Assembly (NCBI RefSeq): GCF_002162135.1
Contig: NZ_CP021382.1
Coordinates: 2,230,001-2,294,000 of the forward strand
DNA: 64,000 nt
Source of the DNA: Cellvibrio sp. PSBB006
Lineage (GTDB): Bacteria; Pseudomonadota; Gammaproteobacteria; Pseudomonadales; Cellvibrionaceae
Reading direction: 5' to 3'
Made by a program: the position numbers and the translations under genes. Under the pieces are notes generated by a model, which worked only from the letters and a program-made list of their open reading frames with translations, was not told the origin of the DNA and ran no database searches. This document shows, one piece after another, positions 1-64,000 of this stretch (the stretch's first letter is position 1; each line of letters begins with the position of its first letter).

Positions 1-87
1 TTTTAACTTTTTTTGCTGCCGGGTCACGTCGCTTTCCGCCTCAGCGGTCCGCTCCATTTCCCTTCCCCTCTCTCCGAGGAGGCGCGC

Positions 88-115
88 ATTATACACATTC
101 GCTTTCGCTTGTAAA
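88..115 (-). promoter_or_regulatory. P2-like rRNA-type promoter, leftward
   Basis: Read on the minus strand there is a -35 TTTACA (110-115), a 16-bp spacer and a perfect -10 TATAAT (88-93), followed at once by the GC-rich discriminator GCGCGCC. A GC-rich discriminator is known for stringently controlled rRNA promoters. The promoter points off the left edge. From memory of Pseudomonas, pssA and ilvC lie near an rRNA operon, which fits, but the transcribed gene is not in view. Confidence 0.6.
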
Positions 116-190
116 CACTTCATTTCACTCAGGTTTTACAAGCCGGTCAACACATCCTTTCTCAACCGCTCCCCGTCTGGAGAGGCGCGC

Positions 191-245
191 ATAATACCCG
201 CTTTCGCTCTCCGCGCAACTCCTTTTTGCAATTATTTTTTACAGC
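191..245 (-). promoter_or_regulatory. P1-like rRNA-type promoter with UP-like A/T tract, leftward
   Basis: Minus strand: -35 TTGCGC (213-218), 16-bp spacer, -10 TATTAT (191-196), then the same GCGCGCC discriminator as the promoter at 88-115. Both also share GCGAAAGCG in the spacer. Upstream of the -35 (about 222-245) lies an A/T-rich tract of the kind that serves as an UP element. Tandem promoters sharing spacer and discriminator suggest an rRNA or similarly strong stable-RNA operon beginning beyond position 1. Confidence 0.55.
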
Positions 246-304
246 GAACGTTTAATATTCAAAACCGCTCAACGACCAAGCATTTTGCATATTTATCCAA
301 CAGT

Positions 305-1144
305 TTATTCTCCGCCTTCAGTTTTCCGGCGATTAAAAATCAAACTGCGCTTCCGCCATAGCCACAAAACCGGAGCTGACAAACCATAAATAATTGACAT
401 AGTGAGCAGGACGCTCGCTTGATCAATAAGCAAGACAGCAAACACAAAAACAATCAGAAGCATCACAACAAACGGTACTCGACCGCGAAAATCAATATTT
501 TTAAAGCTGCTGTAGCGGAAGTTGGACACCATCAGCAGCCCCGTTAGGGCCGTGATCAATGCGGCCGGTATTGCCGCTAACTCACCCATGTCACTGTTGT
601 GCCATGTCCAAACAATACTGGCGATGATCGCTGCAGCAGCCGGGCTAGCAAGGCCGACAAAATGTTTTTTATCCACAGTACCAATCTGCGTATTGAACCG
701 AGCCAAGCGCAAAGCAGCACAAGCCGCATAAATGAATGCGGCAGCCCAGCCAAGCTTGCCTAAATCGTGAAGCGACCAGCTAAACATAACCAAAGCCGGG
801 GCCAGACCGAAGGAGACCATATCCGACAAACTATCGTACTGCTCACCAAATGCACTGGAGGTATTCGTCAGACGCGCAACCCGCCCATCCATACCATCGA
901 ACACCATGGCGATGAAGATTGCGATGGCCGCGCTGTCGAAATTGCCGTGCATAGCCGCGATGATGGCGTAAAAGCCGGCAAATAGTGCGGCGGTTGTAAA
1001 CAGGTTGGGCAGCAGGTATACGCCGCGATGCCGAACTTTTTGCCCATTCTCCGACACTTCCTCAACATGCTCATCAAATGGTAATAAGCTGTCGTCCTCA
1101 CTCGGTTCCTGAGTCTTTGTTTGCTCTGTCTCTTGGCTTGTCAT
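305..1144 (-). CDS. pssA: CDP-diacylglycerol–serine O-phosphatidyltransferase
   Basis: Inner-membrane enzyme that condenses CDP-diacylglycerol with serine to phosphatidylserine, the precursor of phosphatidylethanolamine. The CDP-alcohol phosphotransferase signature is visible: DG..GR.AR, then G...D...D in the segment FGEQYDSLSD. Several hydrophobic segments follow, as expected for this integral-membrane family. The start at 1144 (Met-Thr-Ser-Gln) is preceded by AAGAGG six bases upstream; an upstream in-frame Met would add 16 residues but has no ribosome site as good. Length is 279 aa, near the usual size for the PssA type found in pseudomonads. It lies downstream of ilvC, separated from it by a strong terminator. 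Confidence 0.9.
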   Translation of the reverse strand: MTSQETEQTKTQEPSEDDSLLPFDEHVEEVSENGQKVRHRGVYLLPNLFTTAALFAGFYAIIAAMHGNFDSAAIAIFIAMVFDGMDGRVARLTNTSSAFGEQYDSLSDMVSFGLAPALVMFSWSLHDLGKLGWAAAFIYAACAALRLARFNTQIGTVDKKHFVGLASPAAAAIIASIVWTWHNSDMGELAAIPAALITALTGLLMVSNFRYSSFKNIDFRGRVPFVVMLLIVFVFAVLLIDQASVLLTMSIIYGLSAPVLWLWRKRSLIFNRRKTEGGE

Positions 1145-1199
1145 ACTTAACCTCTTATTTTGCAAGAGCGACATTGTACACACGTGATGCACTCACGCA

Positions 1200-1239
1200 T
1201 CCAATAAAAAACGCGGCTATAGCCGCGTTTTTTATTGGA
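1200..1239. terminator. Perfect 40-bp palindromic terminator between ilvC and pssA
   Basis: A perfect inverted repeat: TCCAATAAAAAACGCGGCTA followed directly by its reverse complement. The GC core CGCGGCTA/TAGCCGCG is flanked by A and T runs, so it can work in both directions. It sits 20 bases past the ilvC stop and should separate ilvC from pssA transcription. Confidence 0.85.
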
Positions 1240-1259
1240 CACCGATTATGACCGCAGAA

Positions 1260-2422
<1,163 letters not shown>

Positions 2423-3322
2423 ATGGATATCACCAAACTCAAGCTCTTTTGCACCCTCGCCAATACCCTCCACTTCGGCCGGGCGGCGGCAGCATGCCAT
2501 GTCAGCCCTTCGACGGTCAGTCGGAGTATTAAACAATTGGAGGAGGATTTAGGGACAAGCCTGTTTGAGCGCGACAATCGCTCAGTCGTCTTAACCCATG
2601 AAGGGCAAAGCTTTCTGTTTTTCGCGCGGGAGGTTTTACAGCAATGGGACACTTACCAGGAATCACTGCTGGCCCATGCGGATCAATTGCGCGGGCAATT
2701 AAGCATTTATTGCTCCGTCACCGCCAGTTACAGCTTCTTATTCGACATTCTGACCGAGTTCCGTGTAAGCCATCCGGGCATCGCCATTAAATTACATACT
2801 GGCGATCCGGCCCAATCCATCGAGCGGGTATTGGCGGGCAATGAGGATATTGCGATTGCCGCCAAGCCGGAAAAACTGCCGGCCGGTATCAGCTTTAAAT
2901 TGATCGCGCGCTCTCCCCTCATTTTTATTGCGCCGCGCGATGATGAAACCTGGCAGCCACCCGCCGCCTCCGCCCAGCATTTTTGGCAGAGGATTCCAAT
3001 GATCATCTCCGAAGAAGGCCTTGCTCGCGAGCGCCTTGATTCATGGTTTGCCGAACAACAGATCCGCCCCAACATCTATGCAGAAGTGAAAGGGAATGAA
3101 GCCATTGTCAGCATGGTTAGCCTGGGATTTGGTGTGGGGGTATTGCCGAAGATTGTGCTGGATAACAGCCCGTTGGCGGATCGAGTGCAACCTCTGCACC
3201 ATCAACCGGATCTGGGGCCTTATGACCTGGGTATCTGCGTGATGGAAAAGCGCCTCAAGAGTCCGATCATCAGCGCTTTTTGGCAACAACTACCCATCGA
3301 GGATTTGACTCCCAAAGAATAA
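2423..3322 (+). CDS. ilvY: LysR-family regulator of ilvC
   Basis: Transcriptional regulator with an N-terminal winged helix-turn-helix (about residues 1-60, including AACHVSPSTVSRSIKQLE) and a C-terminal substrate-binding-type effector domain (about 90-295). The length of 299 aa is normal for LysR proteins. Placement head-to-head with ilvC is the classical IlvY arrangement, in which acetolactate or acetohydroxybutyrate acts as inducer. The assignment rests on family plus context; a generic LysR regulator is the only real alternative. No good Shine-Dalgarno is visible before the chosen ATG. Confidence 0.88.
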   Translation: MDITKLKLFCTLANTLHFGRAAAACHVSPSTVSRSIKQLEEDLGTSLFERDNRSVVLTHEGQSFLFFAREVLQQWDTYQESLLAHADQLRGQLSIYCSVTASYSFLFDILTEFRVSHPGIAIKLHTGDPAQSIERVLAGNEDIAIAAKPEKLPAGISFKLIARSPLIFIAPRDDETWQPPAASAQHFWQRIPMIISEEGLARERLDSWFAEQQIRPNIYAEVKGNEAIVSMVSLGFGVGVLPKIVLDNSPLADRVQPLHHQPDLGPYDLGICVMEKRLKSPIISAFWQQLPIEDLTPKE

Positions 3323-3354
3323 AAAAGCCGACCAGCATTAACTGATCGGCTTTT
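3323..3354. terminator. Terminator between ilvY and ilvH
   Basis: Stem AAAAGCCGACCAG / CTGATCGGCTTTT with one mismatch and a loop of about six bases, flanked by A and T runs. It lies between the convergent ends of ilvY (plus) and ilvH (minus) and can serve both. Confidence 0.8.
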
Positions 3355-3370
3355 ACATAGCTGCGTGAAT

Positions 3371-3862
3371 TTACAAACTCAATACTTTTTCACCACGGGA
3401 TATTCCGCTAACCCCAGTACGCACCACTTCAAGAATGGCTGCATCACCGACGGCTTGTAAAAAAGCATCCAGTTTATCGCTAGCACCCGTGATCTGGATG
3501 ATGTAAAGCGAACTCGTTACATCCACAATCTGGCCGCGAAAAATATCAACACAACGTTTTACCTCAGCACGTTGCGCGCCAGCCGCTTTGACTTTTACCA
3601 ACATCAATTCACGCTCGATATGAGCACCTTCCGTCAAGTCGACCAATTTCACGACATCAATCAATTTATTGAGATGCTTGGTGATCTGTTCGATCTTGTG
3701 GTCATCGCCCAAGGTCGTCAGTGTCAACCGCGACAGCGTCGGATCTTCCGTCGGCGCCACGGTCAGACTCTCAATGTTGTAGCCACGCTGGGAAAATAAA
3801 CCCACAACGCGAGACAAGGCACCGGGAGCATTTTCCATTAATACAGAAATAATACGTCTCAT
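3371..3862 (-). CDS. ilvH: Acetolactate synthase small (regulatory) subunit
   Basis: Regulatory subunit that binds valine and stimulates the IlvI catalytic subunit. The N-terminal ACT domain begins RRIISVLMENAPGALSRVVGLF with RGYNIESL typical of IlvH/IlvN. Length of 163 aa matches IlvH of E. coli. The start at 3862 is one base past the ilvI stop, so the two are translationally linked. Confidence 0.96.
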   Translation of the reverse strand: MRRIISVLMENAPGALSRVVGLFSQRGYNIESLTVAPTEDPTLSRLTLTTLGDDHKIEQITKHLNKLIDVVKLVDLTEGAHIERELMLVKVKAAGAQRAEVKRCVDIFRGQIVDVTSSLYIIQITGASDKLDAFLQAVGDAAILEVVRTGVSGISRGEKVLSL

Positions 3863-3863
3863 A

Positions 3864-5600
3864 TCAGGTACGCTCCGTCTTGCTCAGGTACATGTCACGC
3901 ATTGAACCGTTCGGTGCAACATGCATGGGATAAACGTGTTCAGATTGATCAACCATAATGTCCATAAACACCACGCGATCTTTCAATGCAAAACATTCTT
4001 CCAACTTCGCCTTGAGCTCTTCCTTTTTGGTTACTCGCATACCGACATGGCCGTAGGCTTCAGCCAGTTTGATAAAGTCTGGCAACGAATCCTCATACAA
4101 ACTTTCTGCATAACGGCTGGAGTACTGCATATCCTGCCATTGACGGACCATACCCAGCGCCTGGTTGTTCAAACAGATAACCTTGACCGGCAGATGATAT
4201 TGGGTACAAGTTGAAAGCTCCTGGATACACATCTGGATACTGCCTTCTCCAGTGACGCAAACCACGGTCGCATCACGATGGGCGATCTGCACCCCCATGG
4301 CAGCAGGCAAACCAAAGCCCATGGTGCCCAGACCACCGGAGTTGATCCAGCGGCGCGGCTTGTCAAACTTGTAGTACTGCGCCGCAAACATCTGGTGTTG
4401 GCCTACATCCGAGGTAACAAAAGCATCGCCGTTGGTGACTTCCCAGATAGCCTTAATCACATCTTGCGGTTTGATCACATTGCTGGTGGTGTCATAACGC
4501 GGCTTGGCATAGATGCCATGACGCTCACGCCACTCATTAATCTGCTTCCACCAGGCAGCAATCGCTTCGGCATCCGGACGCTCATCAGTCTCCTGGATCA
4601 ATGCCAGCATCTCACTCAGCACGCTATCTACGGCGCCGACAATCGGCACATCGGCGACAACCGTTTTAGAGATAGATGCTGGATCAATATCCACGTGAAT
4701 AATCTTGGCGTTAGGGCAGAATTTGCTCACCGTGTTAGTCACGCGATCATCAAAGCGCGCCCCGATAGCCAGGATCACATCGCTGTGGTGCATGGCCGTA
4801 TTAGCTTCAAAAGTCCCGTGCATGCCCAACATGCCAAGAAAGCGTTTGTCCGTCGCCGGATAAGCACCCAAGCCCATCAAGGTATTGGTACACGGAAAAT
4901 CGAGCAGTTGAACCAATTGGGTCAACAATTCGGAGGCATTACCCTGAACCACACCGCCGCCGGTATAAATGACCGGCCGTTTAGCACCCAGCAATAACTG
5001 CACAGCCTTTTTAATCTGGCCGGAGTGACCACGTGTAGCCGGTGTATAAGAGCGGATCTTGACCTTATCCGGATATTCATAGGGAAAGGTCTGTGCCGGA
5101 TGAGTAATATCCTTGGGCACATCAATTACCACCGGGCCGGGCCGACCAGTCGCCGCAATAAAGTAGGCTTTCTTGACGATCTCCGGGATTTCGCTGGCGT
5201 GTTTAACCATAAAGCTGTGCTTCACGATCGGGCGAGAGATACCGACCATATCGGTTTCCTGAAACGCATCCTCACCAATCAGGTGGCTCTGCACCTGACC
5301 GGAGATCACAACCATCGGAATAGAATCCATATAAGCTGTGGCAATACCGGTGATGGCATTGGTCGCGCCGGGACCAGATGTCACCAGCACGGTGCCCACT
5401 CGGCCGGTAGAGCGTGAATACGCATCCGCCATATGGGTGGCGGCCTGTTCGTGGCGCACCAGTATGTGCTTGACATCTTGCTGCCTGAAAATAGCGTCGT
5501 AGATATGCAATGCAGCACCGCCCGGGTAGCCGAAGATGTATTCAACACCTTCATCTCGCAACGCGCGGATTAACATATCTCCGCCTGAGAGCATTTCCAC
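3864..5600 (-). CDS. ilvI: Acetolactate synthase large (catalytic) subunit
   Basis: ThDP- and FAD-dependent enzyme joining two pyruvates, or pyruvate and 2-oxobutyrate, in the first common step of branched-chain amino acid synthesis. The catalytic glutamate lies in [14 protein letters not shown]; the ThDP/Mg motif begins GEGSIQM and ends at LNNQALGM; the GMVRQWQ segment carries the Trp typical of true acetohydroxyacid synthases. Length is 578 aa. The best start is a GTG at 5600 (Met-Glu-Met-Leu-Ser-Gly, like E. coli IlvI), seven bases after AGGGG; an ATG two codons later is further from the ribosome site. It is followed directly by ilvH and preceded by a structured leader. Confidence 0.96.
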
Positions 5601-5673
5601 TTTGATTCCCCTTTAAAAACATAAATTGCGCAAGCTACAAGAGTAATGATTGCGCGATAACAGAAATGGCAAC

Positions 5674-5871
5674 GCACAGGCCCGACTTTACCCCAAAAGG
5701 GAGTCGCCCTGTGCATCATCGACAGTGTGATTAACCAGATTCCCCTGCCCCCGCGCGGGTAGCGATTGCGGTGGCCAGCAGGGCAGACGTCGTCGGTGGA
5801 CGCGCCTTCGCGATTGCGAATGGTTCGATAAGCGGGTGACTTACCGGAAGCAGACTGTGGTGCCGAGGTTA
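5674..5871 (-). promoter_or_regulatory. Candidate ilvI leader / attenuator region
   Basis: On the minus strand, ahead of ilvI, a frame closed by TAA at 5731 reads …TSALLATAIATRAG…, with Leu-Leu and Ile codons, but it has no ATG, GTG or TTG start after the previous in-frame stop at 5869. CCCTGC inside it can pair with GCAGGG just before its stop. Seventeen bases later is a strong interrupted hairpin: GCACAGG (5674-5680) with CCTGTGC (5708-5714), CGACT with AGTCG, and CCC with GGG. No T-run follows, so it is not a simple terminator. Geometry and codon content suggest branched-chain amino acid attenuation; I recall RNA motifs reported upstream of ilvB in related bacteria but could not compare. 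Confidence 0.35.
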
Positions 5872-6092
5872 TCGACTGGATCTACAAGCCATCTTGCGAA
5901 CTGGCAATTTTGGCAAGATAGTCGCTAAAGTCAAGGGAAGATGCCGAGATTTGCCCAGATAATCCTGAATAGGTTGCTCTCGCCGACGATAATTGACGGG
6001 CAAACTGTCACAGTTTGCAGCTTTCCTGTTCCGCTCTTTGGGTATTAGCAGCTATAGTTGATGCATTCCCCGTAAAACAATGAGTCTTATCC

Positions 6093-6521
6093 ATGAAACG
6101 TTTGTTTGTCCTCGCTCTTTGTATGGCCGGTCTCACACTGGCAAGCCAATCCTTCGCCGCCAAGGTGTATAAGTGGGTCGATGCGGATGGAGTAACGCAC
6201 TTCAGCGAACATCCGCCTAAAAATACACAAACCGAAGTCATTAAGCCCAAGACCGGCCACAGCGAACCGGTCAATTATGAATCAGCCGCACCGGCAGGTG
6301 ATGATGGCGCTGCTGCTGGACAACAGCAGGCAGATGAGGCAATGGCCCAAGCATTAAAAGACCCCACCCGTTGCGCAGCGGCACGCAAAAATATGGAGAC
6401 CTTGCGAAATTTCGGACGAGTGAAGGTAAAAGGCGAAGATGGTTCCTTTCATTTCCTGACACCAGAGGAACAGCAGGAGCGTATCCAGTCAACTCAACAA
6501 GCGATTGATGAAAGCTGCTAA
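6093..6521 (+). CDS. DUF4124 periplasmic protein
   Basis: A 142-aa exported protein with a clear signal peptide (MKRLFVLALCMAGLTLASQSF, cleavage likely after SFA). Directly after it comes the DUF4124 core, KVYKWVDADGVTHFSEHPP, a short WD..G..HFS motif common in gammaproteobacterial envelope proteins of unknown role. The rest is low-complexity (Ala/Gln-rich around residue 70) with a C-terminal helical part. A conserved-type Cys lies at TRCAAARKN and another near the end. It stands alone between the ilvI leader and clpB and ends at a bidirectional terminator. No function can be assigned. Confidence 0.85.
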   Translation: MKRLFVLALCMAGLTLASQSFAAKVYKWVDADGVTHFSEHPPKNTQTEVIKPKTGHSEPVNYESAAPAGDDGAAAGQQQADEAMAQALKDPTRCAAARKNMETLRNFGRVKVKGEDGSFHFLTPEEQQERIQSTQQAIDESC

Positions 6522-6540
6522 AGACCAACGCGCAGAAACA

Positions 6541-6568
6541 AAAAAGGCCATCACGCGATGGCCTTTTT
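6541..6568. terminator. Bidirectional terminator
   Basis: Perfect stem AAAAAGGCCATC / GATGGCCTTTTT with a four-base loop ACGC. It lies between the convergent DUF4124 gene and clpB. Confidence 0.9.
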
Positions 6569-6572
6569 ATTG

Positions 6573-9254
6573 TTAGTGCATCCGCTTTTCACCTAGCAAT
6601 TCCGCCTTGCTGCGAGAGAAAACCAGCTTGTCGCCCTTCAACCCGACAAAGATTGTATCGCCCGGCATGAATTTTCCAGCGAGGATTTCTTGGGCCAGTG
6701 GGTTTTCAATCTGTTGCTGAATTGCCCGCTTTAGCGGACGAGCGCCATAGACCGGATCGAAGCCGGCCTTCGCCAGTTTGTCCATGACCTCATCATCCAA
6801 ATCCAGGCTCAGGTCGCGCTCAACCAAACGCTTGCGCAACAAGTCCAGCTGGATATCAGCGATGCCACGGATCTGGTCACGACCCAAGGGGTGAAAGACA
6901 ACCACCTCGTCAATACGGTTAATAAATTCCGGCCGGAAATGCCCGGTAACAACCTCCATCACCGCATCCTTCATGGCGTTGTAACGATTTTCATTGTTGA
7001 TGGAGTTATTGGCATCGTCATTGACTAAGCCTTCAAAGCTTACGGTGTCGAAGGATTTGTCTTCCGCTAATTCCTGAATACGATCAGAGCCCAAATTGGA
7101 GGTCATGACGATAACGGTATTACGAAAATCCACCGTCCTGCCTTGTCCATCGGTCAAACGCCCATCTTCCAATACCTGCAGCAGGATATTGAAAACATCC
7201 GGGTGCGCCTTTTCCACTTCGTCCAGCAATAACACCGAGTAAGGTTTACGTCGCACCGCTTCCGTGAGATAGCCGCCCTCTTCGTAACCCACGTAACCGG
7301 GAGGCGCACCGATCAGGCGCGCGACGGAATGCTTTTCCATAAACTCCGACATATCGATGCGCACCATGGCATCAGAGGTATCAAATAAAAATTCTGCCAG
7401 GGATTTACACAGCTCAGTTTTACCGACGCCGGTTGGTCCGAGAAATAAAAAAGAACCATTAGGACGATTGGCGTCAGAGAGTCCAGCGCGCGAACGACGC
7501 ACCGCGTTTGCTACAGCCACCACAGCTTCGTGTTGACCGATAACGCGCTTGTGCAAGGCTTCCTCCATGCGCAGTAATTTCTCACGCTCCCCTTCAAGCA
7601 TCTTGGAGACCGGAATACCCGTCCATTTCGACACGACTTCAGCAATTTCTTCTTCAGTAACTTTATTGCGCAGCAACTTCATCTCCATCATTTCAGCCTG
7701 ACTGGCCATGTCCAACTGTTTTTCCAGCTGCGGAATAATCCCATATTGCAATTCCGACATGCGTGCAAGATCACCTGCGCGCCGTGCCGACTCCAGATCC
7801 AGACGCGCCTGCTCCAAATGACTTTTGATTTCGTGAGAGCCTTGCAGGGCGGCTTTTTCAGTGCGCCAGATTTCTTCAAGATGCGCATATTCGTGCTCGT
7901 ACTTCGCAATATCCTGATCAATCTTTTCGAGGCGTTTTTTACTCGCTTCGTCTTCATCTTTTTTTACCGCTTCGCGTTCAATTTTTAATTGAATCAAACG
8001 GCGCTCAAGACGATCCAACTCTTCCGGTTTGGAGTCGATCTCCATACGAATACGGCTGGCCGCTTCGTCAATTAAATCGATAGCTTTGTCCGGTAACTGA
8101 CGATCAGTAATGTAACGCTGTGACAGCTTGGCCGCGGCGATAATGGCAGAATCGGTAATATCGACACCGTGGTGAACTTCATAACGCTCTTTCAAACCGC
8201 GCAAGATAGCAATGGTGTCGGACTCGTTCGGCTCATCCACTAACACTTTTTGGAACCGTCGCTCAAGTGCTGCATCTTTCTCAATAAATTTACGGTATTC
8301 ATCCAGGGTGGTCGCTCCGACACAATGCAACTCCCCGCGCGCTAACGCCGGCTTTAGCATATTGCCCGCATCCATCGCACCTTCCGCTTTACCTGCACCC
8401 ACCATTGTGTGTAATTCATCAATAAACAGGATAACGCGCCCTTCCTGTTTGCTGAGTTCGTTGATGACTGATTTGAGCCGCTCTTCAAATTCGCCGCGGA
8501 ACTTCGCGCCAGCCAACAGACCACCCAAATCCAGGGACAACAAACGTTTGTTTTTCAAACCTTCCGGTACTTCGCCATTAATAATGCGTTGGGCCAAGCC
8601 TTCCACAATTGCGGTTTTACCCACGCCCGGTTCACCGATAAGGACGGGATTATTCTTGCTGCGGCGTTGCAATACTTGAATGGTGCGGCGAATTTCGTCA
8701 TCACGCCCGATAACCGGGTCCAGTTTTCCTGCCTCTGCCCGTGCAGTTAAATCTACCGTGTACTTTTCCAGTGCCTGACGATTACCTTCGGATTCCGGAT
8801 CATCCACGGTTTCTCCGCCACGCACCTTGGCAACGGCTTGTTCAAGCCGCTGCGCATTACCAAACTCCTTCAGGAGCTTGCCAGCCTTACTCTCACTATC
8901 ATCCATAGCGGCCAGCAATACTGCCTCACTGGAGATGAATTTATCACCCGCTTTTTGCGCGCGACGATCCGCCAGATTTAACAGGCGAACCATTTCCTGG
9001 GACATGTTGACGTCCCCGGTCGGATTTTTGATGCGTGGTAATTGTTCCAAGGTTTTAAGCAAGGCATTACGCAGACCTGCTACATCAAAGCCTGCCTGAC
9101 TAAGCAGGAGGCGCACGGTTCCCGCACCTTGCTGATCCAACATTGCCTGGAGTAGATGAAGCGGTTCCAGTTGACTGTGGTCGCGCCCAATAGCCAGCGA
9201 TTGTGCATCTGACAAGGCCGTTTGTAACTGGTTGGTTAAGCGATCGATACGCAT
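6573..9254 (-). CDS. clpB: ClpB disaggregase
   Basis: Hexameric AAA+ chaperone that works with DnaK to pull apart protein aggregates. Domains in order: Clp N-domain (1-145), NBD1 with Walker [10 protein letters not shown] and Walker [10 protein letters not shown], the coiled-coil middle domain (about 400-530), NBD2 with GPTGVGKTE, and the C-terminal D2 small domain. It is 893 aa, about 36 longer than the E. coli protein; roughly 24 of these form an Asn-rich insertion (…[16 protein letters not shown]…) in NBD2 before [17 protein letters not shown] ribosome site is five bases before the ATG. A heat-shock promoter lies just upstream. Confidence 0.97.
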
Positions 9255-9293
9255 GCTTACCTCGAATGAATAAGTCAGGACAGAATGACTTCA

Positions 9294-9321
9294 AAATGGG
9301 GACGCAGCTGATGAAATCAAG
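9294..9321 (-). promoter_or_regulatory. Sigma-32 heat-shock promoter of clpB
   Basis: Minus strand: -35 CTTGATT (9315-9321), 13-bp spacer, -10 CCCCATTT (9294-9301). The known sigma-32 consensus is CTTGAAA, 11-16 bp, CCCCATNT, so the -10 matches fully and the -35 at five of seven. It ends about 40 bp before the clpB start, the right place for heat induction. Confidence 0.85.
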
Positions 9322-9446
9322 CAAGGGGTATCATGAATGGCGGCAGTTGCAGCGTCTTTGCGACACATCAAATAGAAAAGCAATGAGCAATGAAATCGGA
9401 CTAGTGATCAGTTAACCAAATAAGACTGGCCATACGACCTGTCGTT

Positions 9447-10169
9447 TTATCGCGACGATAGGAGTAAAAAACGGTCGCTATCGGCATAGGTGCAAAAGTC
9501 GCCACCGTAGATAGCCTTCACTCCCAGCGCTTTCAATTCCGCGCGGGCCAATGCATAGATATCCGCATAAAAATGTAACGGGCGCTGACCGGGCTTGAAA
9601 GCCTGGGCGATTTCATCGCTCTGCTGTGAATGGCGGGCCATTTTGAAGAATGCTTCGAGTACTTCAATACCCACTTCAAAATGCGGCTGGGAAATAGCCG
9701 GCCCTAAATAGGCGAGCAGGTGCGAGCCTGGGCCAGAGAATTTTTGTAGGGTGCGAGCAATGATGCCTTTGGCAAGACTGCGCCATCCGGCATGAATAGC
9801 AGCGACCTGAGTGCCCTCTCGGTCACATACCAGAAGGGGTAGACAATCAGCAGTCATAACCACGCAAGCTAATCCCGGCTCTGTGGTATAGCAGGCGTCC
9901 GCTGTTTTAACCTGGCCATCCGCTTTGGCCATGGCTACCTTCACACCGTGAACCTGCTCCAGCCATTGGGGTGTTTTGCCCAGTTCGAGGGATTCGCACA
10001 GCTGTTGGCGATTGGCGGCTACCCTCGTAGGGTCATCGCCCACATGAAGCGCCAGATTATTGTGATCAAAAGGCGGTTGACTGATTCCGCCCTGACGCGT
10101 GGTGATACAGGCTCGCACGGTTGGTGGCAAAGGCCAGTCCAGCGACATAGTGCTTTTGCCGGGAATCAT
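9447..10169 (-). CDS. pgeF: Peptidoglycan editing factor PgeF (laccase-domain family, YfiH)
   Basis: Member of the multicopper-polyphenol-oxidase/laccase fold family. In E. coli the homologue removes peptidoglycan precursors carrying L-Ser in place of L-Ala. Family residues are visible: TRQGGIS near the N-terminus, EQVHG, TADCLPLL with the metal/catalytic Cys, and HAGWRSL. Length of 240 aa is normal. The start at 10169 lies nine bases after the rluD stop, so the two genes are co-transcribed; a Met seven codons inside is an alternative start. Confidence 0.9.
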   Translation of the reverse strand: MIPGKSTMSLDWPLPPTVRACITTRQGGISQPPFDHNNLALHVGDDPTRVAANRQQLCESLELGKTPQWLEQVHGVKVAMAKADGQVKTADACYTTEPGLACVVMTADCLPLLVCDREGTQVAAIHAGWRSLAKGIIARTLQKFSGPGSHLLAYLGPAISQPHFEVGIEVLEAFFKMARHSQQSDEIAQAFKPGQRPLHFYADIYALARAELKALGVKAIYGGDFCTYADSDRFLLLSSR

Positions 10170-10178
10170 TAGGCCGCC

Positions 10179-11141
10179 TTAGTTTTCATTGCTATAGCCA
10201 TGTTTAAGTGCGTCCAGTAGTTGCTGGAAATCCTCCGGCAAGGGGCTGGACCATTCGCAATAGTCGCCCGTGGCGGGATGCTCCAGCCCGAGGGTCGCTG
10301 CATGCAATGCCTGGCGGGGGAAATGCTTGAGCACACTGATCAGGTGATCATCGGCGCCTTTGGGAATTTTGAACCGTCGGCCATAAGTAGCATCACCGAC
10401 GAGTGGAAACTGGATGTGCGCCATATGGACGCGAATCTGGTGGGTGCGGCCAGTTTCCAAGCGAACCCGAATATGGGTGTGGTGGGGAAAACGGGTCAAT
10501 ACCCGATAGTGAGTAACTGCTCGCTTACCGCCGTGGCTCAACACCGCCATCAGTTTGCGCTGCGTGGGGTGGCGTCCTATGGGCGCGTCTACCGTACCGC
10601 CGCCAGTCATCGCACCGACGGCAACCGCTTCATATTCCCGACTGACGGTTCGATCTGCCAGTTGCTCAACAAGATCCGCGTGGGCTTGCAGGGTTTTGGC
10701 AACGACCATAAGACCGGTGGTTTCTTTATCCAGGCGATGAACAATACCAGCACGCGGCACATTAATAAGGTCCGGACAATGATTCAGCAGCGCATTCAGC
10801 AGAGTGCCTGTTTGATTACCGGCTGCGGGATGCACTACCAAACCAGCCGGCTTGTTGATCACCATCAGGTGATCGTCTTCGTAAACAATATCGAGATCGA
10901 TAGCTTCCGGCTCCCAGGTGCCCTGGGCTTCCAACTCGGCCCGCAACGCCAGATGCTCGCCGCCGATCAGTTTGTCCTTGGGTTTGGCAACCCGCCCATC
11001 CAGGGTCAACTGACCATCACGAATCCAGGATTGCAGGCGCGAGCGGGAGAAATCGGGGAACAACTCCGAGGCCACTTGGTCGAACCGCATGCCGCCCATG
11101 TTGAGCGGTACCTGGGCGCTATGTTCAAGCACTTCTTTCAT
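10179..11141 (-). CDS. rluD: 23S rRNA pseudouridine synthase RluD
   Basis: Makes pseudouridines in helix 69 of 23S rRNA. An N-terminal S4 RNA-binding domain (about residues 15-80, MRFDQVASELFPDFSRSRLQ) is followed by the RluA-type catalytic domain with the aspartate in HRLDKETTGLMV and the TGRTHQIRVH motif. The start at 11141 (Met-Lys-Glu-Val-Leu) gives 320 aa, close to E. coli RluD. A longer frame back to 11372 would run into bamD and has no family similarity. Its order with pgeF and divergent bamD is as in pseudomonads. Confidence 0.93.
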   Translation of the reverse strand: MKEVLEHSAQVPLNMGGMRFDQVASELFPDFSRSRLQSWIRDGQLTLDGRVAKPKDKLIGGEHLALRAELEAQGTWEPEAIDLDIVYEDDHLMVINKPAGLVVHPAAGNQTGTLLNALLNHCPDLINVPRAGIVHRLDKETTGLMVVAKTLQAHADLVEQLADRTVSREYEAVAVGAMTGGGTVDAPIGRHPTQRKLMAVLSHGGKRAVTHYRVLTRFPHHTHIRVRLETGRTHQIRVHMAHIQFPLVGDATYGRRFKIPKGADDHLISVLKHFPRQALHAATLGLEHPATGDYCEWSSPLPEDFQQLLDALKHGYSNEN

Positions 11142-11357
11142 TGCGTAGCAAAACCTCTGACTCAAAAAAGTCGCCCAGCTTACACCATGAGCGATCCAAA
11201 AGCTGGGGCCGGAATAAAAACCATCGCCGGGCATCAGCAAGGCAGGCAGCACAGAACAGTGATTGCCACTTTGGTATCGGCAAGCTCTGTGTTTAAATAC
11301 CCGCCGCCAGCCTGACTGCGGCCTTTTTCCTGAAACGAGATGCGAGTTTAAACCACT

Positions 11358-12263
11358 ATGCGTGTTATGCACTTCCTGCTACTCAGCGCCCTGATCCTGC
11401 TGACAGCCTGCTCCAGCACCCCGAAAGAGCCCGAGTACACCACGGAGGCAGACCTCTACAACGCAGCGACAACCCAGTTGAATCGCAGCCAGTGGGAAAC
11501 TGCCATTAAAAACCTGCAGACGCTGGAAGAAAACTTTCCCTTCGGTACCTATGCAGAGCAAGCGCAGTTGGAGTTGATCTACGCCTACTATATGTCCAAC
11601 GACCCGGATGCAGCCATCGCCACGGCTAATCGTTTTATCCGCTTGCATCCCCAGCACCGCAACGTCGATTACGCTTATTACATGATGGGGCTAAGCTCTT
11701 TCACCAAAGACAAGGGCATGTTTGAGCGGGTTCTACCCACCGACCTGACAATGCGCGACCCCGGTGCTGCGCGGGAATCCCTGGCTAACTTTTCCCAATT
11801 GTTGAACCGTTATCCCGATAGCGCTTACGCTGCTGATGCCAAAAAGCGGATGCTGTACTTGCGCAACCTGCTGGCTCGTTATGAAATCCATGTCGCCAAC
11901 TATTACTTCAAGCGCGGCGCCTACTTGGCCGCCACAGCTCGGGGTCGCTATGTACTGGAGAATTATCCCCGTACACCGGCCATCCCCGATGCTCTGGCTG
12001 TGATGGTGCAAGGCTATAAAGAATTGAAGATGGAAGATGCAGCCGAACAAATGCTCGCCATCCTGCGCACCAATTACCCGAATCACCCCGTACTCGACAG
12101 CAACGGCCAGTTTAACGACAGGTTCCGGTATGGCAGCGATGAACGTTCCTGGGTTAGCCGCCTGACCTTTGGCTTGTTTGATAAGCGCGATCCACCGGGC
12201 TTTGATACACGGGAACTGTATAACCCCGAATACCAAAAACCAGCGCGACCTGATCGCAGCTGA
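11358..12263 (+). CDS. bamD: Outer membrane protein assembly factor BamD (lipoprotein)
   Basis: Lipoprotein of the BAM complex that inserts beta-barrel proteins in the outer membrane. The signal peptide ends in lipobox LLTAC with the lipidated Cys at residue 18. Five TPR-like repeats follow (ADLYNAATTQLNRSQWETAI…, YAYYMSNDPDAAIATANRFI…, and so on to AEQMLAILRTNYP). Length is 301 aa, somewhat longer than in E. coli because of the C-terminal tail. It is divergent from rluD and ends at a strong terminator. Confidence 0.93.
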   Translation: MRVMHFLLLSALILLTACSSTPKEPEYTTEADLYNAATTQLNRSQWETAIKNLQTLEENFPFGTYAEQAQLELIYAYYMSNDPDAAIATANRFIRLHPQHRNVDYAYYMMGLSSFTKDKGMFERVLPTDLTMRDPGAARESLANFSQLLNRYPDSAYAADAKKRMLYLRNLLARYEIHVANYYFKRGAYLAATARGRYVLENYPRTPAIPDALAVMVQGYKELKMEDAAEQMLAILRTNYPNHPVLDSNGQFNDRFRYGSDERSWVSRLTFGLFDKRDPPGFDTRELYNPEYQKPARPDRS

Positions 12264-12264
12264 T

Positions 12265-12293
12265 AAAAAATCCGGGCTTGCCCGGATTTTTTT
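12265..12293 (+). terminator. Rho-independent terminator of bamD
   Basis: Stem AAAAAATCCGGGC / GCCCGGATTTTTT with a two-base TT core and a seven-T tail, two bases past the bamD stop. Confidence 0.92.
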
Positions 12294-12327
12294 CGCCCAT
12301 CATTAAAGCGTGGTTTACAAGAGGCGA

Positions 12328-13956
12328 TTATTCGCCCGGCTTCCAACCGGAGGTAATGGGATAACGGCGGTCACGCCCGAAACCTCGCTGAGAAATACGA
12401 ACACCAACAGGTGCCTGACGACGCTTGTATTCATTGATATCCACCAGACGCACCACCCGTTCCACCGTAACCCGGTCAAATCCGCGACTGATGATGGCTT
12501 CCGCGCTGTAATCCTGCTCTACATACAACGCCAGAATCTGATCGAGTGTTTCATAGGGCGGTAAGCTGTCCTCATCCTTCTGGTCGGGCGCCAGCTCGGC
12601 CGATGGTGGACGACTAATAACGCTCGGCGGAATGACTTCGCCGAGCGTATTACGGTAACGCGCCAATTCAAACACCAGCGTTTTGGGTACATCTTTCAAG
12701 GCATCAAAACCACCCGCCATATCGCCGTACAAGGTCGAGTAACCCACAGCCATCTCACTTTTATTACCGGTGGTAAGGACCAGATAACCTTTTTTATTGG
12801 AGATAGCCATCAACAACACACCACGACAGCGGGCCTGAAGGTTTTCTTCGGTGGTGTCGCGGGAAGTGCCAGCGAACTCATCGTTCAAGGCAGCCATAAA
12901 AGCTTCATACATCGGCTCGATACTGATGGAGCTATAACGCACGCCCAGCCGGCGCGCCTGTTCCGCAGCATCATTTTTGCTGAGGTCGGATGTATAGCGA
13001 AATGGCATCATCACGGCTTCGACCCGCTCAGCACCCAAGGCATCGACCGCAACAGCGAGTGTTAGCGCAGAATCAATCCCACCGGACAATCCCAGCACCA
13101 CACCCTTGAAGCGATTTTTATTCACATAATCGCGCATGCCCAACACCAGTGCCTGATACACCGACGCCAATGGATTCAATAAGGGGCTCAGGGTTTGCTG
13201 CGGTATCGATGTAGTGGTATCGATCACATCCAGGCTTAGTGCAAACAGGTTTTCCTCAAAATTCGGCGCGCGGAAACAGACCTGGCCTTGCGCATCCACG
13301 GCCACAGAGCCACCATCAAACACAAGTTCATCCTGACCGCCGACCAGATTGGTGTAGAGAATCGGCATATCACCCTGTCGGGCGCGAATGGCCAACAATT
13401 GCTCTCGCTCCTGTTGCTTACCCTGATGGTAAGGCGATGCATTGAGATTAAACATAAGCCTTGCACCCGCTGCTTTAGCTTGCGCCATTGGCTCGGGATG
13501 CCAGATATCCTCACAGACACTCAGTGCAACAGGAACCTGCCCAAGGTGAAAAATGATCGGTTGATTGCCTTCATCAAAATAGCGCTCTTCATCAAATACC
13601 TGATAATTAGGTAAGCACTGCTTTACGTACTCTGCGAGCCATTCACCGTCCTGAATCACACCTGCCATATTAAAAACCCGTCCGCCCTTTACGCGCGGGT
13701 AGCCAAGAACAATGGCAATCGGTAACTTCTGCGCCTGAATATGGGCAAGCGCGCGCTCAATACGCGGCGCCAGGCTTGGGCGCAACAGCAGATCTTCCGG
13801 CGGATACCCCGTCAATGTCAGTTCCGGGAAAATGATGGCATCCGCTTTGTGTTCATCAATAGCCCGACGCGCGCTGGCAATGACCAGCTCGGTATTACCG
13901 GGTATATCACCCACCAGTGTGTTGATTTGGGCCAATGTGATTGTCAGGCGTGGCAT
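12328..13956 (-). CDS. nadE: Glutamine-dependent NAD+ synthetase
   Basis: Amidates nicotinate adenine dinucleotide to NAD+ using glutamine. The N-terminal nitrilase-fold glutaminase (1-260) shows the triad regions: Glu in FPELTLTGYPPEDLL, Lys near YVKQCLPNY and Cys in ALSVCEDIWH. The C-terminal synthetase (about 270-540) has the ATP-PPi loop LGLSGGIDSAL and TGNKSEMAVGYSTLYGD. The start at 13956 (Met-Pro-Arg-Leu-Thr) is the family start; the frame extends 41 codons upstream without similarity. Length is 542 aa. It is monocistronic and divergent from pilS. Confidence 0.95.
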   Translation of the reverse strand: MPRLTITLAQINTLVGDIPGNTELVIASARRAIDEHKADAIIFPELTLTGYPPEDLLLRPSLAPRIERALAHIQAQKLPIAIVLGYPRVKGGRVFNMAGVIQDGEWLAEYVKQCLPNYQVFDEERYFDEGNQPIIFHLGQVPVALSVCEDIWHPEPMAQAKAAGARLMFNLNASPYHQGKQQEREQLLAIRARQGDMPILYTNLVGGQDELVFDGGSVAVDAQGQVCFRAPNFEENLFALSLDVIDTTTSIPQQTLSPLLNPLASVYQALVLGMRDYVNKNRFKGVVLGLSGGIDSALTLAVAVDALGAERVEAVMMPFRYTSDLSKNDAAEQARRLGVRYSSISIEPMYEAFMAALNDEFAGTSRDTTEENLQARCRGVLLMAISNKKGYLVLTTGNKSEMAVGYSTLYGDMAGGFDALKDVPKTLVFELARYRNTLGEVIPPSVISRPPSAELAPDQKDEDSLPPYETLDQILALYVEQDYSAEAIISRGFDRVTVERVVRLVDINEYKRRQAPVGVRISQRGFGRDRRYPITSGWKPGE

Positions 13957-14144
13957 AAGATAAAGGCTCCCAAAGGTATCAAAGCAGATGGCGTCAAATA
14001 CATGAATGGCGCGACTGATACAGAACCAGTAACAAGGGTATAGTACGCAGGGAAGCGCATTGTCGAACAATCCTGCCATTTAGGCAAAAATGATTTGCGC
14101 AGCCAAAGCCATTAGAAATACCAACATAAGACTGATGACATTCG

Positions 14145-15752
14145 ATGAACGTATTCGCCATTAACTCGCCTACCTATAACCCTTACGATTTGTTGCGGGT
14201 CTACACCTACTATCGGACCTTGTTGGGCGCCGTGCTGTTGTTAATGTTTCAAGGCGATATCGCCCGGAATGTTCTGGGGAATGATAACCCGGACATTTTT
14301 TTCTATACCTCCGCCAGCTATACCCTGATCAACTTCATCAGCCTTATCATGTTCTGGCGGGTGAAATTTCTGCCATCGCAGAAACAACTATTCAGCCTAT
14401 TATTTATCGATCTTGTAGCCATTATCCTGCTGATGTATAGCAGTGGAGGAATTCTCAACGGACTCGGGTATTTGCTTTTGGTGGCTGTCGCGGCGGGCGG
14501 GATGTTGTTGCGAGGGCAGATCGCTATATTCTTTGCAGCGTTGGCCAGTATCGCTGTTATTTCGGAAAGCACGTACCGGTATTTCACTTCATCGCTCGAC
14601 AATAAAGCGTTTTTCTCTGCCGGGTCGCTCGGTGCGTTGATCTTCATCATCGCCATTGCGTTTCAATATCTCACGCGCAAAATTCGCAGTAGTAATGAAG
14701 AAGCCATTGCACAGGCACAACATGTTGCACATTTGCAGAAACTGGCACAGATGATCGTCGAGCGTATGCGCACTGGCATAGTGGTATTCAACAAAAATCG
14801 TGGTATAGAACTGCTTAATAATTCTGCCCGCAACCTGTTGGGATTACCGCCTGAACAGACATCACGGCTGACCTTACGCGATGTGCCCGCCCTGGATCAC
14901 AAGGTAACGCAGTGGCAGCAGGCCAAAAAACAGTACTCCCCCATTCTGAAGATTGATAACGGACTGAGCGATGAAGTAAAGATTAACTTTGCTCCGCTGG
15001 AATCCGATGAAAATACGGATACTTTGATTTTTGTGGAAGACAACCGGGCCATTGCACAACAGGCACAGCAACTTAAACTGGCTTCGCTCGGCCGTTTGAC
15101 GGCGAGTATAGCCCATGAAATCCGCAATCCATTGGGCGCCATCAGTCATGCCAGCCAACTATTAGGGGAGTCTGAAGGACTGTCACCCCATGACCAACGG
15201 CTATTAGAAATTATCGACAACCATTGCAAACGGGTAAACCAAATTATCGAAAATGTTTTACAACTCTCTCGCCGCCGCATGGCTCAACCTCAGCAAGTGC
15301 AATTGAATACCTGGATCGAGCACTTTATGGAGGAGTATAAAAATAGCCGGGCAGAGCCTGTCGATATCAAAGTTATTTGTCTGGAACACAATATTGTTGG
15401 CCAATTTGATCCCGGCCAGCTACACCAGGTCATTACCAACCTGTGCGATAACGGCTTACGTTACAGCAAGATCGCTGGCGGTAAAGCGAGCGTCATACTG
15501 GAAATTGGTGTCGATGAAAAATTACAGCGCCCCTATATTAATGTGATAGACAGCGGCCCTGGTATTGCGTTGGAAAACCTGAAACATTTGTTCGAACCGT
15601 TTTTTACCACAGAGAATACCGGCTCAGGCCTGGGACTGTTTATTTGTAAGGAGCTTTGCGAAGCAAACCAGGCTTTTATACACTACCGTCGCACAGAAGA
15701 CGGCAGTAGCTGCTTTCATATTCAACTTGCACACCACGAACGCGCTCTATAA
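14145..15752 (+). CDS. pilS: Sensor histidine kinase PilS
   Basis: Membrane sensor controlling pilin transcription through PilR; in pseudomonads it senses PilA in the inner membrane. Six hydrophobic segments fill residues 20-180, followed by a PAS-like region (about 195-300), then HisKA with the phospho-histidine in SIAHEIRNPLGAISH, and an HATPase with NLCDNGLRYS, DSGPGI and GSGLGLFIC. Length is 535 aa. It is followed 41 bases later by pilR. The ATG at 14145 has only a weak ribosome site. Confidence 0.93.
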   Translation: MNVFAINSPTYNPYDLLRVYTYYRTLLGAVLLLMFQGDIARNVLGNDNPDIFFYTSASYTLINFISLIMFWRVKFLPSQKQLFSLLFIDLVAIILLMYSSGGILNGLGYLLLVAVAAGGMLLRGQIAIFFAALASIAVISESTYRYFTSSLDNKAFFSAGSLGALIFIIAIAFQYLTRKIRSSNEEAIAQAQHVAHLQKLAQMIVERMRTGIVVFNKNRGIELLNNSARNLLGLPPEQTSRLTLRDVPALDHKVTQWQQAKKQYSPILKIDNGLSDEVKINFAPLESDENTDTLIFVEDNRAIAQQAQQLKLASLGRLTASIAHEIRNPLGAISHASQLLGESEGLSPHDQRLLEIIDNHCKRVNQIIENVLQLSRRRMAQPQQVQLNTWIEHFMEEYKNSRAEPVDIKVICLEHNIVGQFDPGQLHQVITNLCDNGLRYSKIAGGKASVILEIGVDEKLQRPYINVIDSGPGIALENLKHLFEPFFTTENTGSGLGLFICKELCEANQAFIHYRRTEDGSSCFHIQLAHHERAL

Positions 15753-15793
15753 TTTTCAGGGCAAAGATAAACGTATTACACGATGGTATTGTT

Positions 15794-17176
15794 ATGAGCA
15801 ACAAACGCGCACTGGTTATTGACGATGAACCGGACATTCGCGAACTGCTGGAAATCACCTTGGGCCGAATGCAAATCGACACCGATAGTGTCGCCAGCGT
15901 TAAAGAGGCTCGGCACCATCTCGCTCAGCAACACTATGATCTTTGTTTGACCGATATGCGCCTGCCCGATGGCAACGGATTAGAACTGGTGGAATTTATT
16001 CAGCAACACCACCCTCGCTTACCGGTTGCGGTCATTACCGCCCATGGCAGTGTGGATACCGCTATTGAGTCGATGAAGGCCGGTGCCTTTGATTTTATAA
16101 CCAAGCCGGTAAACCTCAGCACACTTCGCAAACTCGTTTCCACCGCGATTCAATCCAGTCAATTACCGCCAGCAAAGATGCCCAACGATACTTTAATTAT
16201 CGGGCAATCTTCTGCTATTCAGGACCTTACTCGCAGCATCCAAAAGCTTGCCAGGTCCCAGGCGCCAGTATATATCAGCGGTGAATCCGGCTCGGGCAAA
16301 GAATTAGTGGCACGCTCAATCCATGAACTTGGCCCTCGCGCGCACAAACCCTTTATTGCAGTCAACTGTGGTGCGATTCCTCGCGAATTGATGGAGAGTG
16401 AGTTTTTTGGTCACAAGAAAGGCAGTTTTACCGGCGCACATCAGGATAAACCCGGCCTGTTTCAAGCAGCCGAAGGCGGTACATTATTCTTCGATGAAGT
16501 TGCCGATCTGCCACTCGACATGCAAGTAAAACTTCTGCGCGCTATCCAGGAAAAGTCCGTGCGCGCTGTCGGTTCCGCCGAAGAAATTGCAACCGATGTA
16601 CGCATACTCTGCGCTACACACAAGAGCCTTGAAAGGGAAGTCCAGGATGGCCGCTTTCGCCAGGACTTATTCTATCGCCTAAATGTGATTCAACTGTCTG
16701 TCCCCGCACTTCGTGAACGCCGGCAGGATATTCCTTTACTAGCTAACCACCTGCTGCAAAAGCTGGCTGAGGCCGTCAATTTGCCAACGCCCCGTTTATC
16801 CAACGACGCGTTAAAACGGCTGAATGATTATGCATTCCCCGGCAATGTACGCGAATTGGAAAATATTCTGGAACGTGCATTCACGTTAAGCGACAGCGAT
16901 GTTATTGAGGCGGAAGACTTGCAGCTGCATGGCGAGCAATCACTCAAGATACATCCCTTATCCCATAAGCCCTCAAGCAGCAATCTCGTCGACTACCCGG
17001 CCCGCTGCGCTGAGTACCCATCATTGGATGATTATTTACAGGATGTAGAGAAAGATATTTTGTGTAACATGCTGGAACAGGTGAAATGGAATAAAACCCT
17101 AGCTGCGAAGCAGCTAGGGATTAGTTTTCGGTCGTTGCGGTATCGGTTGCAGAAGTTGGGGTTGGATGAGGATTAA
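15794..17176 (+). CDS. pilR: Sigma-54-dependent response regulator PilR
   Basis: NtrC-class activator of pilin genes. Receiver domain at 1-120 with the phospho-Asp in CLTDMRLPDGNG; AAA+ domain at about 130-370 with Walker A GESGSGKE and the sigma-54 contact loop GSFTGA; C-terminal Fis-type helix-turn-helix at about 415-460 (NKTLAAKQLGISFRSLRYRL). Length is 460 aa. Its stop codon lies a single base from the stop of the convergent pilE, with no terminator between. Confidence 0.95.
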   Translation: MSNKRALVIDDEPDIRELLEITLGRMQIDTDSVASVKEARHHLAQQHYDLCLTDMRLPDGNGLELVEFIQQHHPRLPVAVITAHGSVDTAIESMKAGAFDFITKPVNLSTLRKLVSTAIQSSQLPPAKMPNDTLIIGQSSAIQDLTRSIQKLARSQAPVYISGESGSGKELVARSIHELGPRAHKPFIAVNCGAIPRELMESEFFGHKKGSFTGAHQDKPGLFQAAEGGTLFFDEVADLPLDMQVKLLRAIQEKSVRAVGSAEEIATDVRILCATHKSLEREVQDGRFRQDLFYRLNVIQLSVPALRERRQDIPLLANHLLQKLAEAVNLPTPRLSNDALKRLNDYAFPGNVRELENILERAFTLSDSDVIEAEDLQLHGEQSLKIHPLSHKPSSSNLVDYPARCAEYPSLDDYLQDVEKDILCNMLEQVKWNKTLAAKQLGISFRSLRYRLQKLGLDED

Positions 17177-17177
17177 A

Positions 17178-17591
17178 CTACCAACATTCATCTACACTCG
17201 CTCCAGCAGCGTCTCTCGCTCCGGTGTGAGTAAGTATTAATGCTTCGCATTTATCTTTTGCCTGAGAGGCACCGGCTGGCTCAGCCCTCAAAGTAAATGT
17301 AGTCGCTGTAATATTCCCGGAAATTGTATAAAAACCCTCCTGAGAAGTAATAGTAGCTTCGTCATCCAAATCAGATGCCACACCACAATTTGCATTGTTA
17401 TATTCGCTGTAGGCCGTGTAACACCGCTGCAATCGTTGCGCAATGTCATTTAATGTGACTTTCGCATCGGAACGGTTACTCTTTCTAACTGATTCCATAT
17501 AACTAGGATATGCAATTCCAGCCAAGATACCGAGGATCGCTACAACAATCATAACCTCTATCAGCGTAAAACCTTTCTGACATTTATTCAT
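17178..17591 (-). CDS. pilE: Type IV minor pilin PilE
   Basis: Minor pilin of 137 aa. The class III signal is MNKCQKG followed by [20 protein letters not shown], with cleavage after Gly and Glu at +5, then the N-terminal helix [17 protein letters not shown]. Two C-terminal cysteines (KCEALIL, DECW) can form the D-region disulfide; another pair lies earlier (RCYTAY, NCGVAS). It closes the fimU-pilV-pilW-pilX-pilY1-pilE operon, where these proteins form the priming complex at the pilus tip. Confidence 0.92.
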
Positions 17592-17609
17592 GCTTTAACC
17601 TGTCGTTTA

Positions 17610-20600
17610 TTAACGTAGTTGTCGCCAAGACATACGGCCCAGCATTGCTATACTTCCACAACCATCTTCACTAGTAAGCTCCCCGTTTGAGCCTACCGCT
17701 AAAATCTTCGCCGGGAACTCTCCTGACCCACATGATGTTACTTCTCCTTCTCCGACTTCTCCACCTTCGCCAGGCTCTTGGGACGGATCTTGTGGATTAA
17801 GAACACCGAAGCCTAAATCTCCAAGAATCAGGAACTGATTAAAAACATTCCCGTCGAGAATTGTGTGACTCGTATATTTATCACCCACCGCAGGCACTTC
17901 CATAATCCAGCTACTACCACCAAATTCACAAGGTATAGCTGAAGGGATCAACGAGGCAAAGATTAATTTATCGAAAAGCAGTAAAGGTTTGGTAGTAATG
18001 CGCTCCCCTTGTGTAGGAAAGTCCATATACCAACCATCAACAGTAGACCAGCTAACCTCATTATTTGCTATTGTGCGATTACCGTTCGCAGCCACTATAG
18101 TTTTTTGATGAAGGCTTTCACGGCCTGTAACCTGCTCGCCTTTATCGACTATTGCATAAAAGCTTTGTACGGGTACATTAGCAGTATTGTCACTTTGGTA
18201 GGCGTACTGGCCCGTACCAAAATAAACCATTACAGAGTTATTCTTTACTGCATTAAGCCCTAACGTAGGAGGTGCAGTTATGGGTTGGGGTTGAGGATTT
18301 TGCCCAGGCGTCATAGCTCGAAACAATGCTACTGCATCCCAGTTGTCGGAATCGGCATCTGAAAGATCAAATTTCCACATATACCCATTTAAGTCCCCGG
18401 CATAAGCTGCAACCACCACACCGCTAGTGTTGGGCAATAGCTCCGGAGCTGACAGTCCACTGCCGCTGGCAGATGCAATAATCGCGTTAGCTTCACCACT
18501 TTCGAGGTCGACCCAAAATAAACTAGATGAACCCGCTTCATAGCCATTTCCAAATACTGCGGCCCATCGAATTCCGTCGCCGCTCTTTAAAGGCACAATG
18601 AAAGGACTACCGGTTACAAAACCTAAGTTGGGTATGTTATTAATTTCAAAAAGCACCTCAGGAGAGGCGGGGTTAGTAACATCTAACCCAAACACACCCT
18701 TACCACCGGCACCGAGCGTTCCAACGATTATACTTTTCCACTCACCATCCAAATAAGCATCGCCAATTGCTATAGGCCCGTCGACGAGATATTGGTGCGG
18801 ATTACCTGTACCGCCTCGACCGTATCCGACCTTGGTAATGCTGGCAAGCTTGGGGTATACACCAGCGGGAACATAAGCGAAAGTCTCTTGTAAATTGGTG
18901 GCGTTAAGTGCGTGCAACATTCCATCGTTCGCCCCGACAAACACGTGAGGTGTCCGCTCTCTTTTGGCTGCTAAAAACGTTCTATAAGAAGAACCTGCTG
19001 TGCCAGGTAACCGATCATAACGCATATCCGTTCCGCCCAAATAAACAGGGCTTGAATTAACGATATCACCCATCAAGCGTTCATTATTTCCCGACTTCTC
19101 CCTCACTCGCAAACCATCTACTACCGCGCCACGCAGCCAATTAACTCTCGACTGACCAAGCTCTTCCGAGCCACCATCTTGTAAGTAGTTCTTCTGTGTA
19201 TCACTAAGGTTAGCCCATTCGAAATTTACTTTTTCTGCTCCGTCATAGGTAAAAACTGTTCGAGTCGTACTATTAATAACACCAGAATGCAACGTGTCAT
19301 TTGTACTTATAGCTTGACCATCCACTTCACCCTGCTCATCAAATTCATATGCCAATAATTCTCCAGACCAATCTTTGCTATTGAATCTAGCTTGATATAA
19401 AAACGATCCTTCACTAAGCCGGGTTGAATTTGTCGCAACAGCAGATGCTGAACCAATGCTATCTGCGACGCTTGCAAATGCATTACGGAGTGATGCCTCC
19501 AGTTGCCTGGGGTCAGTTGCAAAAAAGTATGTTTCTGGTGAAGCTGCAGCAATTTGTTCGTTTGTTGCCGCATCATCAACATAACCACCCCACTTGGCAG
19601 CATAATACAACGGTTGCTCCAGTAGCTTGGCGGTAGATGTTCCTATCGTGTATTCCTGATGGCGCGCATCAGCATGTGAACTATTGCAGGGACCAGCAGT
19701 GCCAGATGTACGACAGGTACAGCGAGATCCATCTGTGGTTGTACAGCTTTCACCATAGGTAAAGCTGTTTACGCCCGAGTGCACATGGAAGCCGTCATTT
19801 GTTGTGCCGCTGATAACATAACCGAAACCCATTGGATCGCCAGTAGATTGAGCAATTACCTGGGTCGTAACAGTTACCTCCGTGTTAGTTACCACGTAAT
19901 CAATTACGCCCCACATGTCCTGGTCGAAGTCGCCTCCCTGTTCACTATCCTCCCAGTTAACATATAGCTTGCCTGTATTAGCTGTTTCATCATTAACTTC
20001 AACATCAAACTGTTGATCTACAATTTTGAAATCCACCAATGCGCAGTTAGCTGGTGTTGTCAAAGTTGAATTGATATTGCGACAAGCAGGTAAAATAGTG
20101 ACAGTTTTTTCAGCTACCCCACTTGAACCACCAGTGCCTGGAACTTTGACGATTACTCGAGGTACAGCAGGGGCCAATGCAACGCCATAAGTTCTCACTT
20201 TTTGCCGCCCTGTACCTCGGGTTACACCCTCCAGCGGAATGCCAGTAGTTCTCGCGTAATGCGCCAAACCTGCTATTTTGTAACTACCCTCTAGGCGAGG
20301 GGCATCCGGACAGGTTCCACTTGCATTGGCTAAATTTGCGACAGTTTTAGCTGTACATAACTGGTCTGTATTGGTGCCATTACTGCCAATAAAGTAACTC
20401 TGATTATTTATTCCCTCGGCGGTACCAACAACGTTCGTAGCTGCCGACACATCCGCCAAACCGATATCCTCCGCATCCAGTTCATCCCCATCAAATGAAC
20501 TGGTAGATGCATTAAATTGAATAACACTCAGTGGAGCACAATAGTTATCATTTGTAATGGGCGGCGTTCCCCATGCTGCCGTATTAAGACCTTCGATACG

Positions 20601-21995
20601 ATCAGAATCATCCGCTGAAAAATCCTCACTTACCGATTGACCTGATAAGTATCGCAGTGACTCCAAGAAAATTTCACTTTGAGGATTCCCCCAGTTAGTG
20701 CAATGCCCATTATTAAATGAGCTGCGGGACCATAAACAACCATCGCTTCCGCCTGAATCAACGCCATGACCACCGTTATGATAGGTCCCATCGTCAAAGC
20801 GGTAGCCATATATCCGCAGCAAATCCAATGTTTGAATTATTCCATAATGTGTTTCGTCATTGTCCGGACGAACAAAAGTGCCATTCGCATTTATTTCGTC
20901 TGTCATAACACCAATTTGTTTGCGCAGCACACCACCCGACTTATTATTTACATAAGACCCAGTCATCAAGCCGAACTGAATCAGGCCAGTCGCCCCGTAT
21001 TCTTGCAAGAGCCCAATGGGTTTCCACTTGCCATTATACGCAGCGCAATTTTCATTATTTTCATCACCGATCAAGCCCGCCACACATACCCTAACTCGAG
21101 TTCTGAAGTCGCTACTGCCTAGACGTCGACTGTTATCTCCACTACCCTCCGGACTAGATGTATGCGCCTTAATACCACTTGAATCTGGGTCGTTGTCATT
21201 GCTTGCTGTACCCCACCGGCATTGCCATCTTTCGTTACTTGCCCACAACGAATAGTTGCCTCGCGCAACTCTCATTCGAGGCAGGCCTGTGTCCTCCTGT
21301 GATAAATTGTCACGATCTGTTGGCTCTGTTGTATTACAAATAGTGATACCTGAATTATTGTTATCGGCACCCATAGTGACGCTGTTACTTGAGTCAAATG
21401 GAGTTAATTTATCAATATCGGTGCCGTTATAATATTTTGCAAATGAGTGGGCATCCTGCGGCAAAAAGGCTCGCTCTAGCACAGTTAAGTCAGCCGTATC
21501 GCCATCAGATGATCTCATGCCGCCATATAGAATTTTTCGTACAGCGTCCATTCGTGTCATAGTCGCCCAGTTTAAAAAATTACCACTCCACTCGCTTCCC
21601 GAATTGGTGTTGCCCGAAAAATTGCAATACTTATCATCATCTGCGAATCGAGTCGGATTGAAGCGATTCTGATTCGAGTTATAAACGTAACACTTCGCGC
21701 TATCAAAATATCCATAATAGTCGTAGGCGTGGATATAAGTTGTATCCGCCCTTCCATCTCTCACCCCACCCGTAGCATTAGTGATATCCGAATAGTCATC
21801 ATAAAGCTTAAAAAATAACTGATGGTCACGTGACATGTTCAACATCATAATTGGACGCACAGGTTGCGCCAGGAACAACGGGTCTTGGGCAGGAGCAGAC
21901 ATCACACCATGTGTTGTTATGATGGATAAGAGGCCCGTCATCAATGACAACCCGAACTTATGATTGACGATTCCGAAAAACTTTTGCCAACTCAT
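17610..21995 (-). CDS. pilY1: Type IV pilus tip adhesin PilY1
   Basis: Large secreted adhesin of 1461 aa at the pilus tip, involved in pilus extension, surface sensing and calcium response. The N-terminus carries a signal-type hydrophobic stretch (about 15-33). The middle is variable and rich in Asn, Asp, Ser and Thr with many Cys. The conserved C-terminal beta-propeller starts near residue 1000 (RTPHVFVGANDGMLHALNAT) and includes AGDLNGYMWKFDLSD at the site where PilY1 proteins have a metal-binding loop. It ends with the family-like SWRQLR. It is larger than the roughly 1160 aa P. aeruginosa protein, mainly in the variable half. Confidence 0.92.
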   Translation of the reverse strand: MSWQKFFGIVNHKFGLSLMTGLLSIITTHGVMSAPAQDPLFLAQPVRPIMMLNMSRDHQLFFKLYDDYSDITNATGGVRDGRADTTYIHAYDYYGYFDSAKCYVYNSNQNRFNPTRFADDDKYCNFSGNTNSGSEWSGNFLNWATMTRMDAVRKILYGGMRSSDGDTADLTVLERAFLPQDAHSFAKYYNGTDIDKLTPFDSSNSVTMGADNNNSGITICNTTEPTDRDNLSQEDTGLPRMRVARGNYSLWASNERWQCRWGTASNDNDPDSSGIKAHTSSPEGSGDNSRRLGSSDFRTRVRVCVAGLIGDENNENCAAYNGKWKPIGLLQEYGATGLIQFGLMTGSYVNNKSGGVLRKQIGVMTDEINANGTFVRPDNDETHYGIIQTLDLLRIYGYRFDDGTYHNGGHGVDSGGSDGCLWSRSSFNNGHCTNWGNPQSEIFLESLRYLSGQSVSEDFSADDSDRIEGLNTAAWGTPPITNDNYCAPLSVIQFNASTSSFDGDELDAEDIGLADVSAATNVVGTAEGINNQSYFIGSNGTNTDQLCTAKTVANLANASGTCPDAPRLEGSYKIAGLAHYARTTGIPLEGVTRGTGRQKVRTYGVALAPAVPRVIVKVPGTGGSSGVAEKTVTILPACRNINSTLTTPANCALVDFKIVDQQFDVEVNDETANTGKLYVNWEDSEQGGDFDQDMWGVIDYVVTNTEVTVTTQVIAQSTGDPMGFGYVISGTTNDGFHVHSGVNSFTYGESCTTTDGSRCTCRTSGTAGPCNSSHADARHQEYTIGTSTAKLLEQPLYYAAKWGGYVDDAATNEQIAAASPETYFFATDPRQLEASLRNAFASVADSIGSASAVATNSTRLSEGSFLYQARFNSKDWSGELLAYEFDEQGEVDGQAISTNDTLHSGVINSTTRTVFTYDGAEKVNFEWANLSDTQKNYLQDGGSEELGQSRVNWLRGAVVDGLRVREKSGNNERLMGDIVNSSPVYLGGTDMRYDRLPGTAGSSYRTFLAAKRERTPHVFVGANDGMLHALNATNLQETFAYVPAGVYPKLASITKVGYGRGGTGNPHQYLVDGPIAIGDAYLDGEWKSIIVGTLGAGGKGVFGLDVTNPASPEVLFEINNIPNLGFVTGSPFIVPLKSGDGIRWAAVFGNGYEAGSSSLFWVDLESGEANAIIASASGSGLSAPELLPNTSGVVVAAYAGDLNGYMWKFDLSDADSDNWDAVALFRAMTPGQNPQPQPITAPPTLGLNAVKNNSVMVYFGTGQYAYQSDNTANVPVQSFYAIVDKGEQVTGRESLHQKTIVAANGNRTIANNEVSWSTVDGWYMDFPTQGERITTKPLLLFDKLIFASLIPSAIPCEFGGSSWIMEVPAVGDKYTSHTILDGNVFNQFLILGDLGFGVLNPQDPSQEPGEGGEVGEGEVTSCGSGEFPAKILAVGSNGELTSEDGCGSIAMLGRMSWRQLR

Positions 21996-22013
21996 ACAAG
22001 GTGCTCCGATGTT

Positions 22014-22577
22014 TTAATTCAGTGTTTTATAGGTGGATTGGACCACAGCCTCTGCCGTGGAAGAAATCCCCGTGCTGTAGCTACTGACGCGGAAAAATTC
22101 AGGTTCGGGAACATCCTCCATACTACCCACACCAATTCCGCTGCTATCCGCTCCCGCTATTTTCCCTATAGGAGTAATAATCCGTTCTATTACATAGCGG
22201 GGTGTACCAACCTGTTCAATTTCAGGTGCAGCAATAGAACTACCCTCAGCTACCCAATCATCCGCATCCCAATCCTGTATAGGGGCTTTGGTTGAGGTCG
22301 GCAGCTGCAAGTCAGTCCATAATCCATCGCCGTTAAATGCTGACGTTTTTGATACCGAATTTATTGTCGACTCACCCACTCGAAGCCCCGCTTCAGCCCC
22401 TTGAAATGACAAATTCATGTCTCGCATATTACCCGCCATAATTTCCTGCATGCCACTACCTCGTACCGCAGCAAGTCCCACGATAGTAATCAGCAGCACC
22501 ATAATTAATCCAACGATTAGTACTGCTCCACGCTCTTTTTTTAAGGCGCACTGTTTAATAAAAAGATGGCTTTTCAT
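22014..22577 (-). CDS. pilX: Type IV pilus assembly protein PilX
   Basis: Minor pilin-like protein of 187 aa with the PilX N-terminal domain: ERGAVLIVGLIMVLLITIVG, then MQEIMAGNMRDMNLSFQGAEAG. It has no Glu at +5 in the usual place, as is typical of PilX/GspK-like minor pilins. It lies 18 bases upstream of pilY1 and just after pilW in the operon. Confidence 0.92.
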   Translation of the reverse strand: MKSHLFIKQCALKKERGAVLIVGLIMVLLITIVGLAAVRGSGMQEIMAGNMRDMNLSFQGAEAGLRVGESTINSVSKTSAFNGDGLWTDLQLPTSTKAPIQDWDADDWVAEGSSIAAPEIEQVGTPRYVIERIITPIGKIAGADSSGIGVGSMEDVPEPEFFRVSSYSTGISSTAEAVVQSTYKTLN

Positions 22578-22598
22578 TCACATACTCTCTGTTGAAAC

Positions 22599-23560
22599 TT
22601 ATTGCATATTGCTTCGAATCGCAATGGTGTTTAAAAACACTTGCCGCAACCGCAGGTCAGGTGCTGTTACCTCGGCACCAGCAAAGCTATATTTTTGTCT
22701 CTGCTCCAGAACATTATCGTCCACGCTCGCTATCACCATTTCAATTCGCACACTATTAACATCAGACCACATTGGGGCTGGTGTAGTCGGAACATATCCT
22801 GGTGCACTATTGCTGCCAAACGTAAGCCTCAATCGTTCCACCCCCTCAAGAAGCTCTTGCCCATCCTCACCGTCGACGCTCTGCCATAAACTGGGTCTAG
22901 CTGCATCAGCGGTACTGGGTGCAATGTAATATACATAAGTCCTTACCGGCACGAGCTCTGCGCCTGTAGTAAAATTATCTGCTGCTATAACACCACCACC
23001 AATCTTTAATGTTGTCTCACCACTGGATGTTAACTGGTTAACCAGAAAAACTCTGGTGTCGATGCAATCTGAAGCTGCGACAACATCGCCTACGCATATC
23101 CCACTACTGCAGTTATCTTCTATATCTGAATCTATGACTTGAGCGGAAAAACTATTTACTTCGTTAGAGCCAGCCGCTAATAGTGGTACTCGATCTGCTG
23201 TGCGAACCACTAATATATCGGACCCTGCAATCGGGGCAGGAGACAAATTGATACCCCCAGGCACAGTGGCAAACCCTTGGATGCCCTCCGCAAAGTCTCG
23301 GTGGAATCCTGCCACATTACCTGCTGTGTCAGAGAAAGCCCCGAACGACTCGTGCATCCCATGTATCCCGCCATTCTTATATCTCGCGCCATAAACTCCA
23401 CAGCCAGACGTCCGGTTTCCTGAACACGAGACATAGCTTGTTGAGTAGCAAAAGTCACTCTGCTGGACAAAAATACCTGAATAACTCCCGCCATCAGTAT
23501 TAGCCCGAGCGTAATTGCAATCATCAATTCAATTAATGATAATCCTGCTTGCTTCCGCAT
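22599..23560 (-). pseudogene. pilW: Minor pilin PilW, split by a frameshift
   Basis: Two overlapping frames give one PilW. The first (from 23560) holds the prepilin leader and helix MRKQAGLSLIELMIAITLGL and runs through FMARDIRMAGYMGC. The second (to 22599) carries the remainder, ESFGAFSDTAGNVAGFH to the conserved end RLRQVFLNTIAIRSNMQ. The join is at about 23351-23357, where one extra base (for example TGCCAC instead of TGCAC) would restore a single frame of about 320 aa. Both halves look well conserved, so this is either a recent one-base deletion or a sequencing error. Unrepaired, the product stops after 116 aa. The first start is at 23560, 12 bases past pilV. Confidence 0.8.
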
Positions 23561-23572
23561 AAATGGAATCTC

Positions 23573-23953
23573 TTAGATACGCGTTGTGTAAGTAAAAGTT
23601 GAACTCTCACCACCTTCATTTAGCCCGTCCTGCTCCGCCCATGTAATAGTCACAGTACATACGCGACCATCACAATCGACATTTGCGACACCGCCTGGAA
23701 GAGATGCAACCATAGCAGCTCTGTCACTCTCACCAGGCTCAACAACAGCGCCGGTTACCGGACTGTTGATTCTCATTTGGTCGAGCATATCGTAGGCAAT
23801 AATATTTGCTTGTGATCGCAAATAGGCACTGTGGTTATAGTCAAGCGAGCGTGTCTGAAGTGCTGCAATAGCGAGAAGCGAAGTCGCAAGAATCAGAACA
23901 GTAACCAATACCTCAATCAAACTCACACCAGAGTTTTTATCTTTACTGTTCAT
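23573..23953 (-). CDS. pilV: Type IV minor pilin PilV
   Basis: Minor pilin of 126 aa, with prepilin leader MNSKDKNSG and helix VSLIEVLVTVLILATSLLAI, followed by the PilV-typical AALQTRSLDYNHSAYLRSQA. The start at 23953 has GGAGG six bases upstream; a start five codons earlier is possible but lacks one. It overlaps the end of fimU by 11 bases, implying coupled translation. Two Cys (VDCDGRVC) sit near the C-terminus. Confidence 0.9.
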   Translation of the reverse strand: MNSKDKNSGVSLIEVLVTVLILATSLLAIAALQTRSLDYNHSAYLRSQANIIAYDMLDQMRINSPVTGAVVEPGESDRAAMVASLPGGVANVDCDGRVCTVTITWAEQDGLNEGGESSTFTYTTRI

Positions 23954-24503
23954 CTTCGGCCTCCGCACACAAGGCTGCTTTTGAGTTCACCATACCTGAG
24001 ATACCAATGGTGATAGTGCGCGCAGCCTCACCAGAACAATTGGCTTGTTTGGCCGTTGCGCTTATAGGATTTGTAGAGCCGTTAACCTTCGCAAGAATAC
24101 CCATACCAGCAAACCGAATAAAATTCACTGCTGCATTGTCTCGACTAACATTTATTTCGGCATTTCGATTCATATCGTTCCATACGCGCAATACCTCCGA
24201 TACAGTTACTGAATCTGCGGTCTCTGTTGCCCCGTCAACGAATGCAATCCAACCATCTGACCAGTTGTTACCACATGCTGTACCGTCGTCGTTACTTGGG
24301 CAAAGGGAAACGGATGAGCGACGTTTTAGCGCTTCAACACGCGCAAAGTTAAGAGCCGTCACAAACTCTTCTCCAATAGCAACTGAAGTATTCCTTTGAA
24401 TTATTCCAGTAAAGCTAGGCACCGCTATGGCAATGACAATCGCCAACACAGTCAATGTCACCATCAATTCAATTATCGTAAAACCCACTTGATATTTACG
24501 CAT
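23943..24503 (-). CDS. fimU: Minor pilin FimU (GspH/FimT family)
   Basis: A 186-aa GspH/FimT-type minor pilin: prepilin peptide MRKYQVG then FTIIELMVTLTVLAIVIAIA, and the GspH core NFARVEALKRRSSVSLCPS…WSDGWIAFVD. In P. aeruginosa the gene directly before pilV is fimU, so I use that name; fimT is the closest alternative. First gene of the minor-pilin operon, divergent from the fimT-like gene at 24811. Confidence 0.85.
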   Translation of the reverse strand: MRKYQVGFTIIELMVTLTVLAIVIAIAVPSFTGIIQRNTSVAIGEEFVTALNFARVEALKRRSSVSLCPSNDDGTACGNNWSDGWIAFVDGATETADSVTVSEVLRVWNDMNRNAEINVSRDNAAVNFIRFAGMGILAKVNGSTNPISATAKQANCSGEAARTITIGISGMVNSKAALCAEAEDEQ

Positions 24504-24810
24504 AAACTCTATTCACCTAAAGTCTGGAACCCGGTTTTTAACTGCGCCACTATACCCATTCACACAGAAATTAAAGAATAAACCTGTCACCAATTTATGT
24601 AGAATCCGTCATAAAACCTGCTGAAAAAGGCTGGACGCATGGTTCTTCGATGTTTATATTGGCCCACGCTATCACAAGCTGCTTGGTGTAGAGCAGTTTC
24701 AACGATACGCGGTCAACAGGGATGAATGAACGGCAGGACGACCACGGGCTGTGGATAGGCTGCGGTTAAATTGTCTCGTAACTTACTGTTTTTTCAAGGA
24801 TGATTGTCTT
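24504..24810. other. Divergent intergenic region between minor pilin genes
   Basis: About 307 bp with the promoters of fimU (minus) and the fimT-like gene (plus). A plus-strand open frame of 34 codons (24625-24729) reads …AWFFDVYIGPRYHKLLG… and ends with a stop; it has no start codon or ribosome site and looks like a gene remnant, but I do not recognise its parent. No other structure is seen. Confidence 0.4.
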
Positions 24811-25335
24811 ATGCCGGCACGCGGTTTTACGCTTTTTGAGTTATTAGTCACCCTCCTTATTTTGGTATTACTTCTCACGATAGGTGTGCCAAGCCTCTCG
24901 CATCAGATTCAAAATACCCGTACTCAAGCTGCTTTACAGGACTTGCTTCAGTCAGTGCAGCACGCCCGTACACTCGCTGTCAGCCAGAATCAGCGCGCGA
25001 CATTAGTGCATAAAGGAAGCTGGGGGGATGGATGGGAGCTTTTTATTGACGCAAACAATAACGGAATACGCGATGGCAACGAGGCACTTATTTTTGAAGG
25101 AACACAACCGGAAGGAGTAAAAGTGTATTCCAATGGTCCAGTTCGGGATTACATTTCCTTCATCGGCACCGGCGAAAGCAGGAAGGTTGGCCGCGCTAAT
25201 GGTGGCAGCTTTCAAGCTGGGACCCTGCGTGTTTGCCCTGAAAACGAAGGTGATGGCTTCCAACTGGTACTTGCCCGTAGCGGCAGGATGCGTATCGAAT
25301 CCGTTTCAGCTGATACATGTGTAGCTTTTAATTAA
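24811..25335 (+). CDS. fimT: Pseudopilin of the GspH/FimT family
   Basis: A 174-aa prepilin: short leader MPARG, then FTLFELLVTLLILVLLLTIG with Glu at +5, followed by the GspH domain (HARTLAVSQNQRATLVHKG…WGDGWELFIDANNNGIRDGNE). The start at 24811 is chosen because it gives the normal five-residue leader; AAGGA lies ten bases upstream. The frame extends 20 codons further up without a pilin feature. Position matches fimT of pseudomonads, but here it faces away from fimU. Confidence 0.85.
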   Translation: MPARGFTLFELLVTLLILVLLLTIGVPSLSHQIQNTRTQAALQDLLQSVQHARTLAVSQNQRATLVHKGSWGDGWELFIDANNNGIRDGNEALIFEGTQPEGVKVYSNGPVRDYISFIGTGESRKVGRANGGSFQAGTLRVCPENEGDGFQLVLARSGRMRIESVSADTCVAFN

Positions 25336-25372
25336 TGCTGCACAAATCAGAAATCCCGTTGAGCCGGTGCCT

Positions 25373-25397
25373 CTTTTTTAGCCCCACCCTAAAAAAG
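25373..25397. terminator. Bidirectional A/T-rich terminator
   Basis: Stem CTTTTTTAG / CTAAAAAAG with a GC-rich seven-base loop, between the convergent fimT-like gene and ispH. T-runs are part of the stem in both directions. Confidence 0.6.
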
Positions 25398-25410
25398 CTC
25401 TATGCCGGAT

Positions 25411-26358
25411 TTATCCGACTTCCTGACTACGCAACGCTTTAGGCAATGAAAAGCTGATATTTTCAGGAATCCCCGGCAGCTCTTGCGGCGCCTTGGCGCC
25501 GTGGGCGCACAACCGCTCGATGACTTGTTGCACCAAAACTTCGGGGGCGGATGCGCCCGCAGTGATGCCGATACTGGCTTTATCCTGCAACCATTCGCAA
25601 CGAATATCATCCGGGCCGTCAATCAGATAAGCCTCGGTACCGCACCGCTCCGCCAATTCGCGCAGACGATTGGAGTTGGAGCTGGTGGGCGATCCGACAA
25701 CTAATACCAAGTCGCACTCCAAAGCTAACTGACGTACAGCGTCCTGGCGGTTGGTGGTGGCATAGCAGATGTCATTTTTGCGCGGGCCCTGGATGCTGGG
25801 GAATTTTTCACGCAGGGCATCGATAACCTTGGCTGTATCATCCATGGACAATGTTGTTTGAGTGACGTACGCCAAAGCATCAGGGTTTTTTACTTGCAGA
25901 CGAGCAACATCCTCTTCATCTTCAACAAGGTATATCTCGCCGCCGTTCCTGTTGTCGTATTGCCCCATGGTGCCTTCAACTTCCGGATGGCCTTCATGGC
26001 CAATCAGGATGCACTCACGACCTTCACGGCTGTAACGCATCACTTCCATATGCACCTTGGTGACGAGCGGACAGGTAGCATCGAAAACCTGGAGGCTGCG
26101 CCGCTTCGCTTCTTGCTGTACTGCTTGTGAAACACCGTGGGCACTGAAGATGACAATGACATCATCCGGCACCTGATCCAGCTCATCGACAAACACAGCA
26201 CCGCGCTCGCGTAGCGAATCCACCACAAATTTGTTATGTACCACTTCGTGGCGCACATAAATCGGAGCGCCAAACACGTCGAGCGCACGATTCACAATGT
26301 CGATGGCTCGATCAACACCGGCACAAAAGCCGCGCGGATTGGCAAGTTTAATTTGCAT
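25411..26358 (-). CDS. ispH: 4-hydroxy-3-methylbut-2-enyl diphosphate reductase
   Basis: Fe-S enzyme of the last MEP-pathway step, giving IPP and DMAPP. The three cluster cysteines are visible: [21 protein letters not shown] and [12 protein letters not shown]. Active-site SxN appears as [10 protein letters not shown]. Length of 315 aa is standard. Last gene of the ribF-ileS-lspA-fkpB-ispH run, four bases after fkpB. Confidence 0.97.
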
Positions 26359-26362
26359 AGTG

Positions 26363-26812
26363 TCAATGTACCTGTGCAGGTTCTATACGCAAGATGGCCA
26401 CATCAAACAGGATGTCGCGGCCCGCCAGTGGATGATTGAAATCAACAATAACCCGCTCATCATCAAAACGTTGTACAACACCGGGTAATTCAGTTTTCTG
26501 CGCGTCAGCGAATGACAACATCAGCCCCTCGCTTAATTCGATATCCTCACTGAACTGATCCCGTGCGATTTCCTGAATATTGTTAGGGTTACGCTGGCCG
26601 AAGCCCTCTTCCGGCTTAATCAAAAAAGTGTCGCGATCACCCTCCTGCATGCCGAAGATGGCTTTTTCAAACCCCACCAATAAACTGCCGTCACCCACGG
26701 TAAAAGTAGCGGGATCGCGTTCAAAATTGGAGTCAATTACATCCCCATTCGCGAGCGTCAGCGAAAAATGCAAAGTGACTTTTGTACCTGGTCCGACGGT
26801 TAATTCACGCAT
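26363..26812 (-). CDS. fkpB: FKBP-type peptidyl-prolyl isomerase (SlpA type)
   Basis: A 149-aa cytoplasmic FKBP-fold isomerase/chaperone of the SlpA/SlyD class. Family elements: [35 protein letters not shown], and the insert-in-flap region starting KPEEGFGQ. It lacks the His-rich metal tail of SlyD. Its start overlaps the end of lspA by eight bases. Confidence 0.93.
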
Positions 26813-27302
26813 TGACTGGCTTTTCCTTGGTGAAAATCATATCGGCAATCAACAGAATGGCGCCTAGGGTAATGGCAGAATCTGCCAGATTAAAAGCAGG
26901 CCAATAGTAATCCTGATAATGCACCACAATAAAGTCGACAACATGGCCCAAGACAACACGATCATAAACATTGCCAATGGCGCCACCGAGGATCATCGTT
27001 AAACCGAAAGCTTCCAGTTTTTTGGTGGCCGCGATGCGCGCAATCCATACAACCAGTACCGCACTTACAACAATGGCCACCGCCGTAAAAAACCATCGCT
27101 GCCAACCACCGGCATCACTCAAAAAGCTGAAGGCTGCGCCCGGGTTATAACGCAAGGTAAAATTAAAAAACGAGGTAAACACCACCGGCTCATTGTACGT
27201 CAATACGGCTTCGACCCAGTGCTTGCTGATTTGATCCAGCACAATCACCAGGAGTGCCAGGCCATACCAACGCCAGGCTTGAGCAGGAACTTTATTCAAC
27301 AT
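26805..27302 (-). CDS. lspA: Lipoprotein signal peptidase
   Basis: Inner-membrane aspartyl protease (signal peptidase II) that cleaves prolipoproteins after lipidation; it would process BamD and the lipoprotein esterase in this window. Four transmembrane segments in 165 aa. The two catalytic Asp are in GNVYDRVVLGHVVDF and FNLADSAIT. It lies between ileS and fkpB. Confidence 0.96.
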   Translation of the reverse strand: MLNKVPAQAWRWYGLALLVIVLDQISKHWVEAVLTYNEPVVFTSFFNFTLRYNPGAAFSFLSDAGGWQRWFFTAVAIVVSAVLVVWIARIAATKKLEAFGLTMILGGAIGNVYDRVVLGHVVDFIVVHYQDYYWPAFNLADSAITLGAILLIADMIFTKEKPVNA

Positions 27303-27357
27303 GAATTTTCCCTAGTAACATCATTAAATAGTGAGGCTACATCATTAAGTATTGAGA

Positions 27358-30156
27358 CTATGCAAATTGGCGTTGCTCACCCTTGCCATCCACGTTTTCA
27401 ACACAACGCAGACAAATTTCCAGGTGATTGGCGTTAGCCCCTACATCGGCACGATGATGCCAACAGCGCGCGCACTTGGTGTGGGCAGATTTTTTTACTG
27501 CTACACGTAAACCACTCAGCGCCGTGGCTTCTGCATTATTTGCTTCACTGGCGGGACGAACTTCAGCCGTTGAGGTAATCAATACAAAGCGCAATTCGTT
27601 ACCTAATTCTTGCAGTTTCTGCTGTAAATCCTCATCGCAATAGAGCGTGACTTCCGTGCCCAAGCCACCGCCTACTTCACCGCTGTTGCGCTTGGCTTCC
27701 AGCACTTTATTGACTTCATCCTTCACTTGAGCAACTAAATCCCAATAGCTATCAGCAAATGAGTCGGAGGGCATGGACGGTAAGTTATACCACTCAGCAA
27801 TAAACACAGTTTTATCCCGCTCGCCGGGAATCAATGGCCACATTTCATCCGCAGTAAAGCTGAGAATGGGAGCAATCCAGCGCACCATGGCCTCGATAAT
27901 GTAATGCAACGCCGTTTGTGCTGAACGGCGCGCAAGACTGTCGGCTTTGGTGGTGTACTGACGATCTTTAATAATGTCGAGATAAAACGCCCCTAACTCG
28001 ACCACACAAAAATTGTGCAGCTTTTGGTAAATAAGGTGCAATTGATAATTGTCGTAAGCTTTGATGATCTCTTTTTGCAGTGCAGCGGTACGACCAACAA
28101 TCCAGCGATCCAGTTGCAGCATTTGCTGCATATCCACCGCATGGACAGATGGATCAAAACCGTTGAGGTTCGACAGGATAAAACGCGCCGTGTTGCGAAT
28201 ACGACGATAAGAATCTGCCGTGCGTTTCAGAATTTCATCCGACACACTCATCTCGGTACTGAAGTCCGTTGCCGCTACCCACAGGCGCAATACATCTGCG
28301 CCCAGATCATTCATGACTTTTTGCGGCGGGATAACATTACCAATGGATTTGGACATCTTGCGCCCTTGCGCATCCACCGTGAAACCGTGAGTCAATACGG
28401 TTTTGTAGGGCGGCACGCCGTTGATCGCCATGGACGTTTTCAATGACGACTGAAACCAGCCGCGATGTTGGTCAGAGCCTTCCAAATATAAATCTGCAGG
28501 GAAACGTAACCCGACACGTTGTGCAAGTACGGCGTAGTGCGTTACACCGGAATCAAACCAGACGTCCAGGGTATCGGTAACCTTTGTGTAATCTTTGACA
28601 TCAGCGCCGAGCAATTCAGCCGCATCCAGGTCAAACCAGGCATCCATTCCGTTTTGCTCAACTTTTTGCGCAACGGCCTCTATCAGGCGCGGGGTTTCCG
28701 GATGCAATTCCTGGGTTTCTTTGTGCACAAATAACGCGATGGGAACACCCCAGGTGCGCTGCCGGGAGATACACCAGTCCGGTGAGCTCGCGAGCATGGC
28801 ATCAATGCGCGCCTTACCCCAATCGGGCACCCAACGCACCCCTTCTACGGCTTCAGCAACCTGCTCACGCAAATGGTTTTTACTCATACTGACAAACCAT
28901 TGCGGCGTCGCACGGAAGATCAACGGCGTTTTGGTTCGCCAACAATGTGGAAAGCTATGCGTGATTTTGCCTTGTGTCAGCAACGCTTTGTTTTCTACCA
29001 GCAAGGCGATAACTTTTTCGTCAACCTTGTACACATGATCGCCGGCGAAGATCTCAACATTGGGGCGATAATACCCATTGTCGTCGATATAGTTGAGCGT
29101 AGCTATGTCGTACTTCAAACCAACCGCAAAGTCATCTGCACCATGATCAGGAGCAGTATGAACAAAGCCAGTACCGGCTTCTGTGGTTACGTGGTCGCCC
29201 AGAATAATCGGCACCTGGCGCGCGTAAAAAGGATGTTGCACCTGCAAGTGCTCCAATACGGCACCTTTGCAGTAACCGACAACTTTAAAATCGGCGATGC
29301 CTGCGCGGGCCATCACGCTGAGCAATAAGTTTTCCGCTATTAACAGACGCTCTTCGCCCACCTGAACCGCAACATAATCGATGTCGGCATGCGCACTGAC
29401 GGCTTGGTTAGCAGGTAATGTCCAGGGCGTTGTAGTCCAGATGACGAGCGATATCTGTCCGCGCCCGGTTAATTTACCCAGTACATTTTCAACGGCATCT
29501 TGATCGACAAACGCAAACTTTACGTCGATGGAGAAGGACGTTTTTTCCTGGTATTCCACCTCTGCTTCTGCCAACGCAGAGCCACCCACCACACTCCAGT
29601 AGACCGGCTTGAAACCTTTATGCAGATGGCCATTTTGAGCAATCTTGCCCAAAGCGCGGATGATGTCTGCTTCGAACTTATAATCCATCGTCAGGTAAGG
29701 ATTATCCCAATCCCCGAGCACACCCAGGCGAATAAAATCCTGCTTCTGTCCAGCCACTTGTTTAGCCGCATATTCGCGACATTTTTCACGGAAGGTTTTT
29801 ACATCAACCTTATCGCCAGCTTTGCCGATTTTTTTCTCCACGTTGTGCTCAATAGGCAACCCGTGACAGTCCCACCCTGGGACATAAGGCGCATCAAAGC
29901 CACTCAAGGTACGGCTCTTGACGATGATGTCTTTCAGAATTTTATTGACGGCGTGGCCGATATGAATATCGCCATTGGCGTAGGGCGGACCATCGTGCAG
30001 GATAAATTGCTCGCGACCGGCACGGGCTTGACGAATTTGCTGATAGATATTGTTGCCTTGCCATTGCTTGAGCATTTCGGGCTCACGTTGCGCAAGATTC
30101 GCTTTCATCGCGAAGTCGGTATTGGGCAAATTCAATGTCGCTTTGTAATCAGTCAT
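27358..30156 (-). CDS. ileS: Isoleucyl-tRNA synthetase
   Basis: Class I synthetase charging tRNA-Ile, 932 aa. HIGH motif in [17 protein letters not shown]1 editing domain (about 200-400), KMSKS in [13 protein letters not shown], anticodon-binding domain, and a C-terminal zinc site formed by CARCWHHR and CLRCVENV. It starts nine bases after the ribF stop and is followed by lspA, a common pairing. Confidence 0.98.
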
Positions 30157-30165
30157 GATCCACGG

Positions 30166-31122
30166 TCAACTTAACGTTTGAGAGTTAAAAAAATCCTGCG
30201 CCTGGTTAATATCCTGCTGCAATTGTGCCTGCAAGGCGTCCAGCGAAGGAAAGCGCTGTTCATCGCGCAACTTTTGGTGAAACACCACATCAATCATGGT
30301 GCCGTAAATAGCAGTAGCAAAATCAAACAGGTGAACTTCCAGAATGGGCTTTTTATCGCCACTCACGGTTGGGCGCACGCCGACGTTTGCCACACCCGGA
30401 TGAACATCACCTTGCCTGAATCTGGCCGACACCGCAAAGACACCATGCAAGGGCGAGCGATAACGCCACAGGTGGATGTTCGCCGTTGGCACACCGAGCT
30501 TGCGACCCAGTTGTTGGCCATAGCCCACGCGGCCGGTAATACTGTAGGGACGCCCCAGTAATTCTTCGGCCTGCGCAAAATCCCCCTGCTCCAGCAAATG
30601 CCGGATGCGTGTACTACTGACACGCTCACCATGCAGCAGAAGCGTGCAGGTATCGCTTACGGTAAAGCCTCGTTCGCTGCCGGCTGCTTGCAAGAGATTA
30701 AAATCGCCCTTGCGATCACATCCGAAGCGGAAGTCATCCCCCACCACCAGATGTTTGATGTCCAACCCCCGCACCAACACCTGATCAATAAATTCCTGGG
30801 CCGACAGGCGACGCAAGGATTCGTTGAACTCTATACACAACACGCGGCTGACACCGGCAGCAAATAATGCCTGAATCTTTTCACGCAGGCGCATCAAGCG
30901 CGCGGGCGCTTTGTCACCGGAAAAAAATTCGTGCGGCTGGGGCTCAAATATGATCACTACCGAGGGCAATTGGTGCGCTTCAGCCGCTTGCGCCAGTTGA
31001 CGCAGAATCGCCTGATGGCCAAGGTGGACGCCGTCAAAAGAACCGATTGTGGCGACACAGCCCCGATGCCAGGGACGCAGGTTATGCAGGCCGCGAATAA
31101 ATACAGGGGGCGCCAGAGTCAC
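30166..31122 (-). CDS. ribF: Bifunctional riboflavin kinase / FAD synthetase
   Basis: Makes FMN and FAD from riboflavin. N-terminal FAD synthetase (about 1-180) with TIGSFDGVHLGHQA and later RLLEQGDFAQAEELLGRP; C-terminal flavokinase (about 185-310) with GRKLGVPTANIHL. A GTG at 31122 is proposed as start because FIRGLHNL, where the family begins, follows closely. An ATG at 31185 lies above a good -10 (TATACT on the minus strand, 31167-31172) and would be outside the transcript from it. Length from the GTG is 318 aa. The ribosome site is weak, so the start is uncertain. Confidence 0.9.
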   Translation of the reverse strand: MTLAPPVFIRGLHNLRPWHRGCVATIGSFDGVHLGHQAILRQLAQAAEAHQLPSVVIIFEPQPHEFFSGDKAPARLMRLREKIQALFAAGVSRVLCIEFNESLRRLSAQEFIDQVLVRGLDIKHLVVGDDFRFGCDRKGDFNLLQAAGSERGFTVSDTCTLLLHGERVSSTRIRHLLEQGDFAQAEELLGRPYSITGRVGYGQQLGRKLGVPTANIHLWRYRSPLHGVFAVSARFRQGDVHPGVANVGVRPTVSGDKKPILEVHLFDFATAIYGTMIDVVFHQKLRDEQRFPSLDALQAQLQQDINQAQDFFNSQTLS

Positions 31123-31237
31123 AGAGCTGCCACATTGCCTCGATTGGGTGTTAAAACGAACGCGGGAGTATACAGGAGCAGGCAATGCCAGCCTACCCCG
31201 CCGCCCCGGCAGACAGCGCCCGCCGCTATCGCTATAT

Positions 31238-32821
31238 TTAGACGTGGCGGAGATCTTTCAAGCGCATACCGACCGCCAATAAAGCGACGATATAAACCAC
31301 GAAACCTGCCCCACATAATCCACCCAAGCGCAGAGCGCGCTGAAGCCAATCCCATGCGGCCCAGTCATTCCATACCTGAAGCAGGCCCAGCAGCGTCAGC
31401 ACCATCGCCAGATTTGCGATGCCGTAGCGCACCAGCAGCATCCGCCAGCCCTGTTCGGGACGATAGATACCCGTGCGACGCAACCCGCGATAGAGCAAAC
31501 CCGCATTGACGTAGGCGGCCAAGGCAGTAGCCAGGGCCAGACCGACATGCCCGAGATTGAAAAGAAAATACAGCGGCGCGACAAACACCGCCTTCATCGC
31601 GATATTGGCAGCCACCGCGATAACGCCGATACGGACCGGGGTCTTCATGTCCTGGCGCGCAAAATATCCCGGCGCCAACACCTTGATCAGCATAAATCCG
31701 AGCAAACCCATGGCATAAGCCTGGAGGCTGTATGAGGACATGAGGATGTCGCGCACGGTCATCTGGCCGTGATGGAACAGGGTAAACAGGATCGGCTGAG
31801 CCAGGATCATCAAAGCCAATAAGGACGGCAAGGCAATCAACATGATCATCCGAATCGCCCAATCCAGGGTGCGATTAAAGTGCCCGGCGGATTGGGCGGC
31901 GTGCTGGCGCGACAAGTTGGGCATGATGACCGTTGCTACGGCAATCGCAAATACACCCAATGGCAGCTCTACAAGCCGATCCGAATAGAACAACCAGCCC
32001 ACACTGCCATCTGGCAGAAACGACGCCAGGATGGAGTCGAGCATCAGGTTAATCTGGCTGATCGATACGCCAAACAGCGCCGGAACCATCAATGTCAGGA
32101 TGCGCCTGACACCTGGATCGCGCCAATCCAGCCTGGGCACCGGCAGCAAGTGAATCTGCCGCAAAAACGGCAGCTGGAACAGGAGTGATAAAACGCCCGC
32201 CAACAATACCCCCCACGCCAGGGCAAATACTGGTTGAGAGAAGAACGGCGCCGCGAACCAGGCAGCGCCGATCATGCAAATGTTCAGCAATACCGGCGTA
32301 AATGCAGGAATCGCAAAGCGGTCATAGCTGTTAAGTACCGCGCCAGCAAAACCGGTCAAGGAAATTAACAACAAATACGGAAAGGTAATGCGGATGAGGT
32401 CGCTCAAGAGCGCAAATTTAAGCGGGTCATTCAGATAACCTGAGGCAAAGATGGCGGCCACAACCGGTGAACCAATCACCGCCAGCACCGTCACCAACAA
32501 CAAGACTGACCCAAGGCAGCCCGCCACACGATCCACCAATGCCTGGACAGCAGCATGACTGCCGTTTTGGCGGTATTCGGACAGCACCGGCACAAATGCC
32601 TGGGAAAAAGCACCTTCGGAAAATAATCGGCGGAAGAAATTCGGAATCTTGAAGGCCAGGAAGAAAGCATCCGCTGCACCACCCGCCCCCAGCACATGAG
32701 CCAGCACCTGGTCACGCACCAACCCCAATACCCGCGACATCATAGTCATAGAGCCTGTCACAAGGCTGGAACGCAGCAGGCCGGCTCGGGGTTTATTGGG
32801 GACTGAAGCGTGCTCGGACAA
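31238..32821 (-). CDS. murJ: Lipid II flippase MurJ
   Basis: Inner-membrane MOP-superfamily flippase that moves lipid II for peptidoglycan synthesis. It is 527 aa with about 14 hydrophobic segments; the N-terminal LLRSSLVTGSMTMMSRVLGL and FKIPNFFRRLFSEGAFSQAF with conserved Arg are typical. It precedes ribF in the same direction. In pseudomonads rpsT flanks this gene; here no S20 gene is present and yebG stands there instead. Confidence 0.95.
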   Translation of the reverse strand: MSEHASVPNKPRAGLLRSSLVTGSMTMMSRVLGLVRDQVLAHVLGAGGAADAFFLAFKIPNFFRRLFSEGAFSQAFVPVLSEYRQNGSHAAVQALVDRVAGCLGSVLLLVTVLAVIGSPVVAAIFASGYLNDPLKFALLSDLIRITFPYLLLISLTGFAGAVLNSYDRFAIPAFTPVLLNICMIGAAWFAAPFFSQPVFALAWGVLLAGVLSLLFQLPFLRQIHLLPVPRLDWRDPGVRRILTLMVPALFGVSISQINLMLDSILASFLPDGSVGWLFYSDRLVELPLGVFAIAVATVIMPNLSRQHAAQSAGHFNRTLDWAIRMIMLIALPSLLALMILAQPILFTLFHHGQMTVRDILMSSYSLQAYAMGLLGFMLIKVLAPGYFARQDMKTPVRIGVIAVAANIAMKAVFVAPLYFLFNLGHVGLALATALAAYVNAGLLYRGLRRTGIYRPEQGWRMLLVRYGIANLAMVLTLLGLLQVWNDWAAWDWLQRALRLGGLCGAGFVVYIVALLAVGMRLKDLRHV

Positions 32822-32930
32822 AGTTTGTATCCCTGTATCGTCATCTTAAGGAGGCGCCATTATCCATGCTTCTCCTGCGGAGATACAGCCCGCTCCCCTA
32901 TCCGACCAAAAGAGCTTTTCCATTTAATCG

Positions 32931-32973
32931 TTGACAATCCTTCCGCCCGAGAATACTGTATATAAAAACAGTA
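32931..32973 (+). promoter_or_regulatory. SOS promoter with near-perfect LexA box
   Basis: The -35 TTGACA (32931-32936) and the -10 TACTGT (32954-32959) are 17 bp apart. The LexA box TACTGTATATAAAAACAGTA (32954-32973) covers the -10, differing from the enterobacterial consensus only in the central AT tract. It drives yebG, 57 bp downstream, so LexA repression and SOS induction are expected. Confidence 0.92.
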
Positions 32974-33029
32974 TCACGGTGAGCTGTTAAACATTATTGA
33001 AATGCAAGCAAAAACACGAGGGCAAGATC

Positions 33030-33383
33030 ATGGCAGTTATCGCCGTTTGGCAATGCGATCGGGATGGAAGTATGTTTGAAGATAAAAAACAAGCTGAAGA
33101 GCATGATAAGTATCTGGAGCTGGCCGCCAATATCACCAGTTTGATTGAGAGCGAGATTCCCGGGATCAGCGATCAACACAGCGAAGCCATAGGTTTGCTG
33201 CTGGCCCAGCGACGCGAGCAATTAGCCAAAGCCTGTAAGGGTAAACCAGAAGAGCTGCTTGAACCCTTTCAGGCCGACGCCCAACCCAAGGGTATGGTCA
33301 ATCCCGGCTTGAAGTCCGTCGATAAAGAGACAGACAGCAAAGCGGTCGATAACAAAGTGACGTCGCTAGCTGCCAACCAATAA
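33030..33383 (+). CDS. yebG: SOS-induced YebG family protein
   Basis: A 117-aa cytoplasmic protein related to E. coli YebG, a DNA-damage-inducible protein of unclear role. The N-terminus MAVIAVWQCDRDG, the F.DKKQAEEHDKYLE segment and EAIGLLLAQRREQL follow the YebG pattern. The C-terminal 35 residues are polar and low in complexity. The ATG at 33030 has GAGGG seven bases upstream; an upstream TTG in frame is not needed. The LexA box ahead of it strengthens the call. It is alone in its transcript. Confidence 0.9.
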   Translation: MAVIAVWQCDRDGSMFEDKKQAEEHDKYLELAANITSLIESEIPGISDQHSEAIGLLLAQRREQLAKACKGKPEELLEPFQADAQPKGMVNPGLKSVDKETDSKAVDNKVTSLAANQ

Positions 33384-33780
33384 AGTATTGCCGGTCTGAT
33401 GTTGGCGTAGCTGGCGGTTGCCAGGCTTCTCCCAGCGCCACACAGGTTCCGATCATCGGTTTATGGACTCATCAGCAAGGATGCTGTTTTACACCCTGAT
33501 TACTCTCACCACCTCCAGAATTCCAATCAAAGTTACCCATGTCAGCCATGGTGACTTTCTTACCACTGCACCTGCCTCAACGGGTGCGGTGGTTTTTTTA
33601 AATCAATTGTAAACAACATTTTTTTAAACAATATATAACCTAAAAACAGTCGTTTACCTGGATTGCAGCTGAACCCAAAGCGGCGTAGCGTAATAACGCT
33701 AGCAACACAATCAAGGATGGCCTTACGACGCTCGGGGCAGTATCGCCGTCCTTTCGTGGAAAGCCCCAGGGAGAAATGCA
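33384..33780. other. Intergenic region after yebG
   Basis: A 397-bp gap with one clear terminator (33563-33599), then an A/T-rich stretch (33600-33660) that may hold the promoter of the following gene. I see no RNA gene or credible small reading frame. Confidence 0.5.
33563..33599 (+). terminator. Rho-independent terminator
   Basis: Interrupted stem CCAC-t-GCACC / GGTGC-g-GTGG followed by seven T. It lies 180 bp after yebG, whose transcript it probably ends. Confidence 0.75.
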
Positions 33781-35514
33781 ATGGAACTGATTCGTACAAA
33801 TGTCAACCTGCTTGAAGCAGGACTCGCCCGTTTTGATATCAATGATCTTGTCGCCTGGCGCCGTCGTTGCCGCCCAAAGGTATTAGTCGTTACCGATGGC
33901 AGCCTCAGCTTTAATGAGAACAGCGGTTTTGGTTTGTGGCGCTTCCTCCACGCGATAACCCTCGCACCCGGTGTGTCCAACAAACCTGTTCTCACCCTCG
34001 CACATCGCAACGGTCATACCAGTCCCATCAGTGTCGGCGCGGACAGCTATAACGTGCAGACAAACTTCAATTTTCAAACAGCATCACCTGCCGTTACCGT
34101 GCAGAATTACGATCAAATATGGATCTTCGGTATACAAGGTGGAGGAAGTATTACGGATGCCGAGATCGGGGTAATCGCCGAGTTCATGAACAGCGGCGGC
34201 GGTGTCTTCGCAACAGGCGATCACGCCACTCTGGGTCGTACTGTCAGCGGTCGCCTGCCACGTATCCGCCATATGCGAGAATGGAGTGACGTGCCCATGG
34301 GCACCGAAAATGACGCCAACCAGGCAGTCATGCGCATTGATACGGTAGTTAATCCCGGCGCTAACGGGATTTATGAATTTGACGATCAATCCGATGATAT
34401 TCCTCAACGGCTTTACCCTAACTACAAGGTCACCGCCAGCGGGAATCAATGGACGGCCAGTATACATCCGATTCTGATGCTGCCCGGTGCCATGCTGAAT
34501 CGCCCCGAGGCAAATGGGGCGGCGGGTTTCACCAATGATATTGATGTACATCCGGATCACCCCCACGAAAGCGTCTGTTATGAAGTCACAAGCAACGCGG
34601 TACTCAACGGAAACTATAACGATGCCGGCCTCAACTTTGCCGAGTTCCAACCTTCTGCTGCCGCACCGGCACAACGCATAGGTGCTGACGTTGTCGCTTT
34701 CGGTGTATCCGGTGGACGCTCCGTTCAAAATGGTGTTTGGAAACCGCCAGTAAAACCGCGCATGTTTGGCGTTCTCTCCGCCTACGACGGTCGACTAGCC
34801 CAGGCTTATGCTGGGAAAAGCCAACGGCCGGGACGCATTGTGTGCGACTCCACCTGGCACCATTACGTCAACATCAACCTTGACGGACGAGGTAGCGGCC
34901 GCAACGGTTTGGGTAATTGGAGTGGTGGCGCACCGGGCAATGGTGTGTTCACACCGTCGGCTGCACTGGAGAAAATTTATACCACTTACCGCAACATGCT
35001 GAACTGGTTACAGCCCGCCAATCGCATCTGGTGTCATCTGTTTTGGACGCTGGCTGAATTGCGTTTTCATCCATTGATACTGGAGGAGATTCTTGAAGTA
35101 CCACGACTCAAAAACTGGCGAGACTTTGTTGCTCTGGGGGCTGAGGCGCGACGCGTGCTGAACCTGGCGCTCGGGTCACAAGCTACGACCGAGTTAGTGA
35201 AGGATGCATTGCTGGACAGCAAATCGAATCATCCTTTTGCAGACCTGCTCAGCAGCGACGAACTGGCTGAAACCGCTGTTGATCGCGATGAATTTATCAA
35301 TGGTGTGCTGGGCGGCTTACTGGCCGAGATGACAGACATTTTGCCTGATGACGACGACACAACGGCGAAGATTTTGCGCGATGATGTAAGCAAGGCTGTG
35401 CCACGTTTGCAAAAACGCATTGATGCCGTCATGGACCAAGGCATCCAAGCGCAATTAACGCGACTGGAGAAAACCCGGTCGCTGTTTGATCGCGCCAAAG
35501 CAGCGTGTGCCTAA
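33781..35514 (+). CDS. Uncharacterised protein with a ThuA/GATase-1-like N-terminal fold
   Basis: Not recognised. It is 577 aa, without signal peptide or membrane segments, so probably cytoplasmic. The N-terminal part resembles the ThuA-like class I amidotransferase fold: strand KVLVVTD (33-39), YDQIWIFGIQGGGS (110-123), EFMNSGGGVFATGDHATLG (134-152), and WHHYVNINLDG near 358. No cysteine sits at the nucleophile-elbow position, so amidotransferase activity is unlikely. The last 170 residues are helical and acidic (LPDDDDTTAKI). AGGGAG seven bases before the ATG supports the start. An MFS transporter follows 161 bp downstream in the same direction. Homology is inferred by eye only. Confidence 0.6.
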   Translation: MELIRTNVNLLEAGLARFDINDLVAWRRRCRPKVLVVTDGSLSFNENSGFGLWRFLHAITLAPGVSNKPVLTLAHRNGHTSPISVGADSYNVQTNFNFQTASPAVTVQNYDQIWIFGIQGGGSITDAEIGVIAEFMNSGGGVFATGDHATLGRTVSGRLPRIRHMREWSDVPMGTENDANQAVMRIDTVVNPGANGIYEFDDQSDDIPQRLYPNYKVTASGNQWTASIHPILMLPGAMLNRPEANGAAGFTNDIDVHPDHPHESVCYEVTSNAVLNGNYNDAGLNFAEFQPSAAAPAQRIGADVVAFGVSGGRSVQNGVWKPPVKPRMFGVLSAYDGRLAQAYAGKSQRPGRIVCDSTWHHYVNINLDGRGSGRNGLGNWSGGAPGNGVFTPSAALEKIYTTYRNMLNWLQPANRIWCHLFWTLAELRFHPLILEEILEVPRLKNWRDFVALGAEARRVLNLALGSQATTELVKDALLDSKSNHPFADLLSSDELAETAVDRDEFINGVLGGLLAEMTDILPDDDDTTAKILRDDVSKAVPRLQKRIDAVMDQGIQAQLTRLEKTRSLFDRAKAACA

Positions 35515-35675
35515 GGCGTTCGGGGCTGAGACATCAGCCCCGGTTCTGCAATCGCAAGAACCACTCGATCTGATTCATAGCCAAAATTTATGGTTTTTTG
35601 ATTGCCTCGTTTTTCCTCGCCGGGTAGAACAATCGTTAAAACACACATAACGATGGTTGTTACAGGCGCAGCAGT

Positions 35676-37286
35676 ATGAATTCCCAAGGCATCTCTTTTC
35701 ATCATCCATTCGCATTCTGGTTTGGGTGTCTCTTTATTATTGCCGGCGTGCTCGCTCATGTGCCCATGTTCATGCATGCCTCGCACATGGGTTATCGCAT
35801 GGTAGGTATGCCTATGGATACCACCATGCTCACCGGCATGGGATTGATTCCGCTGGGTATCCTTATGGCCTGGTATGGATTAATGCCGCGCCTGGCTCAA
35901 CTGCGCCAAGGTGATCACGGCACTATACATTTCCATGTGGCAGACAACATGCCGCTGAATTGGGAACACTGGAAACTGGTTATAGCCCTGGTTGTCGCCG
36001 TTGCTGTCGATGTGATGAAGCCAGCCACACTCGGGTTTGTCATGCCGGGTATGACCCTGGAATATGAAATCAGCAAGCAAGCCGCCGGTACCCTGGCACT
36101 GGTCGCACTCACCGGCACGACAGTCGGCTCGATCATCTGGGGCCGAATGGCTGACACCATGGGTCGCCGCGCCGCTATTTTATTATCTGCACTTATGTTT
36201 ATCGGCACCGCAATCTGTGGCGCTATGCCGACATTCGAGTGGAACCTGATTATGTGTTTTCTGATGGGTGCCTCCGCCGGCGGTTTGCTTCCGATCACCT
36301 TTACGCTGATGGCTGAAATGATCCCGGCCGCGCATCGCGGTTGGCTGCTCGTGGCGCTAGGCGGCGTGGGAACGTCTGCTGGTTACCTGTTGGCTTCCGG
36401 TTCCGCCGCGGTTCTGGAGCCACTATTCAGCTGGCGCGTGCTATGGATGCTGGGATTACCCACCGGTTTGCTGGTCATATTTCTCAATCGTTACATCCCG
36501 GAGTCACCGCGCTTCCTCGCCAGCGCCGGTTTAAAACGCCAAGCTCGCGCCATCCTCACAAAATTCAACGCGCACATTGATCATGACGCCGATGAACAGA
36601 CGGCGGCCGAAGAAGTCCAGCAGGCCGGCGGCTTTCGCAATATGATCCGCGGCCCTTATGCGCACATTACATTAGGGCTCGTTGGCGCGGGGGTTGCCTG
36701 GGGGTTGGTGAATTTTGGCTTTTTATTGTGGCTGCCAACCAATCTGCGCGACATGGGCATGAGTGCGGAAGCAGCCAATGGACTACTGGCGCAATCAGGC
36801 TTTCTGGCGCTGCCCGGTATCCTGATGGTGATCTGGTTTTATCACCATTGGAGCAGCATCAAAACCCTGGTGTTATTTATTGGTATGACGGCGGCCAGCC
36901 TGGTGTTGTTTTTTATACTGGGGCTTCTGCAGGTCAACGCCCACCTCGCTATCATCACAGCAACCGCGCTGCTGCTCATCAGTGCCAGCGGCGTTATCGC
37001 AATGCTGATTCCTTATGCGGCCGAGATTTATCCGGTACATCTGCGCGGAACCGGGGCAGGAGTAGTTGCCGCCAGTTCCAAATTCGGCGGCATCCTCGGC
37101 GCCGCCTGCGGCGTGCTGGGAGTATTTAATGACCTGGCGCTATCCGCTCTGCTCATCGCAATTCCATTAATTATCTTTGGCGGCTTATTGCTGAAGAGCG
37201 GCATCGACACACGCGGGCGCCGTCTTGAAGAGATACATGCGGCGGTCTTACATAAAGCGGGCAGTCAACCAACGCTGGATGCATAG
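35676..37286 (+). CDS. Major facilitator superfamily transporter
   Basis: A 536-aa inner-membrane transporter with about 12-14 hydrophobic segments. The MFS loop 2-3 motif is visible as GRMADTMGRRAAILLSA, and the sugar-porter-like PESPRFL follows the sixth segment of the core, with a central cytoplasmic loop to about residue 320. The N-terminus carries an unusual extra pair of hydrophobic segments rich in His and Met (HASHMGYRMVGMPMDTTM) before the MFS core at about residue 90. Substrate unknown. It may be co-transcribed with the preceding 577-aa gene. Confidence 0.85.
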   Translation: MNSQGISFHHPFAFWFGCLFIIAGVLAHVPMFMHASHMGYRMVGMPMDTTMLTGMGLIPLGILMAWYGLMPRLAQLRQGDHGTIHFHVADNMPLNWEHWKLVIALVVAVAVDVMKPATLGFVMPGMTLEYEISKQAAGTLALVALTGTTVGSIIWGRMADTMGRRAAILLSALMFIGTAICGAMPTFEWNLIMCFLMGASAGGLLPITFTLMAEMIPAAHRGWLLVALGGVGTSAGYLLASGSAAVLEPLFSWRVLWMLGLPTGLLVIFLNRYIPESPRFLASAGLKRQARAILTKFNAHIDHDADEQTAAEEVQQAGGFRNMIRGPYAHITLGLVGAGVAWGLVNFGFLLWLPTNLRDMGMSAEAANGLLAQSGFLALPGILMVIWFYHHWSSIKTLVLFIGMTAASLVLFFILGLLQVNAHLAIITATALLLISASGVIAMLIPYAAEIYPVHLRGTGAGVVAASSKFGGILGAACGVLGVFNDLALSALLIAIPLIIFGGLLLKSGIDTRGRRLEEIHAAVLHKAGSQPTLDA

Positions 37287-37323
37287 ATCGATCAGGATCA
37301 TCACCCTATGACGGGAGACAGCG

Positions 37324-37357
37324 ACCGAACTGTCCCAGCTTTCCGGGACAGTTCGGT
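37324..37357. repeat. Perfect 13-bp inverted repeat
   Basis: ACCGAACTGTCCC and GGGACAGTTCGGT separated by eight bases, 38 bp past the MFS stop. No T-run follows on either side, so a simple terminator is not clear. It could be a mobile-element end or a protein-binding site. Confidence 0.5.
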
Positions 37358-37407
37358 AACTGGCACTTTAGGTTATTCGAGCAAGCGATTGTGAGTTGGG
37401 ACCGGTG

Positions 37408-37584
37408 TCACTTGGGACCAAAGATTAACCACAAGATAAAACCGAGGAAGGGAAGGAATAGCAATACCAGAATCCAGATCACCTTGGTGCCAGTGCTGGC
37501 GCGACTCTGCAAGGTTTTAACAATAGCGTAGATCACGCAGACCAATAAGATAAAACCCAAAAAACCACTGACTTCGACGCTCAT
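37408..37584 (-). CDS. Small membrane protein, PLDc_N-like domain
   Basis: A 58-aa protein with two transmembrane segments: FLGFILLVCVIYAIVKTL and VIWILVLLFLPFLGFILWL, ending in FGPK. The second half matches the PLDc_N pattern (phospholipase D-nuclease N-terminal domain: W…L…P..G…WL.FG), often found as stand-alone small membrane proteins of unknown role. AGGAG six bases before the ATG is an excellent ribosome site. It is alone on the minus strand between two plus-strand genes. Confidence 0.85.
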   Translation of the reverse strand: MSVEVSGFLGFILLVCVIYAIVKTLQSRASTGTKVIWILVLLFLPFLGFILWLIFGPK

Positions 37585-37819
37585 ACTAATCTCCTGTTAT
37601 TGCGTTTATAAAAACTGAAATCCTACTGTGAAAAATGGACACCCGGGAAAACCATAGGTTCAGGGACGACTTCATTGCCACATCTCATTAAAAAATAAAA
37701 ATCATGTGCCATTTCCCCAGACCCGTTGCGCTATTAAAATTTCTATTGAGCGGCTATGCTGTAAGCATTGTTAAAAATCGTATCAGGGAAGTGATCAGCC
37801 GGCCTCAGATTGCACGTTG

Positions 37820-40144
37820 ATGAACCAAAAAACCCTACATCAAATCGCCCGATCAACTACGGGTATCGGTACACCGGCACGGTTGTGGTCGTTGTTTGCA
37901 CTGGTGCTGCTATGCTGGCTTTCTTACGGTGCACAAGCTCAAGCCCTGAATAAACAAAAAATTACGGCCTCCTACCTGTATAACTTCGCCAAAAATATTG
38001 AGTGGCCCAACGAAAAGTCGATGACGTCGTTCAACATCGGTTTCTATGGCAGCGACAATCCCCTGCTGTTAAATGAAATCCGCACGATGGCCACCAGCGT
38101 TAAATTGCGAAGCCTGCCGATTACGGTCACCCAGGTTAGCACCCTGAATGCCCTGTCGCGTTTCCATCTGGTGTATGTGGAGCAGGCTAACAACAATATG
38201 GTGTCCGACATCTATGATGCCTTGGGCAGCCAGCCAGTATTACTGGTTACCGCAGAATATCCCAACCAGCAACTGGTGATGATCAACCTGATTACCGACA
38301 ATGATCGCCTGCGTTTCGAGGTTAACCGCTCCAATATCATCAACCATGGTTTGAAACCCCTGCCGGAATTGATCCTCAACGGAGGAACCGAGATTGATGT
38401 GGCTCGGCTGTATCGCGAAGGTCAGGCATCGCTGGTCACCCTGCAAAAACAATTACAGAACCGCGAAAAAACGCTTAACGAATTGAGTAGCGCGATCGAG
38501 GCTCAGGAAGCCAAAAACCAGCGCCTGGAAACCCAGTTGACGGAACTTAATCAAAGCATTCAAAAAAGTGATGCCTTGATTGCTGACCAAAACCGCCTGA
38601 TTCAAAACCAGCTCGACCAAATAGAGCGCAGCAAACAGGAACGCCTCCGGTTATTGGAAGAGGTGGAACAACGCACGCAAGAGTTGGACGACCAGCAACA
38701 GCAGCTTGATGCTATCGTGCAGCAGATTGATCGCCGCGAGAAACGCCTTGCCGAACTGAACACCACCATCAAGTCCCAGGAAAATGAAATACTGACACAA
38801 CGCCAGGCAATCGCCGGCCTCGACGAAAAAGTGGACGCGCAAAAAACGGCACTGACCTATTTGTGGGGCTTGGTGAGTCTGGGCGTGTTGTTGATTATTA
38901 CCATTCTGATCGGCTACACCATCAAGCGCCGCGACAATCAGCGGCTGGCGGAACACAGTAAGGATCTCCAGATTGCAAAAGATCGCCTCGCCATCGCCAA
39001 ACGCAAAGCGGAAGATGCCAGCCAGGCGAAGAGCGAATTCCTGTCACTGATGAGCCATGAACTGCGCACACCACTGCAAGCCATCATCGGTTATACCGAA
39101 GTGGTCATCGAAGAACTGAAACTGGCGGATGATGAAAACCACATTAACGATTTAGCGCGCGTTATCAGCAACAGTGAACGTTTATTAAAGCTGATCAATG
39201 GTGTGCTGGATCTGGCGAAGATTGAGTCCGGCCGTATGGAGCTGGACCTGACAGAAGTCAAACTCTCCAGCCTGGTAGACGAAGCCCTGGGCGTAGTTGC
39301 TCCCTTGCTGGAAAAGAATGCGATCCGCCTCAATGTCGACGTGGATGACGGTAGTTTTCTACCCATGGCCGACCCGGAAAAAATCCTGCATATCCTGATT
39401 AATTTATTAGGCAATGCGAGCAAGTTTTCTCCACAGGGCACCATAACCATCACCGCACTGCATCAACCCAACCGCATTTATATCAGTGTCGCCGATACCG
39501 GTATTGGCCTGTCAGCAGAACAGCAACAGCAAATTTTTGAGCCGTTCAGACAAGCAGATAGCGGCACCACGCGCAAATTCCAGGGCAGCGGACTGGGGCT
39601 GTCGATTACCCGCCAACTGTGCGAGATGATGGGCGGTAGCATTGAGGTGGAAAGTAAATTAGGCGAAGGGGCCAACTTTATTGTCGACCTGCCCCTACCG
39701 ATCGAACTGCCACCCGCTTTTGGCGGTCCAGGTGTGGATGCCAATGCTGACGTTGCCATCCACGATTCTGACATCGCCAGTAACGGCCAGCATATTGTCA
39801 TGATTGATGATGACCCGGCGTTTCTGGATATCATGGCGCGCACCATGCAATCCGAAGGCTTTCTGGTACATACCGCCCATGATGCCGAGACGGGCTTGCG
39901 TTTGTTGCACACCGTCAAACCCGACATAATTACCCTGGATTTATTGTTGCCAGACCAACACGGCTGGATGTTGTTTGAAAAAATCAAGGCAGACCCGGCG
40001 TTACAGGACATTCCCGTTATCATCATCTCCATCATGGACGAGCGTAAGCAAACCCATAAACACCAGGCTGAAGATTATTTAACCAAGCCGATTCGCCGGG
40101 AAACACTCAAGCTCGCCATTCAACGGCTGGTACCAAAAAACTGA
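37820..40144 (+). CDS. YfiR-domain hybrid sensor histidine kinase
   Basis: A 774-aa hybrid kinase. Signal-like hydrophobic stretch (25-40, ending AQA), a periplasmic YfiR/DUF4154 domain (about 44-190; [16 protein letters not shown] is typical), a long coiled coil (200-340) rich in Gln and Glu, one transmembrane segment (about 346-368), HisKA with the phospho-His in [15 protein letters not shown], HATPase with [17 protein letters not shown] and GSGLGLSI, and a C-terminal receiver with phospho-Asp in [13 protein letters not shown]. YfiR domains sense envelope signals. The TonB receptor downstream is a common partner, so the kinase may respond to its ligand. ATG at 37820; a TTG precedes it and the ribosome site is weak. 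Confidence 0.9.
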
Positions 40145-40403
40145 CCGCGCTTTATACCCTCACAGTCAAAAGCACATAAACCCATAGAACAAACTTGGCT
40201 TTCCCCGCCGGGTAAACTATCTTTACCTTCTATGAACATAAGATGGTGTTGATCATAAGATTTTCGTCGCATGTGCCATTACCCTGATCTACCAGGGTCG
40301 CACGGCGCGCAACAACAGATCGTCATTCTCGCAAATAATCCGTTGCATTCTGCACAGGTTGTTTTCTGTGTGCTTGGCGGCACTTCATGAATAGGTTGTC
40401 ATT

Positions 40404-42560
40404 ATGATGTCACCTTATGTTCGTGTGTTTGTTTCGGGATTGCTGCCACTCTTGATGTCAGCCGCAACCATGGCGCAATCCGCTGGCGAAACGACACCGA
40501 ACGATATTTACAACCTGTCACTGGCAGAACTGGGCCAGGTCGAGATCTCTATCGCAACGGGGAACAGCACCCCTTTGGATAAAGCACCGGCCACTGCGTC
40601 TGTTATCTATGCCGCCGAAATCGAAGCCATGGGCGCCCGGAATCTCAATGAGGTGCTGGAGACGGTACCGGGCTTGCACGTTTCTCTATCCACGCTCAGC
40701 CGTCTCGACTCCGTCTATTCTATTCGCGGTATTCACACCGGCTTTAATCCACAGGTCTTGTTGTTGATGAACGGGATACCGGTGCAGTCCAGCTTGCAAG
40801 GTGGTCGACCGTCGCTCTTTCGTCTTCCGGTTGCCAGCATCGCACGGGTAGAAGTTATTCGCGGCCCGGGCTCAGCCATCTATGGTGCGGATGCCTATGC
40901 GGGTGTCATTAATGTCATCACCAAAGATGCTGCCGCGATCAGTGGAACGGAGATCGGTGCGCGCCATGGATCGTTCAACAGCAGTGATTTCTGGTTGCAA
41001 GGCGCAACGAGTTGGAATGACTGGGGTATTGCGTTTAATCTCGCGTATCAGGAAAGTGACGGCGACAAAGACCGCCGTGTTACGACAGATTTACAGTCTT
41101 CTCTTGATGACTCGTTCAATACCGATGCGTCTCTGGCTCCCGGCCCCTTATCGACCCGTTACAAACTGCTTGATACCCATCTGGCGATCAGCAGCGAAAC
41201 CTTACAATTCAATTTGTGGAGTTGGATATCCAAAGATGCAGGCATCGGTGCAGGCGCCACCCAGGCGCTCGATTTCGAAGGCGAAGATGACAGCGAGTTA
41301 TGGATGGCTGATATCACCTATCGTCTCAATGATGACAGTGATACATGGGACCACAGCCTACGTTTCAGCTACTTGTACTACGATCTCCAGGCTCGCTTCG
41401 TTCTTATGCCCGAAGATTCGATCTTACCTATCGGCAGCGACGGCAATTTGAACTTTTCCAATCCGGCCGGACAGGTTTATTTTCCTGACGGTTTGCTCGG
41501 CAATCCCGGGCAACGAGCTGAAGATACGCAGTTTGATCTTATCTCCATCTACAACGGCTGGGATACGCATCGTTTACGCCTCGCGATTGGTACCAGGCGA
41601 CAAACCCTGGCATCGCACGAAAGCAAAAATTATGGTCCGGGTGTTATCGATGGTTCCTCTACCGTTGTTGACGGCACGCTTACCGATGTGAGCGACACAC
41701 CTTTCGTTTATCTTGATGATAGTTCACGCACCATTCATTACCTTTCTGTCCAGGATGAATGGCAACTCGTTTCCGACCTGACGCTGACAGCCGGTGTGCG
41801 CTACGACAATTACTCTGACTTTGGCGGCACCACCAATCCCCGGATTGCACTCGTCTGGGCCACAAGCGAAAACCTGACCACCAAATTGCTCTACGGCAGC
41901 GCTTTTCGTGCACCCTCTTTTTCTGAACAACGGTTCAAAAACAATCCCGTTTCACTTGGCAATCAGGATCTCGATCCTGAACATATTGATACCCTGGAGC
42001 TGTCCTTCAATTACCGTATGAATGCCAATTTTCAGACAACACTGACACTATTTACTTATCAAGCCCAAGACATGATTGAATTTATTCCTGACGACAGCGC
42101 CACCACCAGCACCGCACAAAATGCGCGCGATCAGGACGGGGATGGCTTTGAATGGGAACTGAATTGGCAACCCATTCCCAGCTTGCGCCTGAACGGCAAC
42201 TATTCCTGGCAAGATGCCAAAGATGCGCAGACAGGCCAAGCCGTGGCCGATGCGCCAGGCCAACAATTCAAGGTGGGCGCCAACTGGGAATTTAAACCAC
42301 AATGGTCAATCAACAGCCAAATTTATTGGGTGGGTGATCGTCAACGTGCTGTCGGAGACGCTCGACCGGCAATTGATGATTACACCTTGCTAAACCTCAC
42401 CTTGCGCCGCAAAAATGTGGTGCCCGATCTGGATCTTTCCATCGCGATGCGTAATCTGACCGACGAGGATGCCCGCGAGCCCAGTAACGGTGCCATTGCC
42501 GATGACTACCCTTTGGAGTCGCGCAGTGTTTGGCTGGAGCTGAAGTATCTTTTCAACTGA
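40404..42560 (+). CDS. TonB-dependent outer membrane receptor
   Basis: A 718-aa receptor: signal peptide (1-25, LLMSAATMAQ), a plug domain (about 50-170; APATASVIYAAEIEAMGARN, VEVIRGPGSAIYGADAYAGVINVITK) and a 22-strand barrel to the C-terminal strand ending YLFN. The segment YNLSLAELGQVEISIATG before the plug is typical of receptors paired with YfiR-type kinases. Substrate unknown. The 259-bp gap upstream holds ACCCTG…CAGGGT (40281-40298), a possible operator. It is followed 56 bp later by the citrate-synthase-like pair, so the three may form an operon. Confidence 0.92.
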   Translation: MMSPYVRVFVSGLLPLLMSAATMAQSAGETTPNDIYNLSLAELGQVEISIATGNSTPLDKAPATASVIYAAEIEAMGARNLNEVLETVPGLHVSLSTLSRLDSVYSIRGIHTGFNPQVLLLMNGIPVQSSLQGGRPSLFRLPVASIARVEVIRGPGSAIYGADAYAGVINVITKDAAAISGTEIGARHGSFNSSDFWLQGATSWNDWGIAFNLAYQESDGDKDRRVTTDLQSSLDDSFNTDASLAPGPLSTRYKLLDTHLAISSETLQFNLWSWISKDAGIGAGATQALDFEGEDDSELWMADITYRLNDDSDTWDHSLRFSYLYYDLQARFVLMPEDSILPIGSDGNLNFSNPAGQVYFPDGLLGNPGQRAEDTQFDLISIYNGWDTHRLRLAIGTRRQTLASHESKNYGPGVIDGSSTVVDGTLTDVSDTPFVYLDDSSRTIHYLSVQDEWQLVSDLTLTAGVRYDNYSDFGGTTNPRIALVWATSENLTTKLLYGSAFRAPSFSEQRFKNNPVSLGNQDLDPEHIDTLELSFNYRMNANFQTTLTLFTYQAQDMIEFIPDDSATTSTAQNARDQDGDGFEWELNWQPIPSLRLNGNYSWQDAKDAQTGQAVADAPGQQFKVGANWEFKPQWSINSQIYWVGDRQRAVGDARPAIDDYTLLNLTLRRKNVVPDLDLSIAMRNLTDEDAREPSNGAIADDYPLESRSVWLELKYLFN

Positions 42561-42616
42561 CCATCAGCCAACTAATCAACTGACCAGCCTGGTATTAATT
42601 CCCGCGAGATTTTTTC

Positions 42617-43432
42617 ATGTCAGAAGAGCCCAAGCACGATCAGGTGCGCAGCCGCAACGAACCCTTTACCCAAAAAACCGCAACCCGCATCTGGTCAGAG
42701 CAACCCAGCGAAGACAATCCTTATATTGCGGCCAAAACATTTTGTCACGGTTACGACCTTATCGAGCTGATGGAAAAACGCTCATTCATTGATGTCTTCT
42801 ATTTGCTCTTCCGCGGCGAACTCCCCACGAAGCCCGAAGCACAACTGCTGCAAAGCCTGATGATTGCATTAATTAATCCGGGACCACGCCATGCCGCCAC
42901 TCGCGCAGCCATGAACGTCGGTGTCGGTAAAACCGATCCTTTGCATATATTGCCTATCGCTTCAGCCGTGCTTGGCGGAGCGCATCTCGGTGGCGGCGAA
43001 ATAGAAAGTGCCATGCGCTTTCTCCGTAAAAGACATCATGAAGATCCCGCACTCGTGGCAAATGAGATGATCAATACTCAACAGGAGCAGGAGCACGAGA
43101 ACAATTACGCAGGTTTTGGCAAGCAATATGGTGGTGTCGATCTCATGACCAACGCTATCGCCCAGCAAATGTTGACCATGCATGCCGCCGGTGATGCTTT
43201 GCGTTGGGGACATCAATTTGCAGCGGCTCTGGAGCCTCATGGCGTTGGGTGGTTAACCACAGGCATCGCCGCTGCGGTATTTGCAGACCTCGGCTTTCAT
43301 CCGCGTGCGGGAGGCTGCCTGTTTCAATTATTTGGCGCACCCGGATTAGTGGCACACGGCCTTGAATTGGCTAATAAACCTATTACCGCGATGCCTTTTG
43401 TGAGCGATGAAAATTATGTTATCGAACGATAG
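42617..43432 (+). CDS. Citrate-synthase-fold protein, first of a tandem pair
   Basis: A 271-aa protein with the citrate synthase/citryl-CoA lyase fold. FCHGYDLIEL…FIDVFYLLFRGELP (42-70) matches the family N-terminal region of the large domain; LGGAHLGGGE (119-128) has His123 where citrate synthase has its first catalytic His. The second catalytic His position (GFGH in the family) is GFGKQYGG (167-173) and the catalytic Asp position is Gly (GVGWLTTG, 209-216). It is much shorter than the roughly 430 aa enzyme. Its stop overlaps the next gene by 26 bases. A heteromeric or non-catalytic CoA-binding role is possible. Confidence 0.7.
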   Translation: MSEEPKHDQVRSRNEPFTQKTATRIWSEQPSEDNPYIAAKTFCHGYDLIELMEKRSFIDVFYLLFRGELPTKPEAQLLQSLMIALINPGPRHAATRAAMNVGVGKTDPLHILPIASAVLGGAHLGGGEIESAMRFLRKRHHEDPALVANEMINTQQEQEHENNYAGFGKQYGGVDLMTNAIAQQMLTMHAAGDALRWGHQFAAALEPHGVGWLTTGIAAAVFADLGFHPRAGGCLFQLFGAPGLVAHGLELANKPITAMPFVSDENYVIER

Positions 43433-44273
43433 TACGCTAGCGACACACAGCGATATTTCCTATATCGATTCGCTTGAGCAAAAGCGAGGAAAGATTTTTA
43501 GCAAAACCGGTGGATGGTTTCCCGGCAAAGGCGTGTTCTGCCATGGTTACTCGATGCTTGAGGAACTGGTTGGAAAAAAAACCTATTTTCAAATTCTGGT
43601 ACTGAACGCAACCGGCAAATTAATTGAAAAGCCTCTGGCCGATTGGGTTGAAGCTATTTACGGTTGTTTAAGCTGGCCAGATCCACGGATCTGGTGCAAT
43701 CAAATTGGCGCGCTAGCCGGTGCGGCGCGCACCTCGGTGGTAGCAGCAACGACCATCGGCTCGCTGGCAGCAGACTCTCGCTCCTATGGTCCTTATACAC
43801 TGTTGGGTGGAGTGGAGTTTATTCAAGATGCGTTTCGTCAACATCAGGCGGGTGCAACAGCGGAAGATATTGTTGAAAAAATAACAGCGGCAAATCGTGG
43901 CAAGCCCTACATTGTTGGCTACATACGCCCTATTGCAAAAGGCGATGAGCGCCTGGAAGCAATGGAAAAACTCAGCAAAACGCTCGGATTTCAGGTCGGA
44001 CCGCACCTCACTTTAGCCTATGAAATAGAACAGGTTTTAATGCGCCGATTTGATGAAGGCATGAATATCAATGGATATATGTCAGCGTTCTTATCTGACC
44101 AGGGATTCACTGCTGATGAAGTTTATCGGATGTTCGCAGGCATGGTCGCCAGTGGTGTCACCGCCTGTTATCTCGACACCTACCATCGCCCGCCGGAGAC
44201 TTTTTTGCCATTGCGCTGTGACGATATCGATTATCAGGGTGCAGCACCGCGTACGGTGCCAGATGCAGATTGA
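43407..44273 (+). CDS. Citrate-synthase-fold protein, second of a tandem pair
   Basis: A 288-aa paralogue of the preceding protein, starting inside its end. FCHGYSMLEEL (44-54) repeats the FCHGYDLIEL motif. The first His site is replaced (GPYTLLGGVEF, 128-138), the second reads VGYIRPIAKGDER (170-182) without His but with a conserved-type Arg/Lys, and the Asp site is NINGY (220-224). So none of the three catalytic residues of citrate synthase remains in place. The two proteins may form a mixed oligomer. It converges on the GGDEF/EAL gene with a two-base gap and no terminator. Confidence 0.7.
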   Translation: MKIMLSNDSTLATHSDISYIDSLEQKRGKIFSKTGGWFPGKGVFCHGYSMLEELVGKKTYFQILVLNATGKLIEKPLADWVEAIYGCLSWPDPRIWCNQIGALAGAARTSVVAATTIGSLAADSRSYGPYTLLGGVEFIQDAFRQHQAGATAEDIVEKITAANRGKPYIVGYIRPIAKGDERLEAMEKLSKTLGFQVGPHLTLAYEIEQVLMRRFDEGMNINGYMSAFLSDQGFTADEVYRMFAGMVASGVTACYLDTYHRPPETFLPLRCDDIDYQGAAPRTVPDAD

Positions 44274-44275
44274 CA

Positions 44276-46846
44276 TCAGGAGCGCGTAAAACGGCTCAAT
44301 AGCGTAGAGTTCGTTTTAGCATGCCCCACATGATTGCGGGTAAATATTTTCTCTATCGGTAAGGGATAACCGATATGGAATCCCTGTACAAAGTCGATAC
44401 CCATCTCTTGCAGGATATCCAGAATTTCCTGGTTCTCAACATACTCGGCCACGGCTTTTTTACCCAGCGCCTGAACCACCTGGATAATGGAACGCACCAG
44501 GGTTTGATCAACGGCATCGCGGTGCAGGTTTTGAATAAATGAACCATCCAGTTTGATGTAATCCGCCGGCAAGTCTTTCAAATAAGCAAAACTACTGAAG
44601 CCGGAACCGAAATCATCCACCGAAAAACTGCAGCCCAACGCATGCAAATCAGCAATGACCCGTTGCGTGATATGGAGATTGAACAGGCTATCGCTCTCCG
44701 TCAGCTCAAAGGTAATGCGACTGGCATCCACACCGGTTTCCTGCAAACAGTCAAGGATGGACGGCACCAGACTTTCATCTTTAAACGCCTGAGCAGACAG
44801 GTTAATCGCAATGTGATTAAGCTCCGGATATTCCTTCAAGGTTCTGCTGGCGAGTTTAATAATCCAGCGATCCAGTAAATGCATTTCGCCTGACGTTTCC
44901 AATGCTGGAATAAACTCTGCCGGGCCGATAATACGCCCGTCGCTGTCGCGCATACGAATCAAGGCTTCGTAATAGGAGATCTCGCGTTTTTTAACATCAA
45001 AGATTGGCTGGAAGTACAGCACCATGCGGTCTTCGGCAATTGCCCGGCGAATCTTTTGGGACACATTGATGCAGCGCCGTAATTCATCACTTTCGTTATC
45101 CTGCGGATCGTATTGATGAATCAGATTTCGGCCGCGGCCTTTGGCTACATACAATGCGATATCTGCACGCATCAAATATTCTTCGGAATTGGCGGTACTA
45201 CCGTCAATCAGCGAGAGACCGATGCTGCAACCGAGGTTCATTCGCTGATCATGCAATTGAAAACCGAAATCCCCGATAATCGTCTGGATATCCCGCGCAA
45301 AATGGTTCGCTTCTTCGCCACTGATATCATGCAATAACACAGCAAACTCATCGCCACCCAAACGACATAATAAATCCGGTTTGCGAATACGTTTACCCAG
45401 TAACAATGACATTTCTCGCAACACATCATCGCCCTTCTGATGACCGAAGGTGTCATTGATGACTTTGAAGTGGTCGAGGTCAATATATACCAGACCGTGA
45501 TGGCGGTTATTACGCAGCGCGTCAGCGGCCAATTGCTCCAGCGTCGATTCAAAAAAGTGGCGATTAAATAAGCCCGTCAATGAATCGTGCATGGCCAGGT
45601 ATTTAAGTTGTTCCTGGGTTTCGCGCCGCTCAGTAATATTGTCGAGACATACCGTCAGGGTGGATAAATTTTCCGAGCGGGTCGAGCGGCTGGGCTTTAA
45701 TTGCGTCCAGATTTTCTGCTTTTTTCTGTTGCACAAACACAACTCAATTTCAGGGCAAGGTTTTTTCTGCAGCAAGGCCAGGCTAATTTTTTCCTTGAAC
45801 AGCGTAAAATGAGCGGCATCTTCCGGCGCGATAAACATCTCAAGCGAAGAGCCGAGGGATTCTTCAATCGAAAAGCCCATCATGCCTTCCCACGCCCGAT
45901 TCAGAAAACAAATTTTAAAATCCTTATCCAATTCCATCACCACCGACTGCAGGTCATCCAATAACTGGTGATGGCTTTCGTATAAATTACGATAAGCCAG
46001 CTCGCGGGCTTCGAGGGATCTTACGCGTGCGGCAAATTGTGCGTTGCTGACCAGGAAGTCATCGCGGTGGATGGCGATATCACAAACCTTGCGCAATTGC
46101 TCCGCGCGAAATGGCTTGGGTAAAAAATCCACTGCGCCTAATAACATCAATTCTTCGGCCTGATCGATGGTGGTGTGTGCGGTCATGATGACCACGGGTT
46201 GATTGGGGTCGATGCGCTGGATCTCTATCAGGATGTCGCGCCCCGAGATGGTAGGCAGCATGATATCGAGCAATACCAGATCGTGACGCCGCGCTTGCCA
46301 GGCGTGCAACCCGGCTTCACCATCAGCAGCGACTTCAATATCAAAAGGCGTGGCCAGCACGCGCTTGATTAAATCTGAGGTGTCCTGCTGGTCTTCTACC
46401 ACCAGCAAACGTGGCCTCGCCAGTTCACCTTTGTGCTCAGTGGCGAAGTGTTTAACCAGTTCCGGCAACCGATAAAGGTGATTCAGCGGCACCAGATAAT
46501 TGATGCCGTACTCACGCGCCGTCACTTCTGCAATACGTTCACACCAAGTGCTGGTGACAATAATAATCGGCAGGTCCGCGCGACAGTTCAGGATACCGCT
46601 GCGCACCAGACGCGACAGCCGCCAACCGTCAAGGTCGCGCGTGTCGACATCGAGAACCAGCAGATCAACAGGATGGTGGCGCAGATAACGCAACGCTTTG
46701 GTAGCAGAGTCCACTAACGTAAGGCGGGAATGACCGGCTTTTGTCAGGCAGGCGTTAATTTGTTCCAGCGCTGCCGGATCGTTATTCACAATCAGAATTG
46801 AGGGAAGCGATGAGGCTTGGTTGTTATTAGTGGTAATAGACGACAC
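44276..46846 (-). CDS. Dual-receiver PAS–GGDEF–EAL protein
   Basis: An 856-aa cytoplasmic c-di-GMP regulator. First receiver (17-130) with Asp in LLVLDVDTRDLDGWR, second receiver (143-265) with LVLLDIMLPTISGRD, PAS (about 300-410), GGDEF (about 420-590) with an intact RLGGDEFAVLL and an I-site RKPD five residues before it, and EAL (about 600-850) with YYEALIRMRD, NLSAQ, ELTESD, DDFGSGFSS and YIKLDG. The AE.VE motif reads AEYVEN. Both enzyme domains look complete, so synthesis and breakdown of c-di-GMP are both possible. It has no transmembrane segment; the partner kinase is unknown, but the hybrid kinase at 37.8 kb is nearby. Confidence 0.93.
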   Translation of the reverse strand: MSSITTNNNQASSLPSILIVNNDPAALEQINACLTKAGHSRLTLVDSATKALRYLRHHPVDLLVLDVDTRDLDGWRLSRLVRSGILNCRADLPIIIVTSTWCERIAEVTAREYGINYLVPLNHLYRLPELVKHFATEHKGELARPRLLVVEDQQDTSDLIKRVLATPFDIEVAADGEAGLHAWQARRHDLVLLDIMLPTISGRDILIEIQRIDPNQPVVIMTAHTTIDQAEELMLLGAVDFLPKPFRAEQLRKVCDIAIHRDDFLVSNAQFAARVRSLEARELAYRNLYESHHQLLDDLQSVVMELDKDFKICFLNRAWEGMMGFSIEESLGSSLEMFIAPEDAAHFTLFKEKISLALLQKKPCPEIELCLCNRKKQKIWTQLKPSRSTRSENLSTLTVCLDNITERRETQEQLKYLAMHDSLTGLFNRHFFESTLEQLAADALRNNRHHGLVYIDLDHFKVINDTFGHQKGDDVLREMSLLLGKRIRKPDLLCRLGGDEFAVLLHDISGEEANHFARDIQTIIGDFGFQLHDQRMNLGCSIGLSLIDGSTANSEEYLMRADIALYVAKGRGRNLIHQYDPQDNESDELRRCINVSQKIRRAIAEDRMVLYFQPIFDVKKREISYYEALIRMRDSDGRIIGPAEFIPALETSGEMHLLDRWIIKLASRTLKEYPELNHIAINLSAQAFKDESLVPSILDCLQETGVDASRITFELTESDSLFNLHITQRVIADLHALGCSFSVDDFGSGFSSFAYLKDLPADYIKLDGSFIQNLHRDAVDQTLVRSIIQVVQALGKKAVAEYVENQEILDILQEMGIDFVQGFHIGYPLPIEKIFTRNHVGHAKTNSTLLSRFTRS

Positions 46847-46932
46847 GCACGAGACTCCCGGCTAAGCTCCTTTCTAGCCTAGCATATACCAGCAAACCCT
46901 TTGGGTTAACCCGATAAAAACCAAACTTGCCG

Positions 46933-48732
46933 TCAACCACCGGGGGTCGCCGAGCCCTGTTGCGCCAAGCCGCTGATACGGTCACCCATAGGAGGTACTT
47001 CATCACGGTCGATACGCACATCCAGTAATGTCGGACCGGATTTCGCAAAGAGCGCCTGCATATCGAGCAACTCCAATTGCTGAGGACGCTCAATCACAAT
47101 GCCGTCGATACCCATGGCACGCGCCATAGCAGCATAATTCACGTCGTTTAACTGCCAGCCGATGGATTCCTGCTGACCGAGTCTTTGACCGTGCATCACC
47201 ATGCCCATGGCCGCATCGTTGAGCACAACAAATACCACCGGCAGCTGTTGCTGAGCCGCAACGGTAATTTCCTGCGCACTCATCAAATAAGATCCATCGC
47301 CGACGATACAGACCGTCGGTGCCCGGCGATTGGCGATGGCGGAACCAATCGCCGCCCCGATAGACCACGCCATGGAACCGTATCCCATCGCGATGCGATA
47401 CAAGCCTTCGCTATTGCGACGCATCAGGTAATGCGTGGCCCATGACCAGCCATTACCCGCGTCAACAAAGATACGCGTGTCATCCGGCAAAGCCCTGGAG
47501 AGATAAGTCATCAATCGTTGCGGTTTAACCGGTGCTTCATTGCATAAACATTTCTCAGGTTCCTGCACCGTGGCGTAGCCGTCGAAAATATTCTTTTTGC
47601 CGCGCCCCGCCAGGGACTGCCATTGACGCCCCCATTGGCGCGCCGTCTTCACTTGCATCAGCAGCCGATCAAAGATGCAGTCAATATTGCCGAAGACATG
47701 CAAGCAGGCCATTGGCGAACGCGTAAAATGTTCCGCGCACGAATCAATGTGTACCAGTTTATTGTTCAGCAAATCTTCCTTCCAACCACTGGTCCCCAAC
47801 TCCTCCAACGCTGTTCCCACCGCTAAAATCAATTCCACGTTCGGGTTTCGCAACAAATGCTTCGCGCTGTCGTGGCCAGCAAACCCATAAACACCGCGGT
47901 ATAACGGGTGGGTTTCATCAACCCAGGATTTACCGGTAGGGCCGGTAACAAAAGGGGTATTGGTGAGTTCGGCAAATTCCACCAGTTGCTTGGCCGCTCG
48001 CCCCACACCGCTACCGATGTACATCACCATGCGTTCAACCCGGGCCAGCTTTTCATACAAGCGTCCGATGGCAAGATCATCCACCATAGAAAAATTCGGT
48101 ACCAGTAAATCACCTTGTATCCGACGGGTGTCGACAGAAGACCGAAGCACATCCGAAGGAATGCTCAGGTGCACCGGACCACAGGTTCCCTGATGCGCGC
48201 TCATGATGGCGGACACCAATTTATTTTCCAGTTGTTCCTGGTGCGATATCAGCGTATTAAACCGGGTGACATAGCGGAACATACCTACTGTATCGATAGC
48301 GGTACAACTGGATTCCTGCAGCGCACCTCTGCCAAATTTGGGCAGTGGCGTCTGCGCGGTGATGACCAGCATGGGAATCTCTTCAACAAAGGCGGATGCC
48401 ACACCGGTAATTAAATTCGTAGCTCCCGGCCCGGTTGTACTGCATACCACGCCCATCTTGCCGGTTTCACGGTAATAGCCATCTGCCATAAACGCGGCAC
48501 CGCATTCGTGGCGCGCTACGACCAGGCGCGGACCACCGTGCCGCTCGCTGCGCGCCAGTGCGTTTAACAAGGGCTCAATCGCCCCGCCTGGAACACCGAA
48601 AACCACCTCTATACCCAATTGCTGTAGATAACCCACGATGAGATCAGCACCGGTTGGGGTAATGACAGCGTGTGGTTGCGAGTCAGTTTTGGCAGGAGAA
48701 AATGGGATAGCGTTGTTAACGGCCTGTAACAT
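46933..48732 (-). CDS. ThDP-dependent enzyme, acetolactate-synthase-like
   Basis: A 599-aa protein of the IlvB-like ThDP family. Catalytic Glu in VARHECGAAFMADGYY; ThDP/Mg motif starting GDGSYLMSAQE and ending VVLND rather than LNN. The middle domain is of the FAD/TPP central type. It lacks the Trp of the QWQ segment that sets substrate choice in true acetohydroxyacid synthases (here GMVMHGQRLGQQ), and no small subunit gene is adjacent; the window has a complete ilvIH elsewhere. So a specialised 2-oxoacid lyase or carboligase is likelier than a second biosynthetic AHAS. An N-terminal extension of about 25 residues precedes the domain. It stands alone. Confidence 0.8.
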   Translation of the reverse strand: MLQAVNNAIPFSPAKTDSQPHAVITPTGADLIVGYLQQLGIEVVFGVPGGAIEPLLNALARSERHGGPRLVVARHECGAAFMADGYYRETGKMGVVCSTTGPGATNLITGVASAFVEEIPMLVITAQTPLPKFGRGALQESSCTAIDTVGMFRYVTRFNTLISHQEQLENKLVSAIMSAHQGTCGPVHLSIPSDVLRSSVDTRRIQGDLLVPNFSMVDDLAIGRLYEKLARVERMVMYIGSGVGRAAKQLVEFAELTNTPFVTGPTGKSWVDETHPLYRGVYGFAGHDSAKHLLRNPNVELILAVGTALEELGTSGWKEDLLNNKLVHIDSCAEHFTRSPMACLHVFGNIDCIFDRLLMQVKTARQWGRQWQSLAGRGKKNIFDGYATVQEPEKCLCNEAPVKPQRLMTYLSRALPDDTRIFVDAGNGWSWATHYLMRRNSEGLYRIAMGYGSMAWSIGAAIGSAIANRRAPTVCIVGDGSYLMSAQEITVAAQQQLPVVFVVLNDAAMGMVMHGQRLGQQESIGWQLNDVNYAAMARAMGIDGIVIERPQQLELLDMQALFAKSGPTLLDVRIDRDEVPPMGDRISGLAQQGSATPGG

Positions 48733-49058
48733 GTAGGTGCGTACCTTGTTGAGTGAACAACGTGATCCATCACAAGGGGTTGGAAGGGTACTTCAACGCG
48801 CGCAATATATACCAGTGTTGATTACGAAGCCATATAAAAAATGACCAATTTGATTCAAATTTGATCTAAGAATGTCGACCTCACTTTGTATCAACCATAA
48901 CAACCACCTCCGTGTCGTCGAATGCTACGCATCGCGCATCCTGTCACATAAATGCATTTTAGGCGATGGGAAAATGAGGGTTTATAACAGTAGCAGCCTC
49001 TCGACGGCTACTGCTTACTTCCGAGGCAGGAACGCTGAAATGGTTCAGGTCTTAAACA
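48733..49058. other. Intergenic region upstream of the ThDP enzyme
   Basis: About 326 bp. A short palindrome TCAAATTTGA (about 48855-48864) lies within the promoter region of the ThDP enzyme and could bind a regulator. A hairpin with CAGTAGC / GCTACTG near 48987-49013 could end fbp transcription, though the T-run is poor. A possible 79-codon frame here has no ribosome site and no family character. Confidence 0.35.
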
Positions 49059-50024
49059 TTATTTCAGATACGCGAGACAGGCCTCCACTTCATTCGCGGA
49101 ACCCAGAATAACAGCCACACGTTGGTGAAGTGTTTGAGGTTGAAGCGTGAGGATACGCTGCGTTTCTGTAAAAGCTTTGCCGCCGGCCCCTTCGATCAGC
49201 AGAGCCATCGGATTAGCTTCATACAACAACCGGAGCTTTGCGGGCTGGCTGGGGTTGCGGCTGTCAGAGGGATAACTGAATATGCCTCCACGCATGAGCA
49301 CACGGTGTACATCGCCTACCATGGCCGCATTCCAGCGCATGTTGTAATTTTTTGCGCGGGGCCCGGTATCGCCGGCAATTAAATCATCGACGTACCGCTT
49401 GAAGGCCGAACGCCAGAAACGCTGGTTGGACAGATTAATAGCAAACTCTCTGGTATCTGCCGGGATCTGTAATTCTGCTTCTGTGAGCACAAAATTGCCG
49501 TTGGCATCCAGGGTAAAACACCGCGTTGCACCGCCCACCGATATCACCAACAGTGTTGAGCCGCCGTAAAGGACATAGCCAGCACAAAGTTGCTGGATGC
49601 CCGGTTGATGGAACTGCAACTCGCTGTCACAGGCCACATCCGCACGCGCCGGATAGATGGTGAAGATCGTTCCCACCTGGCCATTGATATCAATGTTTGA
49701 AGAGCCGTCAAGCGGATCAAAAGCCACCAGATAAGTACCGGCTGGATTTCCTGCAACGGAGGTATCTTCCTCTTCGGATGCAATAGCGCAGACCTGTCGG
49801 TTCTCCAGCAAGGCATCCTTGAGAATCTGATTGGCAATCACATCCAGTTTCTTTTGTGTTTCTCCCTGAATATTTTCATCTTCTGTTGAGCCCAATACGC
49901 CGGCCAGTGCGCCCTGACGGACGCAATGGGCAATATGCTTTGCCGCGCCCAGAATGATTTCAACCAGCGCAACCAACTCAGGTTTGGCACCATCCGCTTG
50001 CAGAACGTCATTTACATCGTGCAT
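49059..50024 (-). CDS. fbp: Class I fructose-1,6-bisphosphatase
   Basis: Gluconeogenic phosphatase giving fructose-6-phosphate. The metal-binding motif FDPLDGSSNID and upstream ASEEED are intact, and the C-terminal ALLIEGAGGKAF is typical. Length is 321 aa, slightly short of the E. coli enzyme (332). It follows the aldolase by five bases; with tpiA upstream the three form a triose/hexose interconversion cluster. Confidence 0.96.
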   Translation of the reverse strand: MHDVNDVLQADGAKPELVALVEIILGAAKHIAHCVRQGALAGVLGSTEDENIQGETQKKLDVIANQILKDALLENRQVCAIASEEEDTSVAGNPAGTYLVAFDPLDGSSNIDINGQVGTIFTIYPARADVACDSELQFHQPGIQQLCAGYVLYGGSTLLVISVGGATRCFTLDANGNFVLTEAELQIPADTREFAINLSNQRFWRSAFKRYVDDLIAGDTGPRAKNYNMRWNAAMVGDVHRVLMRGGIFSYPSDSRNPSQPAKLRLLYEANPMALLIEGAGGKAFTETQRILTLQPQTLHQRVAVILGSANEVEACLAYLK

Positions 50025-50030
50025 GAATCA

Positions 50031-51125
50031 TTACCTGTATTGATTGAGGCAATTAAGATCTGCAAAAGATTGTTGCAGACGCTTGGCCATCGACTCCTCA
50101 CTTTTACGCAACCAGGCGCGCGGGTCATAGTATTTTTTATTGGGCTTTTCATCGCCGTCCGGGTTGCCAATCTGACTTTGCAGATAAGCATGGTGGGTTT
50201 CGGCATATTCTTTTACGCCCTGCCAGGTTGCCCACTGTGTATCGGTATCAATATTCATCTTCACTACGCCGTAATCAATGGCTTCGGCGATGTCGGCAGG
50301 CTCCGACCCGGAGCCGCCGTGAAAAACAAAATTCAACGTATTTTCTGCCACGCCGAATTTTTCACTCACAAACGTTTGTGAGTTCCTGAGAATTTTGGGG
50401 GTCAGTTTTACATTGCCCGGCTTATACACACCGTGCACATTACCGAAGGACGCCGCGATGGTAAATTTCGGGCTGATGGCTGATAACACCTCATACGCGT
50501 AGGCAACATCTTCGGGTTGCGTGTAAAGCGCCGAGCTATCCATGCCGGTGTTGTCCACACCATCTTCTTCACCGCCGGTACAGCCCAGCTCAATCTCCAG
50601 CGTCATGCCCATCTTGCTCATGCGCTTGAGGTATTCCGCACACAGCTCCACGTTTTCATGCAAGGGCTCTTCCGAGAGGTCAATCATGTGTGAACTGAAT
50701 AATGGCCGACCATTCTGTGCAAAATATTCCTCGCCAGCGTTGAGCAGGCCATCAATCCAGGGTAATAAATTTTTGGCGGCATGGTCGGTGTGCAGGATAA
50801 CCGGCACGCCATAAACCCTGGCTACTGTGTGCACATATTGCGCGGCCGCCACAGAACCGAGGATGGAACTCTGGTGCCCATCCAGCTTTACGCTTTTACC
50901 TAAAAAGAAAGCGGCACCGCTGTGAGATAACTGCACAATGACCGGCGAATTTACCTGACGTGCGGCTTCAAGTGTAGCGTTGATGGAGTTGGTTCCCACC
51001 ACATTGACAGCCGGATATGCAAACTGCCCTCGCTTCGCGAAATCGAACAGGGCTTGCACCTGATCACCAGTTGCCACACCGGGCGCCACCGCATGTACCA
51101 GCGTTTTATTCACGAGTGCGTTCAT
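50031..51125 (-). CDS. fbaA: Class II fructose-bisphosphate aldolase
   Basis: Zn-dependent aldolase interconverting fructose-1,6-bisphosphate and triose phosphates. Zn ligands: VILHTDHAAKNLLP, GNVHGVY and VFHGGSGSEP; NIDTDTQW near the C-terminus is typical of the E. coli FbaA (class IIA) type. The start at 51125 gives 364 aa and has GGGAG eight bases upstream; a further Met 11 codons up has no such site. It is co-transcribed with fbp. Confidence 0.95.
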   Translation of the reverse strand: MNALVNKTLVHAVAPGVATGDQVQALFDFAKRGQFAYPAVNVVGTNSINATLEAARQVNSPVIVQLSHSGAAFFLGKSVKLDGHQSSILGSVAAAQYVHTVARVYGVPVILHTDHAAKNLLPWIDGLLNAGEEYFAQNGRPLFSSHMIDLSEEPLHENVELCAEYLKRMSKMGMTLEIELGCTGGEEDGVDNTGMDSSALYTQPEDVAYAYEVLSAISPKFTIAASFGNVHGVYKPGNVKLTPKILRNSQTFVSEKFGVAENTLNFVFHGGSGSEPADIAEAIDYGVVKMNIDTDTQWATWQGVKEYAETHHAYLQSQIGNPDGDEKPNKKYYDPRAWLRKSEESMAKRLQQSFADLNCLNQYR

Positions 51126-51283
51126 CTCATCTACTCCCGCTTGTTGGTTGATTAACATCTTCGGAAATGTTTTTCCGCTCGGTTATTTTCAAAAACGTTG
51201 TTCTCGCGTAACGAAAACACTTTGCTCTCACCCAAAGATATTTCTGAACTAACCTGTTATTTAAAAGCATTTATTTGGTGTTA

Positions 51284-52051
51284 CTAAACCTGTGCAACAT
51301 TGTTCGCTTGTTTACAAATTTCAAGAAAATGATCCGGGTCGAGACTCGCACCGCCGACCAGCAACCCATCAATATCTTGTTGATTTAACAATTCTTTGGC
51401 ATTGGTTTTATTGACGCTGCCGCCGTACACAATACGGACGCTCTGAGCAATCGTCGGGTTATACAGCGTTTCCAGTTTGTCGCGGATAAAGCGGTGAATT
51501 TCCTGCACCATATCCGGCGTCGCAGCTAAACCGGTGCCGATTGCCCACACAGGCTCATAAGCAATGCATAAGTCCTTGCCGGTCAGATCGATATCCATCA
51601 AGCCTTCACTCAACTGGGTAAAGATAACGTCTTTTGCAGTCCCGGCTTCGCGCTCCTCTTTGGTTTCACCGATGCACAGCACAGGCAATAAACCATGGTT
51701 AAGGGCCAATTGGACTTTGGTGCGACAACCCGGATTGTTTTCTGCAAACATGGCGCGGCGTTCGGAGTGGCCGATCAAACACAGTGCGCAACCCGCTTGC
51801 TTGAGCATTTGCGCAGAGGTTTCACCGGTATAAGCGCCAGATTTGAATTTACTGACGTTCTGGCTGCCGATCTGCAATTCGGAATACTGCAAAAACGTCA
51901 TCATGTCGCGCATGTAAATGTAAGGCGGGCAAATGACAATCTGCGCTTCAAAATGCTTACCGATAAACGAGGCCACAGAGGTGCAAATTAAATCCAGGCC
52001 GCCATTGAGCTTCCAGTTGGCGATTACGATGGGCTTGCGTTGATGCGTCAT
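51284..52051 (-). CDS. tpiA: Triosephosphate isomerase
   Basis: Interconverts dihydroxyacetone phosphate and glyceraldehyde-3-phosphate. Active-site residues: Lys in ANWKLNGG, His in LIGHSERRAMF, Glu in AYEPVWAIGTG; phosphate loop in YGGSVN and GGASLD. Length of 255 aa is normal. It lies 158 bp upstream of the aldolase on the same strand. Confidence 0.97.
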   Translation of the reverse strand: MTHQRKPIVIANWKLNGGLDLICTSVASFIGKHFEAQIVICPPYIYMRDMMTFLQYSELQIGSQNVSKFKSGAYTGETSAQMLKQAGCALCLIGHSERRAMFAENNPGCRTKVQLALNHGLLPVLCIGETKEEREAGTAKDVIFTQLSEGLMDIDLTGKDLCIAYEPVWAIGTGLAATPDMVQEIHRFIRDKLETLYNPTIAQSVRIVYGGSVNKTNAKELLNQQDIDGLLVGGASLDPDHFLEICKQANNVAQV

Positions 52052-52644
52052 TGTCCACTACTCACTTAATTGCGTAGATCCAGAAATTCAGTTGAAGAGA
52101 AAGTCGCGCTGATCGCCAATCTCAGCCCCTATTATTCACCCGGAAAATGAATCAATCCAGCCCTGAAACCCTTGTTTTTTCAGGGATTTAGGACAATGCC
52201 CAAGAGGTGAAAATGCGGTTACACCACCTTAATTACCCCGAATGAAAACGGTTACAAAATGGCGTAATTTTAATCTTCCTGCCCCAACACAACAAAAGCA
52301 CCGCCAGAAAATCGCCGTTAACAGGCTCCCTGGCTGGCTCCCGGTTCGCGGGAAAGCTTGCATGCTTGGGCAGATAATTCCCTTATTTTTACGATGGAAA
52401 AGTCATTTCGGCACCCTAGCCTTATTACTCAAATCACAGTGGCCCAAACCAAAAATATTTTCAATGTTATCGATTACATTGTTCCGTGCAGCACAATAGC
52501 ATCACCTTAAGTGATGCTATTGGTGATTTTTGGCGCCCCTTACTTTCAAGCGAACCACTTCAAATCGGGTCATCGATTCCCGCCGTATGAAGGGCTTAGT
52601 TCCCCAATCGTCCGGGAAGTAAGAAAAATGGCGACTTCATTAAC
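52052..52644. other. Intergenic region between tpiA and the GbsR-type regulator
   Basis: About 590 bp carrying the tpiA promoter side and, near 52500, a hairpin. A possible 85-codon frame at 52242-52499 has no Shine-Dalgarno and no family character, so it is not called. Nothing else is recognised. Confidence 0.4.
52494..52522. repeat. Perfect 12-bp inverted repeat (hairpin)
   Basis: CAATAGCATCAC and GTGATGCTATTG around a five-base loop CTTAA; the next bases are GGTGATTTTT. It could be a weak terminator or a binding site in the long gap after tpiA. Confidence 0.5.
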
Positions 52645-52688
52645 TTGACGCCTTCCACTAATTTCTGTAATTTCAGTAATTACTGAAA
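52645..52688 (+). promoter_or_regulatory. Promoter and palindromic operator of the GbsR-type gene
   Basis: The -35 TTGACG (52645-52650) is 17 bp from a -10-like TAATTT (52668-52673). A perfect 18-bp palindrome TTTCAGTAATTACTGAAA (52671-52688) overlaps the -10 and ends 15 bp before the regulator start. A winged-helix dimer binding there would block its own promoter. Confidence 0.65.
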
Positions 52689-52703
52689 ACACAGGAAATA
52701 CCT

Positions 52704-53261
52704 ATGCCCATCTCGCTAACCCCCATGATTCAGGCCTGCATCCTTCACTTCGGCGAAATGGGTAGTCGCTGGGGTATTAACCGTACCGTCGGCCAGATGT
52801 ATGCCCTGCTAGTGCTTAGCCCGGAACCGCTCACTGCCGACCATATTGCCGAAACACTCGGATTCTCCCGTTCCAACGTCAGCATGGGGCTTAAGGAATT
52901 GCAATCCTGGGAGTTGGTACGACTCCAGCATATCCCCGGAGATCGGAAGGAATATTATTCCGCGCCAGCCGATGTGTGGGAAATTGCCAAAACGCTGATC
53001 GAGCAACGCCGCAAACGCGAAATTGATCCAACTCTTTCTACCCTGCGCGGTCTGTTGATGAACAAAGCGGCCAGCCCCGATGAACAATACGCACAACAAC
53101 GCATGCAGGAAATGCACGACCTGATCGAAATGCTGACGCTCTGGACAACAGAAATCCAACGGCTCGATAGCGATCGTTTGCACAAATTACTCAAGCTAGG
53201 TAACAGCATCGGTAAAGTCCTGGACATGAAAGACAAATGGTTAAGTACAGCGAAGCATTAA
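52704..53261 (+). CDS. GbsR/MarR-family transcriptional regulator
   Basis: A 185-aa winged-helix regulator. The helix-turn-helix lies at about 25-75 (GRTVGQ-type GINRTVGQMYALL, then ADHIAETLGFSRSNVSMGLKELQSW, with a wing at HIPGDRKEYYSA), and the C-terminal half is helical for dimerisation. This matches the GbsR-like group (COG1510). It is 117 bp upstream of cioAB in the same direction, so control of that oxidase is plausible, together with autoregulation through the palindrome just upstream. Confidence 0.85.
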   Translation: MPISLTPMIQACILHFGEMGSRWGINRTVGQMYALLVLSPEPLTADHIAETLGFSRSNVSMGLKELQSWELVRLQHIPGDRKEYYSAPADVWEIAKTLIEQRRKREIDPTLSTLRGLLMNKAASPDEQYAQQRMQEMHDLIEMLTLWTTEIQRLDSDRLHKLLKLGNSIGKVLDMKDKWLSTAKH

Positions 53262-53282
53262 TCAAACAAAGGAAAAGAATCT

Positions 53283-53314
53283 GTAGGTCGGATTAGCCGC
53301 AGGCGTAATCCGAT
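53283..53314 (+). repeat. Dispersed palindromic repeat, copy 1
   Basis: Starts GTAGGTCGGATTAGCCGCAG and ends GGCGTAATCCGAT. The arms TCGGATTA and TAATCCGA form a hairpin. It lies between the regulator and cioA. Two more copies are at 55824-55855 and 63946-63978. Confidence 0.85.
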
Positions 53315-53378
53315 GAAGAATGTATTAACACCGACAATTTACACATAACCGCTCAGCCGCTTTTTAGAGGTACCCCAT

Positions 53379-54749
53379 ATGGAGTTAGATACCTTCCTCC
53401 TCTCCCGCATCCAGTTCGCGGCCAATATCAGTTTTCACATTTTATTTCCCACCATCACCATCGCACTGTGCTGGTTCCTGTTTTTCTTCCGTGTGCAATA
53501 CAACCGCACCAACGACGATGTCTGGATGCGCTGTTATCGTTTCTGGGTAAAAATTTTTGCACTGAGTTTTGCAATTGGTGTTGTCAGCGGATTGGTAATG
53601 TCGTTTCAGTTTGGCACCAACTGGCCTGGCTATATGGAGACTGTGGGCAACATTGCCGGCCCCTTGTTAGGCTATGAAGTATTAACCGCTTTTTTCCTTG
53701 AAGCCACTTTTTTAGGCATCATGTTATTTGGCATCAATCGTGTTTCCCCGCGCGTTCATACACTCGCCACACTGTTGGTCGCGATTGGTACCAGCCTCTC
53801 GGCATTCTGGATTCTTGCATTAAATTCCTGGATGCAAACGCCCGACGGTTTCGAAATGCGCGATGGCGTGGCCTTTCCGCTCAGTTGGTGGGACATCATC
53901 TTCAATCCCTCCATGCCGTACCGGCTCACACATATGATGCTGGCCTCAGGATTAACTGCCGCCTTTTTGATTGCAGGTATATCGGCGTACCGCATCCTAA
54001 AAGGTGATCACAAGCCGGCACCGCGCCTGGCATTAAAGGTAGGAATTTTTGCTGCAGCCATATTGATTCCCCTGCAAATATTTATGGGAGATCTACACGG
54101 GTTAAATACACTCAAACACCAGCCAGCCAAGATCGCAGCGATGGAAGCTATCTGGGAAACTGATAACCACGTTCCCCTCGTGTTATTTGCGATTCCCGAT
54201 GAATCCGAAAAGAAAAATTTGTTTTCCGTGGAAGTGCCTCACCTTGCCAGCTTTATCCTGACCCATGACATTGGCGGTGAGTTGAAAGGATTAAACGAAT
54301 TCGATGGCGAGCATCCCCCGGTAAAACCATTGTTCTACGGCTTTCGTTTGATGGTCGGCATTGGCCTGTTGATGCTGGTCGTGTCCTGGACTACCAGCTT
54401 GCTATTGTTACGCAGAAAAAGTCTCCCACCTTTGATGCTTCGCATATTGGTCGCCATGAGTTTTTCCGGTTGGATCGCCACACTGGCTGGCTGGTATGTC
54501 ACCGAAATCGGACGTCAACCTTACCTTGTCACCGGAGTGTTAAAAACCGCCGATGCCGTTACCAGCGTAGCCAGCAGTAACGTGGGTATTTCTCTCAGTA
54601 TTTATTTAACCTTGTATGTAGTGCTATTAATCGCTTACATCCGCACCTTATTTGTCATGGCTCGCAAGTCTGTGCTGGTTGACCGCCCCGATGAAATGCC
54701 AACACTGCAGGAGCAACACAACCCGATTCACGGCAGACAACCGTACTGA
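53379..54749 (+). CDS. cioA: Cyanide-insensitive bd-type quinol oxidase subunit I
   Basis: Integral-membrane heme subunit of a bd-type terminal oxidase reducing O2 with quinol. Heme ligand candidates: His in ISFHILFPTIT, His in YRLTHMMLASG, Met in FRLMVGIGL; Glu in FFLEATFLGIM lies on the proton path. At 456 aa it has the short Q-loop, unlike the roughly 520 aa CydA of E. coli, and GRQPYLVTGVLKTADAV is the pattern of CioA of pseudomonads. Followed 17 bases later by cioB. Confidence 0.93.
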   Translation: MELDTFLLSRIQFAANISFHILFPTITIALCWFLFFFRVQYNRTNDDVWMRCYRFWVKIFALSFAIGVVSGLVMSFQFGTNWPGYMETVGNIAGPLLGYEVLTAFFLEATFLGIMLFGINRVSPRVHTLATLLVAIGTSLSAFWILALNSWMQTPDGFEMRDGVAFPLSWWDIIFNPSMPYRLTHMMLASGLTAAFLIAGISAYRILKGDHKPAPRLALKVGIFAAAILIPLQIFMGDLHGLNTLKHQPAKIAAMEAIWETDNHVPLVLFAIPDESEKKNLFSVEVPHLASFILTHDIGGELKGLNEFDGEHPPVKPLFYGFRLMVGIGLLMLVVSWTTSLLLLRRKSLPPLMLRILVAMSFSGWIATLAGWYVTEIGRQPYLVTGVLKTADAVTSVASSNVGISLSIYLTLYVVLLIAYIRTLFVMARKSVLVDRPDEMPTLQEQHNPIHGRQPY

Positions 54750-54766
54750 CATAACTGAGGTTTGTT

Positions 54767-55774
54767 ATGAATTTGACAGGTGAAGCTTATTGGTTGCCGG
54801 TGATTTTTACCGGTTTGATGGGATTGGCATTTCTGATTTATGCCATGCTCGATGGATACGATCTCGGCGTTGGCATTTTATTGCCGGCAGATTCCGATCC
54901 ACAACGCGATACGATGATTGCCTCTATCGGCCCATTTTGGGACGCCAACGAAACCTGGCTGGTCCTGGGTGTCGGGATTTTATTGATTGCGTTTCCGAGC
55001 GCACACAGCTTGATTCTGTATCACTTTTATTTGCCGGTAACAGCGATGCTCGCTGGGCTGATTATGCGCGGGGTGGCGTTTGATTTTCGCGCAAAGGCAC
55101 CGGCAGATCACAAGGAACTGTGGGACAGGATTTTTAAATTCGGTTCCCTGCTCGCGACCCTGGCCCAAGGTTACATGTTGGGGATGTTTGTCATGGGATT
55201 TGAAGAAACACCTGCTGCATTCGCCTTTGCCGCACTCAGCGCCATCTGTGTGACTGCTGGTTACAGTTTTATCGGCGCGGCCTGGTTAGTCATGAAGACT
55301 GAAGGTGAATTACAGCTGCGCGCGGCTTACTGGGCGCGAATTTGCATGTGGTTTATGGCGTTAGGGATTATCGCCGTGTCTGCCGTAAATCCGTTGATGA
55401 GTCACAATGTTTTCGAAAAGTGGTTTGGCAGCCCTTGGGCGTTGTTGTTGCTGATCATTCCGGCGGTGTGTTTCGTTACCTTTATGATGGTGGAGCGTTA
55501 CCTCAGCAAATTCCCGTATGAAAATGATTTCGGTTGCGGCATTCCATTTATTGGCGCAGCGATTATTTTTATCCTGTGCTTTTTTGCGCTGGGTTACAGC
55601 TTTTTTCCCTATATTGTTTTGGGTGAGATGGATATATGGGAGGCCGCCAGCGCGCCGGAGTCGCTGTGGTTTATTTTAGTTGGCGTGATGATTGTGTTGC
55701 CGGCGATTATTGCTTACACGATTTTTTCGTATCGGGTGTTTTGGGGGAAGGCTACGGAGCTGCGGTACTATTAA
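54767..55774 (+). CDS. cioB: Cyanide-insensitive bd-type quinol oxidase subunit II
   Basis: Second subunit, 335 aa, with about eight or nine transmembrane segments. The N-terminal YAMLDGYDLGVGIL and GPFWDANETWLVLG are the family hallmarks. The length matches CioB rather than E. coli CydB (379). No CydX-type small subunit is seen after it. It ends before the convergent proB with a repeat copy between. Confidence 0.94.
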   Translation: MNLTGEAYWLPVIFTGLMGLAFLIYAMLDGYDLGVGILLPADSDPQRDTMIASIGPFWDANETWLVLGVGILLIAFPSAHSLILYHFYLPVTAMLAGLIMRGVAFDFRAKAPADHKELWDRIFKFGSLLATLAQGYMLGMFVMGFEETPAAFAFAALSAICVTAGYSFIGAAWLVMKTEGELQLRAAYWARICMWFMALGIIAVSAVNPLMSHNVFEKWFGSPWALLLLIIPAVCFVTFMMVERYLSKFPYENDFGCGIPFIGAAIIFILCFFALGYSFFPYIVLGEMDIWEAASAPESLWFILVGVMIVLPAIIAYTIFSYRVFWGKATELRYY

Positions 55775-55823
55775 ATTGATAGTCTCATCGAAAGTTTAAA
55801 TCGAGATTCTGAACTAGGGGCAG

Positions 55824-55855
55824 TGTCGGATTACGCCTTTGGCTAATCCGACCTA
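55824..55855 (-). repeat. Dispersed palindromic repeat, copy 2
   Basis: In the minus orientation it starts TAGGTCGGATTAGCCAAAGG and ends CGTAATCCGACA, with the same arms as the copies at 53283 and 63946. It lies between the convergent cioB and proB and could help end both transcripts. Confidence 0.85.
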
Positions 55856-55875
55856 TGGTTCGATTTAAGGGCGGC

Positions 55876-56997
55876 TCAGGAGAGGACGAGATTGTCGCGG
55901 TGGATAAGTTCTTCGTCGTCTTTATAACCAAGCAAGGCTTCAATTTTGTTGCTGGGCTTGCCGATAATTTTGCGTGCTTCATCCGCGTGGTAGTTAACCA
56001 AACCGCGTGCAACTTCGCGTCCGTCAGGCGCGACACAAATCACCATATCACCGCGCGTAAAATTACCGCGCACTTCTTTTACGCCCACCGGCAATAAACT
56101 CTTGCCCTGCTCGCGCACAACACGCACGGCACCATCATCCAGCACCAAAGTACCACGGGTTTGCAATTGACCGGAAATCCAGCGCTTGCGCGCGGCCTGA
56201 GGTTGTTGTTGCGCCCAGAGGAAGGTGCCGATATTGTCACCTTCAGCCAAACGCAATAACGCATTGTCAATGCGCCCACCGACAATCACCGTATCCGCAC
56301 CGGAACGCGCTGCAACGCGCGCCGCACGCACTTTGGTGATCATACCGCCACGGCCCAACACACCGCCGCCGCCTGCCATTTTTTCGAGTTCAGGTTCTTC
56401 TGCCGCAATTTCACTCAGCAATTGTGCCTCGGGGTTAATGCGCGGATCACTGTCATACATACCCAATTGATCGGTAAGAATGACCAGCAAATCCGCCTCA
56501 ATCAAATTCGCAACCAACGCCCCCAGGGTATCGTTGTCACCAAACCGGATTTCGTCCGTCACCACCGTATCATTCTCATTGATAACGGGAATAACGCTTA
56601 ATCCAATCAAGGTTTTTAACGTGGAGCGAGCGTTCAAATAACGCTGACGCGAAGAAAGATCATCGTGATCAAGCAATACCTGAGCGGTCAGCAAACCGTA
56701 GCGCTGAAACTCCACTTCATAGGTCTGCACCAGACTCATCTGTCCAACGGCGGCGGCGGCTTGCAGTTGATGGATTTCCGTAGGGCGGGACGACCAACCC
56801 AGGCGACGCATACCCGCTGCTACCGCACCGGAAGATACCAATACCAGTTCAATGCCTCGTTGACGCAGCGCGGCCATTTGCGCAACCCAGCCTGCGATTG
56901 CTTGCGCATCCAGTCCTTTGCCGTCGTTGGTCAGCAGCGCGCTGCCGATCTTGACTACCCAGCGTTTGGCTTGGGGGATGAGATCTCGTTTGCTCAT
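55876..56997 (-). CDS. proB: Glutamate 5-kinase
   Basis: First enzyme of proline synthesis, phosphorylating glutamate; feedback-inhibited by proline. Amino acid kinase domain (about 1-260) with [28 protein letters not shown] and [10 protein letters not shown]-terminal PUA domain (about 275-370). The ATG at 56997 follows AAGGT; a TTG one codon earlier is also in frame. Length is 373 aa. It starts four bases after the obgE stop, the usual rplU-rpmA-obgE-proB order. Confidence 0.96.
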
Positions 56998-57001
56998 CAA
57001 T

Positions 57002-58216
<1,215 letters not shown>

Positions 58217-58284
58217 TTAACCAAAATATTTAAACCAATCAATCTTAAACAAACGATCAAACTTCTTGCAGCAGCTTCCTGAAT

Positions 58285-58317
58285 AAAAAAAGCCCTGACG
58301 ACAACGACAGGGCTTTT
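58285..58317 (-). terminator. Terminator after rpmA
   Basis: Minus strand: AAAAGCCCTG, ten-base loop, CAGGGCTTTT followed by more T. It lies between rpmA and obgE and should reduce read-through. Confidence 0.8.
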
Positions 58318-58374
58318 ATTCTTCTCAGGTGCCAGCACCAGTCAACCGGCGCAAGCTATGATCCGCAATCGCAA

Positions 58375-58632
58375 TCAGGCAGCAACGATGCTGACGAATT
58401 TACGATTGTTTGGACCTTTAACCTCAAATTTCACTTGACCGTCAGCCTTGGCAAACAAGGTGTGGTCTTTACCAATACCTACGTTCACACCAGCATGAAA
58501 ACGGGTGCCGCGTTGACGAACAATGATGCTGCCCGCCGGAACCACTTCACCGCCAAAGGCTTTAACGCCGAGGCGTTTCGCTTGTGAGTCGCGACCGTTG
58601 CGGGTACTACCGCCAGCTTTCTTGTGAGCCAT
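58375..58632 (-). CDS. rpmA: 50S ribosomal protein L27
   Basis: An 85-aa large-subunit protein whose N-terminus reaches the peptidyl-transferase centre. Starts [16 protein letters not shown], with [10 protein letters not shown] in the middle, all typical of L27. It begins 12 bases after rplU. Confidence 0.98.
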
Positions 58633-58644
58633 TTTCTATTCCTC

Positions 58645-58956
58645 TTAACCTTGGATACCAGTGATTTTCACTTCGGTAAACCATTGACGGTGACCTTGGC
58701 GTTTCATGGAGTGCTTACGACGCTTGAACTTGATGATTCTCACTTTGTCTGCACGACCGTGAGCTACAACTTCAGCAGTCACTTTAGCACCGGCTACTAC
58801 CGGAGCACCGATTTTAACGTCGCCGCCAGTACCTACCAGGTAAACCTTATCAAACTCAATGGTGTCACCAGTGGCCACTTCGATCTTTTCGAGCTTCAGG
58901 GTTTCGCCTTCCACTACACGGTGCTGTTTGCCACCGCTTTCAAAAATTGCGTACAT
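58645..58956 (-). CDS. rplU: 50S ribosomal protein L21
   Basis: A 103-aa 23S rRNA-binding protein. [14 protein letters not shown] at the start and [15 protein letters not shown] in the C-terminal half are the L21 signature. First gene of the rplU-rpmA transcript, with a strong promoter about 95 bp upstream. Confidence 0.98.
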
Positions 58957-59049
58957 AGTTGCTCCAATACACGCTTGGACGACACGAAGTAGCCGAGCGA
59001 TATGCTCTGGCGTTTGGGACTAGCGTCGTATGGGTTTTCAGGGGCGGCG

Positions 59050-59078
59050 ATTGTAAGTCAGGCAAGGCCAAAGTACAA
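59050..59078 (-). promoter_or_regulatory. Promoter of rplU-rpmA
   Basis: Minus strand: -35 TTGTAC (59073-59078), 17-bp spacer, -10 TACAAT (59050-59055), then a GC-rich discriminator CGCCGCCCC. The leader between it and rplU is about 90 bases. The GC-rich discriminator fits growth-rate or stringent control. Confidence 0.7.
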
Positions 59079-59131
59079 GCCGGAGATGGTTGAAAAACCG
59101 CCGCACTCGCGCAGTGTCGCATCGGCGTAGG

Positions 59132-59881
59132 TCACTTCAACCACCTGGCCAGCCGCAGCTGCTGCCGCTTGACGTCTGCCACAAACAAACCCGCTACCTG
59201 GCGCGCACCCTCGACTTGCAGATGGGTATTGTCTTGTTTACCTTCCGGCGGCAGATTGGCGTATTGGCCTGGAACAGTATGCATATAGAGTTGTTTGCTT
59301 GCCGCAGGCCCTGCCTCAGACAGCCAATGGGCGGTGAGTTGATTCAAATCCACTAGGGGTACTGACATGTCTTTCGCCACTTGGCGAGCAACCATCGGGT
59401 AGTCACCCAAGGTTTTCTGTAGAGCGCCCTGATCATCGAAGTGGCGACGGCGAATGGAGGTCACCAGGATCACCTCTGCCCCCTTGCCTCTGACTTCATC
59501 GATATAGCGCATCAGATTCGCGCGATAGTCCGTCCAGGGCTCTGCGTAACGCGTCGGGTCCTGGCTCTTTTGGTCGTTATGGCCAAAGCCGATGACGACG
59601 ATGTCCCCCGCCTTGAGCTGATCCACCACCGTTTGCCAACGCCCTTCATCGCGGAAGCTCTTGGTGCTGCGACCGTTCATTGCGTGGTTCTGCAATCGGA
59701 TTCCCGGCGTCAGGAACTCAGGCAGCATTTGCCCCCAGCCATGTTCCGGGTATTTGTGTTCAGGCTGGTCTGCCATAGTTGAATCGCCCACCAGGAACAG
59801 CGTTGGATGACTGGACGTGTCAGGCTGGATGGCACAGGCGGCAAGCAGGCAGGCCATCAGGAATACAGAAAACGGTCTCAC
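59132..59881 (-). CDS. SGNH-hydrolase carbohydrate acetylesterase (CE12-like lipoprotein)
   Basis: A 249-aa lipoprotein: signal peptide with lipobox LLAAC (Cys at residue 16). SGNH blocks: LVGDSTMAD with the nucleophile Ser, NGRSTKSF, GFGHNDQK, and the C-terminal Asp-His pair in KQDNTHLQ. This resembles rhamnogalacturonan or xylan acetylesterases of CE12, which deacetylate plant polysaccharides. The upstream esterase overlaps it by four bases (ATGA), so both act together. The exact substrate is not shown by sequence. Confidence 0.85.
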   Translation of the reverse strand: MRPFSVFLMACLLAACAIQPDTSSHPTLFLVGDSTMADQPEHKYPEHGWGQMLPEFLTPGIRLQNHAMNGRSTKSFRDEGRWQTVVDQLKAGDIVVIGFGHNDQKSQDPTRYAEPWTDYRANLMRYIDEVRGKGAEVILVTSIRRRHFDDQGALQKTLGDYPMVARQVAKDMSVPLVDLNQLTAHWLSEAGPAASKQLYMHTVPGQYANLPPEGKQDNTHLQVEGARQVAGLFVADVKRQQLRLARWLK

Positions 59882-60837
59882 GGCTGAACCTCCCGCTGGC
59901 GGGCAGGTTTCTCAAGCCATCCGTTGTGGCGCAACCAACTCAGCAGGGCATCGGGCCAGTCCGAAGCCGTACCTTCGCCTTCGCGCATTCCAAAACCGTG
60001 GACATTGGTCTGGTAGATATGCAACTCGGACTGTTTGTTATGCTTTTGTACTTCCGCGAACAGCGCCAGGCTATTTCCGATCGGCACCGCTTTGTCGTTG
60101 GCACCATGGATGATAAACATCGGCGGCACCTTGGCCTTGACCTGATATTGCAGGGAGTTTTCGCGCACCAATTCAGGCGTGGGATTGTCGCCCAACAGCG
60201 CATGCCGCGAACCGGCATGAGCATCCGGGCCTTCCAGGGTAATCACCGGATAACCCAAAATCGCAAAATCCGGCCGGGCACTGACGTTCTGCCAGGGGTC
60301 ATCGGTGAGTTGCGCAGAGCGAAAGCTGTAACGTGTCGCTACACTGGCTGCGAGATGCCCGCCGGCTGAAAAGCCCAGCACCCCGATTCGTTCCGCATCC
60401 AGATTCCAGTTCGCCGCGTGGGCGCGCACATAGCGCACGGCCCGCAAGCCATCCAGCAAGGGCGCGGGAAAACCGTATTCCTGCATTCGATATTTCACCA
60501 CAAAGGCCGCCACGCCCTGCTGATTAAACCATCGCGCAATATCGTAGCCTTCGTGCTCAATCGCCAGACGTACATAGCCACCGCCAGGAAAGATCACCAC
60601 TGCGGCACCATTGGCCAATGCTGGCTCCGGCCAAAAGGGTGTGATAGACGGATTATCCACCGCATACACCCGCTCACTTTGAACTGCTTCACGATCGGGC
60701 GTTACCAGGGCTTTTTCCGACCAGAGATACACGGGCTCACGAGGCAACGCAGACACTTGGGCAATCACTCCAGAGGAAAACAGACATAACAAGACCAGCA
60801 GGTGGGCGCAGGCCCTGCCTTTATGATGTGGAAACAT
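59878..60837 (-). CDS. Secreted alpha/beta-hydrolase, acetyl (xylan) esterase-like
   Basis: A 319-aa exported protein (signal peptide about 1-26, SSGVIAQ). Oxyanion-hole motif FPGGGYVRLA, nucleophile in LGFSAGGHLAASV, Asp in HGANDKAVPI and His in NVHGFGMREG form an alpha/beta-hydrolase triad of the BD-FAE/acetylxylan esterase type. Translationally coupled to the CE12-like lipoprotein. Together they suggest removal of acetyl groups from pectin or xylan; no glycosidase or polysaccharide lyase is adjacent. Confidence 0.85.
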   Translation of the reverse strand: MFPHHKGRACAHLLVLLCLFSSGVIAQVSALPREPVYLWSEKALVTPDREAVQSERVYAVDNPSITPFWPEPALANGAAVVIFPGGGYVRLAIEHEGYDIARWFNQQGVAAFVVKYRMQEYGFPAPLLDGLRAVRYVRAHAANWNLDAERIGVLGFSAGGHLAASVATRYSFRSAQLTDDPWQNVSARPDFAILGYPVITLEGPDAHAGSRHALLGDNPTPELVRENSLQYQVKAKVPPMFIIHGANDKAVPIGNSLALFAEVQKHNKQSELHIYQTNVHGFGMREGEGTASDWPDALLSWLRHNGWLEKPARQREVQP

Positions 60838-60963
60838 AACAGACTTCTCTCACCTGGGCCGCGCCGGCAGAGGCCGGTCGGGCTTTATTGTATTTTAAGG
60901 ATGACAACCATCCGCTCCGGCTCAAGGAGCTCGTGGCCCGGTGAGGATAACACCGGCAGGGGT

Positions 60964-61314
60964 TTAGTGCAGATCAAGATCCTGATCAGATTGCCACCAG
61001 CCGTGGCGATGCCAATCGGTGCGGGTGGGGTCGGCGGCTGACAGCAGGAGCTGACCGGTGCTGATTTCCCACATCACCAATTCATCTTTCAACTCGTGCC
61101 AAAAACCTTTGGCTTTTTCGGCATCGTCTGACAAATAGGCGCCAAGCAAGGATGCCTCGTCTTCCGCCATACGTTCTGCGGTCAACTCAAGGGCAACCAG
61201 ATCACCCAGCTCATGTTCAACAGCCTGTTGCAAGGTGACCATAACGCCCGCCTCATTGTCGGCTTGTGCAGCGTCGGAATGATAGGGATTGTGATAGTGG
61301 CTGGTCGATTTCAT
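60964..61314 (-). CDS. YbeL-like (DUF1451-type) protein without zinc ribbon
   Basis: A 116-aa protein, mostly helical and acidic. KGFWHELKDELVMWE…DPTRTDWHRHGW resembles the middle of E. coli YbeL (LWQELADITDKTQLEWREVF), whose gene also neighbours leuS. The C-terminal Cys-rich zinc ribbon of that family is missing; the protein has no cysteine. So it is a shortened or diverged relative, or an unrelated protein in the same place. The start at 61314 has AGAGG eight bases upstream; an earlier Met at 61332 is weaker. CCGGTG / CACCGG (60938-60956) follows its stop as a small hairpin without T-run. Confidence 0.55.
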   Translation of the reverse strand: MKSTSHYHNPYHSDAAQADNEAGVMVTLQQAVEHELGDLVALELTAERMAEDEASLLGAYLSDDAEKAKGFWHELKDELVMWEISTGQLLLSAADPTRTDWHRHGWWQSDQDLDLH

Positions 61315-61466
61315 AGCGATTACCTCTGGCATGATTAACTCAGGGGACTCGACACTCAGACAGCAAAAACAATAAAAAAGCGTAATTCACATGCGGTTAT
61401 ACCCAAAAACGCGGCTCAACCTCTATAATCACCGCCTTTCTTTACCTTCTTAAGTATAGGCCGTAA

Positions 61467-63935
<2,469 letters not shown>

Positions 63936-63945
63936 ATGTTTGATC

Positions 63946-63978
63946 GTAGGTCGGATTAGCCACAGGCGTAATCCGACA
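63946..63978 (+). repeat. Dispersed palindromic repeat, copy 3
   Basis: Starts GTAGGTCGGATTAGCCACAG and ends GCGTAATCCGACA, nearly identical to the copies at 53283 and 55824. It lies ten bases past the leuS stop. Confidence 0.85.
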
Positions 63979-64000
63979 ACTATTTATCGCGGCTTCTATT

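Follow-up and report, generated by a model that had tools for sequence, protein, structure and literature searches.

In pig citrate synthase the catalytic residues are H274, H320 and D375, and R329 binds oxaloacetate. ThDP-dependent carboligases of the BbmA, CsmA and ScyA types carry a cofactor motif and a catalytic Glu, and in the carbazole systems CqsB3-CqsB1 and NzsH-NzsJ a ThDP enzyme is coupled to a second carbon-carbon enzyme, which is KASIII-like. The RpfF/RpfC/RpfG and LuxP/LuxQ systems provide precedents for a synthase gene beside those of a sensor kinase and a c-di-GMP protein, and for a periplasmic binder that adjoins its kinase; in the Rpf/DSF system RpfF is a crotonase-fold synthase and RpfG an HD-GYP regulator.

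Here we analysed a stretch of 64,000 nucleotides from Cellvibrio sp. PSBB006 (the window), in which two adjacent genes, A and B, are encoded near a ThDP carboligase and genes for sensing and c-di-GMP turnover. A and B share the fold of citrate synthase and citryl-CoA lyase (6hxp; PRK06224) and homology over most of their length, but unlike these enzymes they lack the His/His/Asp triad, are two diverged adjacent genes, carry a new invariant Arg and keep other genomic partners. The module carboligase resembles the BbmA, CsmA and ScyA types in its cofactor motif and catalytic Glu; in contrast to them, it is co-inherited with A/B and scores under the cut-offs of the ScyA models. Some variants of the module carry KAS III next to the carboligase, much as the carbazole systems do, whereas A/B is a citrate-synthase-fold pair and the module adds a receptor and c-di-GMP genes. 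The proximity of enzyme, sensor kinase and c-di-GMP genes, and of a binder to the kinase, recalls RpfF/RpfC/RpfG and LuxP/LuxQ; however, the module enzymes are neither crotonase nor LuxS, its output protein is of the GGDEF-EAL rather than the HD-GYP type, a TonB receptor is added, and its signal is putative. Neither crotonase-fold nor HD-GYP domains were present in the module proteins of the window, which sets it apart from Rpf/DSF, and in the open-licence literature we found no published description of a carboligase-A-B module.

Results

The module in the Cellvibrio window

The module runs from 37817 to 48732 of the window, with the following genes:

37817..40144, + strand: hybrid histidine kinase of 775 aa with an N-terminal YfiR/DUF4154 domain; kinase and receiver motifs present
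40404..42560, + strand: TonB-dependent outer-membrane receptor of 718 aa
42617..43432, + strand: gene A, a citrate-synthase-fold protein of 271 aa lacking the His/His/Asp triad; R91 in NPGPR is invariant
43407..44273, + strand: gene B, a citrate-synthase-fold protein of 288 aa (285 aa if the start is 43416), triad lost; conserved residues R94, W96, N98, R174, D180, R182, N220, D231, C254, Y276 and R282
44276..46846, − strand: REC-REC-PAS-GGDEF-EAL protein of 856 aa; GGDEF, EAL and DDFG motifs intact
46933..48732, − strand: ThDP-dependent carboligase of the acetolactate-synthase superfamily; RHE glutamate and GDG-N cofactor motif intact

An initial annotation had reported open frames of 271 and 288 aa for A and B and, upstream of them, a TonB receptor and a kinase with a YfiR domain. 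All of these are borne out, but it had overlooked the two genes downstream on the other strand, REC-GGDEF-EAL and, past it, the carboligase. The overlap of 26 bases that it gave for A and B holds with a B start at 43407, but shrinks to 17 bases with the ATG at 43416, where the database form of B (P0001, 285 aa) begins. Directly upstream of the kinase lies an MFS transporter gene (35676-37286, + strand), which did not cluster with the neighbours of other loci, and at 3864-5600 (− strand), apart from the module carboligase, is what by sequence is an acetolactate synthase large subunit of the ordinary type. The genome's true citrate synthase is encoded elsewhere, apart from A/B.

Two citrate-synthase-fold paralogues without the catalytic triad

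Sequence comparison places A and B in the citrate synthase/citryl-CoA lyase superfamily, as had been proposed, closest to citryl-CoA lyase; the homology spans most of both proteins. Both matched PRK06224 subfamilies in NCBIfam (E=2.4e-24 for A and 1.1e-12 for B), far below the curated cut-offs (86 of 212 bits and 48 of 245 bits, respectively); in Pfam, A matched citrate synthase over a short stretch (E=2.4e-7) and B matched no family. Profiles of A relatives (67 sequences) and B relatives (65 sequences) aligned over most of their length with the solved citryl-CoA lyase 6hxp (8e-29 and 8e-17, respectively). That the two are paralogues, another point of the initial annotation, was upheld by profile-profile alignment (hhalign, 99.2%, E=1.3e-19), and in a tree A, B and the lyase group each formed one clade (100/95, 100/100 and 100/97 for 33, 33 and 21 rows, respectively).

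We read the catalytic positions from two alignments, one of 81 A and 83 B sequences together with 6hxp and the citrate synthase of this genome, and another of 33 A and 33 B sequences against 21 citryl-CoA-lyase-like rows. No triad position was conserved in A or B in either alignment, in agreement with the earlier reading that most catalytic residues are lost; judged by the triad, A/B is not a catalytically competent citrate synthase or citryl-CoA lyase. At the first His, A is mixed (H22 Y19 L12 F6, n=81) in a region that is hard to align in this protein, and B has Tyr (81/83 in the first alignment; Tyr 31 and Phe 2 of 33 in the second). The second-His position is variable in A. In B an invariant Arg occupies this column or the adjacent one, depending on the alignment; in the second alignment Arg stands at this His in 33/33 B sequences, and A is mixed at all three triad positions. 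The position of the catalytic Asp holds mostly Thr, Pro or Ser in A and Asn, Ala or Gly in B. With the usual acid-base residues gone, a citrate-synthase-type condensation cannot run by the usual route in A/B.

Two finer claims about these residues fared less well. His123 of A had been taken for a retained catalytic His, and we rejected it as such, since the residue is His in just 22 of 81 orthologues and Tyr, Leu or Phe in many. B had been said to keep none of the catalytic residues, which is right for the triad but not overall, since D180 (81/83) and R182, N220 and R282 (83/83 each) persist. B shares the Asp and Arg of the DPR motif (D180/R182) and the C-terminal Arg with 6hxp and the genome's citrate synthase; R182, the putative oxaloacetate-binding Arg of this motif, was present in 83/83 B sequences (33/33 in the second alignment) and was unconserved in A. 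The DPR Asp was considered and dismissed as a catalytic Asp, the catalytic Asp of citrate synthase being, as we take it, that of NVD, which is lost in A and B. An Arg in NPGPR of A and PDPR of B was invariant (33/33 and 33/33) and occurred in 0/21 citryl-CoA-lyase rows. Of these 21 control rows, 13 keep the full triad and all 21 the binding Arg. A separate clade of eight citryl-CoA-lyase-like rows (L160, L165, L167-L169, L171, L172 and L174) has kept the second His and the binding Arg and lost the first His and the Asp.

Spread and pairing of A and B

Searches at E<=1e-3 yielded 1186 A relatives and 1311 B relatives (the best 120 of each listed), numbers that exclude chance. Of 144 family genomes, 36 carried B, as did 33 of 274 sampled from the class and 10 of 299 sampled from the phylum, the last count including the window's genome and one genome of the class sample. 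Named records include Cellvibrio, Teredinibacter, Rheinheimera, Alteromonas, Catenovulum and Aliikangiella, and also Desulfuromonadales such as Malonomonas rubra.

For 82 of 86 B's, the gene immediately upstream on the same strand is A, and a joined-query search found two A-B fusions (P0241, from which the first part of B is absent, and P0242); both observations support the co-encoding of the pair that the initial annotation had read as heteromeric, and A and B probably do form a heteromer. The two genes are apart from each other in one genome (G279). A third candidate A-B fusion, P0085, proved to be a B-B tandem of 504 aa, and P0249 resembles A but begins with ~150 additional residues that have no Pfam match.

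A recurring gene set around A and B

Clustering of open frames from the named and family loci revealed a gene set that recurs despite rearranged order. We scanned 84 loci (38 + 14 + 31 loci and the window), picked for a match to B and so a non-random sample, with open frames found mechanically and bit thresholds of 60 for A, B and the binder, 450 for the carboligase, 40 for the TonB receptor, 200 for the kinase and 300 for REC-GGDEF-EAL. Matches were counted anywhere in the locus stretch, so that those to receptor, kinase and regulator may include non-orthologues: A was found in 81 loci, the carboligase in 70, the TonB receptor in 71, the kinase in 59, REC-GGDEF-EAL in 53 and the periplasmic binder (PF04392) in 42 (78, 67, 68, 56, 51 and 41, respectively, of the 81 loci left without three duplicate genomes). 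TonB receptor and kinase genes recur with the A/B pair at most of these loci, a co-occurrence that had been put forward for checking. A/B and the carboligase are co-inherited, and genes for a TonB receptor, a binder or YfiR, a kinase and a REC-GGDEF-EAL protein usually accompany them.

Accessory genes vary. Counting genes no further than 3 kb from A, B or the carboligase, nine of the 84 loci (duplicates L011/L082 and L024/L079 included) held an SDR and six an Asn synthetase, and B-SDR fusions were seen in P0243-P0245 and L011. What seemed to be a third paralogue, C, after B was really an SDR that such a fusion had drawn into the A/B cluster. In L141, L142 and L144 the carboligase-A-B neighbourhood resembles a small biosynthetic cluster, with a weakly FkbH-like protein and a MaoC-SDR fusion (Pfam on L144, under cut-off, for the FkbH likeness; Pfam on L142 for the MaoC-SDR fusion), and in a Hahella-labelled metagenome genome (L028:12203-19363) an NRPS-PKS megasynthase of 2386 aa lies near an A/B module with SDR. 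No PADLOC model matched A, B or the carboligase, and a role in anti-phage defence was dropped.

A ThDP carboligase co-inherited with A and B

Three TPP-enzyme domains, the catalytic Glu and the GDG-N motif place the module carboligase in the ThDP carboligase superfamily, and its closest solved relatives are BbmA and CsmA. It scored 317 of 538 bits against the acetolactate synthase model TIGR00118, under the curated cut-off, and was under the cut-off of all 25 NCBIfam models listed, including ScyA and ScyA-related. In the family and class scans, module carboligases matched at 634-919 bits, versus ~340-371 for ordinary acetolactate synthases.

In the family the carboligase was present in 40 of the 144 genomes, among them 36/36 of those with B (Fisher p=8e-30), and in the class in 37 of 274, of which 30 were in common with B (Fisher p=5e-30); these tests assume independent genomes, an assumption that does not hold, and both sets contain the window's genome. 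The three of 33 B-bearing class genomes without a full carboligase were G271, G177, with a truncated carboligase and a broken B frame, and G195, with just a B fragment at a contig end. The carboligase was missing from 14 of the 84 loci, and a check of 11 genomes or records with such loci (omitting L016, L025, L026 and L132) found it elsewhere in 9 of 11, the two without it being G271 and the record of L014 (2.1 Mb, from a metagenome). L016 and L132 have a carboligase piece at the contig end, and the genome of L132 (G336) has the carboligase. In G011 the carboligase is present at the A/B locus, and this locus (L071) has two tandem carboligase-A-B sets with one kinase and one TonB receptor.

The carboligase lies directly upstream of A in 28 cases, and in L121 carboligase and A share one 886-aa frame in which Pfam finds three TPP domains; this fusion is a single case and comes from a draft genome. 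A 904-aa frame in G207, considered as a second such fusion, has just an upstream extension without a Pfam match.

Carboligase loci without B

The carboligase occurs without B in 11 genomes (four from the family, seven from the class). In four of them (L145, L146, L147 and L186) a KAS III gene adjoins the carboligase, in L186 between carboligase and TonB receptor; by score, the KAS III of L145, L146 and L147 are one closely related type and that of L186 is a distant one. The motifs that we take to mark the Cys, His, Asn site of KAS III can be read in L145 and L186. In L145, genes for a CHASE8-PAS-GGDEF-EAL protein and a TonB receptor are present as well.

In L188 a methyltransferase gene separates the carboligase from the TonB receptor, and binder and kinase are present but A/B and KAS III are not; as this locus keeps the carboligase and the sensing genes, A/B is dispensable there. 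In L190 a 2-oxoglutarate dehydrogenase operon lies beside the carboligase, L187, L189 and L191 have other neighbours, and L148/L196 and L192 are near contig ends. A KAS III gene also lies ~2.6 kb from the carboligase in L155, though this genome (G344) has B on another contig, and KAS III is therefore not strictly a substitute for A/B.

Receptor, kinase and c-di-GMP genes

Among the 84 loci, 42 had the binder and 23 had YfiR, and these sets did not overlap, which looks like replacement of one sensing part by the other; in 21 of the 23, kinase and YfiR share one frame. Not every module has the sensing half, since 19 of the 84 loci, eight of them spanning at least 19.5 kb, have neither binder nor YfiR. 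Two loci of this kind, L080 and L081, have proteins of ~265 aa from one cluster near A/B, one of the two weakly SBP_bac_3 in Pfam. The module TonB receptor was missing in 13 of the 84 loci, six of them at least 19.5 kb long, with short contigs accounting for part of the absences, and its matches were weak in L127 and L129-L131 (78 and about 255 bits). The best-scoring models for the receptor were heme, TOL_0244, siderophore and B12-type, all far below their cut-offs.

In seven loci kinase and REC-GGDEF-EAL are joined in one frame of 1373-1541 aa (L073, L074, L084, L114, L120, L122 and L126; the frame of L122 runs off its stretch, and the Pfam domains were read for L126), and in L023 and L136 just the front part of the kinase profile is joined to REC-GGDEF-EAL. 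Other sensors occur as well. In L144, which belongs to another family, and by clustering in L141 and L142, A/B is followed by an STK-AAA-GAF-kinase and a LuxR-type regulator, and L129-L131 have proteins of one cluster after the binder, in L130 by Pfam a hybrid kinase with HAMP/PAS/HisKA/REC and CHASE8 under cut-off. L141, L142 and L144 (f199) and L143 (f212) are without the module TonB receptor. The occurrence of different sensors beside the same enzymes suggests that the product is sensed, although a substrate could be what is sensed; TonB receptors with such kinases could equally fit nutrient sensing.

Discussion

We reasoned that the locus may encode a small-molecule synthase together with its own sensing and c-di-GMP circuit, with A/B making or controlling a second carbon-carbon step, a reading to which we give only a shade under an even chance. 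As we infer the chemistry, product and sensing role of the module, an A/B heteromer and the carboligase would together produce a small molecule that exits the cell, and the receptor or binder and the kinase would detect it and then adjust c-di-GMP, a logic like that of RpfF/RpfC/RpfG with other enzymes. The second carbon-carbon step is assigned to A/B mainly by analogy with the KAS III beside the carboligase in 4 of the 11 B-less genomes. The new heteromeric carbon-carbon lyase or ligase that the initial annotation had thought conceivable is, of its two suggestions, the one that fits best. That the whole is a widespread, apparently undescribed diffusible-signal system, in which carboligase and triad-less A/B perform new carbon-carbon or acyl-transfer chemistry and an extracellular molecule acts through TonB receptor, binder or YfiR and kinase on c-di-GMP, is a more tentative proposal, and one that we think more probably wrong than right.

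A and B could instead be a non-catalytic accessory pair of the carboligase, serving as activator, specificity factor or scaffold in the manner of the regulatory subunit of acetolactate synthase. The loss of the triad in both proteins, the carboligase-A fusion, the near-perfect co-inheritance and the 11 genomes in which the carboligase occurs without B would all fit such a pair; however, the many invariant polar residues of B suggest a ligand pocket, and a KAS III with catalytic residues can occupy the same place, and we regard this explanation as unlikely while still taking it seriously. The remaining functional suggestion of the initial annotation, a CoA- or acid-binding sensor, here as an intracellular subunit, found no support and has very little credence with us: catalytic residues are indeed lost and kinase genes adjoin A/B, but in none of the 84 loci is A or B fused to a module kinase or regulator, the fusion partners being the carboligase, A and B each other, and SDR, and kinase and regulator vary while carboligase-A-B stays constant (L141, L142 and L144). 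Co-inheritance with the carboligase, and a KAS III that can adjoin it where B is missing, likewise speak against a sensor subunit.

The direction of the chemistry may also be the reverse, with the module importing and degrading an environmental acid that TonB receptor and binder capture, and A/B and carboligase cleave, while the kinase sets lifestyle through c-di-GMP. Among named enzymes, the closest relative of A/B is a lyase, and receptor and binder are frequent (71/84 and 42/84 loci), yet no ABC permease was seen among the small selection of neighbours run through Pfam, the accessory genes look biosynthetic (SDR, Asn synthetase, KAS III, methyltransferase, MaoC-SDR and a weak FkbH match), and the four loci of f199 and f212 named above do without the module TonB receptor; on balance we consider catabolism decidedly improbable. 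Were the product a metal chelator, a small metallophore that the TonB receptor imports and whose availability the kinase senses, the heme, siderophore and B12-type models that score best for the receptor would make sense, distant as they are, and carboligase plus citrate-type chemistry could yield hydroxy-acid ligands. An unsystematic look at annotated neighbours, however, noticed no metal-uptake genes, and the 13 of 84 loci without the receptor, partly short contigs, also tell against a metallophore, which seems to us very improbable.

If the preferred reading of a small-molecule synthase with its own sensing circuit is true, the module would represent a new type of signal synthase and a new use of a well-known enzyme fold, and if just its enzymatic half is true, a conserved two-enzyme route to a compound, for which the KAS III variants would be a natural comparison. 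In Cellvibrio, Teredinibacter and the like, it would provide a testable link between a metabolite and a lifestyle controlled by c-di-GMP.
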